From Mucilaginibacter sp. PAMC 26640 (GTDB lineage Bacteria > Bacteroidota > Bacteroidia > Sphingobacteriales > Sphingobacteriaceae), in contig CP014773.1 of assembly GCA_001596135.1 (NCBI GenBank), positions 992,001 through 1,056,000 on the forward strand: DNA of 64,000 nt. The letters are read 5' to 3'. A model generated the notes under the pieces. It was given only the letters and a program-made list of their open reading frames with translations. It had not been told where the DNA came from and ran no database searches. Below are positions 1 through 64,000 of this stretch, piece after piece. Both the position numbers and the translations under genes were made by a program. Position 1 is the first letter of the stretch. Every line of letters starts with the position of its first letter.

Positions 1-453
1 CAGGGCCGAGATGGCAAACACCGCTTTGGGGTTTAGCTTCTCCTGCCAGTAATCCACCTTTTCTTTTACTTCAGCTTCCTCGCTCTGGTCTATCTTATTT
101 ACCAGCACTACCAGGGGCGCGGTAGAACCGGCCAGCTTTTTAAGTACGTCTTCTTCATTGTACTCCTCGTGAATATCGGTCACCATCAATATCAGGTCGG
201 CATCCACAATGGAGCCATCTACCTGGTGCATCATACTTTCGTGCAATGCATAATGCGGTTTAATGATACCCGGCGTATCCGAGAATACAATCTGGTAATC
301 CTCTTCGTTCACAATACCCAAAATACGATGACGGGTTGTCTGTGCTTTTGGGGTGATGATAGACATTTTTTCGCCCACCAGGGCGTTCATAAGGGTTGAC
401 TTACCCGCATTGGGTTTACCAATTATACTTACAAAACCTGCCCTGTGTGCCAT
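1..453 (-). CDS. era: GTPase Era, N-terminal part (runs off the window)
   Basis: Era is a Ras-like GTPase that binds 16S rRNA and helps mature the 30S subunit. The minus strand is open from the ATG at 453 to the window edge, giving 151 codons of a family that is usually about 290-300 residues. It begins MAHRAGFVSIIGKPNAGKST, so the G1 P-loop is GKPNAGKS. G2 lies in the KAQTTRHR stretch, G3 is DTPG, and G4 is NKID. The KH domain is outside the window. The G-domain order and the Era-typical TTRHRI switch I make the call firm. The start is the only ATG before the P-loop. Translation is leftwards, away from the initiator tRNA genes. Confidence 0.95.
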   Translation of the reverse strand, partial: MAHRAGFVSIIGKPNAGKSTLMNALVGEKMSIITPKAQTTRHRILGIVNEEDYQIVFSDTPGIIKPHYALHESMMHQVDGSIVDADLILMVTDIHEEYNEEDVLKKLAGSTAPLVVLVNKIDQSEEAEVKEKVDYWQEKLNPKAVFAISAL

Positions 454-475
454 AAAAAAAATAATTAAAATATTA

Positions 476-507
476 TTTGGACTGCAAAGAAACGAATTAT
501 ATCTTTG
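476..507 (+). promoter_or_regulatory. Bacteroidota-type promoter facing the initiator tRNA genes, overlapped by an inverted repeat
   Basis: TTTG at 476-479 and TATCTTTG at 500-507 are separated by 20 bases. This matches the Bacteroidota consensus TTTG ... TAnnTTTG. It lies about 93 bases before the first tRNA. A perfect 12-bp inverted repeat (479-490 and 502-513, GGACTGCAAAGA/TCTTTGCAGTCC) covers the spacer and the -7 box. It could be an operator or a hairpin in the leader. Confidence 0.55.
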
Positions 508-599
508 CAGTCCAATAAAAAACGGCATGCAAATGCATTTTCACATTTGGAAAGAAAACATTTCGGATGTTATGACCGTTATGTAACCAACAAAAATAG

Positions 600-672
<73 letters not shown>

Positions 673-688
673 CCCAAGATAAGAGAAG

Positions 689-714
689 GCCTTGATCGAA
701 AGATTAAGGCTTTT
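689..714 (+). terminator. Rho-independent terminator after tRNA-fMet copy 1
   Basis: Stem GCCTTGATC / GATTAAGGC with a GAAA loop (one G-T pair), followed by TTTT. Confidence 0.7.
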
Positions 715-814
715 GATTTCTTAAAGCGGGAAGGCCTAAGCGGCTAAACCGGATTTCTGCCCAACAGGATCAAACATTTCGGAGTTATGCCCGTTATGTA
801 ATTAATAAAAATAG

Positions 815-887
<73 letters not shown>

Positions 888-901
888 CCCAAGTTTAGAA
901 A

Positions 902-931
902 GCCTTGAATCGAAAGATTTGAGGCTTTTTT
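902..931 (+). terminator. Rho-independent terminator after tRNA-fMet copy 2
   Basis: Stem GCCTTGAATC / GATTTGAGGC with a GAAA loop, followed by six T. Almost the same stem recurs at 11228-11253 after the efflux operon. Confidence 0.8.
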
Positions 932-951
932 GGTTTAACATGCTAATTGTA

Positions 952-2448
952 TTATCCCTCATCGTTTCCTATCAGTGTTAAGACAACTTTATACGCTGTG
1001 TTTTTCTCCAAGCGTGCTATTAGCCAGGCGATAAAACTTAAAGAGAAGATATCATTATTCTCTTTTTGGGTGAGTTGGTTTACAACAGTAGCTTTGTACC
1101 TGGGGTCAAAAGCTACATCGGGTTTCAACAGATATTTTTCAACCAGCCCCAGATACTGTAACACCCGTTCCTCGGAGGTCTTCAGCAGATATTTTTTGTA
1201 CCGTCTCCGGAAGCTCATGAGCCGTGATAAGGCAAGCTCAATATTAGAGAATTGTGCCTGTACCAGTATTTCCATCAGGTTTTTACGGATAGTCCATAAC
1301 ATGCCCATCTTTTTTTCGTACCATGCATCGGTCTGTGTCAATAGTGCCAGCTGTTTCAAACTCGCCCGGTCATCACAAAGGGCTAAAAACATCGCCAGGC
1401 TTAAGCGTACATCCGCTAGATCTTCCGGCTTGGACGTACTCTTTTTGTTGGAGAGCGATTCCTGCAATAGCGCGATAGCCCTATCAGAAAACCCTGTAAA
1501 AAACAGATTTAGTGAAGTGAGTAACTGATGGCGTAAATAAAACAGCGCATAATACCGGCTGTCTGCTAACATTAAATGCATCATTTCCTTTAGGTAGGAT
1601 GCACTCTTCCCGAACCTTCTTTGCCGTAAATGAAAATTGGCCAAAAAATACAAAATGGATATATGATAAAAACCATACGTCTGTTTGTGCTGCACCTGGC
1701 CTTTCATAAATTGATTGGTTCGGTTAATGTATCGCTCTATCAACCCATAGTTCTGCTGAATGGCTGCGTATTCATTCGCTATGAAAAGAATTTGGTAAAT
1801 AGACTTGTAAGTCATTAAGTCCTGTTTGGAAATCTTGTATTTCCGGATGGTAGCCAGCATTAAAGTGGTCAGATTAACAATCTTGCCGTTCAGGTGTATC
1901 TCCTGCAATTCCTGCCTTAAATAGGCGTAAGCCATATTGAGCCTGGCTTCGCGCTGCATTTCCGCCTGGTTCCGCAAAAAGCGAGCGGTTAAAGTGTCAA
2001 GGTCCTCCGCTCCAGGCATATGAGCATACTGCAGCCTTAACAGCAAAAGTTCGTTCAATAAGTTAAATTGCTCCAAAGACTCCGCTATCGCTTCAGCCTT
2101 GTCCATACACTTGAACGCAATTTTAACCAGCTCATTTTCCGAGAGGAAACGAGCTACCACAAGCAGGCGCAAAGCCTCATAGCTATCTGAATGATTGCTC
2201 TCAAAGGTTTTCTGCGATAAGAATAACAACAAATTATCCTGCAGCCTTTTTCTTAAGGCATAGTATGCATCTTTATTTTTGTAAGATTTGTAGAGCTTGT
2301 CGAAAGCAGTTATATCGTCAGTTTCTACCAAATTGAATAGCTGTAAATTTTTTACATCCTCTCTTTTATTCTTATCCCGTAAAAACTGCTTAAACAGCTT
2401 TCTGTCTGTATTATTAAGAAGGCTGGTCAACTCTAAAAGTCCGTCCAT
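952..2448 (-). CDS. Helical protein of unknown function, 498 aa
   Basis: I do not recognise a named family. The 498-residue product has no signal peptide or membrane segment. It is almost entirely amphipathic helix, rich in Leu, Arg, Lys and Tyr, with pairs of helices that look like TPR or other alpha-solenoid repeats. Examples are the stretches around residues 110-160, 205-260 and 290-330. It opens MDGLLELTSLLNNTDRKLFK. It is probably a cytoplasmic scaffold-like protein. It stands alone, converging with the tRNA genes, and the next gene upstream is divergent. The role is unknown. Confidence 0.75.
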   Translation of the reverse strand: MDGLLELTSLLNNTDRKLFKQFLRDKNKREDVKNLQLFNLVETDDITAFDKLYKSYKNKDAYYALRKRLQDNLLLFLSQKTFESNHSDSYEALRLLVVARFLSENELVKIAFKCMDKAEAIAESLEQFNLLNELLLLRLQYAHMPGAEDLDTLTARFLRNQAEMQREARLNMAYAYLRQELQEIHLNGKIVNLTTLMLATIRKYKISKQDLMTYKSIYQILFIANEYAAIQQNYGLIERYINRTNQFMKGQVQHKQTYGFYHISILYFLANFHLRQRRFGKSASYLKEMMHLMLADSRYYALFYLRHQLLTSLNLFFTGFSDRAIALLQESLSNKKSTSKPEDLADVRLSLAMFLALCDDRASLKQLALLTQTDAWYEKKMGMLWTIRKNLMEILVQAQFSNIELALSRLMSFRRRYKKYLLKTSEERVLQYLGLVEKYLLKPDVAFDPRYKATVVNQLTQKENNDIFSLSFIAWLIARLEKNTAYKVVLTLIGNDEG

Positions 2449-2581
2449 GACTGGGTTGTGATTGCTATAAAAGTAATATATTTTTCATTTATATATCATC
2501 AGTTATCTGAGAATCCTGACTTTTCAAGGTTTGTTTTATACCCGACATTTGGTTCAACAATAATCACAAAAACAAAAAATC

Positions 2582-3049
2582 ATGGAATCGCTACAACACA
2601 GAACTGAAGAAAATTTGAATACCCTAAAAGCAGGTGAAAAAATCAGAAGCCCGTTTAAACCAACTGCCGCATTTATAGGGGCATCATGGTTTGCATTATT
2701 AGCCGGAGCAGTGGGATACTGCATAGGCTTATGGAATGCGGGTATGGCATTGAATGAAAAAGGCTATTATTTCACCATTTTATTATTTGGCCTGTTTGCT
2801 GTGATCTCCGTACAGAAAAGCGTGAGAGACCGGGCTGAAGGGCATGCGGTTACCGACCTTTACTACGGCCTGAGTTGGTTTGCCACTATTGCGGCAATGA
2901 TCTTACTCACTATTGGATTATGGAACGCAGACCTCGCCAGAAGTGAGAAAGGCTTTTACGCTATGGCCTTCTGCTTAAGTATGTTTTCGGCCATTGCTGT
3001 GCAAAAGAATACCCGCGACGCAAAAATGTTAGCCGACAAAGAACTGTAA
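2582..3049 (+). CDS. yiaA: YiaA/YiaB-family inner-membrane protein
   Basis: The 155-residue product holds two copies of the YiaAB domain. Each has two membrane segments and a conserved pattern: ASWFALLAGAVGYCIGLWNA ... NEKGYY in the first copy, and LSWFATIAAMILLTIGLWNA ... SEKGFY in the second. Each copy ends with VQK(S/N)xRD. The N-terminal ~25 residues are polar and probably cytoplasmic. E. coli YiaA and YiaB are inner-membrane proteins without a settled biochemical function, so only the family is secure. The ATG at 2582 follows an AT-rich leader and is the only reasonable start. A strong hairpin terminator follows directly, so this is a single-gene unit. Confidence 0.88.
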   Translation: MESLQHRTEENLNTLKAGEKIRSPFKPTAAFIGASWFALLAGAVGYCIGLWNAGMALNEKGYYFTILLFGLFAVISVQKSVRDRAEGHAVTDLYYGLSWFATIAAMILLTIGLWNADLARSEKGFYAMAFCLSMFSAIAVQKNTRDAKMLADKEL

Positions 3050-3063
3050 CGTAGCGGTTACCA

Positions 3064-3100
3064 CCCCGCAGCGCCTTGCCTGGCAAGCCTGCGGGGTTTT
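3064..3100 (+). terminator. Terminator after the YiaA-like gene
   Basis: Outer stem CCCCGCAG/CTGCGGGG with inner stem CTTGCC/GGCAAG, followed by TTTT. Confidence 0.8.
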
Positions 3101-3170
3101 ATGGCAACAAGATTTGGTTGTTTTGGCACCAGGTTTATAAAAGCTTGCTTACGCTTGCTCCATTAATTCA

Positions 3171-3599
3171 TCATGCGCCTGGGTCATATTCAACTATCCA
3201 TTCAATACCATATTTGTCTCTGAACATCCCGGCGTAGGTGCCCCAGGGGCTATCGCCTATCGGCCCTTCCACTTCCCCGCCTGCAGATAATCCGTTAAAT
3301 ACCTGCGTGGCTTCTTCGCGGCTCTCTGCACTCACCGCAATTTTAGACCTGTTTTCACGTTCGTTTACCCTCCCCATAAACTCTGGAACATCATTGGCTA
3401 ACAACACATTGTTACTCCCGATAGGCAGCGCTATGTGCATAATTTTGTTAGCCTCATTTTCGGGCACCTGAAATTCATCGCTCGCAAGGTCTTTAAAGCG
3501 AACGACCTTTTTAAACTCTCCGCCAAAAACTGATTGGTAAAATGTAAATGCTTCTTCGGCATTGCCATTAAAGTTGATCCATGGATTAATTGCTTTCAT
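3171..3599 (-). CDS. VOC-superfamily protein, PhnB-like
   Basis: The 142-residue protein has the paired beta-alpha-beta-beta-beta modules of the vicinal oxygen chelate fold. The first module opens with INPWINFNGNAEEAFTFYQS and the second ends with DKYGIEWIVEY. The spacing fits the PhnB / 'DUF1428-like' branch often annotated as a 3-demethylubiquinone methyltransferase-like domain. That name is historical and no activity should be inferred. It is the third gene of an apparent ArsR-AHSA1-VOC operon read leftwards, and such trios are common in Bacteroidota. A 71-base AT-rich gap separates it from the AHSA1 gene. Substrate unknown. Confidence 0.85.
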   Translation of the reverse strand: MKAINPWINFNGNAEEAFTFYQSVFGGEFKKVVRFKDLASDEFQVPENEANKIMHIALPIGSNNVLLANDVPEFMGRVNERENRSKIAVSAESREEATQVFNGLSAGGEVEGPIGDSPWGTYAGMFRDKYGIEWIVEYDPGA

Positions 3600-3670
3600 G
3601 ATATTTATTTTTAATTGTGAATGTTTTTTGATTAAGGTATTCCTTAAATTATTCTAAAATTTTCATACGA

Positions 3671-4168
3671 TTACTTCCGGGATAAATTAGCAAGCAAATC
3701 TTCCAGGTTTTTAAGGGTCATATTGAAACCTATTTTAAAGCCTTCCAACAATTTCTCCAACCGCTCGAATGATTCATTGTAAATGGTAATGTCAACTTTA
3801 GTTATGCCATTTTTTTCACTGAAGTGGTAGTCCCACTCCGAACCCGGCAGTTCACGGTTTTCGTCCTTATCGGCAAAAGCGTTATACATTTTAAAATTAG
3901 TTTTCGGGGTAATTGCAGTAAAATCCTGTACTGCCCAACGCTCCTGCCCGTCGGGGCTTACCATTGCGTAAACCCTGCGCCCCCCAACTTTAAATTCCAT
4001 ATACCTGGTTTTTGCGCGCATGGGTGCAGGTGCGCCCCATTGGTCCAGCAATTCGGCTTTGGTGAAGGCATCCCATACCAAAGATTGTGCGGCATTAAAC
4101 TGCCGGGTGATATAAACCGTTTTGGCTTTTTTATCAACGTTAAAATCAAATAGCAAATCGTTGTTCAT
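3671..4168 (-). CDS. SRPBCC / AHSA1-family protein
   Basis: The 165-residue product matches the START-like helix-grip fold of the AHSA1 family. It has an N-terminal strand with [20 protein letters not shown], the W-G motif of the ligand-binding pocket, the [13 protein letters not shown] turn, and a C-terminal helix containing [13 protein letters not shown]. Its start codon overlaps the stop of the upstream ArsR gene by one base (TAATG), which indicates translational coupling. ArsR-AHSA1 pairs are frequent. The AHSA1 member is thought to bind a small hydrophobic ligand, but none is known here. Confidence 0.9.
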
Positions 4169-4485
4169 TATTTCTGTTCTTTAATTGTTGTCAATAATTG
4201 GTCAAGCTGATTAAATTGCGTTTCCCAGTTCTGCCTGAACTGGGCCAACCAGTTGTCAAACTCCAACATTTTTTTGGCGTTGAAGTGATAATAAATCTCT
4301 CTGCCTACGGGCTCGGGTCTAATCAGTTCGCAGGCTTGTAACACTTTTATATGTTTTGACACAGCCTGCCGGCTCATATCAAATTTTTCTGCCATCGTAT
4401 TTGGCGTTAAAGCCTGTATTGCAATTAAAGTTAAAATAGCCCTGCGTGTTGGGTCGGCTATTGCCTGAAATATATCCTGTTTCAC
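4168..4485 (-). CDS. ArsR-family winged-helix transcriptional regulator
   Basis: The 105-residue protein is a minimal ArsR/SmtB-type winged helix: [18 protein letters not shown], then the recognition helix region [19 protein letters not shown], then the wing [12 protein letters not shown]. No metal-binding cysteine cluster (such as the alpha3 CxC motif) is present, which fits the non-metal ArsR group that accompanies AHSA1 proteins. It heads the operon. Its promoter carries two perfect 16-base palindromes (4504-4519 and 4530-4545), so autorepression is likely. Confidence 0.92.
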
Positions 4486-4503
4486 AATTTAAATTTTAAT
4501 TAA

Positions 4504-4550
4504 GCAACCTTTCGGTTGCAAATATATATGCAACTTTTGAGTTGCGCAAA
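4504..4550 (-). promoter_or_regulatory. ArsR-operon promoter with paired operator palindromes
   Basis: On the minus strand TTTG (4550-4547) and TATATTTG (4526-4519) are separated by 20 bases, a very good Bacteroidota promoter. Two perfect palindromes, GCAACCTTTCGGTTGC (4504-4519) and GCAACTTTTGAGTTGC (4530-4545), share the half-site GCAAC. They sit on the downstream edge of the -7 box and in the spacer. A dimeric repressor bound to both would block the promoter. This points to autoregulation by the ArsR protein encoded directly downstream. Confidence 0.75.
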
Positions 4551-4664
4551 TTATTTTAACTATTTTTTATCAGCCCTTGAATCTTTAAAATTTACCCCAT
4601 AATCAAATATTTATTTATTTACGCTTTATTGACATTACAATCTAAATCATTGCTCATTTTTGTC

Positions 4665-4678
4665 TGACATTTTTGTCA
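4665..4678 (+). promoter_or_regulatory. Candidate TetR operator, site 1 (before the tetR-like gene)
   Basis: TGACATTTTTGTCA has half-sites TGAC/GTCA and is followed by AACTAAT. It lies 15 bases before the start of the TetR gene. The same core plus AACTAAT recurs at 5299, before the efflux adaptor gene. Confidence 0.55.
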
Positions 4679-4693
4679 AACTAATCTAAAGCG

Positions 4694-5281
4694 ATGGCCA
4701 TCCGCGATACCGGTACAGAACAACATATAAAGGATACTGCAAAAAAGATTTTTTTCGCGGAGGGACGGTTCAACGCTACCACCCAGGATATTGCCGATGC
4801 CGCAGGTGTGGCTCGTACAGTCATCAATTATTACTTCCGTTCGAAGGATACGCTTTTTAAAACCGTGTTTGAGGAAGCGATGCAAGAGACTGCGATGACT
4901 TTGGACAAAGTATTATTATCTCCCTTACCCTTTAGGGAGAAGGTAATTAAGTTTATCGACGTTTTTTTGCGGGAATTGAGCCGATATCCGTACAAGGAGT
5001 CTTTCATGATCAGCGAAATCAATGCTAATGGATTTGTTGCGCCCGAGAAAGGTGCGTCTCCGGCATTAGTTCACTTTTTTAAAGAAATAGAAACCGCTAT
5101 GGATAAAGGCGAGATAAAAAAAATGTTGCCAATAAATTTTATGCTTAATCTATTTTCATTGACCGCATACCCTTTGCTTGTCCGTCCGCTCTTCAAACAA
5201 TTATTTAATATTAATGATGTTAAATTCCGGGAACTGATGACGGAACGTAAAAAGGTCATTATCGAAATGCTGTTCACTTAA
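4694..5281 (+). CDS. TetR/AcrR-family transcriptional regulator of the efflux operon
   Basis: The 195-residue protein has the TetR N-terminal DNA-binding domain: helix 1 EQHIKDTAKKIFFAEGRFNA, then TTQDIADAAGVARTVINYYF as the helix-turn-helix, then RSKDTLF. The rest is a helical ligand-binding domain. It lies 90 bases upstream of, and in line with, an RND adaptor/pump/channel operon, which is the usual arrangement for a local repressor. Similar TGAC-n6-GTCA palindromes precede both this gene and the adaptor gene, suggesting autorepression and pump repression by the same protein. Effector unknown. Confidence 0.92.
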   Translation: MAIRDTGTEQHIKDTAKKIFFAEGRFNATTQDIADAAGVARTVINYYFRSKDTLFKTVFEEAMQETAMTLDKVLLSPLPFREKVIKFIDVFLRELSRYPYKESFMISEINANGFVAPEKGASPALVHFFKEIETAMDKGEIKKMLPINFMLNLFSLTAYPLLVRPLFKQLFNINDVKFRELMTERKKVIIEMLFT

Positions 5282-5298
5282 TTTTTTTGCCAAAAAAC

Positions 5299-5312
5299 TG
5301 ACATAAACGTCA
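5299..5312 (+). promoter_or_regulatory. Candidate TetR operator, site 2 (before the adaptor gene)
   Basis: TGACATAAACGTCA, followed by AACTAAT as in site 1. It lies between the TetR stop and the adaptor start. Confidence 0.55.
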
Positions 5313-5371
5313 AACTAATTCGTCTATTATAATTTTTAATTCATCATGAATCATTATCAACTCCATACCAA

Positions 5372-6544
5372 ATGAAAACAAATGCAATAAATTGCACAAT
5401 TTTAAGCGCGGCAATAATCATTCTTTCCTCGTGCGGGGATAACAATAAAGGCGGACAGGCAGCCCCCGGCCAGAACCCACCGCCTCCTGCAAATTATCAG
5501 GTATTTGAAGTTACTCCCCAGGATGCTACTTTGCACACCAGCTACCCCACCGTTCTGCAGGGACAACAAACGATCGATATCCGCCCTAAAATTGATGGCT
5601 ATATCGACAAAATTTACGTTGATGAAGGGTCAGTTGTAAAAAAAGGGCAGCCGCTTTTTAAATTGAGCGCCCCCCAATATGAGCAAACTGTACAAAGCTC
5701 AATTGCCGCTATCAATAGTGCCAAAGCAGATATCAATTCTGCCGAAATTGCAGTTAATAAAACAAGGCCCTTGGTTGATAAAGGCATCATCTCCCGCTAC
5801 GAACTGGAAACGGATCAAAACACACTGAATACCAAACGTGCCGCTTTAGCGCAGGCCCAAACTAATTTAGCCACAGCCAAAGTAAACCAGGGATATACAT
5901 TGGTTACCAGCCCTGTTGACGGTGTTGTAGGTACAATTCCATACCGCTTAGGTAGTTTGATCACCAGCACAACATCCAGTCCATTAACTACGGTAGCTAA
6001 CATTGGTAACGTTTATGCTTATTTCTCACTCAACGAAAAACAACTTTTAGATTTTTCGAGGACAGTGAAAGGCTCCACCCTGGATCAAAAAATTAAAAAT
6101 ACCCCGCTAATCAACCTAACCTTAGCTGATGGTTCTACCTATCCGGAAAAAGGAAAAATACAAACCATCAGCGGTTTATTAAACACAGCAACAGGTACGG
6201 CCAGCTTGCGTGCTGCATTTCCAAACCCTCTTCATTTGCTGCGAAGTGGTGCCACCGGCAGCGTGGATGTACCACAAGCATTAACCTCCGCCTTATTGAT
6301 TCCACAAAAATCTGCTTATGAGCAGCAGGGTAAATACTTTGTATTTGTACTGGAGCAAAATAACATCGTAAGAAGCCGGGAAATTAAAATCATGGAACTT
6401 ACTGCCGGACAGTATTACGTGGTAACGGAAGGCATAAAAGCAGGAGAAAAGCTGGTGCTTGACGGATCAATATCGCTAAAAGACTCTACAAAAATCATCC
6501 CGCAGGCACTGGTTGCCAGTAAAGTTTACCAGGACGTTAACTAA
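5372..6544 (+). CDS. RND efflux periplasmic adaptor (membrane fusion protein), lipoprotein
   Basis: This is the periplasmic adaptor that links the inner-membrane pump to the outer-membrane channel (AcrA/MexA family). It is 390 residues long. A lipoprotein signal ends in ILSSCGDNN. A lipoyl-like half motif follows (DIRPKIDGYIDKIYVDEGSVVKKGQ split by the hairpin), then a long alpha-hairpin at residues ~105-165, the second lipoyl half (VTSPVDGVVGTIPYRLGSLI), and the beta-barrel and membrane-proximal parts. It is the first structural gene after the TetR gene. The pump starts 47 bases downstream. Confidence 0.95.
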   Translation: MKTNAINCTILSAAIIILSSCGDNNKGGQAAPGQNPPPPANYQVFEVTPQDATLHTSYPTVLQGQQTIDIRPKIDGYIDKIYVDEGSVVKKGQPLFKLSAPQYEQTVQSSIAAINSAKADINSAEIAVNKTRPLVDKGIISRYELETDQNTLNTKRAALAQAQTNLATAKVNQGYTLVTSPVDGVVGTIPYRLGSLITSTTSSPLTTVANIGNVYAYFSLNEKQLLDFSRTVKGSTLDQKIKNTPLINLTLADGSTYPEKGKIQTISGLLNTATGTASLRAAFPNPLHLLRSGATGSVDVPQALTSALLIPQKSAYEQQGKYFVFVLEQNNIVRSREIKIMELTAGQYYVVTEGIKAGEKLVLDGSISLKDSTKIIPQALVASKVYQDVN

Positions 6545-6591
6545 GCTTAAAAACAAGCAGCTCCCCATTAATAAATATAGCGCATACTATT

Positions 6592-9500
6592 ATGTTAAAA
6601 AAATTTATAGAACGGCCGGTATTATCAACGGTAATATCGGTGATACTGGTCATCCTGGGTTTAATAGGCTTGCTAACGCTCCCTATTACCCAATACCCGG
6701 ATATTGCACCGCCGCAAGTGGTGGTTTCTGCAGGATATTCTGGCGCCAATGCCGATGTGGTGTTAACCAGTGTTATCGTGCCCCTGGAAGAACAGATCAA
6801 TGGTGTGGAAGGCATGACCTATATGACATCCACCGCGAGCGATGATGGCTCGGCACAAATCACTGTTTATTTTGCCTTGGGTACCAACCCGGATATCGCT
6901 GCTGTAAACGTTCAAAACAGGGTATCTAAGGCTACTCCGTTGTTGCCTGCTGCCGTTACGCAAGCTGGTGTTACTACCCAAAAGCAACAAAGCAGTAACA
7001 TCATGATCTTCTCGCTCTCCAGCACCAATAAGTCATACGATCAGACATTTTTACAAAACTACGCCAACATTAATTTACTCCCGCAGATAAAACGGATAAG
7101 CGGAGTAGGTGATGCAACCGCATTTGGTTCTAAAGATTACTCCATGAGAATCTGGCTTAAGCCGAGCGTGATGGCGTCATACCATTTAATACCGGATGAT
7201 ATTAATGCTGCCCTTGCCGAGCAAAACGTAGATGCTGCACCCGGTAAAGTAGGCGAGAACGATAACCAATCATACCAATACACCCTCAAATACAAGGGTC
7301 GTTTAAAAACCGTTGCCGACTTCCAGAACATCGTTATTAAATCAACCAGTACGGGGCAAACCCTACTGTTAAAAGACGTTGCCCGTTTGGAGCTTGGATC
7401 TTTAAATTACACGGGAAACACCTATACTGATGGTCACCCCTCAATAGGGATAGCAATATCCCAGGTTGCAGGCTCCAACGCACACTCACTCATTCAGCAA
7501 TGTGAGGCAACTATAAAAGCAGCATCAAAATCGTTCCCTCCGGGTGTGCATTATACCTCATTGCTCAACGCCAACGACTTTCTGGATGAATCGATCAGCA
7601 AGGTTATACATACCTTGATCGAAGCTTTTATCCTTGTGTTTATCGTAGTATTGATTTTCCTGCAAGATTTCCGCTCGACTTTAATACCGGCAATTGCGGT
7701 TCCGGTCGCCATTGTGGGTACCTTCTTTTTCTTAAACCTATTTGGGTTTACCATTAACTTGCTCACCTTATTTGCGCTGGTTTTGGCCATCGGGATAGTG
7801 GTGGATGATGCGATAGTGGTTGTTGAAGCAGTACACGCCAAGCTGGATGCCGGGGCAGTTTCCGCTAAAGAAGCAACAGTTAGCGCTATGAATGATATTA
7901 GTGGTGCCATTGTATCTATAACATTAGTAATGGCAGCTGTATTTATCCCGGTATCATTTATATCCGGTTCGTCAGGCGTTTTTTATAAACAATTTGGTTT
8001 AACACTGGCTATCGCCATCATCATTTCTGCGGTAAACGCCCTTACGCTTAGTCCGGCGTTATGCGCCCTTTTCCTCAAACCACATCCGGAGGGTGAGCAT
8101 AAAGACGCTGGTTTTCTGCAGCGGTTTTACACGGCCTTTAACACCGGGTTTGAGTCGGTAACAAATAAGTACAAGAACTCGGTTCACTTCCTTATCGGCA
8201 AAAAATGGATAGCCGGCTTAATTATTTTAGTTTTCTCGGGTATCTTTTACATCCTCATGAAAACTACCGCAACGGCTTTCGTTCCCAATGAAGATCAGGG
8301 TGTGTTATTCGCAAATATCAGTTTACCGGTAGGATCATCTTTAGACAGAAGTGCAGCCACTGCTAAAGAAGTGGAAGGGATCATCAAAAAACTGCCGCAA
8401 GTAGCCTCGACATTAACGATAACCGGGCAAAGTTTTATTGCCGGAGCAGGTGGTTCATACGCAATGATCGTCGTTAAACTTAAGCCCTGGGATCAACGAA
8501 GAGGTAAGGGCGAAGATATCGGCAGCATTACAGGCCAGCTTTTTGGAATGACCGCGGGCATTAAAAATGCGCAGGTGATATTCTTCGCCCCGCCAACATT
8601 GCAGGGCTTTGGCACCAGCAGCGGGTTTGAATTTCAGCTGCAGGACAAAACTGGTGGCGATATCAATAAGTTTAGTAACGTTAGCACCAGTTTCTTAGCT
8701 GCATTAAGTAAACGGCCCGAAATTCAATATGCTACCACATCTTTCAATACAACGTTTCCACAATACATGATCAATGTAAATGTGGCCAAATGTAAACAGG
8801 CAGGTGTAACTGTCAGTCGCGTATTGAGCACCCTTGAGGGCTATTACGGTGGTGTATATGCATCTAACTTTAATGAGTTTGGCAAGCAATACCGGGTGAT
8901 GATACAGGCTGATGCCACTTATCGTGGTACCACGGCCAGCCTTAATGATATTTACGTACGGGCAGATAGCAGCAGCACCATGGCACCAATATCTGAATTT
9001 GTTACACTGAAAAAAGTTTACGGTCCGCAGGCTATCAAGCGATTTAACCTCTTTACATCTATTGCTATACAGGGCGCGCCAAATGCGGGCTTTAGCTCTG
9101 GCGATGCAATAAAAGCGATTGAGGAAGTAGGCGCTAAAACTTTACCGGTGGGGTACAGCTATGAATATTCGGGCTTAACGCGGGAGGAAATAGCCGGAGG
9201 CAGTCAAACGGTTTACATCTTTATGCTGTGTTTAGTTTTTGTGTACTTCTTACTAAGTGCACAGTACGAAAGCTATATTTTGCCTTTCGCTGTATTGCTT
9301 TCGTTGCCCGTAGGCTTGGCAGGCGCTTTTGTTTTTGCCAAGCTATTTAATGTACAGAATAACATCTACTTGCAAATAACGCTGATCATGCTGATTGGTT
9401 TGCTGGCCAAAAACGCCATCCTTATTGTGGAGTTTGCGGTTGCCCGCCGTAAACATGGCTTAAGTTTGGCAGATGCAGCCATTGAAGGTGCAACGGCCCG

Positions 9501-9750
9501 TTTAAGACCTATCCTGATGACTTCATTCGCATTTATACTCGGCCTAATGCCGTTGATGCTTGCTTCCGGGGCAGGTGCGGTGGGTAACAAATCTATCGGT
9601 ACGGGTGCAGTGGGCGGCATGCTCTTCGGCACATTGTTCGGGGTGTTTGTTATCCCGGTACTGTTTATTGTATTCCAGGGTTTACAAGAAAAAATAAGCG
9701 GTAAACCACCGGTTGAACCAGCTACTGATACCCCGGCAGCTGCTCATTAA
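6592..9750 (+). CDS. RND multidrug efflux pump, HAE1 family (AcrB/MexB-like)
   Basis: The 1052-residue inner-membrane proton/drug antiporter has the normal length and twelve membrane segments in two halves. It opens MLKKFIERPVLSTVISVILV. The proton-relay acidic pair sits in TM4 (GIVVDDAIVVVE, D405 and D406) and the TM10 lysine falls at K940, the same positions as in AcrB give or take two residues. The two large periplasmic loops (porter and docking domains) are present. It stops at the base where a possible upstream start of the channel gene begins, so the three genes are one operon. Substrates cannot be read from the sequence. Control is probably by the TetR protein upstream. Confidence 0.97.
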   Translation: MLKKFIERPVLSTVISVILVILGLIGLLTLPITQYPDIAPPQVVVSAGYSGANADVVLTSVIVPLEEQINGVEGMTYMTSTASDDGSAQITVYFALGTNPDIAAVNVQNRVSKATPLLPAAVTQAGVTTQKQQSSNIMIFSLSSTNKSYDQTFLQNYANINLLPQIKRISGVGDATAFGSKDYSMRIWLKPSVMASYHLIPDDINAALAEQNVDAAPGKVGENDNQSYQYTLKYKGRLKTVADFQNIVIKSTSTGQTLLLKDVARLELGSLNYTGNTYTDGHPSIGIAISQVAGSNAHSLIQQCEATIKAASKSFPPGVHYTSLLNANDFLDESISKVIHTLIEAFILVFIVVLIFLQDFRSTLIPAIAVPVAIVGTFFFLNLFGFTINLLTLFALVLAIGIVVDDAIVVVEAVHAKLDAGAVSAKEATVSAMNDISGAIVSITLVMAAVFIPVSFISGSSGVFYKQFGLTLAIAIIISAVNALTLSPALCALFLKPHPEGEHKDAGFLQRFYTAFNTGFESVTNKYKNSVHFLIGKKWIAGLIILVFSGIFYILMKTTATAFVPNEDQGVLFANISLPVGSSLDRSAATAKEVEGIIKKLPQVASTLTITGQSFIAGAGGSYAMIVVKLKPWDQRRGKGEDIGSITGQLFGMTAGIKNAQVIFFAPPTLQGFGTSSGFEFQLQDKTGGDINKFSNVSTSFLAALSKRPEIQYATTSFNTTFPQYMINVNVAKCKQAGVTVSRVLSTLEGYYGGVYASNFNEFGKQYRVMIQADATYRGTTASLNDIYVRADSSSTMAPISEFVTLKKVYGPQAIKRFNLFTSIAIQGAPNAGFSSGDAIKAIEEVGAKTLPVGYSYEYSGLTREEIAGGSQTVYIFMLCLVFVYFLLSAQYESYILPFAVLLSLPVGLAGAFVFAKLFNVQNNIYLQITLIMLIGLLAKNAILIVEFAVARRKHGLSLADAAIEGATARLRPILMTSFAFILGLMPLMLASGAGAVGNKSIGTGAVGGMLFGTLFGVFVIPVLFIVFQGLQEKISGKPPVEPATDTPAAAH

Positions 9751-9773
9751 TGATCTTCATATTAACAGAAATA

Positions 9774-11171
9774 ATGAAAACAACATATTATTTATTCATG
9801 CTGGCAGGGTTGCTCACCATTGCATCCTGCAAAGTTTCAAAAACTTACAAGCGACCTGATGTTAAGGCTCAAAATCTATACAGGGATAGTACCACATCTG
9901 ATACAACATCGATCGCTAAATTGCCCTGGCGAAAATTATTTGCTGATACCGTGCTGCAAAATTTAATACAGGAAGGCATTGACCACAACCTGAACCTCCA
10001 AAATGCGGTGCTGAAAATAGCGGAGGCGGATGCTACTTTAAGGCAGACCAAAGCTGCCTATTTCCCTACCTTGGATGCAGGGGTGAGCGCAACTAAAACC
10101 AAAACCTCACAGGCTGCTCTTAATTTTCCGGCAGGGGTGGGTATAAACCTTAATACGATAACGTACCAGGCACAATTCAGCGCCAGTTGGACGGTTAATG
10201 TATGGGGACAACTCAGCAGCCTGAAACGCCAGGCGATAGCTAATTTTTTACAGAGTGATGCCTCTAAACGGGCGGTGCAAACGCAACTGATTGCTGATAT
10301 TGCTACGAACTATTATATACTATTATCTTACGACCAACAATTAGCCATCACTAAACAGAGTGTAAAAAACTATATCCAGGATGTTGAAACCAACAAAGCG
10401 CTGTTAGAAGGCAATGTGGTTACCGGAGCTTCAGTGGTACAAAGCGAGGCCAACCGCTACGCAGCAGAGATCACGATACCAGACTTGGAACAGCAAATAC
10501 GGGAGACAGAAAACGCGCTTTGTATTTTACTTTCCCGCCCTGCGGGCGCAGTTAAACGCGCTACCCTGGCCGATCAAAAACCGCTTGAAAACATCACTGC
10601 GGGTTTATCTACCCAGCTATTGCGTAACCGCCCGGACATTCAGCAATCGGAATTTTCTTTTATGGCAGCTTTTGAAAATACGAATGTGGCACACTCTTAT
10701 TTTTACCCAACGCTAACCATTACTGCCGAGGGTGGCTTATCCAGTTTGCAATTAAAAAACTTGTTTGATAATTCCATTTTTTACAACCTGATTGGCGGAT
10801 TAACCCAGCCTATATTTAACCAGGGGAAAAACAAGTCTCGTTACCGCATTGCAAAAGCACAACAACTGGAAGCCCTTAACACCTACCAGCAAACTATACT
10901 AACGGCAGGGCAGGAAGTAGCCAACGCGCTTTACGCTTACAAAACTTCAATTAAAAAGCAGGAACTACGGAAAAAGGAACTGGATGCCTTACAGAAATCT
11001 GTAGAATATACGAAGCAGTTACTTACCTATAGCTCGGCTACGAATTACATAGATGTATTAACATCCGAACAAAACTTACTGGCAGCGCAGCTGGCCGGCG
11101 TAAACGACAGGGCGCAGCAGGTGCAGGCAATTGTAACCTTGTATAGCTCCTTAGGCGGAGGGTGGCAATAA
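9774..11171 (+). CDS. RND efflux outer-membrane channel (TolC/OprM family), lipoprotein
   Basis: This outer-membrane factor completes the tripartite pump. I place the start at 9774, giving MKTTYYLFMLAGLLTIASC, a clean lipoprotein signal with the lipobox Cys at residue 19. An upstream in-frame ATG at 9750 would add eight hydrophobic residues and spoil the signal. The body has the two OEP repeats: the first with LIQEGIDHNLNLQNAVLKIA, the second with RNRPDIQQSEF and the conserved GGLTQPIFNQGKNKSRYRIA stretch. Length about 465 residues, normal for the NodT/OprM group. A terminator lies 57 bases downstream. Confidence 0.95.
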   Translation: MKTTYYLFMLAGLLTIASCKVSKTYKRPDVKAQNLYRDSTTSDTTSIAKLPWRKLFADTVLQNLIQEGIDHNLNLQNAVLKIAEADATLRQTKAAYFPTLDAGVSATKTKTSQAALNFPAGVGINLNTITYQAQFSASWTVNVWGQLSSLKRQAIANFLQSDASKRAVQTQLIADIATNYYILLSYDQQLAITKQSVKNYIQDVETNKALLEGNVVTGASVVQSEANRYAAEITIPDLEQQIRETENALCILLSRPAGAVKRATLADQKPLENITAGLSTQLLRNRPDIQQSEFSFMAAFENTNVAHSYFYPTLTITAEGGLSSLQLKNLFDNSIFYNLIGGLTQPIFNQGKNKSRYRIAKAQQLEALNTYQQTILTAGQEVANALYAYKTSIKKQELRKKELDALQKSVEYTKQLLTYSSATNYIDVLTSEQNLLAAQLAGVNDRAQQVQAIVTLYSSLGGGWQ

Positions 11172-11227
11172 GCCTAATACAAATTTTAGCTATCTAAATC
11201 CGGTCTAGCTAATCCCGAAACCAAAAA

Positions 11228-11258
11228 GGCCTTGAATCATTAGATTTGAGGCCTTTTT
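11228..11258 (+). terminator. Terminator after the efflux operon
   Basis: Stem GGCCTTGAATC / GATTTGAGGCC with an ATTA loop, followed by five T. The stem sequence is nearly the same as that of the terminator after tRNA-fMet copy 2 (902-931). Confidence 0.8.
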
Positions 11259-11346
11259 AATACTCCGAAATTCAGCATAAATAATAAGAGTTCTGTTTTG
11301 GCATTGGCACATTTGACAGGTTGTTACGAAACACCAATAAGCACCA

Positions 11347-11377
11347 AGCAAAAAGGGACAGCTTTCGCCGTCCCTTT
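11347..11377 (-). terminator. Terminator after infB
   Basis: Read on the minus strand, AAAGGGAC pairs with GTCCCTTT around a small inner GC pair, followed by a T tract. It lies 23 bases beyond the infB stop. Confidence 0.65.
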
Positions 11378-11399
11378 GATATGATCTAAACAAATTCGA

Positions 11400-14300
11400 T
11401 TAAGCCAGCTTGCGCTTCACTTCTACATTTTCGTATGCTTCTACTATATCGCCTACTTCAATGTTGTTATAGTTGTTGATGTTCAAACCGCACTCGTATC
11501 CGGTTGCAACTTCTTTCACATCATCTTTAAAGCGTTTCAATGATGCCAGTTCACCAGTATGGATAACCACACCATCACGAATGATGCGGATCTTACTGTT
11601 ACGGGTGATCTTACCATCTAACACCATACAACCTGCAATGGTACCAACCTTGCTGATCTTGAACACATCGCGGATCTCCACGTTGGCAACAATCTTCTCT
11701 TCAAAGGTTGGTGCAAGCATACCTTCCATCGCCGCCTTGATCTCGTTGATCGCATCGTAGATGATTGAGTATAACCTGATGTCGATCTGTTCGGCTTCAG
11801 CCAGTTTACGCGCACTTCCCGAAGGACGTACCTGGAAACCGATAATGATCGCATCTGATGCAGACGCTAACAATACATCGCTTTCGGAGATCTGACCAAC
11901 TGCTTTGGAAATGATGTTCACCTGGATCTGCTCGGTAGACAGTTTCAGCAATGAATCTGACAAGGCCTCGATAGAACCATCCACGTCACCCTTAACAATA
12001 ATGTTAAGTTCCTTAAAGTTACCCACTGCCAAACGGCGGCCGATCTCATCAAGTGTAATGTGTTTCTGGGTACGTAAACCTTGCTCGCGCTGTAATTGTA
12101 AACGTTTATTTGCAATTTCACGTGCTTCAACTTCGCTTTCCAGTGCGTTAAACTTATCACCCGCCGTTGGTGCTCCCTGCATACCCAGCACCTGTACCGG
12201 TGTTGATGGGCCTGCAGATTCTACCCGCTGGCCACGCTCGTTGGTTAATGCCTTAACACGGCCGCTGTAGCAACCTGCTAATATTGGGTCGCCCACTTTT
12301 AAGCGTCCTGCCTGTACCAATACTGTTGTAACAATACCACGGCCTTTATCCAGTGCAGATTCAATTACCGTACCTACGGCGCGTTTGTTAGGGTTAGCGG
12401 TAAGCTCCAGCAATTCTGCCTCAAGCAATACTTTCTCTAACAACAACTCAATATTTAACCCTGTTTTGGCCGATATTTCCTGGGTTTGGTATTTACCACC
12501 CCATTCTTCCACCAAAATATTCATGGCTGATAACTGCTCACGGATCTTATCCGCATTAGCACCCGGCCTGTCTATCTTATTGAATGCAAAAATGATTGGT
12601 GCGCCGGCAGCCTGTGCGTGGTTTATGGCCTCGCGGGTTTGCGGCATCACGCTGTCATCAGCAGCAATTACAATGATAACAATATCTGTTACCTGTGCAC
12701 CCCTTGCACGCATGGCGGTAAACGCCTCGTGACCCGGTGTATCCAGGAAGGTGATCTTTCCTTTATCATCCGGCAATGTTACTTCGTATGCGCCGATGTG
12801 CTGGGTTATACCCCCTGCTTCACCACCGATAACGTTTGTTTTGCGGATAAAATCCAATAAAGATGTTTTACCATGATCCACGTGACCCATAATGGTTACG
12901 ATAGGAGCACGAGAGATCAACTGCGCCGGATCATCCGGTGTATCTAAATTGGCCTCTTCATCCTGTGGTTTTACAAACTCTACCTGGAAACCAAACTCAT
13001 CAGCAACAATGCTTAAAGTTTCGGCGTCCAAACGCTGGTTGATGGATACGAACATACCCAAACTCATACAAGTTGAGATGATCTGCGTAACGGATACATC
13101 CATCATGAGAGCCAATTCGTTTGCCGTAACAAACTCGGTAACCTTCAACACTTTGGATTGAGCATCCTGCTCCATTGCCAGTTCCTCTGCAGTAGCAGCA
13201 ACATCGTCACGTTTTTGACGACGGAACTTAGCGCGCTGTGCAAATTTACCGCTCTTACCTGCACCGCTTAAACGTGCAAGGGTAGCTTTGATCTGATCCT
13301 GGATATCTTTTTCTGATGGCTCTTCCTTAGGACCTGTACTTGGGGCCGCATTTCTGTTACCACCTCTAAAGTCCGGACGATTACCAGCGCCACCACCCGG
13401 AGGGCCTGCCGGCCTGTTCCTGAAATCGGGGCGATTAGGGTTGATTGGCCCGCTTGGCGGTGCCTGCTGCCCGGTTGTGTTGTTACCACCACCCGGACCG
13501 CCTCCCTGGCTATCTTTACGTTTACGTTTACGTTTTTGGTCTGCAGCGCTGCCGGCCGCACTTGATGATGAAGCAACCGGACCGCCACGTTTAGGGGCGC
13601 TAACCGGTAACTGGATCTTGCCGATGATTTTCGGCCCGCTTAAGCGCTCTGCACTGGCACGGATCACATCGTCGCCCTCCTCTACAGGTGCTGTTACTAC
13701 CGCCGCAGGTTCGGCCTGAACCGGAGCCGGAGGGGTGACAACTACAGGTGCTTCTGCAACCGGGGCAGGTTCGGGTGCTTTTGGCGCTTCAACCTTTGGT
13801 GCTTCTGCAACCGGGGCAGGTTCGGGCGCTTTTGGCGCTTCAACCTTTGGCGCTTCCGCAACAACTGGTGCCGGAACTTCCGCAACAGGCTCAGGCGCTT
13901 TCGGCACCTCTACCTTTGGCACTTCAACTTTAGGTGCTTCAACTTTAGGCGCTTCAACCTTGGGTACTTCTGCAACCGGGGCAGGCACCTCTTTAACAGG
14001 TTCAGCCGCTTTCGGTGCTTCTGCAGGTTTGCCGCTTAAATTGTTAAGGTCAATTTTACCCACAATCTTAACTCCGGGTAGCCCTTCGCTACTGCGCTCT
14101 TCTGCTTTTGGCTGCACAGTTTCTGCCGGCTTTGGCTTCTCAGCCGGTGCCGAAGAAAAATGACCTGTATTTTTGATCAGAATTTCTTCGTTCTCGAAAT
14201 CTCTCGAACGGCGGTTTTCCACAGGTTTTTCAGGAGCCTGTCCGGGCTCATCTTTCCTGATCTTACCAATGCTGATCTGTTTGGCCTCTTCCTTAATAAT

Positions 14301-14474
14301 TTTATCAACAGCAAACTCCTTCAACAAGGTAGTGTACATGTCGTTGTCCAGCTTGGCCATCGGATGTTTATCAACCTTGTAGCCTTTAGTAGCTAAGAAA
14401 TCGACAAGGGTACCCATACCGATGTTCAGTTCTTTTACTGCCTTAATTAATTTTATTGATTTGTCTTCTGACAT
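11400..14474 (-). CDS. infB: Translation initiation factor IF-2
   Basis: IF-2 is the GTPase that brings initiator tRNA to the 30S P site. The 1024-residue protein has an N-terminal IF2-N-like module ([20 protein letters not shown]), then about 320 residues of low complexity. That linker is dominated by tandem [17 protein letters not shown]-type units (residues ~150-270) and a Gly/Arg/Asn-rich stretch. The second IF2-N module, the G domain ([12 protein letters not shown] near residue 528, [12 protein letters not shown]), domain II and the fMet-tRNA-binding C domain ending VKRKLA follow. It is the last gene of the rimP-nusA-infB operon. The linker is long but typical for Bacteroidota. Confidence 0.97.
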
Positions 14475-14532
14475 TTATTATTATTTCTCTGCTAATTATC
14501 GCAAAAATACGATTTTATTTTGCTATTTCTGA

Positions 14533-15768
14533 TTATTCAAACTCAGCTTGCAGAATTGATAGCACATCTTTTACTGTTTCTTCTTCTAAATCGGTACGTT
14601 TTACCAATTCGCCAACGGATAATGCCAAAACCGATTTCGCGGTATCTAAGCCTATACGTTTAAATTCATCCAGTATCCAGCTTTCAATCTCATCTGAGAA
14701 TTCTTCAATATCCACATCCTCATCGTGTTCATCAGCCTCCCGGTAAACATCGATTTCGTATCCTGTCAATTTACCTGCCAACTTTATGTTATGGCCACCA
14801 CGACCGATAGCTAATGATACCTGATCAGGTTTTAAGTATACTGCAGCGGTTTTTTTCTCATCGTCTAATTTGATCGAAGTGATCTTGGCAGGCGATAAAG
14901 CACGCTGTATGTACAGTTGTATATTATTTGTGTAGTTAATAACGTCAATGTTCTCGTTTTTCAGCTCGCGAACAATACCATGGATACGAGACCCTTTCAT
15001 ACCTACGCAGGCACCAACCGGATCGATACGGTCATCGTAAGATTCTACCGCAACTTTAGCTCTTTCACCCGGTTCGCGAACGATCTTTTTGATCGTGATC
15101 AAACCATCAAAGATCTCCGGAACCTCCATCTCGAACAAACGCTGTAAAAATTCAGGCGCTGTACGTGATATGATGATCTTGGGATTGCTGTTCAGCATAT
15201 CAACCTTACTGATGATGGCACGTACGCTGTCACCCTTCTTAAAGTAATCTGCCGGGATCTGCTCGGTTTTAGGCAATAATAACTCGTTGCCTTCATCATC
15301 CAAAACTAAGGTTTCCTTTTTCCAAACCTGGTAAACTTCGCCGGTAACAATTTCACCAACGCGGTCTTTATATTTCTTGAAGATCTCGTCTTTCTCCAGC
15401 TCCAGAATTTTTGATACCAGGGTTTGGCGCGCAGCTAAAATAGCGCGGCGGCCAAAGCTTTCTAAAGTAATCTGCTCAATCTGCTCATCACCAATCTCCA
15501 GGTCGGCATCAAATGCTTTAGCTTCTATTAATTCAACCTCAAGGTCATCATCTTCGCTAAAACCATCTTCAACTACAACACGTGTGCGCCAAATTTCTAA
15601 GTCACCGTTGTCGGTGTTTACAATTACGTCGCAGTTTTCATCCGTACCGTACTTTTTCCTGATCATGCTTCTGAAAACGTCTTCCAGTACGCTCATCATG
15701 GTTGGGCGGTCGATGTTCTTGAAATCTTTAAATTCCTGAAAAGAATCAATTAAATTAATATTGCTCAT
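14533..15768 (-). CDS. nusA: Transcription termination/antitermination factor NusA
   Basis: The 411-residue protein has the NusA N-terminal RNA polymerase-binding domain, an S1 domain (GEIVTGEVYQVWKKETLVLD), and two KH domains (including DPVGACVGMKGSRIHGIVRE and VSLAIGRGGHNIKLAGKLTG). It has only a short acidic tail with a single degenerate repeat, so the paired AR repeats of E. coli NusA are absent, as usual in Bacteroidota. It sits between rimP and infB (58 bases before infB), the standard order of this operon. Confidence 0.97.
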   Translation of the reverse strand: MSNINLIDSFQEFKDFKNIDRPTMMSVLEDVFRSMIRKKYGTDENCDVIVNTDNGDLEIWRTRVVVEDGFSEDDDLEVELIEAKAFDADLEIGDEQIEQITLESFGRRAILAARQTLVSKILELEKDEIFKKYKDRVGEIVTGEVYQVWKKETLVLDDEGNELLLPKTEQIPADYFKKGDSVRAIISKVDMLNSNPKIIISRTAPEFLQRLFEMEVPEIFDGLITIKKIVREPGERAKVAVESYDDRIDPVGACVGMKGSRIHGIVRELKNENIDVINYTNNIQLYIQRALSPAKITSIKLDDEKKTAAVYLKPDQVSLAIGRGGHNIKLAGKLTGYEIDVYREADEHDEDVDIEEFSDEIESWILDEFKRIGLDTAKSVLALSVGELVKRTDLEEETVKDVLSILQAEFE

Positions 15769-15844
15769 TTTTCATTTAAATTATTTTCTCTAATAGGTAA
15801 TGAAGCTAGCATGAGCCTGTTGATTCGGCTGCTCATGATGGTTC

Positions 15845-16309
15845 TTACTTAAATGATATTAAAACTGTTGCCTCTGTTATTTTATCTGTAGGGATAGTGC
15901 TTTCAACAGTCTCCGCCTTTTTCCCTTTTTGTTTTATGGTTTCGTCAATCGTAATCGTTTCCTCACCAGCTTCTTTCAAAACACCTTCGCGCTTGGTGCC
16001 ATCATCCATTTTGATAGCCAGTGATCTGCCGATATTTTTAGCGTATTGCCTTTTCAATGTTAGCGGGGTCTCGATGCCGGGCGATGAAACCTCTAAATTG
16101 TAAGCCTCTTCTATCACATTCTCCTCTTCCAGGTGGAAACCCACATGCCTGCTTATTGCTGCACAATCGGCAATCCCAATCCCGTTATCCCCATCTACCA
16201 AAACAATCAGCTTGCCGTTTGAATGCATTTTTACGTCAACCAAAAATAAATTTGGCATATCGGCAATTTTCTCTTCAACCAGCTCTTTTACTCGTTTTTC
16301 AATATTCAT
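15845..16309 (-). CDS. rimP: Ribosome maturation factor RimP
   Basis: RimP assists 30S assembly. The 154-residue protein has the usual N-terminal alpha/beta domain (LVDVKMHSNGKLIVLVDGDN, then IADCAAISRHVGFHLEEE, then YNLEVSSPGIETPLTLKRQY) and the SH3-like C-terminal domain. It heads the rimP-nusA-infB operon. A bidirectional hairpin terminator just upstream (16341-16368) separates it from the lipoprotein/VapC genes. Confidence 0.96.
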   Translation of the reverse strand: MNIEKRVKELVEEKIADMPNLFLVDVKMHSNGKLIVLVDGDNGIGIADCAAISRHVGFHLEEENVIEEAYNLEVSSPGIETPLTLKRQYAKNIGRSLAIKMDDGTKREGVLKEAGEETITIDETIKQKGKKAETVESTIPTDKITEATVLISFK

Positions 16310-16340
16310 TATCGGTTTTGATAATTTGATTGATAAAATA

Positions 16341-16368
16341 AAAGAGGGGACAAATGCCCCCTCTTTTT
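16341..16368. terminator. Bidirectional terminator between the 16.4-kb lipoprotein gene and rimP
   Basis: AAAGAGGGG and CCCCTCTTTTTT pair around a short loop. T tracts lie on both strands. It terminates the minus-strand genes coming from 16.8-17.4 kb. Confidence 0.75.
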
Positions 16369-16411
16369 TAATTCAGATGCAAATGTACAAAATATTTTCC
16401 AATCCAAGCGC

Positions 16412-16840
16412 TTATTGCTTAAAAATCAAATCGGTAAATTGAATTTTGCCGAGCTGCCTGCTCCCGCTCAGGAAGCTGGTGGGCTTTGCATTATCATCTA
16501 CATGGTGCCAACGCACAAAGTAGTTTTGCCCTTTAACAAAAGGGGTATCTGGCGTAAAAACAAGCGCGTTACCCGCCACCCGGTATTGCCCGGGTTGTTC
16601 GGGCTGAAAAGTTTTTAAATCAGTATCGGCAGGCATCCGGTAAACCGGCACCAGGCCCAGCCATCCATTTCCCGTGCTATCACGGCTGATCTCCCCCATA
16701 ACAGATGGATCGAGCCCTGTAAATTGCAGGGATTGTTTGTTATTGATCAGGGCTATGTGGATATTTACATGCGTCTTCTGGGGCGAAGAGCAGCAACTTA
16801 ATCCAAATACTAAAATAGCTATCAGTAAACTCTTTATCAT
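16412..16840 (-). CDS. Small lipoprotein of unknown function
   Basis: The 142-residue product begins MIKSLLIAILVFGLSCC, a lipoprotein signal with the lipobox at residue 16 or 17. The mature part has no family I recognise. It contains GENALVFTPDTPF-like beta segments and a YFVRWHHVDD stretch, so it is probably all-beta. Its start overlaps the end of the VapC-like gene by four bases. It is thus cotranscribed with a toxin-antitoxin pair, although a functional link is not evident. Confidence 0.75.
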   Translation of the reverse strand: MIKSLLIAILVFGLSCCSSPQKTHVNIHIALINNKQSLQFTGLDPSVMGEISRDSTGNGWLGLVPVYRMPADTDLKTFQPEQPGQYRVAGNALVFTPDTPFVKGQNYFVRWHHVDDNAKPTSFLSGSRQLGKIQFTDLIFKQ

Positions 16841-17232
16841 TGTATAATCTGGACTAATTGCAATCCAATTAATTCAAAGTGTTTATCTGTAGTAAATAAG
16901 GGCAAATTGTTGGCTAAGCTAACTGCTGCAATCCAGATATCATTTTCAGGTATTGGTTTACCTCGTCGTTTTAAATCCGCTTTTATCTCGCCGTAAAGTA
17001 TCGCTGTAGCAGTGTTTACTGCCGTTATTGTGCAGCTTTCTAAAAATGACACGATCTGATTAATATGCTTCGTATGGTTTAAAGAGACGTATGCACCATA
17101 ATAAAGCTCACCAACAGCTATATCGCTAATATAAACACTATCGAATGATTTAATGGTATTAACCACAGCCGCATTACCTCTAAAAAAATCAATAACGACA
17201 CTGGTATCTAAGAAACACTTATTTCCAATCAT
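16837..17232 (-). CDS. vapC: PIN-domain RNase toxin, VapC family
   Basis: The 131-residue PIN protein has the expected acidic residues: the first Asp in FLDTSVVIDFFRG, a Glu in VGELYYGA, a pair in IPENDIWIAAVSL, and the final Asp in LFTTDKHFELI. VapC toxins are Mg-dependent RNases that cut tRNA or rRNA until neutralised by a partner antitoxin. The gene overlaps the preceding small antitoxin-like gene by 14 bases, the classic layout for a type II module. The annotated pair is complete. The RNA target is unknown. Confidence 0.92.
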   Translation of the reverse strand: MIGNKCFLDTSVVIDFFRGNAAVVNTIKSFDSVYISDIAVGELYYGAYVSLNHTKHINQIVSFLESCTITAVNTATAILYGEIKADLKRRGKPIPENDIWIAAVSLANNLPLFTTDKHFELIGLQLVQIIQ

Positions 17233-17443
17233 CTTTATTTATTTGTTCGCAACCATCCCTGATGTTTTTTTCGAACTCATTCAGTTCTTCCTGAGTTAAC
17301 ACATTAGAAAAGTCGCCAAACTTACGCATTGAAATATCTGTGGATTTTGTAAGTATATTTTCAATTTCTTTTAACACTGCATCGTCTTTTTCTTTGATTA
17401 ATGATTCTATGAGATGCAGTTTTTTACTTTCTGTGTATATCAT
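17219..17443 (-). CDS. Probable antitoxin of the VapC-like toxin
   Basis: I choose the ATG at 17443 (MIYTESKKLHLIESLIKEKD). An in-frame ATG 18 bases upstream is possible but adds a hydrophobic stub. The ~74-residue product is highly charged and helical, with LIKEKDDAVLKEIENIL and a C-terminal part rich in Asp/Glu and Asn ending NKDDWK. This resembles small Bacteroidota antitoxins paired with PIN toxins, with no clear AbrB or RHH motif. The function is inferred from position and size. Confidence 0.75.
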   Translation of the reverse strand: MIYTESKKLHLIESLIKEKDDAVLKEIENILTKSTDISMRKFGDFSNVLTQEELNEFEKNIRDGCEQINKDDWK

Positions 17444-17461
17444 ACAAATAATTCCTAACAC

Positions 17462-17873
17462 AAATATAAAGTATAAATTTAAAAATAATATCTATTTGAT
17501 AGATCTGGGCTTCACTCGTTGCTTTAACAAACAAATGAACCGATGACATCGAGATTATACTGGCTACCGAGACTTAAACAGTTTTTATTTTATCTTTTAT
17601 GACACAAACCAGTTCCCAAATAATAATCTTCTGTTCTCAAATCTCATTTTTAGGCGGTTTTGAAAGTGGGATTTTTCACGAACTTGTTTTTGGTAATGCT
17701 ACTCCTGTAATATCTATCGTTGAGAAAGAAACTAATCGCTTTCAGGTGTCGGCATCCTCTTACACGCTCTATTTACAGGCGATAATTTACAAATTAGCTT
17801 TAAGTCGGCATGCTCATATTAAATTTCATTGTTTGCCTATTTTTTGAGTAATTAGAGCAACTAAACCAATATC
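17462..17873. other. Gap of about 410 bases with no convincing gene
   Basis: AT-rich. It separates the divergent antitoxin and TlpA-like genes. An open frame of 82 codons at 17599-17847 has no signal, motif or typical codon pattern and I do not regard it as a gene. No clear promoter box was found. Confidence 0.5.
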
Positions 17874-19013
17874 ATGAAATTACGCTACATAGTCCCTCTT
17901 CTGTTAATAATTACCGCCTGCAATAAAACACCAAAATTAGAATTGACAGTCAAGGCACCGGAAATTGCCGATGGCCTTGTTACTTTAAAACAGGCCGGCA
18001 CGTTGGCTTTTAACGAGCCTTTTAAAAACGGCGAACTTTCTGCAAATAAGCAGTTGCAGTCGCCCGGGTATTATCAGCTGAATATTATAAATAACAATGC
18101 GGCGATCACCACCAGGCCCGGGTTTGATGTTTACCTGGAAAACGGCGCCTATACCATCGAGCTGCAAAAAGGCAAACCGGATGCTTATCCCAATATCACG
18201 ACCACTTCTGCCACGCAAAAAGAATTGACCGAGTACTACAAACTGGACAACCAAATGGCTGGAGCGGTGGACCAGCAGATAGATTCATTAAGCCGCTATC
18301 TCAAAACAGCAGCTGCGGCAAAATTATCTAAAAATGACCGGGCCGACATTTATACCCATACACGTGCCATCCAAAAACAGCGCCGTGAACTGGATCTGCA
18401 GATCTTGCAAAAATATATTTCAGAACACCCCAACAATAAAATTGCCGCTCATATCATGAATCAGCAATATGTTGCGGAGAACCCCACCGGGTACAATGCT
18501 GTTTTCCAGAAATTTAGTGCAGATCTGAAAACAAGCGATGACGGATTAAAGATCGGCAATAAACTAATGCCTCTGCTGGGCGTGCTCACCAATGCTGCTG
18601 CTCCTGAAATTGTTGGCAGCACCCCGAAAGGCGCTCCCTTCAGTAAATCGATGGTGAACAAAAAAGCAATTCTAGTAGAATTTTGGAAACCCAGTAACAG
18701 TACCAGCCGCCTGTTGCATCAACAATTGATACAGGGCATTATTCTTACCCCTGCAGACCAAAAAAACCTTGCCATACTAAGTGTATCTATCGACGAAAAC
18801 CGTGCCGCCTGGATGGAAGCGATAAAAGACGAGCATAAGGAGTGGCTGGATATATCCGACCTGAAAGGCGACAGCTCGCCAAACGTAAGCGCATGGGGAA
18901 TTAAAGCCGTGCCGGCATTTTATATACTGGATAACAACTGGCACATGATAAAGGCCGGCGTAGATTTTGCCGACATAGATACCGAAGTACATGAATACCT
19001 GAAGAAACATTAA
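17874..19013 (+). CDS. TlpA-like thioredoxin-fold lipoprotein without a CxxC site
   Basis: The 379-residue product has a lipoprotein signal (MKLRYIVPLLLIITACNK). Next comes a DUF4369-like beta domain up to residue ~110, a helical middle, and a C-terminal thioredoxin-fold domain from about residue 245. In this family the strand after the first beta-alpha unit carries WxxWCxPC. Here it reads VEFWKPSNSTSRLLHQQL, so both redox cysteines are missing. The cis-Pro region (AVPAFYILDNNW) is present. The protein is therefore probably a non-redox binding or scaffold variant. It is a single-gene unit. Confidence 0.85.
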   Translation: MKLRYIVPLLLIITACNKTPKLELTVKAPEIADGLVTLKQAGTLAFNEPFKNGELSANKQLQSPGYYQLNIINNNAAITTRPGFDVYLENGAYTIELQKGKPDAYPNITTTSATQKELTEYYKLDNQMAGAVDQQIDSLSRYLKTAAAAKLSKNDRADIYTHTRAIQKQRRELDLQILQKYISEHPNNKIAAHIMNQQYVAENPTGYNAVFQKFSADLKTSDDGLKIGNKLMPLLGVLTNAAAPEIVGSTPKGAPFSKSMVNKKAILVEFWKPSNSTSRLLHQQLIQGIILTPADQKNLAILSVSIDENRAAWMEAIKDEHKEWLDISDLKGDSSPNVSAWGIKAVPAFYILDNNWHMIKAGVDFADIDTEVHEYLKKH

Positions 19014-19075
19014 AGTCGAATGGACCGGATATCTCATCCCTATACCGGTATTGGGATAGGTTGCTGTAGAACCGG

Positions 19076-19741
19076 CTAATGGATAGCGATCACCTTATCC
19101 TTCAGCACCCCAAAAATGCTGTCATTTTTTTGGCTGCGGATAGCCACCTTACCGGTAAACTTGCCGAAAGAGGGCAGTATGGCCATGTTTTTACCAAAAG
19201 CAAAACATGGCAAAGTAATGCGCTGGCGACCGCGGCCCACCAAACTTACACCAGGGTGAATATGGCCGCAAAGCACATAGCCGCCTTCAGCCCTAACAGC
19301 GGGTTCCGCAAGGGGATGATGCAGCATGAGAAATGGACCAACGCTTAACTTTTCGGCCAGCACAATACCTAATTCCAGGTAGTGGTTATCTTGTATAATA
19401 TCATGATTGCCCTTTACCAGGATGATCTGCAACCTGGGGAACTGGCTGCGCCACAACACAAACCAATCCCAGTCGGCATTGAGGTCACTGTGGAAAAAAT
19501 CGCCCAAAAAAATGATCTTTTCGGGTTTGTGTTCATGGATAAGATCTGATAGCATGGCGAGGTCATCCTGCTCCATATCCCTCGGGATGGCAATCCCCGC
19601 TTTGCGGAAATGCCCCACCTTACCCAAGTGCACATCAGCTGCAATTAGCGCCTTTTCCTGCTGCCAGTAAATGGCCTTTTGCGGTAACAATAAAAGATCC
19701 TGGTCTAAAAAATTAAATGGGGTACCCGCACTCATCGTCAT
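19076..19741 (-). CDS. pdeM: PdeM-type phosphoesterase (ligase-associated DNA-damage-response endonuclease family)
   Basis: The calcineurin-like metallophosphoesterase has all signature blocks: ADVHLGKVGHFRKAGIAIP, FLGDFFHSDLNADW, VKGNHD and LCGHIHPG. The AD-VHLGK ... FRKAG pattern is that of PdeM, found in the Lhr/ligase/exonuclease repair cluster. Here none of those partners lie next to it. I place the start at 19741 (MTMSAGTPFNFL). An open frame reaches back to 19795, but a -7-like box TATCTTTG at 19756-19749 sits inside that extension. ATG 19735 is an alternative. Confidence 0.88.
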   Translation of the reverse strand: MTMSAGTPFNFLDQDLLLLPQKAIYWQQEKALIAADVHLGKVGHFRKAGIAIPRDMEQDDLAMLSDLIHEHKPEKIIFLGDFFHSDLNADWDWFVLWRSQFPRLQIILVKGNHDIIQDNHYLELGIVLAEKLSVGPFLMLHHPLAEPAVRAEGGYVLCGHIHPGVSLVGRGRQRITLPCFAFGKNMAILPSFGKFTGKVAIRSQKNDSIFGVLKDKVIAIH

Positions 19742-19897
19742 ATCGGGGCAAAGATAAGGCTTAAAATTTAATGGCGATGAACAGCCCCACCCCAACGCTA
19801 CCGTAGAGCAACTGGCCCGCGCCCCGGGAGTTTGGTCAGGATTCTAAAGAATCATTACCACCGTGCTCCCAACTAAAGAATTTTGATTGCACTAGCT

Positions 19898-20695
19898 CTA
19901 TTTCACGCTTTTACGTTGCACAATGAAGTACCCTGCTACAAAAACAACAACAGATATGATAAGTGCTACAAAAACATCCTTTGTAAATACATCTATCACG
20001 ATATCGTGCGCCGGGCCTTTTTTATTCTTTATCATACTGCTTAGCGCCACCATAGGGTGCGAATAAGGGAGCAGGTAGGCGTATTCCCAGTGTTTGGTTG
20101 CTGCCGTTACGCCAACTATAGTGAGCACGAAACCAATGCCCATCGGCTTTAAAAAATCGCTCCACAAAAGGCTAAGCAAAAACTGGATAGACAGGATCCC
20201 TAATGAAGAAAGCAAAAGTTTAAAATATACCTGCGTAAGCTGCCATTCCAGATGATAGCTGTTAAACTGCAGTTCGGGCTTTAATACACCCAGTAAATTG
20301 CCAAACCCAATGGTAAACAATACAAACAGGGAAAGGCATAACAGTATCAGAAAAACGGCATAAAAAAATTTAGCCCCGTAAACAGACCAGCGCGAGATGG
20401 GTAAACTAAACAAGCTTTTCCAGGTATCGGCTTTATGCTCTATGTTGTTTACGGAGTAAGCAATAAATATGGTGTACATGGGTAATAATAACGAACCCAT
20501 TATACCCAGGCTAACAGACGCAAACTGCAGCCACAGCATTATGGGCTGCATGGCAACAAATTTTTCGCTCTTAAAATAAAATATAGCCATCGCCAGCAAA
20601 CTGATCAGCAGCGGCAATATAATGGCACTCCAAAAACCCAAAGTTTTGCGGCTCTTGTAAAATTCCGACCGGAATGATAATAAAAATCCTTTCAT
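19898..20695 (-). CDS. ABC-2 type transporter permease
   Basis: The 265-residue membrane protein has about six hydrophobic segments, beginning around residue 20, and the ABC-2 layout of the BcrB/NatB kind. It starts MKGFLLSFRSEFYKSRKT, typical of this permease class. It lies five bases after the ATP-binding gene and shares its operon. Substrate unknown. The LytS/LytTR pair divergent from this operon is a possible regulator, since such pairings are frequent. Confidence 0.9.
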   Translation of the reverse strand: MKGFLLSFRSEFYKSRKTLGFWSAIILPLLISLLAMAIFYFKSEKFVAMQPIMLWLQFASVSLGIMGSLLLPMYTIFIAYSVNNIEHKADTWKSLFSLPISRWSVYGAKFFYAVFLILLCLSLFVLFTIGFGNLLGVLKPELQFNSYHLEWQLTQVYFKLLLSSLGILSIQFLLSLLWSDFLKPMGIGFVLTIVGVTAATKHWEYAYLLPYSHPMVALSSMIKNKKGPAHDIVIDVFTKDVFVALIISVVVFVAGYFIVQRKSVK

Positions 20696-20700
20696 CGTGA

Positions 20701-21600
20701 TCAGGCGTTTTGGGTAATGGACAAAAACAGATTTTCCAGGTCTTTATGCTGCTTGTTGATCGCAAATACGGTAATGCCATTCTGGTTTAGCAACCCGTTA
20801 ATGGCACCCATTTGCTTTTTAGAAGTAAATGGCACCGTTAAGCTTTCATTGTTGATATCAGTAACGTCATAGTCGTTTCGCCTCAACAGGTTTGCCGCAT
20901 CCACCGGGTTATCGGTATCAATAAACACCTGCGGCTGGCTTATGGCTTCCAAATCTTTCACACTCCCCTGAAATAGCAGCTCGCCATGGTTGATGATACC
21001 TACATGGGTAGCCATCCGTTCAATCTCTGCTAATAAATGACTGCTGATAAATACGGTTTTGCCATGATCTTTTACAAGCCGCATCAGCAGTTCGCGGATC
21101 TCGATGATACCATTTGGATCTAAGCCGTTAGTGGGCTCATCTAATATCAGGAGTTTCGGGTCGCTTAGCAGGGCAAGGGCAATACCCAATCGCTGTTTCA
21201 TCCCCAGTGAATATTGGCCTGCCTTTTTTTGGGCGGCGGCGGTTAGTTTCACCAGGCCCAGCATTTCATCAACACGGGCCTCTTTTACACCCAGCAACAT
21301 GGCTCGGTTCAATAAATTTTCGCGCCCGCTCATGTGGGCATATATAGCAGGCTGCTCTATCAGCGAACCAATTTGTGATAATATAGCGATGCGGTTGGTT
21401 TGCAGCTCTTGCTCAAAAATAAAAATGCTGCCTTCGTCTGTTTTTAACAGGTTGAGCAGCATTTTAATTGTAGTGGTTTTACCGGCACCGTTTGGCCCCA
21501 AAAAACCATAGATACTTCCCTGCGGAACTTGTAGTGATAGTGATTTAACAACCTGCTGGCTGCCAAAGCTGAACGACAGCCCTTCGGTGCGAATTACCAT
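20701..21600 (-). CDS. ABC transporter ATP-binding protein (BcrA/CcmA-like)
   Basis: The 299-residue ATPase has Walker A GPNGAGKTT, a Q-loop, the signature YSLGMKQRLGIAL, Walker B LLILDEPTNGLDPNG, and a switch His in SSHLLAE. The C-terminal ~90 residues form an extension typical of ABC-2 exporter ATPases. It is between a small membrane protein and the permease. The operon probably exports a peptide or lipid-like compound. The substrate is not readable. Confidence 0.94.
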   Translation of the reverse strand: MVIRTEGLSFSFGSQQVVKSLSLQVPQGSIYGFLGPNGAGKTTTIKMLLNLLKTDEGSIFIFEQELQTNRIAILSQIGSLIEQPAIYAHMSGRENLLNRAMLLGVKEARVDEMLGLVKLTAAAQKKAGQYSLGMKQRLGIALALLSDPKLLILDEPTNGLDPNGIIEIRELLMRLVKDHGKTVFISSHLLAEIERMATHVGIINHGELLFQGSVKDLEAISQPQVFIDTDNPVDAANLLRRNDYDVTDINNESLTVPFTSKKQMGAINGLLNQNGITVFAINKQHKDLENLFLSITQNA

Positions 21601-21806
21601 ACGTTCTCTTGCGCTACAGATACCACCGTTTTTACCAGGCTAACTCCTTTTATAAAAAGTGATTTAGCTTGCGAGGCCGAAGTATGGGCAGCAGTAAATT
21701 GTTGTGTACGTTGTTCAAACTGGTAACTAACTCCCATTACTATGGCAAATAATACAGGTGCCAATAATAAGATGAATGGATTTGAGTTGGAAACTAACTT
21801 TTTCAT
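21594..21806 (-). CDS. Small single-span membrane protein heading the ABC operon
   Basis: The 70-residue product begins MKKLVSNSNPFILLLAPVLF and has one hydrophobic segment at residues ~9-27, followed by a Gln/Ser/Thr-rich tail. It overlaps the ATP-binding gene by seven bases, which argues for a real coupled gene. I do not recognise a family. It may be a transporter accessory or signal peptide-like protein. Confidence 0.6.
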   Translation of the reverse strand: MKKLVSNSNPFILLLAPVLFAIVMGVSYQFEQRTQQFTAAHTSASQAKSLFIKGVSLVKTVVSVAQENVW

Positions 21807-22030
21807 TACTGTGATTGTTTTGATAGAACAAAGGAATACTAAATAACTTGCCCCCTAAAAACATTTAGACCAACAGCCTGCAATTGTAGATGAACGGTAC
21901 TTTTTGGCATTAAACCTTTTCATCGGCTAAAAATGCCCGTTGGTCGAAAACCGGGCTGCTTAGATATAATACCGGGCCGCCTTTGGCAGCAATGTATTAC
22001 ATTAGGTGCTTTTAAAGAATTGGATATTTA

Positions 22031-23041
22031 ATGAAAAGAAGCTGGCAAATATTCTGGCATGTGTTTTTTTGGCTCAGCATGATCTCGTTCTTCGTGTTCG
22101 TGGCGCATAGCAACGGCAAAACCAGCTTCAAAAATCTGCTGATCATTTTTGTTGTTTTCGGTGTAATTAATATCGGGCTTTTTTACCTTAACTATTTGGT
22201 ATTTATCCCGCAATATCTCGATACCAAAAAATACAAATCGTACGCTGCTATCATAGCGGCTACGGTAATGGTACTTGGAGTTGTTAAGTACGGAGCGGCG
22301 CTGCTATTTAAATCTACCATTTTAGTGCGCGCGGGTATTCCAATTGGGTTTTGGCAATACCTGCTTAGTTCTGCATTTACCAGTATTATTTTTGTTTTTT
22401 TGAGTACGGTATTGAGGTTTACCGTAGATTGGTTCTTGAACGAACGCGTACAGCGCGATCTCGAAAACCAGCGCCTTACGGCAGAATTGTCTTTTCTTAA
22501 ATCGCAGATCAATCCGCACTTTCTCTTCAACTCCTTAAACAGTATTTATTCGCTGGCCTATCAAAAATCGGACACTACGCCCGAGGCCATCCTTAAGCTA
22601 TCGGAAATTATGCGCTACATGCTATATGAGTGTAACGACAATAAGGTAGAATTAACCAAAGAGTTGCAATACCTGCAAAATTACATCGATCTGCAAAAGA
22701 TCCGCTTCGGCAATAAGGCGTTCATCAATTTCGAAGTGAATGGTGAAGTAACCGATCAGTCGATTGTCCCATTATTGCTTATCTCTTTTATCGAAAACGC
22801 CTTTAAACACGGTGTGGCAAACGATCCCATTTCGCCAATTTTATTAAAGATCAACCTGAGTGATGGCCGCCTTTACTTTTTTGTACAGAATAAGAAGCAT
22901 ACGCATAACCGGGATGCATCAGGTGGTATCGGTTTAATCAATGTTAAACGCCGGCTCGATCTGCTATATCCTAATAATTATAATTTAGAAATTCGCGACG
23001 AAGCGGATACTTACACTGTGCAATTATCCTTAGTTTTATAG
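22031..23041 (+). CDS. LytS/YehU-type sensor histidine kinase
   Basis: The 336-residue kinase has four hydrophobic segments in residues ~7-130, a short coiled linker, and the His_kinase domain of the LytS family. The phosphoacceptor is H163 in QINPHFLFNSLN. The C-terminal ATPase domain carries LISFIENAFKHG and a GGIGLINVKRRL box. There is no obvious extracellular sensor domain, so the membrane part senses. It lies three bases before its response regulator and divergent from an ABC operon. Confidence 0.93.
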   Translation: MKRSWQIFWHVFFWLSMISFFVFVAHSNGKTSFKNLLIIFVVFGVINIGLFYLNYLVFIPQYLDTKKYKSYAAIIAATVMVLGVVKYGAALLFKSTILVRAGIPIGFWQYLLSSAFTSIIFVFLSTVLRFTVDWFLNERVQRDLENQRLTAELSFLKSQINPHFLFNSLNSIYSLAYQKSDTTPEAILKLSEIMRYMLYECNDNKVELTKELQYLQNYIDLQKIRFGNKAFINFEVNGEVTDQSIVPLLLISFIENAFKHGVANDPISPILLKINLSDGRLYFFVQNKKHTHNRDASGGIGLINVKRRLDLLYPNNYNLEIRDEADTYTVQLSLVL

Positions 23042-23043
23042 CC

Positions 23044-23769
23044 ATGATCAGATGCCTTGTTGTTGACGATGAGCCCCTGGCCCTCCACATAATGGAAGAT
23101 TATATCTCCAAAATCCCTTTTTTGAAATTGGTTAAATCAACCACTAACCCAATAGAGGCATTAACCCTGGTACAGGATGGTGGTATCGACCTGGTATTTC
23201 TGGACGTTCAGATGCCCGAGTTAACCGGCATCCAGTTCCTCAAGATCTCAAACGGTAAAGCGAAAGTTATCCTTTGTACCGCCTACCCGCAATATGCGCT
23301 GGAAGGGTATGAGCTGGATGTGATTGATTACCTGCTTAAACCCATTGCTTTCGACCGGTTTTTTAAATCGGTACAAAAGGCCCAAGCAGTATTAATACCT
23401 GTGGCTAAACCGGCGGTTACGGCAGAACCGGCCAGGCAGGATGATTTTTTGAGCGACTTTATCTTTGTGAAAACCGAGCACAAAATTCAGAAAGTATACC
23501 TGCACGATATTTTGTTTATAGAGGGCCTGAAAGATTACATATCCATATTTACCCCGGCAGAGCGGATCATTACCCTGCAAGGCATGAAGAAAATGGAAGA
23601 TGCCCTGCCCGAAAAGCATTTTATGCGGGTGCATAAATCCTACATCGTATCCATCAACAAAATCGATAGCATCGAACGCAGCCGGATCTTTATCGGCGAA
23701 AAGATCATCCCCGTAGGCGATACCTACCGCGAAGATTTCTTTAAAATTGTAGACGGGAAAAATATTTAA
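23044..23769 (+). CDS. LytTR-type response regulator
   Basis: The 241-residue protein has a receiver domain (acidic pocket D8/D9, phosphoacceptor D54 in LVFLDVQMPE, Lys in DYLLKPI) and a C-terminal LytTR DNA-binding domain (FVKTEHKIQKVYLHDILFIE ... FMRVHKSYIVSINKI). It forms a two-component system with the kinase directly upstream. LytTR regulators often control adjacent exporter genes. The divergent ABC operon at 19.9-21.8 kb is the natural candidate. Confidence 0.94.
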   Translation: MIRCLVVDDEPLALHIMEDYISKIPFLKLVKSTTNPIEALTLVQDGGIDLVFLDVQMPELTGIQFLKISNGKAKVILCTAYPQYALEGYELDVIDYLLKPIAFDRFFKSVQKAQAVLIPVAKPAVTAEPARQDDFLSDFIFVKTEHKIQKVYLHDILFIEGLKDYISIFTPAERIITLQGMKKMEDALPEKHFMRVHKSYIVSINKIDSIERSRIFIGEKIIPVGDTYREDFFKIVDGKNI

Positions 23770-23799
23770 TCCGCTTAGCTGTTCGCAGTTACTAACCCA

Positions 23800-24477
23800 C
23801 TAGATCAGCTCCAAAACTTCGATCAAATTATTAATTACCTTATCCGGATTTGCGGTTAACAATTGCTCATGCGTGTGTGCGCCGGTAGTAATACCGATGC
23901 TTAATCCACAACCGGCATTTTGCCCCTCTTCAATATCGATGATAGAGTCGCCAACCTTGGCCACACTATTACTATCTGAAACGTTGAATTTCTTCATTGC
24001 CAGGAGGATCATATCGGGGTTTGGCCTGTTGTTACTTACATCAGATGCTGTTATCAGCGCATCAAAATCCAAGCCTTCTTTCCATGCCAGTTTATCGATA
24101 ATGGATTGTGCGGTTGTTCTGTCATACCCGGTATTTAATACCCGCAGAATATTTTTCACTTTCAATGCCCGGAACAATTCAATAGCATTTGGCTGCGGCA
24201 AAATTTCAGCCGTATCATAGGCGGTCTTTAGCTGGCCCATGAAATTTTGAAAAATAGTGTCGATCAGCGCTTCATCAGTGGAATTGCCGAAAACCGATAA
24301 TATAGACCGGATAGCTTGCTTTTTTTCCTTACCAGCTCCTTCTAACAGCACCTGATCTAGCGTGAAATCAAACCCGGCTTCGTTGATCGCCTTCTGTAAA
24401 GTTTTGTAAACCAGGTTATCCTCATTAACCGTTGTACCGGCCATATCAAAAACCACCAATTTTATTTTGCTATCCAT
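23800..24477 (-). CDS. HAD-superfamily hydrolase, phosphonatase-like
   Basis: The 225-residue protein has the HAD motifs: motif I DMAGTTVNED, motif II near LNTGYDR, the motif III lysine in NRPNPDM, and motif IV KVGDSIIDIEEGQNAGC. The cap domain pattern (DNLVYKTLQKAINEAGFDF) fits the phosphonoacetaldehyde-hydrolase-like branch. The cap lysine used for Schiff-base chemistry is not evident, so I would not claim phosphonatase activity. A general phosphatase or phosphonate-related role is possible. No phosphonate genes are nearby. Confidence 0.85.
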   Translation of the reverse strand: MDSKIKLVVFDMAGTTVNEDNLVYKTLQKAINEAGFDFTLDQVLLEGAGKEKKQAIRSILSVFGNSTDEALIDTIFQNFMGQLKTAYDTAEILPQPNAIELFRALKVKNILRVLNTGYDRTTAQSIIDKLAWKEGLDFDALITASDVSNNRPNPDMILLAMKKFNVSDSNSVAKVGDSIIDIEEGQNAGCGLSIGITTGAHTHEQLLTANPDKVINNLIEVLELI

Positions 24478-24778
24478 CCTAAATATGCGCTTGTATCAAT
24501 TTAATTTGTGCTCCTGCCAGCTGATCAGTAAATTCACACCAGCTAGAAGCCACAAACAATGTTTAGCAAAACTAAACAAAGTTTATCCCTGTTGTTATTA
24601 TTGGATTATTAAATTTTTGTTAATTGCGTGGCCGACTGGTTAGTCTTAGCAAACTTTCGGCATACCAGCAGCATGGTTTTTAAACAGTAGTTTATGTTTA
24701 GCCAAATTTACCTCACCATAAATTGTTAGTCGTATTGGATAATACCTTTCGGCTATGACATTCAACAACCAACGCTCC
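24478..24778. other. Gap of about 300 bases without a recognised gene
   Basis: AT-rich leader region of the HAD hydrolase gene (minus strand) plus the space before the stop of the ABC membrane protein. I see no clear TAnnTTTG box and no repeat. Confidence 0.4.
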
Positions 24779-26470
24779 CTACACATCTGCCATTTCCACA
24801 TCGTCCCAACTCCGCTTTTTATACTGCCTGAACATTATCCAATTGATCAGCAGTGCAGGTATGATACAGATCCAGATCACCATTTCCCAGCGGGCCAACA
24901 AGTAGTGCCCATAGGCCAAAGCTCCGATAAAACCGATAATGAGTAACGAGGTGATCATTTTACCCCCGCCTTGCTTTACCACTACCGGGTTAGAAAATGG
25001 CAGCCCCTTCACCATGAACAAAGCCATGAAAATGCCGTAGATAAGGCTCACCACAAACGCTAATAAAATATCGTTAATGGCCTGCGGCCCCCAAACGGCC
25101 ACGATACCTATGCCCAGCACCAGGCAATACGGCAAAAAATATAGTGCAACAATAGCCTTGTACATGCCCGAAAGGATTTTCCCCGGTTCGCTGATGGGCA
25201 TGGCGTAATATACCCAGGCCGACTTATACTTCTCCGACATAGAAATATTCATCAAAATAGACGAAACAATAAATGTACACAGGTAGGTAATAAACACGTA
25301 AGTATGGCCATTTTGCAGCTGGTACCAGCGGTCTTCCAGCGAACTGCCTTTTCCGTTGAGTGCAAAATACAGGAAGTATATGGGCACATAGGCAAAAGCG
25401 GGGTACACCTTCATTTTAAATTCCCGGGTACGGGCGGCTAATTTCCAGGTAATGCGGAAACCGGCATTTTCCACAGGATCCGGCGCCAGGATGTTGGAGA
25501 GTTTTTCAATAAAGTTAAACTTGCCGGCTTTTTTTGGCTTGTCGGTGGCATTGCTGTTTCCATCGGACGTAGCAATCACCGAAAGCCGGCGGTTAAAGCC
25601 CGGCGCCAGTACCTTTGCAACCAGCCAGAGGCCTGCTACCGGCAGGGTTAGCCCAAGGATAGCAAGTAAACTGGTGATGAGGCTGGAGCGGCCGGCATGC
25701 AGCAGGGCTTCATTCATGGCAGCTATCCATACCGGCGGCAACAAGTAGGCCCACCAGTGGGTTAGCAGATCAATCTTACCCAGTACGGATACATTGATAA
25801 ATCGCGGCAACAAGTAGTACGAGGCGAAAATGATCACCGAGAACCCGATCTGGAAATAACTGATCACATCCTTAAACTTCTGCGGACTCACCGAGCGCAT
25901 AAATACCAGGTAAATAATATTTACAAAAAAGATGCTGAGAAAAGTAGCTTCCATCAGTTGGATAAAGAACACCGGCACAGCCAATACGCCATCCACAAAA
26001 CCAACAATGATCAACGCAGGGAAACCCTGTACCAGGGCCAGCCGCAACACATAAATACTGATATGCAAAATGCGCGAAACCGCTACCGTACGGTCATTCA
26101 CCGGGCGGGGCAGCAGGATGAACTGGTCGCGGGTATCAATTAAAACAGTGGTAAAATCGGAGATAAGCGTGAGTGCCATCAGCACCATAAATATCAAAAA
26201 GTAGTAGGTTTGCCCTACATAAGGCATGTCGTTCAGCAATAACAGTAAGCCCATAAATACGCCTGTCAGCAATTGGAAAAACCCCACCAGCCAGGGCGAT
26301 TGCTGCCCGTTATTTTTTGCTCCCTTTTTTACCGCAAACATGGCCTTTGGCCTGCGGTTATCCATCAGGAGTTTTACCTTCAGGATCTCTGCCAGCTGAT
26401 CTGTATCCACACCCGTACGTGCAAGCAATGGATATAAAAAGGATGCCGCCTTTAAAAATAGCTTATCCAT
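24779..26470 (-). CDS. ABC-2 type transporter membrane protein, 563 aa
   Basis: The 563-residue membrane protein has about a dozen hydrophobic segments, grouped in two halves separated by a polar region near residues 290-340. This is the layout of large single-chain ABC-2 exporter permeases. The gene starts two bases after the stop of the ATP-binding gene, so the two form a transporter. The C-terminus (YKKRSWDDVEMADV) is cytoplasmic-like. I do not recognise a named family. Substrate unknown. Confidence 0.82.
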   Translation of the reverse strand: MDKLFLKAASFLYPLLARTGVDTDQLAEILKVKLLMDNRRPKAMFAVKKGAKNNGQQSPWLVGFFQLLTGVFMGLLLLLNDMPYVGQTYYFLIFMVLMALTLISDFTTVLIDTRDQFILLPRPVNDRTVAVSRILHISIYVLRLALVQGFPALIIVGFVDGVLAVPVFFIQLMEATFLSIFFVNIIYLVFMRSVSPQKFKDVISYFQIGFSVIIFASYYLLPRFINVSVLGKIDLLTHWWAYLLPPVWIAAMNEALLHAGRSSLITSLLAILGLTLPVAGLWLVAKVLAPGFNRRLSVIATSDGNSNATDKPKKAGKFNFIEKLSNILAPDPVENAGFRITWKLAARTREFKMKVYPAFAYVPIYFLYFALNGKGSSLEDRWYQLQNGHTYVFITYLCTFIVSSILMNISMSEKYKSAWVYYAMPISEPGKILSGMYKAIVALYFLPYCLVLGIGIVAVWGPQAINDILLAFVVSLIYGIFMALFMVKGLPFSNPVVVKQGGGKMITSLLIIGFIGALAYGHYLLARWEMVIWICIIPALLINWIMFRQYKKRSWDDVEMADV

Positions 26471-26472
26471 AG

Positions 26473-27246
26473 TTATTCGAAGGCATTAATAATGGCATCT
26501 GTTTCATGCGTGGATTCATCCCTGCCGGTTAGTTTGGAGAATATCAATTCCAGGGTATCGCTGTGGTTTTGTTTAAGTGATTCAAAAGTACCATCGGCAA
26601 TGATCTCCCCTTTATTGATGAGCAGGATCCGGTCGGATACTTTCTCCACCACATCCATCATATGCGAGCAGTAAAAAATGGTTTTACCCTCCTGGGATAA
26701 GCGCATGATCAGCTCTTTGATCATGATCACCGCATTTGCATCAAGGCCGGAAAGTGGTTCATCCAGGATAATGATCTTAGGGTTATGAATAATGCCGGAG
26801 ATCAGCAATACTTTTTGTTTCATCCCTTTAGAGAAAGTATCCATCCGGTCGTTCCCATTGGTGCCCAGGCCAAAAGCGGCCAGCAGTTTTTGCGCCCTGG
26901 AGGTTAGCACGGCTTCCTCTAACCCGTAAAGCTTGCCAATAAAATCAAGGTACTCCATAGGGGTAAGCACATCATAGATCTCGGCATTCTCGGGCACATA
27001 CCCAATCAGCTTTTTAATGGCCAATGGATTCTCAGCCATTGAAATACCATTAACTTTTACCGTTCCCTCAAAATCGGGGATCAGCCCGGTGAGTATCTTT
27101 ACGGTGGTAGATTTACCCGCACCATTGGGGCCGATGTAGCCGATCACCTGGCCGGGATATATATCAAGCGAAAGGCCCTTTAGCACCTGTTTGGCTCCGT
27201 ATGATTTTGTTAAATTACTGATATGTATGAGCGGTTCGCCTTCCAT
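26473..27246 (-). CDS. ABC transporter ATP-binding protein
   Basis: The 257-residue ATPase has Walker A GPNGAGKST, the signature FSKGMKQKV, Walker B IIILDEPLSGLDA, and the switch His in CSHMMDVVEKV. It resembles the CcmA/NatA group that partners ABC-2 permeases. Its product pairs with the 563-residue membrane protein, and together the two genes form an operon read leftwards. Confidence 0.94.
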   Translation of the reverse strand: MEGEPLIHISNLTKSYGAKQVLKGLSLDIYPGQVIGYIGPNGAGKSTTVKILTGLIPDFEGTVKVNGISMAENPLAIKKLIGYVPENAEIYDVLTPMEYLDFIGKLYGLEEAVLTSRAQKLLAAFGLGTNGNDRMDTFSKGMKQKVLLISGIIHNPKIIILDEPLSGLDANAVIMIKELIMRLSQEGKTIFYCSHMMDVVEKVSDRILLINKGEIIADGTFESLKQNHSDTLELIFSKLTGRDESTHETDAIINAFE

Positions 27247-27417
27247 GTAGGTGTAAGTTTTATTGGCGGTAAGTTAACAAAAAATCAGTGGATGGTTGTA
27301 CAACAAAACGGCGGAGTGATTGAAAGTTAGGCGACAGACAAGCCACCCGGCACACGGTTTCCTAACTTCTTAATACACTGTTAACATTCCATACCGTTTT
27401 AGTTATTGCGGCCGGGT

Positions 27418-27425
27418 TAATTTTG
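27418..27425 (+). promoter_or_regulatory. -7 box candidate before the metallophosphoesterase gene
   Basis: TAATTTTG, an exact TAnnTTTG match, 29 bases before the ATG at 27455. No convincing -33 TTTG lies at the right distance. Confidence 0.4.
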
Positions 27426-27454
27426 CACTGGCTGGATATAGCTCAAGATAATTT

Positions 27455-28360
27455 ATGGAAAGAAGATCGGCATTAAAAAGTCTGGGTGGCTTATTGTTGG
27501 CACCCGCATTAACCTTTGGCAGCAATAAGCCAGGTAAGGCAAAACCCGTTTTACGCGTTGCGCACCTCACCGACGTACATCTCAAGAATAAATTCAAGGC
27601 TCCGGAAAAATTTGCAAAGTGCCTGCACCATGTGCAAAATCAATCGCCCGGGGTAGATTTTATACTCAACGGCGGCGACATCGTTTTCGATATGAATAAA
27701 GAAAACCTAGATGTAATCAACGCCCAGTGGAAACTGATGCACGATACCCTTAAAGCAGATTGCAGTTTGCCGGTACATTATTGCCTGGGGAACCACGATA
27801 TCTGGTGGAATGAGAACAACAAAGGACAGGCAGTTTATGGGAAACAGTTTTCATTAGATCAGCTTCATTTAACCAGGCCCTATTACAGTATGATGAAGGG
27901 GGGATGGAAGTTTATTATACTGGATAGCGTACACCTTGATATAGATGGCACCTGGTACATTGGCAAGCTGGGTGATGAACAATTTGCATGGCTGGAAAAC
28001 GAATTGAAAACCACCAACGCAGCCACCCCCGTGCTGATCATGTCGCACATCCCTATTTTAACGGCGACGAACTTAATTGAAGAGGATATTGTAAACAAAT
28101 GGGTGATGCTTGGCGGCGACATGCACACCGATACCGCAAAGATCATCAAACTATTTTATCAGCACCCCAATGTTAAACTATGTCTTAGCGGCCATATTCA
28201 CCTGCGTGAAAAACTTGTTTATAATAATGTAACCTACATTTGCGACGGAGCCGTAAGTGGTGCCTGGTGGGAGGGAAACCGCCGGGAAACAGCGCCCGGC
28301 TACGGACTGATAGATCTATATGCCGATGGCAGTTTTGAGGAGCGGTATGTAAATTATTAA
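27455..28360 (+). CDS. Secreted calcineurin-like metallophosphoesterase
   Basis: The 301-residue protein has an N-terminal export signal that looks Tat-like (MERRSALKSLGGLLLAPAL). Metal-binding motifs are TDVHL, NGGDIVF, GNHDIW and SGHIHLRE. This is the class III calcineurin-type phosphoesterase fold common in Bacteroidota periplasm. Substrates are probably phosphate monoesters or diesters, but nothing in the context decides which. Single gene, divergent from the ABC operon. Confidence 0.9.
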   Translation: MERRSALKSLGGLLLAPALTFGSNKPGKAKPVLRVAHLTDVHLKNKFKAPEKFAKCLHHVQNQSPGVDFILNGGDIVFDMNKENLDVINAQWKLMHDTLKADCSLPVHYCLGNHDIWWNENNKGQAVYGKQFSLDQLHLTRPYYSMMKGGWKFIILDSVHLDIDGTWYIGKLGDEQFAWLENELKTTNAATPVLIMSHIPILTATNLIEEDIVNKWVMLGGDMHTDTAKIIKLFYQHPNVKLCLSGHIHLREKLVYNNVTYICDGAVSGAWWEGNRRETAPGYGLIDLYADGSFEERYVNY

Positions 28361-28522
28361 AATCGACGTTTGATAAGATATAAAATTGCGTTAAATCCGC
28401 TAAATAAGTAATAATTGCTTTTCATAACGGGGTACTGGCTAAGTGCGCGTGTTGTATGCTTCACGCTTGAAACCTTGCGTATTCGACATGCTGCAGTGCG
28501 CCTGATTACGGCTCGCAGAGAA

Positions 28523-28645
28523 AACTCACCCACAACCCCTCTCTGCTTCGCAGAGAGAGGAGTTCTTATGCTAATTTAATAATTTTTACGCTCTTCCGCA
28601 GCACGGAGGAAAGGTCGGACAGCGATAGCGAACCCGGGGTGAGTT
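28523..28645. repeat. Extragenic element with terminal inverted repeats and internal hairpin
   Basis: AACTCACCC (28523-28531) and GGGTGAGTT (28637-28645) are exact inverted repeats 123 bases end to end. Inside is the hairpin CTCTCTGC/GCAGAGAG at 28539-28557. Sequences of the ACTCACCC...CCTCTCT...GGGTGAGT type are common extragenic repeats in Bacteroidota as I recall them. Here only one copy is in the window. It lies in the gap between the convergent 27.5-kb phosphoesterase and 28.7-kb GH16 genes. Confidence 0.55.
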
Positions 28646-28732
28646 AATATGCGGGCGGACCAATCGTTTCGAACACGAAAGTTTTTTACCTATAGCTATC
28701 CGCCCGCGTTATTTTTGCTACTTATTTGCGCC

Positions 28733-29968
28733 CTACTTATTAACCCCAAAGGCTTCCCAGCCGGAGGCCGTTGCGCGTGTGCAGGTCATGGCCTGGGTGC
28801 CGTTTTCGCTGGAGATAAACTTCCCATTGTTGCCGCGGAAGGTAACCTTACCGTCAGCGGTTGGCACCCAGTCGAATTTCTCCCAATCGCTAATGACTGT
28901 ACGGTTACAGGTAATGGCTTGTGTACCATTTTCGCTGCTTACATATTTACCCTGGCTTTGCAGCGCAACTTTGCCTGCGCCCGCATCAACTACGGTAAAT
29001 TGTTCCCAGCCGCTGGCAGTTGCGCGGTTACAATTCATAGCTTGCGTACCGTTTTCACCGCTTACATATTGGTTATTGATGCCTTTTAACGTAACTGTTT
29101 GTCCAATTGGCGCGGTAGATCCTGTGCTGCCGGTAATATTATACACACGCACATAATCAACATACATGCTGGCCGGTAAAGCGCCGTTGTTAATGGTATT
29201 GCCCGGCAGATCGCCACCTACTGCCAAATTGAGAATAATATAAAACGGGAGCTGAAACTCTTCGGTGCCATTGATATTGTTCTGGATATTTCCCGTATTG
29301 AACAAAGTACCGTCTACGTACCATTTGATACTGTTTGCATCCCACTCAACAGCGTAAACATGGTAATCGGTTGCTGTAGCGGTAATGCTGTTGCCATAAT
29401 ACACGTGCCCATTGTTGTTCCAGTGCATCGTGCCTAAAATAGTGTTATTAGTATTTACCTGCTCCATAATATCAATTTCACCACATTGCGGCCAGCCTAC
29501 CTGGCCTATATTTTGACCCAGCATCCAAAAAGCAGGCCAGCTGCCCTGGAATGCCGGCAGCTTGATCCTCGCCTCGATTCGGCCATATTTGATACTGAAC
29601 TTTCCAGAAGTGTTGAGCTTGGCTGATGTATATGGCTGACCGCCGACGCTTTGGTTTTTAGCAGTGATGACCAGGTTACCGCCGGTTACAGCAGCATTAG
29701 CCGCCTGGTAGTATTCTTTCTCGTTATTCACGTTGGGATTACCATTATCAATGTTCCATTTGCTGCCGTCAACTCCGGTACCGTTAAACTCATCCGACCA
29801 TACCATGGTTAAAGCCCTCGGTGTGGTGGTGGCTACGGTGGTTTCCTTCGGCACAGCTACACTATCTGCACCTGTAGATTTTATATCCTTTTTGCAGGAA
29901 ACAGCCATGATACAGATCGCCAGGCCCATCCCGGCAATCCTCAAATAGGTAAATAATTGCTTTTTCAT
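28733..29968 (-). CDS. GH16 endo-beta-1,3-glucanase (laminarinase-like) with a C-terminal fascin-like trefoil
   Basis: The 411-residue lipoprotein (signal ending MAVSCKKD) has a GH16 domain at residues ~55-285. The catalytic signature is GEIDIMEQ with E164, D166 and E169, and the N-terminal strand reads [22 protein letters not shown]16 enzymes of this type cut beta-1,3-glucans by retaining hydrolysis. The C-terminal ~120 residues are three ~38-residue units ([45 protein letters not shown]). They form a fascin-like beta-trefoil, likely a glucan-binding module. The GH30 gene upstream in the same operon carries almost the same module. Confidence 0.93.
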
Positions 29969-30032
29969 AATATGGTGTTTTTGGTAAAGTGTGTTTTTTC
30001 GCCTGCATTAATTTTGCCAGCTAAATCAATGT

Positions 30033-31901
30033 TTACTGATTCACGCCAAAGGCTTCCCATCCCGATGCCGTTGCGCGTGTGCAGGTCATGGCCTGGGTGC
30101 CGTTTTCGCTGGAGATAAACTTCCCATTGTTGCCGCGCAGGGTCACTTTGCCGTCTGCTGTTGGCACCCAGTCGAATTTTTCCCAGTCGCCAAACGTAGT
30201 GCGGTTACAGGTTATCGCCTGTGTACCATTTTCGCTGCTTACATATTTCCCCTGGCTTTGCAACGCAACTTTGCCTGCGCCGGCGTCTATTACAGTGAAT
30301 TGTTCCCAGCCGCTGGCAGTTGCCCGGTTACAATTCATGGCTTGCGTACCGTTTTCGCTGCTTACATATTGATTATTAAATCCTTTTAGGGTGATAACCG
30401 AGCCGACAGGCGCGCCGGTACCAGAACTTCCGCCGGGCGTACCGGCCCATTTAAAGGTGACTACTGCACCGGCAGCAAGGCTGTACGTGAAAGATTCGGT
30501 ACCCCATTTCAGTTTAAAAGTAACGGTGCTGCTACCGTTGTTCAGGGCAATGACTACCTTGGTGCCGTCGCTGTTTTTGAAGGCCACGTTTTGGATAGAA
30601 CCAGAGAGGTTGGAGGCAATGCGCACCGCTCCCGGCCTGACAAATTTAGAAGCATGGGCAATAATGTAGTAGCCCACGTTGCGGGTAACCGAAGTTCCGC
30701 TTACGGTAATGGCTCCCAAACAAGTGCTGCAACCCCCATTGGTATGCGGATTGTAACCCGGATCTGCCGCCAGGTTCCACTCCAAAACATTACGGCTCCA
30801 GTTACGGGTGCCGCCGATGATCAAATTATTCATATGCCAGCCCAGGTCTCCCCCAAAATTACTTGGCGCACCAACCCATTGCTCGGTAAAGTAAACGTTC
30901 TTGTTTGGGTACGCATCATGCACGGTTGACAGTGCACTAATATCACCGGCATACAAATGGAAAGCGGATCCATCCACATAAGAACTTGCCTGGCCAACTA
31001 CGGTGGTGGCGTAGCTCGGCACATCGGCATTATGATCGTAAGCGATAATCTTGGTATTAAAGCCTGCGGCCCTTATTTGCGGCCCCAGGTTGTTATTAAT
31101 AAACGTAACCTGCTCGTTAGCCTGCATCACCATACTGGGGTTATTATAAGGGTTAAGCGGTTCATTTTGCGGAGTAATAGCATCTATCGTAATCCCCTGC
31201 GCTTTCATGGCTTGCAAGTATTTGACAAAGTAACGGGCGAAGGCATCATAATAAGCCGTATTTAAACTACCGCCGGTATAACCATTATTCCCGGTGGTGT
31301 TAACCTTCATCCAGGTTGGGGCTGTCCAGGGAGTGGCAATAATCTTGATAGATGGGTTAATGGCGAGAATCTTTTTCAATATGGGCAGAAAATCGGTACT
31401 CTCCTGCGCCAGGCTAAAATTGTTCATATTAACATCGCCGGCTGTTTGGTTGTAAGTAAAGTCAGACGAACTTAAGTCGGACGCACCGATACTGATGCGC
31501 AGGTAACTGATTCCAATTTGCCCGGCAGCAGTACCAAACAATTCGTTAAGCACATTAGCCTGGTTGCCGCCGAGGCCGTTTAACAGGCTTGCACTACCAC
31601 CTGTCAGGGTAAAACCAAAGCCGTCAATACCCTGATAGGTGACACCTTCATCAACAGTGATGGTAGTGGCATTGGTGCCTGCATCCGGCGCAAAATTCAC
31701 ACTACCCTGTGCCAGCAGGCTGGATTGATTGGAGGTGGTGAGCCAGGTACTCACCGGGCCGGTAGCGGCACGGGGCGTGGTACCTACCGGACCCGGGCCA
31801 CCTGCAATTTGCGACCGAACGTCTTTTTTGCACGCATTTACCAACAGGGCAAAGGTGAGCATCACCGAAACCAGCAGCTTAAATTTGTAATTGATTTTCA
31901 T
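30033..31901 (-). CDS. GH30 glycosidase (endo-beta-1,6-glucanase or glucosylceramidase-like) with fascin-like trefoil
   Basis: The 622-residue lipoprotein (signal ending LLVNACKKD) has a GH30 (beta/alpha)8 barrel. It opens with [16 protein letters not shown], has acid/base E247 in [11 protein letters not shown], and nucleophile E340 in [11 protein letters not shown] beta-sandwich follows and then a C-terminal trefoil closely matching that of the GH16 gene. Bacteroidota GH30_3 members act on beta-1,6-glucan (pustulan, fungal walls). The assignment to beta-1,6 is an inference from the GH16 partner. It starts the GH30-GH16 operon. Confidence 0.92.
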
Positions 31902-32563
31902 AATTGGTATTTGATTTGGTTAGTAATTGGTTTGCATAACTGTTTATAAATCAGTCGGTAAATGCTTTGTAATTATTAACTTTTAGTAAACAAGCCTGCT
32001 GGCAAACAAACTTGAAATTTGCAGCTTAGCGGTTTTTTCCAGGAAATAAGCAGATGCCGGTAAAATTGGTTAAGCAAATTTAAAGCAATTTAATGCTTAC
32101 AAACAAGTGATTAAATTTATAATTTACTGATAAATAAGCCATTATACATCAGTTGATACGGTTACTTCACACGCCCTAAACAGGCAAAAAGGTATCCAGT
32201 GCATTTAAAGCAGGTTTTGTAAAAAAGAAAAAATAGTTGCGATACGCTTACTTCACAATTTACTTTTTAAGCAATATAGCTTTGAGGAATAACGTATCAG
32301 GGTGCGGGAAATGCAGCAGCCAGTTAATTACAGGGTGCTACGAACATTGCTAAGGTTTAAGTGCTTTAGCATTCTTAATTTAATTAGATTTGAAGGATAG
32401 GCCGTTTTTAAAACATGCTTAAAGTAAGTTCTGATACATTGCCGTCATATCTTCGCGGCTTTGCGTGCCTAAGTCTAACCACCAAGCAGGATGCGGCAAA
32501 TTAATATGGTTATTTTCATTTGAGCTATCAATATTTTAAGCTTGCTATTTCAATTAGGGTTTT
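31902..32563. other. Gap of about 660 bases: GH30 leader and promoter plus a possible gene relic
   Basis: The GH30 promoter candidate is at 32075-32103. At 32419-32535 the minus strand keeps a 38-codon open frame ending HPAWWLDLG ... MYQNLL, which looks like the tail of a lost gene. Nothing else was recognised. Confidence 0.4.
32075..32103 (-). promoter_or_regulatory. Promoter candidate for the GH30-GH16 operon
   Basis: On the minus strand TTTG (32103-32100), 17 bases, then TAAATTTG (32082-32075). Start-to-ATG distance about 174 bases. This matches the Bacteroidota consensus. Confidence 0.5.
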
Positions 32564-34468
32564 TTATTCGGCCGGGGGTTCGATCACCAATTTACTCCAG
32601 CCTTTGCTACCTGCATTTTTAATTTCCTTCTTCCTGCTTTCCATTGCTTTTTTTATTCGGCTGCTGTAAGCCCAACAAGTACTTTGGCGAATGGATAGAA
32701 TTTCCGATAGCTTATGAGATGAGATTTTTCCCTTGGTGCTGTACATCAAAAAGATCATGTAAAAAGCTTTATTGATAGGGATGCGTGTGTTTTGCAAAAT
32801 GGTATAAGCAATAACCGATTCCTCATACCCGCACTTGGAACACCTTCGGCTGTAAGGCAAATGCCCGTTTCCGTAGCTGGTATTGCAACATTTTTTGCAC
32901 GCGTAACCGTGCTCCCATTTCAAATCGGACAGGAATTTAAAGCAGGTTTCCCGGTCGGGATAGATTTTGCTGAACTCCTCAAAATCCACTTCGGCCGACA
33001 TTACCCTGTCGTGTGTTACTTTCTCTATGTCATGATGTAGGGTAATGTTGTCACTTTCCAGCAGTACATTCATCCGGGAGATCTCTTCAGCTTGCTGCTG
33101 CAAAAGTTGGTTTACAGCCACCAACTCCTCGTTCTGCTGTTCAATGAGGGAGGATTTTTCGATCAGTTCCCCGGTGCGGGCTGCTACTTGATCTTCCAGG
33201 TTTCTATTCAGCTGATCTTTCAGCTCTTCGTTTTGCTGTAGTTGTTTAATCATCCGCAGCTGGGCTTCATCTTTCTCCCGTTTCAGCATCCGTACCCGGT
33301 CACCAATAGCGAAGGTGATAAAGAGCATCTCCATAATAAAACAAAAACTTAGACTATAAAAATTAATTGCTGTAACCGGGAACCATCCTAAATTTAACGC
33401 GATAAGTGATTTGATAATAAAACCCGCGAACAGGAAGCTATACCCGATTACAAAAAACCGCGCAGGCCGGTAGCCTTTATACAAAACATAGCAACCCGAC
33501 GCAAAAGCTACCGAAAGCGGAACAATCTCGATGATTTTGTAGCTGAACCAGTTTTTATCGATCAATAAGCACAAAACAAAAAATACGGTTCTCACTGTAA
33601 CAACTGCAATTAATATTTTATTGAATCGTGGTGCATTCTCTTTTAAGTTGAGCAGGCTCTGCGCAAAGAGCATTGCAAAGGTACTGGCCAAAAACAAAGA
33701 GATGCCGTAAGCGTAATGGTTCCATTGAGGCGCCATCTCCCATAGGTATTGGTAAGCAATACCATCCGTACACATTTCATACAAGCCAATGCTAAGGTTG
33801 TAAACAACGTAATATAGGTATTGCCGCTGGCGCATGGCAATAAACATCGTTAAATTATAAAGCCCGAATACAAGGATCATCCCGTAAAAAATACCGAAGA
33901 AAAAATATTCATCCAGCGCGTAGGCTATAAACCAGTTTACAGATTTAAGTACAATAATAACATTCGCAGACTGGTGGGAACGCAGGCGGAAATAATATAC
34001 GTTTTCGGTTTTAGGCCCATGGTCTAAATCAAGCGTAAAGTTTTTATGGCGGTATAAACGCTTCGAAAAAGGGCGATTGCTCCCTAGCAGCGTGGCTTTG
34101 TAAGTGTTGTCTTTATCTGGTTCGTATACGGCAATGCTATCAATGGTTTGGTCAAAAAACTCCAGCACCCAATTATTGCGGGTTGATAGGCGCTGATCTA
34201 ACTTGATGCGATACCAATAGGAAGCAGTGGCATCCGTTATTTGTGGAGTAGGTGCCGTATTTTTACTAAACTCACTGCCGTAGCTCTTTACTATATCATC
34301 AAAGGTAAGTTTGTTGCTGGTGTCTTTAAACCACTCCAGCTCGCCGTATCTGAATACATGCTGTTTGGCGGAATCCACTACAGGCACGATATTTTGAGCG
34401 CTGCCACTCATCACTGCGCCGCTCAACAAAATGAAAAGGCATATAATCCGGCAATAAAATTTAAGCAT
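32564..34468 (-). CDS. 7TM-DISM receptor fused to an IS1595-transposase-like zinc ribbon and HTH
   Basis: The 634-residue protein has a signal peptide (cleavage near SGSAQ), a periplasmic DISMED2-like beta domain (residues ~30-180), seven membrane segments (~185-390), and a coiled coil (~395-480). The C-terminal domain from ~487 is unlike the usual kinase. It holds C524-x2-C527 and C543-x2-C546 followed by VIAYTILQNTRIPINKAFYM, then a helix-turn-helix-like KISSHKLSEILSIRQSTCWA. This is the N-terminal zinc ribbon plus helical part of IS1595-type transposases, without the DDE domain. It is likely a membrane-anchored sensor that binds DNA or protein. It lies between GH30 and GH5 genes, so it may sense beta-glucan. 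Confidence 0.85.
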   Translation of the reverse strand: MLKFYCRIICLFILLSGAVMSGSAQNIVPVVDSAKQHVFRYGELEWFKDTSNKLTFDDIVKSYGSEFSKNTAPTPQITDATASYWYRIKLDQRLSTRNNWVLEFFDQTIDSIAVYEPDKDNTYKATLLGSNRPFSKRLYRHKNFTLDLDHGPKTENVYYFRLRSHQSANVIIVLKSVNWFIAYALDEYFFFGIFYGMILVFGLYNLTMFIAMRQRQYLYYVVYNLSIGLYEMCTDGIAYQYLWEMAPQWNHYAYGISLFLASTFAMLFAQSLLNLKENAPRFNKILIAVVTVRTVFFVLCLLIDKNWFSYKIIEIVPLSVAFASGCYVLYKGYRPARFFVIGYSFLFAGFIIKSLIALNLGWFPVTAINFYSLSFCFIMEMLFITFAIGDRVRMLKREKDEAQLRMIKQLQQNEELKDQLNRNLEDQVAARTGELIEKSSLIEQQNEELVAVNQLLQQQAEEISRMNVLLESDNITLHHDIEKVTHDRVMSAEVDFEEFSKIYPDRETCFKFLSDLKWEHGYACKKCCNTSYGNGHLPYSRRCSKCGYEESVIAYTILQNTRIPINKAFYMIFLMYSTKGKISSHKLSEILSIRQSTCWAYSSRIKKAMESRKKEIKNAGSKGWSKLVIEPPAE

Positions 34469-34552
34469 GCGTATACGCTAAATTCAGGTTATAATTATTT
34501 GAGCAATGTAAACGATTTAAATATCCAATCCTATTAAAGGTAGACTTGCAGT

Positions 34553-35785
34553 TTAATTACCAGGCACTTTTAAACCCAGTGCCTTGATATAACCCTTCTG
34601 AGGGAAGCAATTGGCAAATTTACAGTTCTCTAAAAACCCGTAAAGTGCTGCCTTTATTTTTGCCCTGTCGGTAGGTGCTGCCTTTCGGATATCTTCAAAA
34701 CTGCCGCGATCTTTTTCGGTATAGTCAATCACTTCCTGGTAGCCATCCGGCACGTTGAAACTCATAACTCCTTTATCATTATCCAGCTTTTTATAGGGCC
34801 AGTAATGCCAGCCTATATTATTCTTTTCGCATACCACCCGGAAATCATGGACCCATAGGTCGGTGTTCTCACCCGTTTCGCCTACGTAGATCGGTACGTT
34901 ATATTTGTCACGAAAATCAATATAATCCTGGATAACTTGCTGAGTGGGATCCGTCCAGTACTTGTGGAAAGTATAAACCAGCTTGCTGTCGAACGGCTTG
35001 CCAAACGGCTTAAAGTTGCTGTCCCATTGCGCACCACCCAGGAAAAGGAGGTGATTTTTATCTACCAGGCGGATAGCGGCGGTGATCTCTTTATAAGTTG
35101 GTTCCAGTTGCGGGTTAATCTCATCCACATTAAAATAATGAGCAATGGGCTCGTTCAGCAGATCGTAGCCTAAAATAATACCTTCGTTTTTGTAATGGTC
35201 AGCAATGCGTTTCCAGATGTCGGCGGTTTGCTTGCGGTTTGCAGGGCTGGTAAACAAGAATGGGTAGCCGTCGCCATCATCGATATTATCCCCCGTTTGT
35301 CCGCCGGGAGCGCAATGCATATCCAGTAATACATACAGGTTTTCCTGCTTGCACCAGCCAATTACCCTGTCCAGCAGTTCGAAGCCACGGTTAGGATTGT
35401 TTTGGCCCATATAACTCTCGCTGGTAAAAAGCTTATAATTAAACGGTATGCGGATGGAGTTAGCCCCGGTAGCCTTCAGAAACCTGATATCACCCTGGGT
35501 AATATAGGTATCCTGGAACTTTTTCCAGAACAGTTTAGTTTCTTCCGGGCCGATCAACTCGGTAAATGCCTGGTTAATGAGCCTTTGCGAGTTTACTTTT
35601 TTAAACTTAAACATATAGCCTTCCGGCACCAGCCAGTTACCCAGGTTTGTACCACGGATTAAAAAAGGTTTACCATTGCTACCGATGATCTCTTTACCCC
35701 TAACAGAAATGAATTTTGCGGTTTGGGCCGATAGATTACAGTCGCCGCCAAAAAGCACCGCTAAAAGGATAAGTAATTTTTTCAT
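34553..35785 (-). CDS. GH5 glycoside hydrolase (cellulase/exo-glucanase-like)
   Basis: I place the start at 35785 (MKKLLILLAVLFGGDCNLSAQ), which gives a signal peptide. The open frame extends 44 codons further back, but with non-signal sequence. The mature ~390 residues form a GH5 barrel. The acid/base Glu is in GYDLLNEPIAHY, the nucleophile Glu in VPIYVGETGENT, and FLIRGTNLGNWLVPEG is the usual GH5 N-terminal stretch. This is closest to GH5 exo-beta-1,3-glucanase/cellulase types. It extends the beta-glucan set with GH16 and GH30. It is divergent from modA. Confidence 0.92.
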   Translation of the reverse strand: MKKLLILLAVLFGGDCNLSAQTAKFISVRGKEIIGSNGKPFLIRGTNLGNWLVPEGYMFKFKKVNSQRLINQAFTELIGPEETKLFWKKFQDTYITQGDIRFLKATGANSIRIPFNYKLFTSESYMGQNNPNRGFELLDRVIGWCKQENLYVLLDMHCAPGGQTGDNIDDGDGYPFLFTSPANRKQTADIWKRIADHYKNEGIILGYDLLNEPIAHYFNVDEINPQLEPTYKEITAAIRLVDKNHLLFLGGAQWDSNFKPFGKPFDSKLVYTFHKYWTDPTQQVIQDYIDFRDKYNVPIYVGETGENTDLWVHDFRVVCEKNNIGWHYWPYKKLDNDKGVMSFNVPDGYQEVIDYTEKDRGSFEDIRKAAPTDRAKIKAALYGFLENCKFANCFPQKGYIKALGLKVPGN

Positions 35786-35820
35786 CACAGGAATTGGTTT
35801 ATATTGGTTTATAAGCAAAA

Positions 35821-35828
35821 CAAATGTA
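35821..35828 (-). promoter_or_regulatory. -7 box candidate for the GH5 gene
   Basis: TACATTTG on the minus strand, an exact TAnnTTTG match, 36 bases before the chosen start. It lies back-to-back with the modA -7 box at 35857. Confidence 0.4.
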
Positions 35829-35856
35829 ACAGATTTCTGTCGGGATATTTGTGCGT

Positions 35857-35864
35857 TATATTTG
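35857..35864 (+). promoter_or_regulatory. -7 box candidate for modABC
   Basis: TATATTTG, an exact TAnnTTTG match, 52 bases before the modA ATG. No clear -33 box was seen. Confidence 0.45.
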
Positions 35865-35915
35865 CAAACAGGCCCATATACACGTATTTTGTCTGCATAG
35901 GTTACGCAATACAAC

Positions 35916-36701
35916 ATGAAGGAGTTTCAACAAACCACTTGCACCCGCAGATGTGGGTACAGAATAATCGCAGTGATGATGCTGTTGGTATGCAGTGCCG
36001 GTTTAGCCCATGCACAAAATTTGCGGATAGCTATTGCGGCCAATCTGCAGCCGGTAATGAAAGTTTTACAAAAAGACTTTAAGCAGCGCAGCGGCCTAAA
36101 TATAGATGCCATTTCGGGCCCATCGGGTAATTTGACTACACAAATAAAAAACGGGGCACCCTTTGATGTTTTTTTATCTGCCGATACCGGATTCCCCGAG
36201 GAGCTTTTCAAAAGCGGTTTTGCAGTGAACAAACCTGTGGTATATGCACAGGGTATTTTGATATTGTGCAGCAGGCACAAACTTGGGGCCGAAAGCTGGA
36301 AAACGACACTGCTAAATAAAAACGTCAGCCGGCTGGCAATTGGCAACCCGGCAATAGCACCCTATGGCAAAGCCGCAAAAGAAGTGCTGACCCATGAAGG
36401 GATTTACAAGCAGCTTAAACCTAAACTAGTTTTTGGTGAAAGCATTACGCAGGTAAATACCTACATAGCAACGGATGCGGTAGAGGCAGGATTTACGTCC
36501 CTATCTTTTTATAAAGAAAACAGCAGCAGGATGACGTTGTTCAGCTGGCCAATTGATCCTGCAACTTACTCCCCCATACTGCAGGGTATGGTGTTGCTTA
36601 AACATGCCAAAAACAACGCCGACGCCAAAAAATTCTACGATTATATCCTGAGTCCACCGGCCAGAAAGATCTTTGCACAGTATGGTTATCACCTACAATA
36701 A
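35916..36701 (+). CDS. modA: Molybdate ABC transporter substrate-binding protein
   Basis: The 261-residue periplasmic protein has a signal region (cleavage near LAHAQ) and the ModA signature. The N-terminal strand is NLRIAIAANLQPVMKVLQ, the oxyanion-binding loop is ISGPSGNLTTQIKNGAPFDV, and FLSADTGFPEEL follows. The central GNPAIAPYGKAAKEVL and the hinge strands are intact. It binds molybdate or tungstate for ModBC. It is first in a modABC operon with modB 11 bases later. No Mo-cofactor genes are in the window. Confidence 0.95.
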   Translation: MKEFQQTTCTRRCGYRIIAVMMLLVCSAGLAHAQNLRIAIAANLQPVMKVLQKDFKQRSGLNIDAISGPSGNLTTQIKNGAPFDVFLSADTGFPEELFKSGFAVNKPVVYAQGILILCSRHKLGAESWKTTLLNKNVSRLAIGNPAIAPYGKAAKEVLTHEGIYKQLKPKLVFGESITQVNTYIATDAVEAGFTSLSFYKENSSRMTLFSWPIDPATYSPILQGMVLLKHAKNNADAKKFYDYILSPPARKIFAQYGYHLQ

Positions 36702-36712
36702 ACAGCTATAGA

Positions 36713-37384
36713 ATGGATCTTACACCAATATGGCTCACGCTAAAACTAGCAAGCATTACCACCTTACTGCTGCTGGTACTGGGATTGCCCGTGGCCTGGT
36801 GGCTCTCCGGGAGGCGGTCGTTTATCAAGATCATCATTGAGGCCTTTATTACTATGCCACTGGTTTTACCCCCATCGGTGCTGGGCTTTTATTTGTTGCT
36901 GGCTTTTAGTCCGCAGCGTGGGGTGGGTAAATGGCTACACGATAACTTTAACCTGCAATTTGTATTTTCTTTCGAGGGGTTGGTGCTGGCCTCGGTCATT
37001 TATAGTATGCCGTTTATGATCAGTCCGGTAAAATCGGCGTTTCAGCAACTGCCAGCATCCCTGGCGCAAGCATCCGCCACGCTGGGAAAAACAAAGTGGC
37101 AAACTTTAAGATGGGTGCTGCTGCCCAACATCAAACCATCGTTACTAACGGCTACCGTTTTAACTTTTGCGCACACCCTGGGCGAGTTCGGCGTAGTGCT
37201 GATGATCGGCGGCAATATCCCGGGCATTACCCGGGTAGCCTCTATCGCCGTGTACGATTCGGTAGAACAGATGGATTACACCTCGGCCAATAACTATTCG
37301 CTCATCCTGTTTGCCATTACTTTTGTGCTGGTCACCGGGGTGTTCATCTACAATAAATACCAGGTAAAAACCCCCTTAGTATGA
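36713..37384 (+). CDS. modB: Molybdate ABC transporter permease
   Basis: The 223-residue membrane protein has about five to six membrane segments and the ABC EAA-like loop in ASATLGKTKWQTLRWVLLPN. It ends GNIPGITRVASIAVYD and a final span, typical of ModB. It forms the channel with ModC. Its stop overlaps the start of modC by four bases. Confidence 0.94.
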   Translation: MDLTPIWLTLKLASITTLLLLVLGLPVAWWLSGRRSFIKIIIEAFITMPLVLPPSVLGFYLLLAFSPQRGVGKWLHDNFNLQFVFSFEGLVLASVIYSMPFMISPVKSAFQQLPASLAQASATLGKTKWQTLRWVLLPNIKPSLLTATVLTFAHTLGEFGVVLMIGGNIPGITRVASIAVYDSVEQMDYTSANNYSLILFAITFVLVTGVFIYNKYQVKTPLV

Positions 37385-37998
37385 TCCGCATCCATATCGA
37401 AAAAAAGCTCAGGGCATACCAGGGGGTACAGGTGCTCAAGATCCGGAAGGAGATGGCCGCCGGCAGTATTACCCGCGTTACCGGCCCCTCGGGTGCGGGC
37501 AAAACCACGTTGCTTAAAATGATAGCCGGACTCATAACACCAGATGCCGGACAGATCACGATCAACCAAACCGTTTGGTTTGATGCCGCTCAACAGATCA
37601 ACCTGCCTACGCGCTTACGGATGCCCGGTTTTGTTTTCCAGGACTATGCGCTGTTTCCCAACATGACGGTGCAGCAGCATTTGGCCTACGCAACCACCGA
37701 TACCGCATGGATCAACCGTTTACTCGCTATCGGGCAGCTGGAAACCTTTGCAGCTCATAAACCCGAACACCTTTCCGGCGGCCAACAACAGCGACTGGCT
37801 ATTTTGCGCGCACTGGCCATTAAACCGCAATTGCTGCTGATGGACGAGCCCTTTTCCGCGCTGGATGTGAAGATGAAATCGGCGTTGATTGCTGATTTGC
37901 TCACCCTTTTTACAGAATTAAAGGCCACCGTACTCATCGTGAGCCATAACCCGCAGGAGCTGGATGGCATTTGCAATGACGAATTAGTGCTGGACTAA
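37381..37998 (+). CDS. modC: Molybdate ABC transporter ATP-binding protein (short form)
   Basis: The 205-residue ATPase has Walker A GPSGAGKTT, the signature LSGGQQQRLAIL, Walker B LLLMDEPFSALD and a switch His in VSHNPQEL. The C-terminal TOBE/MOP domain of full-length ModC (~350 residues) is missing, so it is a short version as in many Bacteroidota. The remaining operon is intact, so it should be functional with ModB. Confidence 0.92.
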   Translation: MIRIHIEKKLRAYQGVQVLKIRKEMAAGSITRVTGPSGAGKTTLLKMIAGLITPDAGQITINQTVWFDAAQQINLPTRLRMPGFVFQDYALFPNMTVQQHLAYATTDTAWINRLLAIGQLETFAAHKPEHLSGGQQQRLAILRALAIKPQLLLMDEPFSALDVKMKSALIADLLTLFTELKATVLIVSHNPQELDGICNDELVLD

Positions 37999-38054
37999 CC
38001 CCCCATTCTAAAAAAAAACAGCCGGTTTTACCTGGCTTGTTCCACATTACGAAG

Positions 38055-38227
38055 GTGGAACAAGGTTTATTGTCTATGCATTGACTATCAATACCTTACA
38101 GACTTCTAGTGGAACAAATTGGAACATCCCTGTTATTGAAGTAAAATAAGGTAACAAACTATCTGCTAAATACTTATCAAAATTCAGTTACAGATTTCTG
38201 AAACACTTTGGAAATGCCTTTTGGAAC
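38055..38227. repeat. Four TGGAACA direct repeats upstream of the AAA_25 ATPase
   Basis: TGGAACA occurs at 38056, 38110, 38120 and 38221, two of them 10 bases apart. They precede the ATPase gene and could be binding sites (iteron- or operator-like). Too few and irregular to be certain. Confidence 0.35.
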
Positions 38228-38323
38228 AAGATGAAACGCTCCGCCGGCGGGTACTGACAAAACACTGTCACCACTCTTTTGGCGGCTTCCGGGTATCTTT
38301 GTTACATCCATCCAATCAATTTC

Positions 38324-39469
38324 ATGACGCATTACAAAACTCCCGGCCCCACGCTCCGGATGCCACTTGAGCTGGAACTTGCCCGCGCCCGCGAGCGCGG
38401 CACCATTACCGCCCGCCAGCGTAAACAGCTGCAGCGGATAGAAGCCCAGCAATTAAAAGACCTCCGCGACTTAGAAGCCAGCCAGGTGACCGGCGACGAA
38501 GCCTTTATCATTAAAAAAGCCGGCGACTGGCTTACCCTGCCCGCCGGCGAAAACATGGGCGACAGGCTCTGCGGCGACCTCTGGTTTAAAAACGAACTTT
38601 GTATCATGTTTGCAGATACCAACGCCGGCAAATCTATCCTCGCCGTGCAAATTGGTGATGCCATTGGTCGCGGGGAGGCCATGGGTAACCTGGCGGTAAA
38701 ACAGCAGACCACCCCCGTGCTGTACTTCGATTTTGAGCTCAGCGCCGAGCAGTTTGCCACACGCTATGCCGGCACCGGGGGCGAAACGCACCAGTTTGCG
38801 CCCAACTTTTACCGCGTAGTCATTAACCCCGATGCCAGCCGCGAAGGTAAATTTGCCACCTATCACGATTACCTCATCAACTCGCTCGAAAACATTATCA
38901 TCAGCACCGGCTCGCGTACCATCATTATTGATAACATTACCTGTCTGCGCAGCGGTACCGAAAATGCCGCGGCCGCCATCAAGCTCATGCGCAGCCTGCA
39001 AAACATCAAAAACCTGTACAAGGCATCGCTGCTGGTACTGGCCCATACGCCCAAGCGGAACCCTGCCCGGCCCATCACCCGGAACGATCTGCAGGGCAGC
39101 AAAATGCTCATGAACTTTGCCGACAGCGCATTTGCCATCGGCGAGAGCCAAAGCAGCCCCGGCCTGCGCTACCTCAAGCAGGTAAAACAGCGCAGCAACG
39201 GCCCCATGCAAAGCAACGGCACCGTACAATTTTGCCGCATCGTAAAGGAAGGCAGTTTCCTCAAATTCGTGTTTGAGGGCCAGGGCAGCGAAGCGCCCCA
39301 CCTGCTGGCCTATACCCAGCAGGTACGCCGAAACCTGGAGGACCACATCATGCGCCTTAATGCCCGGGGCCAAACCCTCCGCCAGATAGCCACCCAAACC
39401 AATATGCCCACAACCAGCGTTTACCGGGTAATTCAAAAAATGAACGAGGCAGCAAAGCATGAAGTATAA
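38324..39469 (+). CDS. RepA/AAA_25-type ATPase with a C-terminal helix-turn-helix
   Basis: I choose the ATG at 38324 (MTHYKTPGPTLRMPLELELA) over one 45 bases upstream. The ~381-residue product has a helical N-terminus, a RecA-like ATPase core with Walker A ADTNAGKS, Walker B TIIIDNITCL, and LLVLAHTPKR, as in AAA_25/RepA-like DnaB relatives from plasmids and phages. A C-terminal helix-turn-helix (LRQIATQTNMPTTSVYRVIQ) follows. It is markedly GC-richer than its flanks, which suggests transfer. It opens the accessory island. Possible role: replication or regulation of a mobile element that is otherwise not visible. Confidence 0.82.
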   Translation: MTHYKTPGPTLRMPLELELARARERGTITARQRKQLQRIEAQQLKDLRDLEASQVTGDEAFIIKKAGDWLTLPAGENMGDRLCGDLWFKNELCIMFADTNAGKSILAVQIGDAIGRGEAMGNLAVKQQTTPVLYFDFELSAEQFATRYAGTGGETHQFAPNFYRVVINPDASREGKFATYHDYLINSLENIIISTGSRTIIIDNITCLRSGTENAAAAIKLMRSLQNIKNLYKASLLVLAHTPKRNPARPITRNDLQGSKMLMNFADSAFAIGESQSSPGLRYLKQVKQRSNGPMQSNGTVQFCRIVKEGSFLKFVFEGQGSEAPHLLAYTQQVRRNLEDHIMRLNARGQTLRQIATQTNMPTTSVYRVIQKMNEAAKHEV

Positions 39470-39627
39470 AATAATGGCGGTGCCTCCGGCCCGGGTCATC
39501 CGCTCATACTGCGCGAGGCCTTAGCCACCGGCCGGTATCCGCTACTACCCCTACCGCGGAGCTGCGGGTGGGTGGTTAATTGTACGGGCTAGAATATGAG
39601 GCTTGCGGTCGCGAGGAGATAAATTAC

Positions 39628-39704
39628 TATGGTAATTTTTGCAAACACGTTAGCATAGACGCTTACAAATTTATTTGTTCCGGTGTGGACGCTTGGGCAG
39701 GCGG
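39628..39704. repeat. Degenerate right end of the RAYT-family element
   Basis: GCAAACACG...AGACGCTTACAAATTTATTTGT...GTGTGGAC...CTTGG.CAGGCGG resembles the right end of the elements at 41.9-47.7 kb, with several substitutions. No matching left end was found. The end overlaps the last codons of the gene at 39663-39938. Confidence 0.6.
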
Positions 39705-39938
39705 CTTAGTAACGAATTTTAACAATTGAATATGCTCTTTAATTAAATTGTTCTGAATCTTAAGTAACTCCGTTTGTTCTAATTGATTTGCCACTATAAG
39801 ATTAACTTTCCAGTACCATAACACAACGCTTCGGAGGACGAAAAAAATAAGGACAAAGAAACCGAAAGCTAAGAGTATCATTATAAACTCTGGTGCCCCG
39901 ACACTGCTGGCTTGCAGTAAAATAGTTAAATTATTCAT
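39663..39938 (-). CDS. Small membrane protein of unknown function
   Basis: The 91-residue product has one hydrophobic segment (EFIMILLAFGFFVLIFFVLR) and an amphipathic helix (LEQTELLKIQNNLIKEHIQL). Its last residues are encoded inside the degenerate RAYT-family end at 39628-39704, so the present C-terminus may have been created by insertion of that element. No family recognised. Confidence 0.55.
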   Translation of the reverse strand: MNNLTILLQASSVGAPEFIMILLAFGFFVLIFFVLRSVVLWYWKVNLIVANQLEQTELLKIQNNLIKEHIQLLKFVTKPPAQASTPEQINL

Positions 39939-40082
39939 CTGTTTGAGGTTTAGTTAATGAGTCCAATATACAACAATTTAATTTACAAATTAACTGCTTC
40001 ACAGGTCACCCTTCAACTAACGCCAGCAATCGCTCCTGTAAGGAAATGTAAAATTTGCTTGCAGAGCCTTTGGGCATGCGTA

Positions 40083-40126
40083 GAGATTGCTTCGTACCTC
40101 GCAATGACGAGGCGGCCTTAGCCGCC
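40083..40126. repeat. Extragenic palindromic repeat
   Basis: AGATTGCTTCGTACCTCGCAAT (ATTGC/GCAAT arms) followed by GGCGGCCTTAGCCGCC. The ATTGC...GCAAT core is a common extragenic palindrome in Bacteroidota as I recall. It lies in the ~300-base gap before 40234. Confidence 0.4.
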
Positions 40127-40159
40127 ATTATTGCTGCCCCGCCCGGCAAGGTTTACCTC

Positions 40160-40193
40160 CCCGCCTACCCAGGAGTCCACACCTGGACAGGCG
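40160..40193. repeat. Solo terminal hairpin of the RAYT-family element
   Basis: CCCGCCTACCCAGG, a short loop, then CCTGGACAGGCG. It has the terminal CCCGCC and the outer stem of the family but not the inner hairpin, so it looks like left and right tips joined. Confidence 0.6.
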
Positions 40194-40233
40194 CGAGCCA
40201 CCAGAAGTCAAACATCTTTGCCCGGAGAGCAGG

Positions 40234-40953
40234 CTACTCTACGTCTGTATATGCATAACCGCCAATAAAGATCAAGGCATTGTCTGGCCTGATGGGACCG
40301 CCTTTGGCACCAAACGCAAAAGATGTCTTTACAACTTTGCCACTGTTATAAGTAAATTCAATGGAATGGCCGGAGATGCGGTAGGTGCCGCCGCTCGCTG
40401 ATTTTTTCCAGGCAGCGGCGTTGCCTGTTGACATTCCTGCGTTTAAGCCTTCAGTAAAATGGGTCGCATCCAAAAATGTGATTTGTTTAACAGATAAGGC
40501 GTTCAGTCCATTACCATAGTCCCCGCCGCTTACTTTTTCGTAAGCCGGTTTAAGTTTAACCGAGCCTGTATAGGCATATTCCGGGAACCAGTTACCCTCG
40601 CCAAGTTTATAATCGCTTGCTTCGCCTTTATTATTGGTCAGTAAAAAGGTCTGGCCCTGTTTTTTCCATTTACCCCAGGCTTTAGGGTGTTTACTTTTAT
40701 CAGCAGAGATATTTAAGCCTTCGAGTGTTTCCGCGCCTGCTTCCCAATAATCACCGTTTTTGAACAGTACTACCGGCTCAAATGTAATAGCAGTTGGATA
40801 GCCGCTTATGGCCCTGAAATACCAGCCCTCAACAGCCGGAGCAACCGCTATTGAATGCCCAGGGTTTGACCTTAAGGATTTGGCATCGGCATGCGATAAA
40901 GCTAATAACGCAAAGGAGATAGCCAGGCCACTCAAACAGATTCTTAATTTCAT
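40234..40953 (-). CDS. Secreted protein of unknown function, 239 aa
   Basis: The product has a signal peptide (MKLRICLSGLAISFALLALS, cleavage near SHADA). The mature part of about 215 residues is probably all-beta, rich in Gly, Lys and Tyr, with motifs WGKWKKQGQTFLLTN and GTYRISGHSIEFTYNSGKV. These resemble repeats of the 'lipocalin/WW-like cargo' kind seen in secreted Bacteroidota proteins, but I cannot assign a family. Unlinked single gene in the island. Confidence 0.65.
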   Translation of the reverse strand: MKLRICLSGLAISFALLALSHADAKSLRSNPGHSIAVAPAVEGWYFRAISGYPTAITFEPVVLFKNGDYWEAGAETLEGLNISADKSKHPKAWGKWKKQGQTFLLTNNKGEASDYKLGEGNWFPEYAYTGSVKLKPAYEKVSGGDYGNGLNALSVKQITFLDATHFTEGLNAGMSTGNAAAWKKSASGGTYRISGHSIEFTYNSGKVVKTSFAFGAKGGPIRPDNALIFIGGYAYTDVE

Positions 40954-41047
40954 AATGCACAGATTTAGTGTGACTTTGTTTTTTATAACAGATGGCTTGT
41001 CTTTAAGGTTTGTAAAAAATGTAAGATTTAGCTATCAGTAAGCACAA

Positions 41048-41277
41048 CCGCCTGTCCAAGTGTCCACACCTGGATACCAGCCCGGGTAAGCGTCCACGCT
41101 TGCCCGCGTTAATTAATCATCTTCAAAGGGGCATATGAATCGCCGTCTTAGGGTTCCAAAATAGATCTTGTCGGTTGAGGGGCTGTGGAATATGAACTAA
41201 ATATCGTAGTTTGGGCATACACGTATGCGTGGACGCTTACAAATTTATTTGTCCAAATGTAACACTTGGACAGTCGA
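41048..41277. mobile_element. Non-autonomous RAYT-family element, copy 1 (diverged)
   Basis: Left end CCGCCTGTCCAAGTGTCC...; right end ...ATTTGTCCAAATGTAACACTTGGACA. It is about 230 bases long with both ends and the relic of the RAYT N-terminus on the minus strand (FHSPSTDKIYFGTLRR). It is the most diverged of the six full-length copies. Confidence 0.8.
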
Positions 41278-41403
41278 GAGGTATGTGGAAATTTTGGCTG
41301 TCAAAAGTCGTCTTTTGCAAGTAGGAGTCTCGATACCACTGCTATAGTTATAAACTATTATACGTTTTGGCGTGATTCTGGACTTTACCCAACCTAAGAG
41401 AAA

Positions 41404-41910
41404 ATGATTGAAAAAAAATTCATAGCAGACCCTTCACTTGAACAAAATTATATAAATAGAAAAGTAAGAGAATCGAAATATTCAATAACCATCGGCTTGA
41501 CTATTTTTTTAATTGTCGGTACAGCCTTTTATTTGAATTTAGACAACACCCTTCTAACGCTATTTAATGTAATAATAATAGCCGTACCCATTAGCATCTA
41601 CATTCATATGTCGACATTTAAACAAGCAATATACATGAATAGAATTATTTCGTCTATTGTTGTCAACGATAATGATTACCAAATAAGTACGTTCGCTTTT
41701 AAAACATGGTTTATAAACATACCTGCAGTTAATAAGTTAAAACCTAAAAATACCGTAAGTTTAAAAAGAGTAGACTTTCCATTTAACGAGGACGGTTTGA
41801 AAGTTGATAAAATGTCGACCATGTGTTTAATGGTCGACGGACAGGACTTTTATCTTTTACATCAATATTTTTCCGCAACTTTAAATGAAATTTTGAATTT
41901 TTCAGGATAA
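41404..41910 (+). CDS. YcxB-like membrane protein
   Basis: The 168-residue product has two hydrophobic segments (residues ~27-45 and ~50-70) and a soluble domain with an ISTFAFKTWFINIPAVNKLK stretch. This resembles the YcxB-like PH-type domain family. It is AT-rich (about one third GC) like the rest of this part of the island. The family has no established biochemical role. It lies between two copies of the RAYT-family element. Confidence 0.55.
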   Translation: MIEKKFIADPSLEQNYINRKVRESKYSITIGLTIFLIVGTAFYLNLDNTLLTLFNVIIIAVPISIYIHMSTFKQAIYMNRIISSIVVNDNDYQISTFAFKTWFINIPAVNKLKPKNTVSLKRVDFPFNEDGLKVDKMSTMCLMVDGQDFYLLHQYFSATLNEILNFSG

Positions 41911-41932
41911 GTAAACGTAGTAGAACTATGAT

Positions 41933-42599
41933 CCCGCCTATCCAAGTGTCCACACTTGGATACCTAACTTGTAAGCGTCCACGCTTACCTGCATCAATAA
42001 ATAATTTTTAAAGGGCTTTCCGGGTTAGCGCTGCTGTACCAAAACTCATGGGCCGCTCCTACAAAACCCGCACTAACCGGGTTATCATGTATGTAATCTA
42101 TTTTCTGCTGAATTACATCCGGTGAGTAAAGCAACACCGGATGATTGCCGTTTTGCCAGAATTGATTGTGGGTATTTAAAGAGTTGTATTTGCCAGCCAG
42201 CTCAAATTGTTTCAGCATCCACTCCTTCCGGCTTTCCTGCGAATTACTAGCAATCATCTCCACCATGCGTTTCGATGTAAAAGTTTTAAAATCTCCCAAT
42301 ACATCACCTAGTGACCCCTCGGTTACATTGGCAACCATATGAATATGATTGGTCATGATTACATAAGCATATATGTTCAGTTTTTTGTGCTGCTGGCAAT
42401 ACTGCAGGTTTTTCACGATAAAATCATTGTATTGCCGCCTGGTAAAAACATCTATCCAGTTGATAACGGTTAAGGTTACAAAAAACAGCTCGTCAGTTGA
42501 GGCATTGCGTGACATGAAATAAATATCGCAATTTTGCGTACAAGTAAGCGTGGACGCTTACAATTTATTTGTCCAAGTGTGGACACTTGGACAGGCGGG
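41933..42599. mobile_element. Complete RAYT element (REP-like ends plus transposase)
   Basis: 667 bases from CCCGCC to GGCGGG. Each end has two hairpins, an outer one with stem (A/G)TCCAAGTG and an inner one with GTAAGCG, with loops TCCA on the left and TGGA on the right. It carries a tyrosine transposase gene on the minus strand whose start and stop lie just inside the ends. Left and right ends are imperfect inverted repeats over about 60 bases. No target-site duplication is seen, as expected for Y1 transposases. Confidence 0.85.
41994..42515 (-). CDS. REP-associated tyrosine transposase (RAYT, Y1_Tnp)
   Basis: The 173-residue protein is a single-domain HUH transposase. It has the metal-binding histidines H57 and H59 in YVIMTNHIHMVA, the region FKTFTSKRM, a probable catalytic Tyr (Y141) in QKIDYIHDNPVSAG, and Trp-rich QFWQNGNHPV. 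These match the RAYT group, which cuts and joins single-stranded REP DNA in relatives such as E. coli TnpA-REP. It is complete and lies between the hairpin ends of a 667-base element. Derivatives of this element, lacking the gene middle, surround it. Confidence 0.92.
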   Translation of the reverse strand: MSRNASTDELFFVTLTVINWIDVFTRRQYNDFIVKNLQYCQQHKKLNIYAYVIMTNHIHMVANVTEGSLGDVLGDFKTFTSKRMVEMIASNSQESRKEWMLKQFELAGKYNSLNTHNQFWQNGNHPVLLYSPDVIQQKIDYIHDNPVSAGFVGAAHEFWYSSANPESPLKIIY

Positions 42600-42785
42600 G
42601 GCAGTATGGCCATGTTTACGCCTGTACCTAATGATGAGTGTCAAGGCTAAGATGTATATACCTTGAAAAAATAATAGTTCAGGTGCGTCGTTAGGCATTG
42701 CTATAAAGATTAAACTTAATCAATTCAGAAAAACTCAATTTCTTAACTTCATAGGGGCTACACAAATTCTGAATTATGACTTGAG

Positions 42786-43349
42786 CTAATGTGCTTTGGT
42801 ATAGGAAATAGTATTGCCATCATAGTCAAATACATACTTGCTGTAATCAAAGTCTATAACAACAATGCTATCTTCAAACAGGATGATCTCGCTGCTTCCT
42901 TCAGGTGTGACAAATATATCTGAACCGCTTTGTTGCCAAACAATGTTGCCTGATCTGTCCAATCTTGAAAGCTCAACTTCTCCATGTATGATATAGTCTT
43001 GTTGGTATTGATAGACCGCAAAGCAAGTAGCCCAATCTGCTTTTGTTTTCCAAAGCATCTCTAATGACTGCACAGAAAGACTGAAGACTGTATTGGAACA
43101 GCAAGTAATTAATCGGTCACCATCTAACAGGGCTGTATTGGCATATACTCCTGTTCCTCCACAATTAGCACCGAGCAGTATGCTTTTTAATGGTACTCCA
43201 TCCCTATGTAGGTGAATGGCTTGCATAGAGTTAGGTTTATAACCGTCATCATTGAGATATAATGCATCGTAATCTGACAGGTTATCCAAGTCTTGAGATG
43301 TAGCATCTTTGACTGTTATAGTGTATTGATTGACATTGAAGATTAGCAT
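42786..43349 (-). CDS. Orphan protein of unknown function, 187 aa
   Basis: The product is an acidic, probably all-beta protein (DYDALYLNDDG, WKTKADWATCFAVYQYQQDY, FEDSIVVIDFDYSKYVF). Repeated short beta strands suggest a propeller- or sandwich-type fold. There is no signal peptide. Small AT-rich acidic proteins without partners are typical of immunity genes of polymorphic toxins, but I have no family match. It sits between the RAYT element and copy 3. Confidence 0.6.
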   Translation of the reverse strand: MLIFNVNQYTITVKDATSQDLDNLSDYDALYLNDDGYKPNSMQAIHLHRDGVPLKSILLGANCGGTGVYANTALLDGDRLITCCSNTVFSLSVQSLEMLWKTKADWATCFAVYQYQQDYIIHGEVELSRLDRSGNIVWQQSGSDIFVTPEGSSEIILFEDSIVVIDFDYSKYVFDYDGNTISYTKAH

Positions 43350-43421
43350 AGTGTGAACAAGCTTTCTATTTAGGAAAGTTAAGAATTAAAATTCTGAATT
43401 GACAATCTCTAAAACTACTAC

Positions 43422-43647
43422 CCCGCCTATCCAAGTGTCCACACTTGGATACCAAACTTGTAAGCGTCCACGCTTACTTGCATCAATTAATCTTCTAAGG
43501 GCATTTGAATTACGCCTTAAGGTTACAAAATATAGCTCGTCGGTTGAGATATTGCGGGATATGAACTAAATATCGCAATTTTTGCATACACGTAAGCGTG
43601 GACGCTTACAATTTATTTGTCCAAGTGTGGACACTTGGACAGGCGGG
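43422..43647. mobile_element. Non-autonomous RAYT-family element, copy 3
   Basis: 226 bases, CCCGCC to GGCGGG, with both double-hairpin ends. The inner part on the minus strand reads SRNISTDELYFVTLRR, the transposase N-terminus with its start codon changed (ATA). This is an internal-deletion derivative. It is followed immediately by an XRE-type gene tail. Confidence 0.9.
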
Positions 43648-43649
43648 TA

Positions 43650-43757
43650 CAACAGCTTGACGACGATGATAAACAAACCATCTTCAAACTTATTGAGAAA
43701 ATGCTCACTAATAAGAAGTTTAAAGACTTCTTTCAAAAGAATGTAGCTACGCCATAA
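43650..43757 (+). pseudogene. C-terminal relic of an XRE-type regulator
   Basis: The open frame from the element end reads QQLDDDDKQTIFKLIEKMLT and ends FQKNVATP with a stop. This is the usual tail of Bacteroidota helix-turn-helix regulators. The rest of the gene is missing and the reading frame starts three bases beyond the right end of copy 3. Confidence 0.5.
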
Positions 43758-43852
43758 AAAAACTTTAAAACCTATTATATTTTATCCCATAATTATAAAC
43801 TACTTACTGACAAGTCAAATCTTCTACATTATACTATCGTTAAACGAATTAC

Positions 43853-44512
43853 ATGAAGTATTATCTTTTATCAGCATCTACAAACGAAAAAGAAATTGGG
43901 GCTTACTTTCAAACTGAAGGCCTACCTAAGGGTTATACTTCAAAATGGTATGACGAACCTAATTCTATGACTAAGTTGGTAGATACCTCTTTACCTTCAT
44001 TTACTCCCGATTTAAAATGGGAACTTAAGACTGAAGCTATATTAACCGATATAATTAGCGCAGGTAATATTACTGCTACAGGTCTTTTAATGAGTACAAA
44101 AGCAAGAAATGTTTTCCAAAAGCATAATTTAAATCAACACAAGTTCCATAATTCAGAACTAATTGTAAATAATAATACAATAGATTATTACTATTTACAA
44201 TTAGTTAATCGTGATTTTCAAGATATAGACTTAGAAAAATCATCATTTGGCATAACAAACGCTTTTAGAATGAAAGAGGGTGATATTATCATAACTTCCT
44301 ATAACGACTTAGTCGAAAAACAAAAATCACTAGAGTTTGGCAGCATAATAAATGCAGAAGAAATTTATATTAAAAACAACCACTTTGATCTCTTTTTTTT
44401 TCCTCTTATTCACAATGATATTTTTGCATCCGAAAGGCTTTTAAATAATCTAAGCAATAATGAAATAACTGGCTATGATGCGAAAGAACAACATATTTTA
44501 TATGTCAATTAA
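43853..44512 (+). CDS. Imm11-like immunity protein (DUF1629 family)
   Basis: The 219-residue product begins MKYYLLSASTNEKEIGAYFQ and has the Imm11/DUF1629 pattern: LPSFTPDLKWELKTEAILTD, then GLLMSTKARNVFQKHNL, then HKFHNSELIV and DYYYLQLVN. Imm11 proteins are immunity partners of polymorphic toxins. No toxin gene is next to it, so it is orphaned. It lies between copies 3 and 4 of the RAYT-family element. Confidence 0.65.
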   Translation: MKYYLLSASTNEKEIGAYFQTEGLPKGYTSKWYDEPNSMTKLVDTSLPSFTPDLKWELKTEAILTDIISAGNITATGLLMSTKARNVFQKHNLNQHKFHNSELIVNNNTIDYYYLQLVNRDFQDIDLEKSSFGITNAFRMKEGDIIITSYNDLVEKQKSLEFGSIINAEEIYIKNNHFDLFFFPLIHNDIFASERLLNNLSNNEITGYDAKEQHILYVN

Positions 44513-44545
44513 TTGATCTTTTACTGTCCAATCTTATTTATTTTA

Positions 44546-44772
44546 CCCGCCTATCCAAGTGTCCACACTTGGATACCAACCTTGTAAGCGTCCACGCTTA
44601 CTTGCATCAATAAATCTTCTAAGGGCATTTGAATTTATGCCTTAAGGTTACAAATTATAGCTCGTCGGTTGAGATATTGCGGAACATGAACTAAATATCG
44701 CAATTTTTGCATACACGTAAGCGTGGACGCTTACTATTTATTTGTCCAAGTGTGGACACTTGGACAGGCGGG
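44546..44772. mobile_element. Non-autonomous RAYT-family element, copy 4
   Basis: 227 bases, CCCGCC to GGCGGG, both double-hairpin ends intact. The relic on the minus strand keeps its ATG and reads MFRNISTDEL. A gene tail starts directly at the right end. Confidence 0.9.
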
Positions 44773-44925
44773 GAATCAAATTTGGTAGTTCAACCCACCC
44801 CCAAAATTCAACGAGCGACACTCAATGACGAAATCTGGAAAGACAAGTATATTTCCTTACTTGAAAAGTATAATCATCATTTGAAACAAAAAACTATAAT
44901 TGACGCTAATAGTTTTCAATTGTAA
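44773..44925 (+). pseudogene. C-terminal relic of a regulator-like gene
   Basis: The frame from the end of copy 4 reads ESNLVVQPTPKIQRATLNDE, then IWKDKYISLLEKYNHHLKQK and a stop at 44925. This resembles the coiled tail of XRE-type regulators. The N-terminus is missing, cut off by the element. An ATG at 44707 inside the element would give a 72-codon frame but is not a natural start. Confidence 0.4.
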
Positions 44926-45188
44926 ACTCGAGTACTGTATAACTTATCATTGTTAAGTGATTAATTTTAAGCAGAAGCTCATTTCCATTTTATTTTATTG
45001 AATGTCTTTTATAGGGAGATTACAAAGATTTAAGATTTTTTGGAAATGATGATATAGTAAATGAAAACGATGATGAATGCTTTGTTTAGCTAGTAGTGAA
45101 TCCAATTTTCCATTTATACTTTAAAACGTGCTATTGAGCTGCTTCGCTAATTCATTGGGCCAAAGTTGTAACTTACACCATTTAAATT
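44926..45188. other. AT-rich gap without a recognised gene
   Basis: No promoter boxes, repeats or convincing frames. Short runs such as FFGNDDIVNENDDECFV around 45030-45090 may be another gene tail. Confidence 0.3.
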
Positions 45189-45599
45189 ATGGTTAGAACA
45201 GCGCTGTATTACAGTTTAAAAGTATGGCTTACAAGTATTATTATAAGCCCTATATTGTTTCTCCTGATCGATCTTTTTACAAAGCACAATCAAACCAATT
45301 TAGAAGGGGGTGTTCTCTTCATAATCTTGTCGACCCTTTATGGATTAGTTCTTTCTTCAATTAGCTGGCTATTGTTCTGGCTTTGGTCTTATTTTTTATT
45401 AAAACTTTCTATCTCGCTAATTGCATTTAAAACTGTTTTAAGTTTTTTTGGCAGTGCTTTAACCATACTGCCATTCGTGCTATTTAGCAGGGATCATGGG
45501 TTTCCAGACGCATCCACAATTATGTGGGCGTTGAACTACAACGTCGTTATCGTAGCAGGTGTATGGTTTTATAAAATAAACTCTTCCCTTCACTTATAA
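45189..45599 (+). CDS. Four-span membrane protein of unknown function
   Basis: The 136-residue product has about four hydrophobic segments and almost no soluble domain (MVRTALYYSLKVWLTSIIIS at the start). It carries no recognisable motif. It is AT-rich and orphaned in the island. Membrane proteins of this kind sometimes act as immunity factors or small transport components, but nothing in the sequence decides this. Confidence 0.55.
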   Translation: MVRTALYYSLKVWLTSIIISPILFLLIDLFTKHNQTNLEGGVLFIILSTLYGLVLSSISWLLFWLWSYFLLKLSISLIAFKTVLSFFGSALTILPFVLFSRDHGFPDASTIMWALNYNVVIVAGVWFYKINSSLHL

Positions 45600-45610
45600 C
45601 ATCTAGGAAT

Positions 45611-45903
45611 ATGATGAAAAAGTTTATCTTGTTTTTTACCATACTTGTCGCATTATTCAGTTGTACGAATAGGAGCAAGAAAAATCTAATCTCTACCTTT
45701 AAAAGAGGAGACAATTCAGAGTCTATTTAGGCACATTTGATGATGAAAATGGCTTTATATACTGTAAAATCGATGGAAATAATGTCTACGTTGAACAAAG
45801 AGATCATGGGAAAGGTTCAAGTCCTCAATGGGATACACTTAAAGTTGTTTCCATAAAAACTTTTAGTTTACAAGACTTGAAGAAACAACACAAGTTTGAG
45901 TAA
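45611..45903 (+). pseudogene. Frameshifted small lipoprotein gene
   Basis: From ATG 45611 the frame encodes a lipoprotein signal (FTILVALFSCTNRSKKN) and stops at 45728-45730. The rest of the gene continues in another frame (RVYLGTFDDENGFIYCKIDG ... FSLQDLKKQHKFE) to a stop at 45901-45903. One indel near 45700-45720 splits what would be a ~97-residue lipoprotein. The indel could be a real mutation or an assembly error. Confidence 0.6.
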
Positions 45904-45958
45904 TTTGAAACTTACATCAAATAACAAGTCAACTCTGATATTTGAATAAACTAATAAT

Positions 45959-46411
45959 ATGATGATTAACGAGAGCGATCAAGCCATATTAGACATAGAT
46001 TGGTTCTTCACTAATGGCAGCGAAATTGGATTTATTGCTTCTGCAGGCGGTAGATTACCTGCGTCAGTTGCAAAGTCAAAAGAAAATATTGAAGCGTTAG
46101 CCACTTACTTTAGAAGCCTACCACAAACAAGAAATATTGTGATCAATCCTGACTTAGAGACGAAACTCGCAAAAAGGTCTATAAATGATAATTATCTTTC
46201 AGATTTCGTAGATATGGCTAAAAAAGGTCTTTATACATTTGACAAAACGATTTTAGGTAATTATTCAGCGACGCAGTATCATTTAGTGGCCAAGCCAATA
46301 GTCTCTTTGAAAATAGAAGAAATTCCTTCAGCGATAGTCGAAATACTACTTCAAACACAAAAGGTCGGCTCTATTGAAGGAAGTTTAAATATTGAATCAT
46401 TTAGTAGCTAA
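45959..46411 (+). CDS. Small orphan protein, 150 aa
   Basis: The product begins MMINESDQAILDIDWFFTNG and continues as a mixed alpha/beta soluble protein, with a GFIASAGGRLPASVAKSKEN strand-turn and a SIEGSLNIESFSS C-terminus. There is no signal peptide or membrane segment. This size and acidic composition is typical of polymorphic-toxin immunity proteins, but I have no family match. It lies just before copy 5. Confidence 0.55.
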   Translation: MMINESDQAILDIDWFFTNGSEIGFIASAGGRLPASVAKSKENIEALATYFRSLPQTRNIVINPDLETKLAKRSINDNYLSDFVDMAKKGLYTFDKTILGNYSATQYHLVAKPIVSLKIEEIPSAIVEILLQTQKVGSIEGSLNIESFSS

Positions 46412-46426
46412 CCAAAAGGTTTACTA

Positions 46427-46654
46427 CCCGCCTATCCAAGTGTCCACACTTGGATACCAACCTTGTAAGCGTCCACGCTTACTTGCATCAATTAATCTTC
46501 TAAGGGCATTTGAATTTACGCCTTAAGGTTACAAAAAAACAGCTCCTCGGTTGAGGCATTGCGGGAAATGAACTAAATATCGCAATTTTTGCATACACGT
46601 AAGCGTGAACGCTTACAATTTATTTGTCAAGGTGTGGACACTTGGACAGGCGGG
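46427..46654. mobile_element. Non-autonomous RAYT-family element, copy 5
   Basis: 228 bases, CCCGCC to GGCGGG. The right-end hairpins carry point changes (GTCAAGG in the outer stem, TGAA instead of TGGA in the inner loop). The relic of the RAYT N-terminus reads SRNASTEELFF and then shifts frame. It is one of the two more decayed copies. Confidence 0.85.
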
Positions 46655-46679
46655 TTCGTTATAATCAAAGTCATTTGTT

Positions 46680-47372
46680 TTATAATTTTGAAGTTTCCAA
46701 TTCCCCTTTCGCCAGATAATACATTTGTTCCAGATAAGAATTTGGTCCGTAACTGATGCAATCCATAAGCTTTTTGTAATACTCATCTTTATTCCCAGTT
46801 TCCAATATTTTAATAGCAGATACGAAATGCGCCTGACATAACTGCCTTTCTTTAAATATAGGAATGGCAGACACATAAGAGAACAACTCAATATCAGTAA
46901 TATCATTTATCAAATAATGACCAAGCGGGCCAGGCCAGTTGGTTGCGCGCTTAGATTTCAGAAGTTTTTTAACAGTTTTTACCGCTTCTGCCTTTAAACT
47001 ATCTTGCCCGGTTTTTATACCAGAAAAATATAAAAATAACTGGATTTCTACCCCTCCAGAAGCATCTTTGTATAAACAATTTTGTGACTGCTGCCATACT
47101 TCCATTGCTTTAGCTGTATTTCCAAGAATCCAGTTTGCAATGCCTGATGATTTAAATGCATTCTCTGATTCTGCCTTTTGAAACCCAATAAGTTTCTCCG
47201 ATAATATTATAGCATCTTCATATTTGTTCAAATGAAATAATGCAAATATTTTATTTTGAAGCACAAAAGGATTTCGATTTTTTTCAAAATCCAAGTCAAT
47301 TAATTTAATCGCTTTTTCAAATTCATTGTTCTGAATAATCAGCCAAGGATCTAATTGATTAATTTCATTCAT
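46680..47372 (-). CDS. TPR-type orphan protein, probable immunity protein of the toxin tail upstream
   Basis: The 230-residue product is a small tetratricopeptide-like solenoid (EFEKAIKLIDLDFEKNRNPF, then LNKYEDAIILSEKLIG, then GNTAKAMEVWQQSQ). It has no signal peptide. It begins directly beside the stop of a truncated gene tail (47373-47474) that looks like the end of a polymorphic toxin. Toxin-then-immunity is the usual order, so I infer an immunity role. The overlap and the orphaning by copy 6 support this but do not prove it. Confidence 0.6.
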   Translation of the reverse strand: MNEINQLDPWLIIQNNEFEKAIKLIDLDFEKNRNPFVLQNKIFALFHLNKYEDAIILSEKLIGFQKAESENAFKSSGIANWILGNTAKAMEVWQQSQNCLYKDASGGVEIQLFLYFSGIKTGQDSLKAEAVKTVKKLLKSKRATNWPGPLGHYLINDITDIELFSYVSAIPIFKERQLCQAHFVSAIKILETGNKDEYYKKLMDCISYGPNSYLEQMYYLAKGELETSKL

Positions 47373-47474
47373 TTATTGCAATTTTCCCGTAGTCGGGTCA
47401 AAAGTTAACTTTTGAGTATTTGCCCGCAATTTACCTGACTTTACTTCACTATTGAATTTAGTATCGTTAGTTGT
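47373..47474 (-). pseudogene. C-terminal relic of a polymorphic-toxin-like gene
   Basis: The minus-strand frame reads TTNDTKFNSEVKSGKLRANT and ends KLTFDPTTGKLQ with a stop, one base away from the ATG of the TPR gene. Such a Lys-rich tail is typical of secreted-toxin C-termini. The frame is lost at its left edge in copy 6 of the element. The N-terminal delivery part is missing. Confidence 0.4.
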
Positions 47475-47685
47475 GTCCACACTTGGATACCAACCTTGTA
47501 AGCGTCCACGCTTACTTGCATCAATTAATCTTCTAAGGGCATTTGAATTACGCCTTAAGGTTACAAAATATAGCTCGTCGGTTGAGGCATTGCGGAATAT
47601 GAATTAAATATCGCAATTTTTACATACACGTAAGCGTGGACGCTTACAATTTATTTGTCCAAGTGTGGACACTTGGACAGGCGGG
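47473..47685. mobile_element. Non-autonomous RAYT-family element, copy 6, left tip lost
   Basis: Identical in layout to copies 3-5 but begins at GTGTCCACACTTGG. The first ~14 bases (CCCGCC and half of the outer stem) are missing. Right end complete. The relic reads IFRNASTDELYFVTLRR on the minus strand. Confidence 0.85.
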
Positions 47686-47790
47686 TTTGCCGGTGATGGG
47701 AGGGTGCCCTCGCCTTTGCGTGTTTCGGCAGTGCATTATTGGTTACCCTGGCAAATAAATGGATCTGATGAGGCTTGAGCCAAATGGCTG

Positions 47791-48648
47791 TTATTTATGC
47801 AGTTTTCTTTTCCGGAGATAGGCGAGCAGCTGTTGCGGCCGGTCGGTTTGTATCACCGTTGCTCCATGGGCTACGATCCAGTCCCAGCTATCCTTTAAAT
47901 TGCCATCCTCTACCGCGGTATCGTCATCATGGCCCGCATTGAGCGATGCCCACAGGGAGTTGATCCAAACCTTTGCACCCTTGTTGCTGATGAATTTGTT
48001 ATCGGATAGCACAGCAGCCGTATCCTTTGTGAAGTTCAGCTCAAAAGCGTAAGGTTTCATGTTTTTTAAATAGTCGGTAATTACCTGTTTGGCACCGGGT
48101 TTATCCAGGTTTACCACGGGCATATAGGTAATACTGTCTATCAGTTGCGGATATTTTTGCTTGAGTTCGGCATAGGTGACCTCGGCTTTAAAAACGGCCT
48201 GGCTAAGTGTGCCTGTTTCTTTTAAAATGGCATAAGCTTCCGGGTAATACGGATAGCTTTTATCCAGGTTCACCAATACGCCTGTGCCTTTAAGAGCAAG
48301 CATTACGTCGCGAAATTTGGGGATATGGTTATTGGTTACCCGGCCCAGCCCGTTTTTTAAACCAAACTTACTGATCTCTTCCCAGGTGTAATCTGCCGGT
48401 TTGCCCTTGCCATTAGTGGTCCGGTCGATAGTGACATCGTGCATGATCACAATTTCGCCGTCGCTGGTTTTCTTCAGATCGAGCTCTACCATATCCACCC
48501 CCATGGCAGCGGCCGCCTGAAAGCCACGGAGGGAATTCTCGGGGTTGTTACGCCAGTCGCCGCGGTGGGCGGTAACCATTACTTTATTTTGTGCCGAAGC
48601 CGCAAGGCTGGTTAGGGCCAGCAAGCAGCCGGTAACTATACTTTTCAT
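47791..48648 (-). CDS. Secreted glycerophosphodiester phosphodiesterase
   Basis: GDPD cuts glycerophosphodiesters to an alcohol and glycerol 3-phosphate. The protein of about 285 residues has a signal peptide (MKSIVTGCLLALTSLAASAQ). It also has the GDPD motifs: VTAHRGDWRNNPENSLRGFQ with catalytic His, MVELDLKKTSDGEIVIMHD, and the C-terminal VIQTDRPQQLLAYL. I start at 48648. An ATG nine bases earlier is equally possible. It follows SusC/SusD on the same strand, but a terminator (48681-48709) separates it from them. Confidence 0.93.
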   Translation of the reverse strand: MKSIVTGCLLALTSLAASAQNKVMVTAHRGDWRNNPENSLRGFQAAAAMGVDMVELDLKKTSDGEIVIMHDVTIDRTTNGKGKPADYTWEEISKFGLKNGLGRVTNNHIPKFRDVMLALKGTGVLVNLDKSYPYYPEAYAILKETGTLSQAVFKAEVTYAELKQKYPQLIDSITYMPVVNLDKPGAKQVITDYLKNMKPYAFELNFTKDTAAVLSDNKFISNKGAKVWINSLWASLNAGHDDDTAVEDGNLKDSWDWIVAHGATVIQTDRPQQLLAYLRKRKLHK

Positions 48649-48680
48649 AATTCTCATTTAAGTTGATTAGTTGATGAACA

Positions 48681-48709
48681 AAAAAAAGGAGGAAAAAATC
48701 CTCCTTTTT
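48681..48709 (-). terminator. Terminator after susD
   Basis: AAAAAAAGGAGG and CCTCCTTTTT pair around AAAAAAT. On the minus strand a T tract follows. It separates SusD from the GDPD gene. Confidence 0.75.
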
Positions 48710-48727
48710 AAGTTACTTATTATCTGA

Positions 48728-50263
48728 TTAATAGCCGGGGTTTTGATACATTTTCACCGGGTCGAGCTTGTACTCATCAAACGGGATGGGGTAAAAGCGG
48801 TCCTTAGTGGTAAAGTTTGCCAGCTGTGCCGAACCGAAGTTAGCCTGCGACTTGCTTTTAAAATACGTCACCAATTCGTCGGTAGTAAAGAAACGCTGCA
48901 GATCAAACCAGCGGTGGTGTTCAAACGCCAGTTCTACACGGCGCTCGTGCAACAGGGCCAGTTTTAAGGTTGGGAACTGGCTGCTGTAGGCCGGGTTGGC
49001 CATAGCGGTTGCGTAAGGTACCACACCGGCACGGGCACGCACCATATCCATATACTGTATGGCCGATGCGTTATCGCCCAGGTACAGGTTCACTTCTGCC
49101 AGCATCAGGATCACATCTGCGTAGCGCATCAGGATCCAGTCGTTACCGCCGTAGCCTAATTTACCTGCGGCATCGCTTGCATCACGAAATTTGGTAACAA
49201 AGTAATCCTTTACAATCGGGTCGTTGGCTAATTTTACGGAGAAGGCCATACGCGGGTCGCCGGTTTCGTATTCGTTCACCAGGTCGCGGGTTACGTTGTA
49301 ACCAACACCGGATGCTGTTTTCTGCGAGTTGATGGTTTCGCCCTTGGCCTGGAAATTGGCGGCTATGCCGGAGCTGTAAGTAATATCTCCCTGTTTGTTG
49401 ACGATCTGGAAGATCAATTCCGGGCAGGTAGATTTTTTGTTGACATCAAATACATCGGTATAAGGAATACTGCTGAGCGCACCGAAGGATTTCATGTTAT
49501 AAGCAGCCGTTAAAAACGTTTTTGCTTTAGTCAGATTATCGGTACGGTTGGCGGCATCCTGGGTGGTGGCCATGGTTAAATAAACCTGCCCCAGCAGGGC
49601 ATTAGCCGCCGCTTTTGATACCCGGCCAATACCGGCACCGCTTTGCAGGTTGGGCAGCGGGCTGTTGTTGATCACTTCATTCAAATCGGCAACGATCTGG
49701 GCGTACACTACGGATTGCTTTTCGCGGAAGGTAGCTGCAGCCACTTCGGTAGAGGCCAGCTGTTTAGTTACCAATGGCACATCGCCCCAAAGGCGCACCA
49801 GGTGGAAATAAACCAGCGCACGCAGAAACTTTGCTTCGGCAGCGTATTGCAGCTTCAGGTTGTTATCGGTAAACGGCACGGCATCTATGTACGTTAACAC
49901 CACGTTGGCGCGGGTTACTGTTCCGTATAAAGATACCCAGTGGCTTTTTAAATAGGTGTTGCTGGGCAGTATAGAAAAGTTGTTGAATTGGAAAGGCTCA
50001 CCTGCGTTACTCTGGTTGTCGTTGGTGCCGGTATCGTCAGACCGCTGATCGGTCCACAGGTCGCTGCTTTCGCCGATGTTGTTACCGCTGCGCAAGGATT
50101 CATATATGCCGTTAACCGCCAGCAGGATATCGTTCGGCGTTTTAAAGTTATTGGCCAGCGTAATTGCGTTGGGGTCGGTTTGCTCTAAAAAGCTTTTTTT
50201 ACAAGCCGGGCTTATGGTTACCAATGCGGCCAGGCAAACTATAGCTATTAATTTCTTTTTCAT
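48728..50263 (-). CDS. SusD/RagB-family nutrient-binding lipoprotein
   Basis: The 511-residue lipoprotein (signal ending TISPACKKS) has the SusD fold. An N-terminal helical TPR-like scaffold holds VNGIYESLRSG and SNTYLKSHWVSLY, and the SusD-like pattern AEAKFLRALVYFHLVRLWGD follows. The C-terminus has GNDWILMRYADVILMLAEV and ends with the RFYPIPFDEYKLDP region. SusD caps the SusC channel and binds the substrate on the surface. The pair is the uptake core of a polysaccharide- or nutrient-utilisation locus. It is encoded directly after SusC. Confidence 0.94.
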   Translation of the reverse strand: MKKKLIAIVCLAALVTISPACKKSFLEQTDPNAITLANNFKTPNDILLAVNGIYESLRSGNNIGESSDLWTDQRSDDTGTNDNQSNAGEPFQFNNFSILPSNTYLKSHWVSLYGTVTRANVVLTYIDAVPFTDNNLKLQYAAEAKFLRALVYFHLVRLWGDVPLVTKQLASTEVAAATFREKQSVVYAQIVADLNEVINNSPLPNLQSGAGIGRVSKAAANALLGQVYLTMATTQDAANRTDNLTKAKTFLTAAYNMKSFGALSSIPYTDVFDVNKKSTCPELIFQIVNKQGDITYSSGIAANFQAKGETINSQKTASGVGYNVTRDLVNEYETGDPRMAFSVKLANDPIVKDYFVTKFRDASDAAGKLGYGGNDWILMRYADVILMLAEVNLYLGDNASAIQYMDMVRARAGVVPYATAMANPAYSSQFPTLKLALLHERRVELAFEHHRWFDLQRFFTTDELVTYFKSKSQANFGSAQLANFTTKDRFYPIPFDEYKLDPVKMYQNPGY

Positions 50264-50284
50264 CTCTGTGATCTCCTTTAATAA

Positions 50285-53200
50285 TTAAAAAGTAACATTT
50301 ACACCCAGGTTGAACGAGCGTACGAGCGGGTAGGCACCATAATCGATACCAGGCGCCAGGTTGGCCGGCTGGGTATTGTTTGATGCACTGCCCGAGTAGT
50401 TATAATCAACATCGGGGTTGTAACCTTTGTATTTGGTGATGGTAAATGCATTGACTACGCTGGCAAAAATGCGGGCTTTGGTAATACCCAATGCACTTTG
50501 CAGCCCTGTTGGCAGGCTGTAACCCAACTGCAGGTTGGTACAACGCAAGTACGAACCGCTTTGCAGGTAAAAGGTGGATAAGCGCGTGCTGTTACTTTGC
50601 GTACCCCCGCGCGATGCACGGTATACCAAACCGTTACCCGGGTTGGCCTCGTTGATGTAGCGGTTGGCTACATCTGCATACTGGTTGCCGGATCCTTCCA
50701 TGTTGTACAAATAATAATCCTGCCCATCCAGTATTTTGTTACCGTACGAACCATTGAAGGATGCGCCGATATCAAAACGCTTGTAGGAAGAGTTTAACGA
50801 GAAACCGTAAGTGAACTTAGCGTAAGGTGAACCGATAACGGTTTTATCCGCATCGTTTACCTTGCCATCGCCATTGGTATCTACAAAATAAAGGTCGCCC
50901 AGTTTAACGGAGTTAGTTGAAGAAGCCGAAGGTGCAACTTTAGCAATGTTCTCCGGAGTTACGATACCGCCTACGGTGAAGCCATAGAACATACCCACCG
51001 GCTGGCCCTGCGTGGTAATGTTGGTTAAGTAAGAACGCTCCGCACCGTTAATGATGATGGTGTTATTGGAAGGCAATTTAACCACTTTGTTGCGGTTAAG
51101 CGAGATATTACCGCTCATGCCCAGGGTGAAATCTTTCGACTGGATGATACGGCCATCCAATTGCAGATCGAAACCGGTGTTGCGGATCTTGGAATCGCGC
51201 AGGTTGGTTAGGATGGTGGTGCTGCCCGATATAGCCGAAATAGGCTGGTTATACAGCAGGTTGTACGAGTAGCTTAAGTAGTAGTTGGCAAGGATAGACA
51301 AACGGCCGCGGAATAACCCGATATCGATACCGGCATTATACTGCGAGGTGGATTCCCAGCTCAGTTTCTGATCTTTTATACCGCCTGCATAGGTTGCTGT
51401 AGTAATGGTGTTGTTACCGAACACTGCGCCTGTAGGGTTGGCCAGTGTTTGTTGTACAGCATAGTTAGGGATGTTATAGTTACCGGTGAGGCCCCAGCTG
51501 GCGCGTACCTTAACGGTAGACTGGTCGCCCAGCCAGTTGTGGTAAAACGGCTCTTCCGAGAGTGTCCAGCCGGCAGCTACCGATGGGAAATAACCGTATT
51601 TGTTCAATGGACCAAAACGTGAAGAACCATCGGCACGGAAGGAACCGGTAAGGAAGTATTTACCTGCGTAGTTGTAGTTAACACGGCCCAGGTAGGATAG
51701 CAGCGTATAAGCCGATTTACCGGTAGTATTATTTAGGGTAAAGAAGCTGGCATCAGCACCTTTGCCGGTAATCTCCGGGATGTTATCATTCTGGAACCCT
51801 TTAGCGCTTACGCTGATCACGTCGTTGTTGGTAATTTGGGCGGTATAACCGGCCAATGCATCCAGGTGATGTTTGCCAAACTCTTTTTTATAGTTCAGGG
51901 TGAACTCCGCCAGGCGATCTGACTGGGTAATATTTTGTGCCGTAGCCGTTGCTGCCGCGACAGATTGCGTAGAACCCGGAGCGAAGGCTCCGCTGCTTAG
52001 GCTGGTAGGCAGGTAATAATCGTACTTTTCGTTGTAGGTTTGGGTACCCAGGTTAACTTTAGCATTAAAGCCCGGCAGGATGTTATACACTGCGTTAGCG
52101 TTGTAGGTGCTGCGGTAACCTTTGCGGGTAATTTTAGTACGGGTAACCAGCGCCAGCGGATTTTCTATACCCTGGTAACCGTAGGCAGCAGATTGTGAAG
52201 CCTCGGCGTTGGTAGCGTATGAGCCATCGGCGTTGTAGGCCGGCAAATATGGCATATAGATCAGGGCTCCCAATACGGCTCCATGATCAAAACGGCCTTC
52301 CTGCGCTTCGCGATTGGTGTTTTGCGTGTAGGAGATGTTAGCGCCAACATGTAGCTTCTTGCTCACATCGCCATCGATGTTGGTCCGGAAGTTAATCCGT
52401 TCCTGACCGGTGGAGATGATGATACCGTCCTGTTTCTGGTAACCACCGCTTACGTAGTACCGGATATCTTTTGAAGCACCGGAGAACGAAAGGCTGTGTT
52501 TTTGAGTGAAGGCATTGCGATAAAGCTCATCCTGCCAGTCGGTGTTTACCGTTTGGTGGATCAGCGATTGCGTGCCGAAGTTATACAGGTCTGTAGGGAT
52601 ACTTACACTGCCCGCGTTACCCACATTGGTGATACGGGTGGCATTGGCATCAGAAAACATGGCATCGTTCCAGGTTTTGCCGGCGTTTATCCAAAGGTCT
52701 TTATAACTGTTGTTACGGCCATCGATAAGTAATTGTGCAGCCTGGTCCGAGTTGAGCAATTTTACTTTTTTGCCTAACTGGTTAATGCCCGTTTGCCCGG
52801 CGTACTCAAATTTACCTTTTCCTTCTTTCCCTTTTTTGGTAGTGATCAACACCACACCGCCAGACCCGCGCGAGCCGTAAATGGCAGCAGAGGCGGCATC
52901 TTTCAATACGTCGATACTTTCCACGTCTTCGGGGTTGATAAAGATATCGTTACCGGCAGGGTAACCATCAATCACATATAAAGGATCGGAGCTGGCATTA
53001 AAAGAGCCTACCCCTCTCACCCTGATTTTAGTGCTGGCATATGGTGCACCACTGGTTTGCGATACCTGCACACCCGCTACTTTACCGGCCAATGCCTGGC
53101 CCAAAGTTGGGGCAGATAAATTCAGATCGCTGGCTTTAACGCTGGCGATAGAACCGGTTACATCACTTTTGCGGATGGTTTGGTAACCAATGGCCACAAC

Positions 53201-53548
53201 CTCGTTCAGCATGTTTGCCTGAGGCGCCATTTTTACATTCATCACACCCGAACTGTTTACCGGCAGCTCCTGGGTAACATAGCCAATAAACGAATAGGTA
53301 AGGATAGCACCCGGTTCGGCAGTGATGGTATATTTACCGCTTACATTGGTAGTTATACCTGTGGTGGTGTTTTTTACCCTTACGGTTACTCCCGGCAAAG
53401 GCTGGTTGGTTTCGTCGGTAACGGTACCGGATACCTGGATGGCGGCACTGGCGTTAAAACTGCAGGTGATGAGCAGGAGCGAGAAAATAAAAAGGAACCG
53501 TTTTACGGTAACCGAATTAAAAAGATCATGAGTAATCTTTTTTTTCAT
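50285..53548 (-). CDS. SusC/RagA-family TonB-linked outer-membrane transporter
   Basis: The 1087-residue protein has a signal peptide and a carboxypeptidase-D-like extension (QVSGTVTDETNQPLPGVTVR). Then come the plug domain (GSIASVKASDLNLSAPTLGQ, RVRGVGSFNASSDPLYVIDG) and a 22-strand barrel with the final strand ending FNLGVNVTF. No N-terminal anti-sigma-interaction domain is seen. It transports a bulky nutrient together with SusD. The substrate is unknown. GDPD nearby hints at a phosphodiester-type compound. Confidence 0.95.
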   Translation of the reverse strand: MKKKITHDLFNSVTVKRFLFIFSLLLITCSFNASAAIQVSGTVTDETNQPLPGVTVRVKNTTTGITTNVSGKYTITAEPGAILTYSFIGYVTQELPVNSSGVMNVKMAPQANMLNEVVAIGYQTIRKSDVTGSIASVKASDLNLSAPTLGQALAGKVAGVQVSQTSGAPYASTKIRVRGVGSFNASSDPLYVIDGYPAGNDIFINPEDVESIDVLKDAASAAIYGSRGSGGVVLITTKKGKEGKGKFEYAGQTGINQLGKKVKLLNSDQAAQLLIDGRNNSYKDLWINAGKTWNDAMFSDANATRITNVGNAGSVSIPTDLYNFGTQSLIHQTVNTDWQDELYRNAFTQKHSLSFSGASKDIRYYVSGGYQKQDGIIISTGQERINFRTNIDGDVSKKLHVGANISYTQNTNREAQEGRFDHGAVLGALIYMPYLPAYNADGSYATNAEASQSAAYGYQGIENPLALVTRTKITRKGYRSTYNANAVYNILPGFNAKVNLGTQTYNEKYDYYLPTSLSSGAFAPGSTQSVAAATATAQNITQSDRLAEFTLNYKKEFGKHHLDALAGYTAQITNNDVISVSAKGFQNDNIPEITGKGADASFFTLNNTTGKSAYTLLSYLGRVNYNYAGKYFLTGSFRADGSSRFGPLNKYGYFPSVAAGWTLSEEPFYHNWLGDQSTVKVRASWGLTGNYNIPNYAVQQTLANPTGAVFGNNTITTATYAGGIKDQKLSWESTSQYNAGIDIGLFRGRLSILANYYLSYSYNLLYNQPISAISGSTTILTNLRDSKIRNTGFDLQLDGRIIQSKDFTLGMSGNISLNRNKVVKLPSNNTIIINGAERSYLTNITTQGQPVGMFYGFTVGGIVTPENIAKVAPSASSTNSVKLGDLYFVDTNGDGKVNDADKTVIGSPYAKFTYGFSLNSSYKRFDIGASFNGSYGNKILDGQDYYLYNMEGSGNQYADVANRYINEANPGNGLVYRASRGGTQSNSTRLSTFYLQSGSYLRCTNLQLGYSLPTGLQSALGITKARIFASVVNAFTITKYKGYNPDVDYNYSGSASNNTQPANLAPGIDYGAYPLVRSFNLGVNVTF

Positions 53549-53798
53549 AGTTTTAAATGTTAATTGTTTGAAAATGACAGAAAAGCATGCGAGCGCTTTT
53601 AGTTATTCAGATGGTTGACCTCAATCGGGGGATGTTGACGCATTCTCCGGTTTTTTCTGTTTTAAAGGGCAGGGAAGTAGTTAGTGTTACATAGGCAATC
53701 GCTTAATTTCCAACCGGATAATTAATATTATTTAAATAAAAAGCCGCTTCTGTTAAAATAATAGTAAGCGGCGACAAGTATTAGTGTAAATATTGCGA

Positions 53799-53826
53799 CA
53801 AAGCTAAACCACCCATCTTAAGCAAA
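53799..53826 (-). promoter_or_regulatory. Promoter candidate for susC-susD
   Basis: On the minus strand TTTG (53826-53823), 16 bases, TAGCTTTG (53806-53799). The start codon is 251 bases downstream, giving a long 5' leader. The spacing is slightly short. Confidence 0.4.
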
Positions 53827-53862
53827 GGCTACCTAATAGTTAAGTTTATATTAACTTAAAAT

Positions 53863-53895
53863 AAAAAAGACCAACCTTTTGAGTTAGTCTTTTTT
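53863..53895. terminator. Terminator after the 53.9-kb gene
   Basis: AAAAAAGAC(C)AAC pairs with GTT(A)GTCTTTTTT, one mismatch, around CTTTTGA. T tracts on both strands. It lies 18 bases beyond the stop of the 53914 gene. Confidence 0.7.
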
Positions 53896-53913
53896 ATTAA
53901 AGGGCAATCAGCA

Positions 53914-54789
53914 TTACCAATCCGTGGCGGTGAAATTTACATTATTTTTTCGTGCCGATGTTACAGCTATACCCTTGTTCCGGCTGCCCGTAAAAGCAAA
54001 ACCCTCCAGTTCATCAGCGCGGTCAATGCCGTCGGTAACTTGTACAACTACCTGGCTTCCTGTTGCTATTGATTTTTCAAGGTTTATATAAGTAAATCGC
54101 CATTGGCGGCCTTGCATTTTATTTTGTACCAGCACCAGTATGCCCCTATCAGCTACCCAATGCAGGTTTTGTACCCATGGGGTGCAGGTGAATTTTTTGT
54201 ACAGCACGCCGGGGTCGCTGGTTTTTTTGGCGGTCTTTAGCTTTTCGGGGTCATAAAGCCTTACCTCGTTGCCGTGGTCGCCATAGTCTGCCGTGGCAAC
54301 GTACCACTTCCCATTATACTTAACGTATTCCGGGCGGGTTCCCTGTATGCAGGCATCATCATCTATGGTATTTAGCAGCGTACCGTCCAGTGTGCCGGTT
54401 TTAAGCAACGCGTTCCAGTCTACACAATAAATAACGGCCCGCCATTTGGTGCCCTCTTTATTCAGGCGGATAGAATTCCCGATAAACGTGGGCGAGCTGC
54501 CGTTATAAGCAATCCCGGTTGGGTGGTTAATTACATCCCGGCCGTTTTGTGTAAACTTTACCTCGCGGTGCAGATCCACCAGGCTATCGTTCATCAGCCT
54601 ATACTCGCGGAGCATCCCCACTTCGCGGTCGCCGTATAAAAAAATGCGGCCCTTTTGGTAGGAGATACCCTGGCTGGCACCAACCGAATCTACCGTGACC
54701 GTTTTGGTTAGCTTAGTAACAATACCCGCATCGGTAAAAGCGCACAATACGGCGAACAGCAAAGTAATCAGGGGCAGTTTATTTTTCAT
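53914..54789 (-). CDS. Secreted beta-propeller-like protein of unknown function
   Basis: I start at 54789 (MKNKLPLITLLFAVLCAFTD). An ATG at 54810 inside the upstream gene would add seven residues before the signal. The ~291-residue protein has repeated strands (KGRIFLYGDREVGMLREY, NGKWYVATADYGDHGNEVRL, HWVADRGILVLVQNKMQGRQ) that suggest a propeller like those of phytase- or SdiA-type esterases. No catalytic motif is seen. It is co-linear with the YdcF-like gene upstream. Role unknown. Confidence 0.72.
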   Translation of the reverse strand: MKNKLPLITLLFAVLCAFTDAGIVTKLTKTVTVDSVGASQGISYQKGRIFLYGDREVGMLREYRLMNDSLVDLHREVKFTQNGRDVINHPTGIAYNGSSPTFIGNSIRLNKEGTKWRAVIYCVDWNALLKTGTLDGTLLNTIDDDACIQGTRPEYVKYNGKWYVATADYGDHGNEVRLYDPEKLKTAKKTSDPGVLYKKFTCTPWVQNLHWVADRGILVLVQNKMQGRQWRFTYINLEKSIATGSQVVVQVTDGIDRADELEGFAFTGSRNKGIAVTSARKNNVNFTATDW

Positions 54790-54799
54790 GGTGCTGGGT

Positions 54800-56047
54800 C
54801 TACGGATCAAGCGGCTCGTCCTGGTCTATCTGTAAGGCAGCCACCAGCGGGTAAAATTCCAGTTCGGTTTCGCTGATGCGCTTGCCCAGTTTATAGGGTA
54901 CGTAGTTCAGTTCTTTCTGGCAGCGGGGGGCCATCGTCATGATAAAATCCATCTGCGACTTATCGGTAACAATATACCCCGGTTTATCAAACGGAATCCC
55001 ATAACGGAACACCAGCCGGGCATCATTACGGATATTGGTGGTGGTATGGCGGGCATGCGGATCTATAATAATGGCACTTTCGGGGATGTGCAGGGTTTTT
55101 AACAGGTAAAGCTTCATCTCCACCGCTTCGTTATTTTTGGTTTTGAAGGGATGCACCGCCCCGCCCGATACCACGATGAACGGCGCTTTGCCCAGCCGGT
55201 ATTGCACAGCGGCCAGCCGGCAACGCAGCATACCCTCGCCGCTTAAAGGCGTGGTTAAGTTATCCGGCCCGGCGCCCGGCACCAGGATGTGCGTGTACGC
55301 AAATTTCGCCCACTGAATGGTCTTCACGCGGTCGGCAGCTGCTTTATTAGCCGTGGCAGCCATTGGTTCATAGCCCGCAGCATCCCATCTTTCGTTGATA
55401 TCCAGGTAAGTTAATGCGGCATTAAGGGCGGGTTCAAAAAACAGGCGCGTGTTTTTAACATCGGCCAGTACAGCGGTGCTGCAATCATACATCAACGTGT
55501 AGTAGGCCCTGGCATTAATGTTATAACTAATAGAATCTATAGCCGGGTAGTTGGGCTTTTTCCCTTCGGCATAAATGGCAATGGTATTATTAACGGCAGC
55601 GGCATCCTGCTCCCAGGCTTTCACCAGCAGATCGGCAGGGGTGCCCGTGTTATATAAAATGTACGTACCCGATGGCGCCAGTTGTGTTTTCACCAGCTGA
55701 CCCAGCGCGTTGCCGGTTTTATACAAGCTGCGCAGGCGCTCACCAACGGCCTTGATCTCTTCATCGGTAAACTTTAACTGTGCAGGCAGGCAAAGCGCAT
55801 CTTTACAGGTAGTCAGCGATGTTTGTAATGCACCAAGCTTTTTTTGTGTCAGCAGCGCCAGCTCCGGGTCGGCTTTGAGCAGGGCGTTTGTTGCTGCATC
55901 CTGCTCCAGCAGCGTAAGCAAGTAGTAATTTTTAGCTTTTAACCAGTTGCCGCCGGTAATTAAGCTGTAATTGGGGTTGGGTGACTGTGCAAATGCAAGG
56001 CTTGTGCCCAGCACGAAGGCCGTAAGGGCCAATAGAATTTTACTCAT
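54800..56047 (-). CDS. Secreted YdcF/DUF218-family protein
   Basis: The 415-residue protein has a signal peptide (cleavage near SLAFAQS). An N-terminal helical region of about 230 residues is followed by a DUF218 domain with the pattern PFIVVSGGAVHP, NNEAVEMKLYLLKTLHIPES and IDPHARHTTTNIRNDA. DUF218 proteins (YdcF, SanA) bind nucleotides or lipid-linked substrates and affect envelope integrity, but their chemistry is not settled. It is the first gene of a two-gene unit with the downstream propeller protein. Confidence 0.85.
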   Translation of the reverse strand: MSKILLALTAFVLGTSLAFAQSPNPNYSLITGGNWLKAKNYYLLTLLEQDAATNALLKADPELALLTQKKLGALQTSLTTCKDALCLPAQLKFTDEEIKAVGERLRSLYKTGNALGQLVKTQLAPSGTYILYNTGTPADLLVKAWEQDAAAVNNTIAIYAEGKKPNYPAIDSISYNINARAYYTLMYDCSTAVLADVKNTRLFFEPALNAALTYLDINERWDAAGYEPMAATANKAAADRVKTIQWAKFAYTHILVPGAGPDNLTTPLSGEGMLRCRLAAVQYRLGKAPFIVVSGGAVHPFKTKNNEAVEMKLYLLKTLHIPESAIIIDPHARHTTTNIRNDARLVFRYGIPFDKPGYIVTDKSQMDFIMTMAPRCQKELNYVPYKLGKRISETELEFYPLVAALQIDQDEPLDP

Positions 56048-56212
56048 AGTAGTTGTTTGCTAAAAACGCTATTAAATGTAAACTGTGGGTTAGTTGCAGT
56101 ATATGTTATTGTTAAAATTATAAGCGCCATGGTTAAAACATGCTTATTTAAACAGGTAATTTGTAACACCGGCAGCAAACCGGTGTCTGTTTAAACAAAT
56201 ATCCAAAACTGA

Positions 56213-57460
56213 ATGAAGTACTTTCTACCCGCCCAAAACAAAAAAACCGTTTTAAGGTCCGCATTTTGCTCCCTTATTCTCCTGTTAACTGCTATCTGTG
56301 CCAGCGCACAGGAAAACAGCCCTTTCAACACCGGGTTTGAGGAAACTTTACCGTCTAAGATCCTGGGGCAACAGCGTAAAATCTGGATCCATATCCCTAA
56401 CAGCAATGGCGGAAACAAAATTAAAGACCGGGGGCATTACCCCGTGATCTATGTGCTGGACGGAAGCGAAAACTTTAATACCGTTGTAAGCATTACCGAA
56501 CACCTCGCCGAATCCAGCCTTTGTCCGCCCCTGATCGTGGTGGGTATCATCCCTATCGACAGGCTGACCGAATTAACCATCGGTACCGACAAAGAATTAC
56601 CCGGCGTGGTGGGCAATGGCGAAAAGTTCATGGCGTTTGTAGCGAAAGAACTCATCCCCTATATCGATGCCACCTATCCTACTACCAGCTATAAAACTTT
56701 GATCGGCCATTCCCTTGGCGGCCTAACGGTGATGAACACCTTCCTGCATCAGCCCAATTTATTTAATGCCTATGTTTCCCTCGAAGCCTCCCTGTGGTGG
56801 GATCATAATAAAACAGTGAGCGATGCCCAGACCATCCTGCCCATGCAAAATTACAAGGGGAAAACCTTGTTTATGGCCATGGCCAACCGGATGGAGAAAG
56901 GCGTAGACACGCTGATGGTTCAGAAAGACACCAGCGGTACAACCGCACTTATCCGCAGCAGCTTAGCATTTATTAAAGTGCTGGCTAAAAACACAAAGAA
57001 CCAGTTGCGGTTCCAGGAAAAGTTTTACGAAGATGACAACCACCCTTCTGTGCGGCTGATTGGCGAATATGATGCGCTCCGGTTTGTTTTCGGCTTCTAC
57101 AAACTCAAAATTTACGAGAGCGAACTAAAAAATCCTGCTTTTAAAATAGACTCCGTATTGGTTGCACATTACCAAAACGTTTCCCGGCAAATGGGCTACC
57201 CGGTTAAACCCGACGAAACCCAGGTAAACACTCTCGGCTACCAAATGCTGAATAACAACCAGTTTGCAAAGGCCGAACGCCTATTTAAACTCAACATTGC
57301 CAACAACCCCGGCAGCGGCAATTGTTATGACTCACTGGGCGACCTGTACCTTAAAACCGGCGATAAAGCAAAAGCCATCGCCAGCTTCCGAAAGGCCCTT
57401 ACGCTGGCCGCCATCCCTGAAAGCAAACAGAAACTGGAGAAGTTGCTGAGCGGGAAGTAA
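56213..57460 (+). CDS. Secreted esterase (Esterase-D/IroE-like) with C-terminal TPR repeats
   Basis: The 415-residue protein has a signal peptide (cleavage near ICASAQ). It has an alpha/beta hydrolase of the Putative_esterase (PF00756) kind with the nucleophile Ser in IGHSLGGLTVMNTF. The catalytic His is around the DDNHPSV stretch. The C-terminal ~90 residues contain at least two TPR-like helices (SLGDLYLKTGDKAKAIASFR). Substrates may be acyl esters or siderophores. It is divergent from the YdcF gene. Confidence 0.9.
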   Translation: MKYFLPAQNKKTVLRSAFCSLILLLTAICASAQENSPFNTGFEETLPSKILGQQRKIWIHIPNSNGGNKIKDRGHYPVIYVLDGSENFNTVVSITEHLAESSLCPPLIVVGIIPIDRLTELTIGTDKELPGVVGNGEKFMAFVAKELIPYIDATYPTTSYKTLIGHSLGGLTVMNTFLHQPNLFNAYVSLEASLWWDHNKTVSDAQTILPMQNYKGKTLFMAMANRMEKGVDTLMVQKDTSGTTALIRSSLAFIKVLAKNTKNQLRFQEKFYEDDNHPSVRLIGEYDALRFVFGFYKLKIYESELKNPAFKIDSVLVAHYQNVSRQMGYPVKPDETQVNTLGYQMLNNNQFAKAERLFKLNIANNPGSGNCYDSLGDLYLKTGDKAKAIASFRKALTLAAIPESKQKLEKLLSGK

Positions 57461-57716
57461 AAGTGGGTTGGGGTCCCCAGGGTCATTTTTCAAGAGACCT
57501 TTCGGGGCCAGGAGAGACAGGTGTATAATGTTAGTATTTAATATTAAATAACCACAATTAATATTATAGCTTTACAGTACCTAATCGTCACTAATTATAC
57601 CTTTTTAGATCATCTCGATAACTTTTGTGCTTAATTAAAGCGGATTTTACATTCTCCCGAATTTATTGACGGTGGGTTGGTATGTCTTTATTATTAAATA
57701 AAAACTGATTTTACTT
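57461..57716. other. Gap before the 1273-residue protein gene
   Basis: 256 AT-rich bases. I saw no strong promoter or repeat. The gene may use a weak or unusual promoter. Confidence 0.3.
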
Positions 57717-60700
57717 ATGAAATGGATTGACACTACTCATATCAGAAACTGGGCTCAACGCCGGGATTGTCAGGAGTATTTGCCGTTGTTGGTAAGAAAA
57801 TTAATTCGTGCAACCTCGGATTCTATCACAAGTATCAGCTTTCCATCCGGTGAAAATGTATTAATTGGTGGTTGGGATGGAATTCTTGAGGTTTATGAAG
57901 AAACTGATCGTCTCCCGCTCGGATTGTCAGTTTGGGAATTTGGGGCCAATTCTGACATTAAAGGTAAGGCTGACGACGATTATACCAAGCGGTCAGCAGC
58001 TCCATTAGGTGTCGACACCAAAAATACAACTTACATTTTTGTTACACCAAGGTTATGGACAAAAAAACAGGAATGGATTGATGCGAGAAATGCCGAGGGT
58101 GTTTGGAAAGAGGTCAGAGTTTATGACGCGCAGGATTTAGAAGAATGGCTCGATCTTGCCCCGACGGTCGGATCTTGGCTTGCTATTAAGCATTTAGGCA
58201 TATTGCCGTCCGAGGGCATCCAACCTGCCGATGATTTTTGGGAAGAGTGGTCTACAGGAAATCGAATCAATTTTGTGCCGGATGTAGTTCTTGGTGGACG
58301 AAGTGAACATTCGAAAACACTTGTTGAGAAGTGTAGTGTGCCCGATATTATCGCTATTCAGGGTAATTCGAGGGAAGAAGCACTAGCTTTTATTGTTGCC
58401 ACCTTCTTAAACGATCCACAACGCACGGAAGATTTTTTTTCAAGGAGTATAATCGTCGACAGTGTAGAGGCTTTCAGAGAATTATTGATCATTGGTAAGC
58501 CTCTGTATTTGATTTGCAGATTCGACGATGATGGAATTTTGAACCGCGCGAAGCATAAAGGTCATACTGTTATTGTGCCGATTGGCCTTGATCGTACTAA
58601 TGCATGGTCTGACAAAATCATATTGCCGCCGTTACAACGTGACGCTTTTGTTGCGGCAATGGTAAAATCGGGAATGACCGAAGCTGAAGCTGAGGAAGTT
58701 TCCAAAAAATCCGCACGTAACTTAATTGTCGTTCGCCGACAGCTGGATTTTCAGCGCCTTAACCCGCAATGGTCGCTATCGGAAAATGTGAACGTAATTC
58801 TACCGGCTATTCTTGCTGGCAGATGGAACGAAGAGTTTGAGGGAGATCGGAAAATGATTGCCATGCTTGCAGGTGAGGAATACGAGGTTTACATCAAACG
58901 CTTACAGCCATGGTGTTTCAGCCCTGATTCACCCGTTGTAAAAATTGGTAATACGTGGCGTTTAACATCGCCCATGGATGCCTGGACACATGCTGGCCGA
59001 TATTTAACAAAAGACGATTTTAAAAGAGTAGCTGAAGCATTTTTGACGGTGCTTACAACTATCGATCAAAAGCTTGATTTATCTGCTGAAGATCGGCATA
59101 AGGCAGGTTGGTACCGTATTAAAGCCATTTATTCGCGATGGTTGAGAGAGGGTCTGATACAATCTTTGATATTGAGTTCCCTGTATGGCGAAAAATTAGG
59201 TTTAGATGTACCAGAGCAAGCTGGTAGCTGGGTGGATGGTTTGATACATAAATTATTAAACACCGACAAATTAGATATGTGGCGTTCGCTTGACCATGAC
59301 CTCTCTTTAATTGCCGAAGCATCGCCGAGCGCTTTTATGACTTGCGTTGAAGCCTTGCTTAAACTTGACCCTTCGCCGATTATTCAGCTGTTTGATGAAG
59401 AGCCTGGGTATTTCGATAATCAAACCTATTATACAGGATTATTATGGGCATTGAAAGGCCTTGCCTGGATGCCGGAGTACTTATCCAGGGTGACCTTAGT
59501 TTTAGGGCATCTGTCAGAGAAAGACCCTGGCGGCAGATTACAGAACAGGCCGATCAACAGCTTATATGGTATTTTCAGGTCTTGGTTTCCGCAAACCTTT
59601 GCTCCACTTCACGCACGAACTGATGCGCTGCGTCTTTTGCAAAACAATCACAAAGAGATCAGTTGGACGATACTGACCCGAATGTTGCCCGAAGGCGGCA
59701 GAAGTTCAGCGGGGCATATTCATAAAATGCGGTGGCGGTTAAGCGATCAGCCACGCCGGCACAGTATGGAATATGAAGAAATTTATAATACTTACAAACA
59801 AGTGCTGGAGTTATTACTGGAGAAGTTCGACGATTCTGAAACCCAATTTATTTGCTTGGTTGAAAAATCGGTGAACATTGAATACTTCGGCCGGGAAAAA
59901 TTACTGGAATTTATGCAAGAGCGGATGGCTAAAATTAAATTTGAAGGCACGGAAACCCGGGATAAATTAAGAAAACTAATTGGCCATCATCGGTCTTATC
60001 CAACCGCGGAACGGTCACTACCCGAGGAGATTTTGAAGCGGTATGAAAAACTTTACGAAAACCTTGAACCCGAGGACGATATAGAAAAAATATGGTGGCT
60101 TTTCAAAGATAACTGGCCTCAATTTTTAGAGGGTAAAATAAGAAGTGTATCACACTCTGAGCAAGCGGAAGAATTGCAGCTAAAAAGAAATGATGTTTTA
60201 AAAGAGGTTTATACAAAGTATGGTTTCGCGAAGATCCTTGAGTTAATTGAACGCGTGGGCGACCAACAGGCTCATATTTTGGGTTTTACCTTAGCGAACG
60301 TTATTACCAATATTGACGAAATTTATCACTTAGCTCAATTTTTAAATGCCGAGGATAAAAAACTGGTCTTATTTCAGACTTTTTTACAACGTAAATTCTT
60401 CAGCGAATCTAAAGAGTGGGTATTTGCGCTATACGATGACCTGCAAAAACAGGAATTTAGTTCAGAAAACCTTGCCAAAATGTTCTTGAAGTTGCGGGCC
60501 GAAGAGGCTATTTGGGAATTTATCGAAAGCACTAAAGACCAAAATTTGATAGATACATATTGGAAATTAGTTGATTCCAATATGTTTTACATCGCCGAGA
60601 AAAGCTGGGACTTTGTAATCAGAAAACTGATTCAATATAAACGTTTCGCAAGCGCCATTTATGGCATCAGCCACAATGTCGAACACATCACCACCGAGTT

Positions 60701-61538
60701 AATTATTGAGGTGTTACAGAATTATCTAAAAAATGAACCGGAGCCAAACGTCCACTTGGATAGTTACGATATCAACCATCTGTTCGAGGAGCTAGAAAAA
60801 CGAAACGAGGTGGATAATTCAGTTATGATTCCGCTGGAATGGTTGTACATGCCATTATTAGGTTCATCCTATGGCGATACCAAAACACCTCGATTGAGTA
60901 AGGCAATGGCAGAAGATCCCGATTTTTTTATAGCGGTGCTTTCTTTACTATATAAGCCTGATATTACTGAAGGTAAAGAAGAAGTTGAGGAAAATAAAGA
61001 AGATGAATCAGAAGCGTTGTTAAAACGTAGCATGGCCCAACAAGCCTCCAGCTTACTTTACCACTGGAAAACAATACCTGGCGTAAATAAGGATGAAACA
61101 ATTGATGAGGCAAAATTAAATTCTTGGGTAAATACAGTTCGGGAAAAGGCTGAGAAAAGCCATCTCTTAGGAATAGCAGATGATCAGATTGGCAAAATTC
61201 TTGCAGAATATCCCGAACCTAATATACAAATGAAAGAAGGGATCGCTATCAGTTGGCCACCTGAACCAATATGTCATGTGATTGAAACAATTAGTACCGA
61301 GGAAATTTTATCCGGTTTTAGCGTTGCTTGCTATAATAAACGGGGTTTTTCCACTCGAGGGCCTTTTGACGGCGGCATAAGGGAGTGGAATTTAACGGAG
61401 TATTTTACAAAACTGGCGGCAGAGAAAGCCGCAAAATACCCTAAAGTTGCGGCGGTTTTTGGAAGCCGCGCACGAGGATATGCAACCGAGGCCAAGCAGG
61501 AAGATGAAAGAGCAGAACGCGATAGGTTGGATTATTAA
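57717..61538 (+). CDS. 1273-residue protein with PD-(D/E)XK-like N-terminus, P-loop-like middle and helical C-terminus (candidate defence protein)
   Basis: I do not know a published name. Residues 1-160 hold a nuclease-like pattern: FPSGENVLIGGWDGILEV (D54), SVWEFGANSD (E74), then IKGKADDDYTKR (K82/K84), and TPRLWTKKQEW. This is consistent with a PD-(D/E)XK fold. Residues ~205-345 contain IIAIQGNSREEALAFIVATF, which sits like a Walker A region but lacks GK[ST], then LPPLQRDAFVAAM as in STAND ATPases. The remaining ~900 residues are long helical repeats, ending FGSRARGYATEAKQEDERAE. Effector, NTPase-like and sensor parts in this order recall Avs-type defence proteins. It is a single gene with no partners. 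Confidence 0.5.
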   Translation: MKWIDTTHIRNWAQRRDCQEYLPLLVRKLIRATSDSITSISFPSGENVLIGGWDGILEVYEETDRLPLGLSVWEFGANSDIKGKADDDYTKRSAAPLGVDTKNTTYIFVTPRLWTKKQEWIDARNAEGVWKEVRVYDAQDLEEWLDLAPTVGSWLAIKHLGILPSEGIQPADDFWEEWSTGNRINFVPDVVLGGRSEHSKTLVEKCSVPDIIAIQGNSREEALAFIVATFLNDPQRTEDFFSRSIIVDSVEAFRELLIIGKPLYLICRFDDDGILNRAKHKGHTVIVPIGLDRTNAWSDKIILPPLQRDAFVAAMVKSGMTEAEAEEVSKKSARNLIVVRRQLDFQRLNPQWSLSENVNVILPAILAGRWNEEFEGDRKMIAMLAGEEYEVYIKRLQPWCFSPDSPVVKIGNTWRLTSPMDAWTHAGRYLTKDDFKRVAEAFLTVLTTIDQKLDLSAEDRHKAGWYRIKAIYSRWLREGLIQSLILSSLYGEKLGLDVPEQAGSWVDGLIHKLLNTDKLDMWRSLDHDLSLIAEASPSAFMTCVEALLKLDPSPIIQLFDEEPGYFDNQTYYTGLLWALKGLAWMPEYLSRVTLVLGHLSEKDPGGRLQNRPINSLYGIFRSWFPQTFAPLHARTDALRLLQNNHKEISWTILTRMLPEGGRSSAGHIHKMRWRLSDQPRRHSMEYEEIYNTYKQVLELLLEKFDDSETQFICLVEKSVNIEYFGREKLLEFMQERMAKIKFEGTETRDKLRKLIGHHRSYPTAERSLPEEILKRYEKLYENLEPEDDIEKIWWLFKDNWPQFLEGKIRSVSHSEQAEELQLKRNDVLKEVYTKYGFAKILELIERVGDQQAHILGFTLANVITNIDEIYHLAQFLNAEDKKLVLFQTFLQRKFFSESKEWVFALYDDLQKQEFSSENLAKMFLKLRAEEAIWEFIESTKDQNLIDTYWKLVDSNMFYIAEKSWDFVIRKLIQYKRFASAIYGISHNVEHITTELIIEVLQNYLKNEPEPNVHLDSYDINHLFEELEKRNEVDNSVMIPLEWLYMPLLGSSYGDTKTPRLSKAMAEDPDFFIAVLSLLYKPDITEGKEEVEENKEDESEALLKRSMAQQASSLLYHWKTIPGVNKDETIDEAKLNSWVNTVREKAEKSHLLGIADDQIGKILAEYPEPNIQMKEGIAISWPPEPICHVIETISTEEILSGFSVACYNKRGFSTRGPFDGGIREWNLTEYFTKLAAEKAAKYPKVAAVFGSRARGYATEAKQEDERAERDRLDY

Positions 61539-61849
61539 ACATTGACAGATAAATTTCATTAGCTTTTAAGCTGCTATTTCCTTCTGCCTTTTTTCTCCCG
61601 CTACCTAAAGCAAATACTGCCCGTTGCTGCCGCATGCGTATTTAGTGTGTTCTACACGCTAACGAAAGCATATTCACTTATATGCCTGCAAAGCCGCTCG
61701 CCACACGCCTATAGATTGATTAGTGCCTCGCAATTACTGGCTGTTGAGAACGCGAACTACTACTACCGCCAGCATCCCCGCTCATCAGCCTGCATGCAAC
61801 GTGGCAACCCTGCCGATACCCGCAAAGCTCCCCCAACGCAAGCGCAGCT

Positions 61850-61950
61850 CCAGCAATAGGGATTGTAAGGGTTTAGCCCGAAGGGCCGGAGCGCAGCGGA
61901 GCCCTGCAAAGCCCGGGCCGGAGGCATTGCCCAACAGCTTAAATAATAGC
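61850..61950. repeat. GC-rich structured stretch
   Basis: GGGTTTAGCCC, GAAGGGCCGGAGCGCAGCGG, CCCTGCAAAGCCCGGGCC and GGCATTGCCC can pair into nested stems. It does not look coding on either strand and differs in composition from its flanks. Confidence 0.3.
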
Positions 61951-61998
61951 ATGCCTAATTTTCGGAATCTTTGCCTTCCTTCTCCGCCACAACAAACC

Positions 61999-62024
61999 AT
62001 ACTTGGACACCAACATTGGTAAGC
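61999..62024. repeat. Possible left-end relic of the RAYT-family element
   Basis: ACTTGGACACCAACATTGGTAAGC is close to the inner half of the left end (ACTTGGATACCAACCTTGTAAGC) but the outer half and the second stem are missing. Confidence 0.4.
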
Positions 62025-62063
62025 TATCCCGAGAACCGCATACTACTAACAAACGATTTTAAT

Positions 62064-62102
62064 AAATCGACCCGTAAGCTTGGAAGCTTACGGGTCGATT
62101 TC
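62064..62102. terminator. Bidirectional terminator between convergent genes
   Basis: A perfect 18-bp stem (AAATCGACCCGTAAGCTT) around GG. It lies between the 1273-residue gene and the Kelch gene, 55 bases beyond the stop of the latter. Confidence 0.8.
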
Positions 62103-62156
62103 TGCTGATGGACAGCTTCACCCGGGGGTGAAGTGCCTGGATGCTTAAATTTTAAC

Positions 62157-63749
62157 TTATTTAATAACCAGTACCGGCTTGTTGCCGGCATTTTCCTTAC
62201 TGTTAAACTGTACGGTGATATTTTTATTTGCAGCGTCTTTGATAACAAAGCTCGCATTTTTATCTCCGGCAAGCTGCGCTTTTACAAAGGCGGTAACATC
62301 AAAATCAATCCGTTTTGCCTGGCCGTCCACTACGGCAACGCTTAACGCGCCGGGTAAGGGCTGCGGTGCGTTGGTAAATGACAGGGTGTTCTCCAACCAG
62401 TTATCATCGTCGACACCGAAACTGGATAAAGTAAGGCTGTTGGTATTATCGGTGTTTTTGCCATAAATACTCAGCGTAGCTGAATTAACCACGCTGATAT
62501 CAGCCAGTGAAAATTTTAAATAGGCAGACCGCAGGTAGTTATTCGAGGTAGCGCCTTTGATGTACAGGGAGGTATCGCTTCCGTAATTAGCTGCGCCGAA
62601 ACTGCCGTTTCGCACAAACGCATCTGCCGAAGGAAATATTTCGGTAGCAACGGTATTGGTAACCGGAATACCTTTATAGTTGATAGCAGAAAAGTTGCCC
62701 CCGGTATAGTAAATATTGCCGTTAAATATGGCTGCTACTCCTGCAGATTTTGCTGCACGCATCGGCGACAATACCGACCATACATTGGTTGCCGGGCTAT
62801 ACGCAAAAACTTGCTTTCCCGGTGTGTTGTGTGCGGTTTGGCCGCCAAGTACAATGATACGGTTGCCGTACACCACCACTGAAGATAAGATATGATCGAT
62901 AGCGACTGGCATATCGGCTAGCTTTGTCCAGGTGTTTGTTTGTTCGTCGTAAACCTGGAGCGTTTTCTGTGGTACCGAATCTTCATTTTGATTATGGGAG
63001 CCACCCATAATATAGATTTTGCCGTTAAAAATAGCCGCTCCCGGGTGGTTTACCGCATTGATCAGCGGTGCCAGCGTTTGCCATCCGGCACTTAAATTAT
63101 TCAGATCTAACACCAAATGAATATTGGTATCTAAACGGGACATGTTGGCCCCGCCGATATAATGCAGCTTGCCATTTAAAAAACGCAGCTGCCCGGCAGC
63201 AAGGCCCTGTGGCAGGTCGGGCATTTTGCTGTAATCATTTTGGGCAACGTTGTATTTCCAAACCTGTTTGGTACCAAATATTTGGCCGGTACCTGCGGCG
63301 TTGGATGTATATCCCCCCGCCAGGTAAATATCTACCCCATCGGTTGTAACCGCAACGTGCGTGCCACCGCCAAAGTTAGACCCGGAAGGTTCATGCGGCA
63401 TGCTCTTGATAGCCGCCCATGCGTCGGTAACCGGGTTATAAACATAGGCGCGTTTAGTTGGCGTCCACTGTGGCCGTTTGTTGACATCGAACCCACCAAA
63501 TATATAGAGCTTGCCTTGCACCACCTCGCCCTGAAGCTCATGTGTAGCTATAGGTTGTGCTTTTGCCGTCCCCCAGGTAATTGTCGAGAAATCATCATTT
63601 GCAGTTTCGAGCGAGTTCACTTTGGTAACGCTCATCAGCTTTACATTTGCCGGCGCATCTGGCGCATCGGCTTTTTTACAACATGGCAGGCAGGCTATAG
63701 TGGCCAGCATAGCCATTTGAACAGATAATTTGAGTACGTTTCTAGTCAT
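62157..63749 (-). CDS. Kelch-repeat lipoprotein with C-terminal DNRLRE domain
   Basis: The 530-residue lipoprotein (signal ending CLPCCKKAD) has Kelch repeats at residues ~65-370. Each holds a GG pair and W (GKLYIFGGFDV, VDIYLAGGYTSN, GKLHYIGGAN, GKIYIMGGSHN, NRIIVLGGQT, GNIYYTGGNF) and forms a beta-propeller. The C-terminal ~150 residues match the DNRLRE/CBM96-like domain (YLRSAYLKFSLADIS). The protein is probably surface-exposed and binds glycans or other proteins. It converges with the large gene. No partner gene is in the window. Confidence 0.88.
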   Translation of the reverse strand: MTRNVLKLSVQMAMLATIACLPCCKKADAPDAPANVKLMSVTKVNSLETANDDFSTITWGTAKAQPIATHELQGEVVQGKLYIFGGFDVNKRPQWTPTKRAYVYNPVTDAWAAIKSMPHEPSGSNFGGGTHVAVTTDGVDIYLAGGYTSNAAGTGQIFGTKQVWKYNVAQNDYSKMPDLPQGLAAGQLRFLNGKLHYIGGANMSRLDTNIHLVLDLNNLSAGWQTLAPLINAVNHPGAAIFNGKIYIMGGSHNQNEDSVPQKTLQVYDEQTNTWTKLADMPVAIDHILSSVVVYGNRIIVLGGQTAHNTPGKQVFAYSPATNVWSVLSPMRAAKSAGVAAIFNGNIYYTGGNFSAINYKGIPVTNTVATEIFPSADAFVRNGSFGAANYGSDTSLYIKGATSNNYLRSAYLKFSLADISVVNSATLSIYGKNTDNTNSLTLSSFGVDDDNWLENTLSFTNAPQPLPGALSVAVVDGQAKRIDFDVTAFVKAQLAGDKNASFVIKDAANKNITVQFNSKENAGNKPVLVIK

Positions 63750-63934
63750 ATCGCAAAAAGTAAAATTTTAGTTGCAGGGTAAAAATAAGGAGAAATTGCA
63801 GGGAGCTGGCAGCACAACGGTGATTGGCCTGAATATGTGAATAGTTGCGCAAATTTGCCAGCTTAGCTGCTCAATTCATTGTACTGAGGGGCAGTACATC
63901 AGGCGTTTATGGGCAAAATACACCCCGAGTGCTA

Positions 63935-63973
63935 TAAAAAAGCAAGGCCCTGGTACTGATACCCGGGCCTTAA
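63935..63973 (-). terminator. Terminator of a gene beyond the right edge
   Basis: AAGGCCC/GGGCCTT stem (with an inner TGGTA/TACC stem). On the minus strand it is followed by CTTTTTT. It must belong to a minus-strand gene starting outside the window. Confidence 0.6.
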
Positions 63974-64000
63974 CTTAACAAAACTGAACTGCAACTAACT

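Follow-up and report, generated by a model that had tools for sequence, protein, structure and literature searches.

ChiS is known for its control of chitin utilisation. 7TMR-DISM receptors with a C-terminal DNA-binding domain of the ChiS type have been published from proteobacterial genomes (PMC8092284, available in part), and transmembrane one-component regulators (TTRs) are already recognised as a class (PMC10269533, likewise available in part). The main text of the latter, as far as it was accessible, does not mention 'transposase', 7TMR or DISM; its supplementary domain tables are not covered by this statement. For PULs, the accessible portion of PMC3878776 names three Bacteroidota-specific types of regulator (SusR-like, HTCS and ECF sigma/anti-sigma), and the HTCS repeats are given there as 21 bp apart on average.

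We analysed 64,000 nucleotides of the Mucilaginibacter sp. PAMC 26640 genome (the window), in which a receptor gene precedes genes for glycoside hydrolases. The receptor and the DNA element found with it are probably a so far undescribed type of switch for glucan-digesting and other sugar-digesting genes. The gene order is GH5, receptor, 662 bp of DNA, GH30 and GH16, all on the minus strand (Table 1). The plus strand of the receptor interval has stops throughout (one frame tried).

Table 1. Features of the receptor locus in window coordinates, with the scores available for each.
Feature	Position	Strand	Score or basis
GH16 glycoside hydrolase, same C-terminal domain as GH30, probable target operon	28733..29968	-	
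GH30 glycoside hydrolase with C-terminal DUF7910 match, probable target	30033..31901	-	
TAAATTTG, matches TAnnTTTG, 71 bp past proximal operator	32075..32082	-	
Proximal operator candidate TGTGAAGTAACCGTATCA, 86 bp from distal one	32154..32171	-	matrix 21.1 bits, second
Distal operator candidate TGTGAAGTAAGCGTATCG	32240..32257	-	matrix 23.1 bits, top of window
Receptor gene, 634 aa: 7TMR-DISM sensor, long helix, IS1595-type zinc ribbon/HTH tail	32564..34468	-	
IS1595-type HTH, residues 560-617	32618..32791	-	
IS1595-type zinc ribbon, residues 506-548 (C524, C527, C543, C546)	32825..32953	-	
Long cytoplasmic helix, probable signalling coiled coil, residues 392-489	33002..33295	-	model
7TMR-DISM seven-transmembrane domain, residues 187-391	33296..33910	-	Pfam E 4e-45; helices also in model
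7TMR-DISMED2 extracytoplasmic domain, residues 43-174	33947..34342	-	Pfam E 3e-28
GH5 glycoside hydrolase directly upstream of receptor	34553..35917	-	

An earlier note on this DNA, made from the sequence alone, had described the protein as a 7TM-DISM sensor that ends in an IS1595-like zinc ribbon and HTH without a DDE domain, and this architecture was confirmed by Pfam, the NCBIfam model NF033547 and AlphaFold2 models. PF07695 (E 4e-45) and PF07696 (E 3e-28) both scored above cut-off, which places the protein among the 7TMR-DISM receptors. The IS1595 transposase model NF033547 matched residues 560-617 at E 5e-8; the score of 33 of 75 bits is below the cut-off for a whole transposase. The zinc ribbon model PF12760 gave only a weak match to the window's receptor alone (E 0.2, under the Pfam cut-off). 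In a set of tails thinned for diversity, for which 60 of the 92 aligned sequences were kept, NF033547 was found in 60/60 and PF12760 in 53/60 at E <= 0.001, the window's own tail being one of the seven with an NF033547 match only. The receptor tails have the four-cysteine zinc ribbon and the HTH of IS1595 proteins, and the cysteines, whose positions (524/527 and 543/546) had been given correctly, are invariant in all 92 distinct aligned sequences. The Pfam scan found no kinase or receiver domain in the receptor, and it did not find the DDE domain PF12762, in agreement with the note, so that the catalytic feature of IS1595 transposases is missing and the reading as a functioning transposase was rejected. 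PF12762 is present in the transposase relative L203.

AlphaFold2 models (monomers, built from homologue alignments) had a mean pLDDT of 88.6 for the tail alone and 82.8 for the entire protein. The order of elements in the model is a signal helix, the ectodomain, the TM helices, a helix of residues ∼367-489, zinc-ribbon-like strands and a helical HTH bundle. Confidence drops below 50 at residues 469-489, and the geometry of the helix-tail join is therefore undetermined. The coiled coil proposed in the note is inferred from the one long helix in the model. A PDB fold search with the tail gave nothing at E < 0.001, and VIA-align 2 returned generic HTH folds only (best Z 5.5, rmsd 3.6 over 64 residues); the matches listed did not include an IS1595 structure, and these searches are uninformative on fold novelty. 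As judged by homology and model, TM segments and a DNA-binding-type domain share one chain, which is the TTR architecture.

The receptor is a real, conserved protein and a member of a widespread family that has no name so far. A scan of genome contigs detected 79 distinct loci, most of them spanning the entire query, in Mucilaginibacter, Pedobacter, Olivibacter, Solitalea, Chryseolinea and other Cytophagales. Among 60 relatives drawn by genome search (the window's genome included), 29 had a tail match, and in 23 the tail was part of a receptor-length frame. In an even draw of the phylum (395 genomes), the tail profile matched 46 genomes; receptor-length frames were present in 11 of these 46, and all 11 also matched the profile of the sensor part. 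Sequences that stop short of query residue 600 (e.g., L114) were left out of the alignment, and the remaining 103 homologues, 92 of them distinct (window included), were alignable along the receptor length. L087 is filed under Beijerinckiaceae and probably comes from a mis-binned assembly. Mean conservation over the 92 sequences was highest in the tail (0.82), followed by the 7TM domain (0.71), the helix (0.70) and the ectodomain (0.57). In eight comparisons with the window, dN was 0.02-0.12 for the tail and 0.27-0.40 for the ectodomain; dS was mostly saturated, and dN alone is quoted because dS could be computed in few region comparisons.

With a tail homologous to transposases, the gene might be suspected of being an artefact, produced by a chance join of a receptor gene with an IS1595 insertion or by misassembly, or of being a transposase in decay. 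This we regard as practically out of the question: full-length homologues with an in-frame join at the same place are found in many separately sequenced species, the tail dN is low while dS is saturated, and the receptor has no DDE domain. Misassembly and chance fusion were rejected because the orthologues are joined alike, and an intact transposase inside a misassembled gene, which the note had named as a finding that would refute it, is excluded by the identical joins and the absent DDE domain.

Over its full length the tail can be aligned with IS1595 transposase heads, and the receptor ends near the start of their DDE domain. A tree of 77 heads, computed over 125 columns, included 43 of the 70 receptor tails after thinning, and these tails grouped inside the IS1595 transposases. 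In 92% of 200 bootstrap trees a branch separated the 43 tails from all other heads; support was 90/0 for this branch and 99/93 for the branch that adds a stand-alone 151-aa head (L151) to the tails. Their nearest neighbours were transposase-like proteins of G218, followed by L158, a transposase of the window's genus. The placement of L033, a long-branched row among the G218 neighbours, is unsure, and the few columns leave details of the tree unsure in general. L203, which has a DDE domain and a head scoring about like those of G218, came to light later and is not part of the tree. Given this grouping, one capture from an IS1595 subgroup would be the simplest reading. Family models, end-to-end alignment and tree support the earlier proposal of a domesticated IS1595 head on the receptor.

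Next, we examined the neighbouring genes. After merging of receptors >97% identical (102 to 98) and exclusion of four loci with <2.5 kb downstream, 94 non-redundant loci remained. SusC/SusD genes were located within three same-strand genes downstream of the receptor in 46/94 loci and GH30/GH16/GH5 genes in 31/94; in 14/94 the GH30/GH16/GH5 genes were found only upstream, within three genes. SusC/D or GH30/16/5 was within three genes of the receptor in 91/94 loci. The three loci with no scored neighbour are L049, L056 and L057; L057 appears to be the same as L012 of G019 (same best identity), with its target located elsewhere, and L049 and L056 are unexplained. GH5 is a recurrent receptor neighbour (cluster 5, 29/80 loci). 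Scoring of the five neighbour families used HMMs derived from the same loci, and other glycan genes were therefore tallied as unknown. Pfam searches with representatives identified the neighbours as TonB-dependent SusC, SusD_RagB, GH30, GH16, GH5, GH3, GH2 and PF10091 'Glycoamylase'. These identities suggest a beta-glucan as the probable substrate for the window's group and possibly different glycans in the rest of the family; both are inferences from gene content.

Word-pair counts in the DNA between the receptor and the next gene gave one dominant element, AAGCGTATCA. The word GCGTATCA was present in 51/87 regions, for a shuffled expectation at the count floor of 0.5. The element, within one mismatch and on the coding strand of the target, was found in 60/89 receptor-to-target gaps, namely in 24/24 gaps before GH30, 28/34 before SusC and 8/31 before other genes. 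Controls over the same 89 gaps gave 5 matches on the other strand, 0 with the reversed motif and a mean of 1.04 with shuffled DNA (shuffles for the element and for TAnnTTTG, see below, preserved base composition only). It occurs at least two times in direct repeat in 46 regions, and the spacing is 77-94 bp in 44 two-site loci. In the 5.6 Mb genome of the window, the extended form TGYGAnnnAASCGTATCR is matched perfectly at two places only, both in the receptor-GH30 gap. A weight matrix built from 105 sites, the window excluded, was run over the 64 kb, and its next-best score after the two operator candidates was 11.6 bits. Two one-mismatch sites elsewhere in the same genome (L200 and L201) are unexplained. 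No element within one mismatch was detected in 29/89 gaps; in six of these 29 it lies further on, before GH30. Most members of a Mucilaginibacter subgroup with GH genes upstream of the receptor had no element in the flanking DNA examined.

Past the proximal site, we looked for TAnnTTTG, the Bacteroidota -7 consensus, which TAAATTTG fits. It was found within 120 bp past the proximal site in 33/60 loci, versus 5.1 in shuffled DNA, with 22 matches at a distance of 70-71 bp, seven at 56-58 bp and five elsewhere. The distance of ∼71 bp is that of the window and most Mucilaginibacter, and 56-58 bp is mostly seen in Cytophagales; a -7 box close behind the operator, which had also been considered, was dropped on the basis of these distances. 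Since the sign of control cannot be read from sequence, the same DNA-binding receptor could be a repressor that is released by its signal. We consider that rather unlikely, as the proximal site in 29 loci lies upstream of the TAnnTTTG box (56-58 or 70-71 bp) and not across it, and the membrane regulator SusR is an activator (PMC3878776, in its accessible part). An activating receptor remains the preferred reading.

We also asked whether the element goes with the receptor or with the target. In L036, L037, L039, L044, L045 and L048 it is still 5' of GH30 despite an inserted gene; because it follows GH30 past inserted genes, it belongs to the target and not to the 3' end of the receptor gene. 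In G019 the receptor stands alone, and the genome has two sites in front of GH30-GH16 on a different contig; G025 and G502 each have two in front of a GH30-GH16-GH16 cluster that is >1 Mb away from the receptor. The extended site was found in 14/23 receptor-positive versus 0/37 receptor-negative relatives (P 5e-8), and a reversed control pattern gave 2 matches in the 60 relatives. Sixteen of 24 extended sites are beside the receptor and eight elsewhere: three before GH30 (G019, G025), four before a GH18-type gene and one (L197 in G024) before no scored gene type, which is unexplained. GH18-type genes with the extended site in front (L195, L196, L198 and L199) are further probable targets; L196, the only GH18 locus checked with Pfam, shares a C-terminal DUF7910 match with the GH30 and GH16 of the window. 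Alginate-lyase-family genes (L206 and L209) are also probable targets.

In 149 genomes of the genus, a site pair was present in 64/92 receptor-positive versus 8/57 receptor-negative genomes (P 1e-11). The reversed control pattern for site pairs matched 10/149 genomes, so some of the pairs are due to chance. A narrower count of pairs 85-91 bp apart gave 55/92 versus 1/57, with the spacing picked after data inspection. G155, G491 and G495, whose only tail frame is of transposase length, were moved to the receptor-negative side. The P values ignore relatedness, and the association is partly built in, because the motif was defined at receptor loci, many of them from the searched species. Independent evidence comes from loci with an inserted gene, from sites remote from the receptor and from GH30 loci in genomes without a receptor. 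In 20 such GH30 loci from 19 receptor-less genomes, the six matches to the core AASCGTATYR were all in ORFs and none was intergenic, and an extended site was absent even with one mismatch allowed; these loci were hand-picked, and 'receptor-less' rests on the scoring of at most 10 candidates per genome. Ten further GH30 loci (nine receptor-less genomes and G250 of the f15 lineage) were without an extended site, and the single core match among them was in an ORF. The control locus L216 has, divergent from SusC, a gene for a propeller/Y_Y_Y/LuxR regulator.

Two lineages of the family differ in the predicted recognition helix. In the f15 lineage, none of the five loci has a site at up to one mismatch, and the f15 tail L028 is 34% identical to the window's tail, with a different recognition helix. 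The absence of the site could be due to changed DNA specificity, since the helix differs, and five loci are no proof. The f29 lineage (three loci) has a slightly altered recognition helix, and its best site is AAG(C/T)GTATA(A/G). A word search in these lineages found nothing firm, with too few loci (5 and 3). These data bear on the possibility that AAGCGTATCA belongs to another, unlinked regulator and that the receptor tail acts otherwise, e.g., by binding protein or RNA. There are no direct binding data to exclude this, 29/89 gaps are without the element, and a PUL can carry several regulators (in L165 an HTCS-type gene is divergent from a paralogous receptor). It is improbable in our estimation, given that element and receptor co-occur across genomes, that GH30 loci without the receptor also lack the element, that the site is missing in f15 and altered in f29, where the recognition helix differs (five and three loci only), and that the closest relatives of the tail are the heads of transposases, which are DNA-binding proteins.

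We concluded, with good confidence, that the receptor regulates PULs as a transmembrane one-component system, probably by activation, through a domesticated IS1595 head and a candidate operator of the AAGCGTATCA type; DNA binding, ligand and sign of control are inferred. The note's suggestion that it controls the nearby glucanases is supported by gene order and the conserved operator-like element and not by experiment. In the proposed mechanism, the periplasmic DISMED2 and 7TM domains would sense a sugar released from beta-glucan, which is inferred, and the signal would travel down the long helix, which is seen only in the model. The zinc ribbon and HTH, derived from IS1595 by homology, are presumed to bind two direct repeats TGYGAnnnAAGCGTATCA, which comparative genomics places in front of GH30/GH16, SusC/SusD and related genes at a spacing of 77-94 bp. 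The bound receptor may then recruit RNA polymerase to a promoter with its -7 box ∼71 or 56-58 bp past the proximal site, again by inference. More speculatively, two receptor dimers held at the membrane on the two sites could loop the intervening DNA.

How such a regulator arose is a more tentative matter. The class may go back to a single event, in which an IS1595 transposase was stripped of its catalytic domain and the head, which recognises DNA ends, was fused to a 7TM sensor; the operator would then descend from the transposon terminal repeat, and the receptor would bridge two distant sites as the transposase pairs its ends, now at the membrane and in order to switch genes on. This scenario is possible, and as a whole we hold it to be doubtful. 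The putative ends of related IS copies (L158, L202 and L203) read by eye AATA(A)GGCG(C/T)TT, and have a CG(C/T)TT core, also seen by eye, in common with TGATACGCTT of the operator. The core is short, and the likeness is a lead and not a result. An automatic repeat search found a clear inverted repeat in L202 and none in L203. Because L203 (genome G495), a related transposase that keeps the DDE domain, is in the same genus, the passage from transposon end to operator is open to direct study.

The nearest known systems can now be compared with the receptor. It has in common with the 7TMR-DISM receptors (PF07695/PF07696) the ectodomain and the 7TM domain, and differs in having a zinc ribbon and HTH in place of their kinase or cyclase output; the window's genome has just one other PF07695 match, a histidine kinase in which both sensor domains are also present. 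With the IS1595 transposases (NF033547, PF12760/PF12762) it has an alignable zinc ribbon and HTH in common, without their DDE domain. Like the TTRs (PMC10269533), it joins TM segments and a DNA-binding-type domain in one chain, and like the ChiS-family proteins it carries a C-terminal DNA-binding domain on a 7TMR-DISM part, the domain being a different one by name. HTCS regulators are also encoded beside SusC/SusD and have direct-repeat sites; no histidine kinase, receiver or AraC domain was found in the receptor by Pfam at E up to 10, and it does not qualify as an HTCS.

SusR-like PUL regulators resemble it in place and in operator. They are membrane regulators adjoining SusC/SusD, as the receptor is, and their operators are direct repeats 67/77 bp apart (PMC3878776, accessible part), compared with 77-94 bp here; both are long-spaced direct repeats, and the receptor operator is in this respect organised like that of SusR. 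The receptor could then be a SusR-type regulator under another name, since it occupies the same place before SusC-SusD-GH30 as regulator-like genes of L232 and L234, and its operator is of the same kind as the SusR-like repeats, with centres 67 or 77 bp apart in the available text of PMC3878776. The proteins of L232-L234 (552-584 aa, before SusC-SusD), inferred to be SusR relatives from length and synteny, speak against it: they are DUF6377 proteins without a Pfam zinc ribbon or 7TMR-DISM domain, and the tail profile scores them at noise level. They have sub-threshold TPR matches in two of three cases and one TM-like stretch by eye. The sensor and DNA-binding domain of the receptor are unlike those of these three proteins, and identity with SusR, sought by synteny, is unsupported and in our view very improbable.

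The claim that no one-component system of this kind had been described needs to be narrowed. TTRs (PMC10269533) and 7TMR-DISM proteins with a ChiS-type DNA-binding domain (PMC8092284) are known from the accessible parts of these sources; the part that stands concerns the IS1595 tail. No description of an IS1595-tailed 7TMR-DISM protein, of its operator or of this kind of PUL regulator was found in the literature searched, which leaves out most subscription papers. The receptor appears to be a bacterial example of a membrane sensor that took over a transposase head as its output, and the predicted operator makes the proposed regulator immediately testable. The Bacteroidota of this family probably attack fungal-type beta-glucans and other polysaccharides, as inferred from the target genes. 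If the proposal is true, the receptor adds a further type to the SusR-like, HTCS and ECF sigma/anti-sigma regulators named for PULs.

In a tree of 77 IS1595-type heads (zinc ribbon and HTH), 43 of them receptor tails, the closest relatives of the tails were proteins of a single genome, G218, which encodes 10 IS1595-like proteins, each 306-339 aa long. By eye, the seven G218 proteins inspected (L124 and L145-L150) appeared to have degenerate versions of the VDE and second-D motifs usual in this family, and in L145, the sole one scanned, the match to the DDE domain PF12762 was under the cut-off. The G218 set is possibly a dead or repurposed expansion. Five genomes of family f26, genus g30 (L152-L156) encode a stand-alone protein of ∼154-203 aa that consists of the IS1595 zinc ribbon and HTH only, without the DDE domain. 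The tree placed these proteins away from the receptor tails, and therefore they probably represent a separate domestication. In two other stand-alone heads (L151 and L204) the likeness to the receptor tail extends to its C-terminal W motif; these heads are perhaps soluble derivatives of the receptor. The label Beijerinckiaceae (Pseudomonadota) on locus L087 probably reflects a mis-binned assembly, since the receptor there is of a type typical of Bacteroidota and is accompanied by SusC/SusD.

Coordinates of stand-alone heads, window genes and one candidate operator site
Feature	Location	Coordinates	Length
Stand-alone head	L151	1197-1649	151 aa
Stand-alone head	L204	1584-2069	162 aa
GH16	window	28733-29968	
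GH30	window	30033-31901	
modABC-like genes	window	35916-37998	
Locus with perfect extended operator site	L197 (G024:C36)	289000-303000	

Around the receptor, the window GH16 and GH30 share almost the same C-terminal DUF7910/fascin-like domain, which is also present on GH18 proteins 3' of the operator element in one other species (L196). The modABC-like genes resemble a molybdate ABC transporter by eye, without a profile scan. They are oriented divergently from the GH5 gene, and as three neighbour clusters they were found again in 30-31 of 80 loci.

A perfect site for the extended form of the candidate operator in L197 lies away from every scored glycan gene. The receptor-target gaps of L160, L162, L168, L179, and L180 contain palindrome-like words, CAAACGTTTG or CGAAAACGTT, close to the same promoters; these words resemble LacI-family sites.
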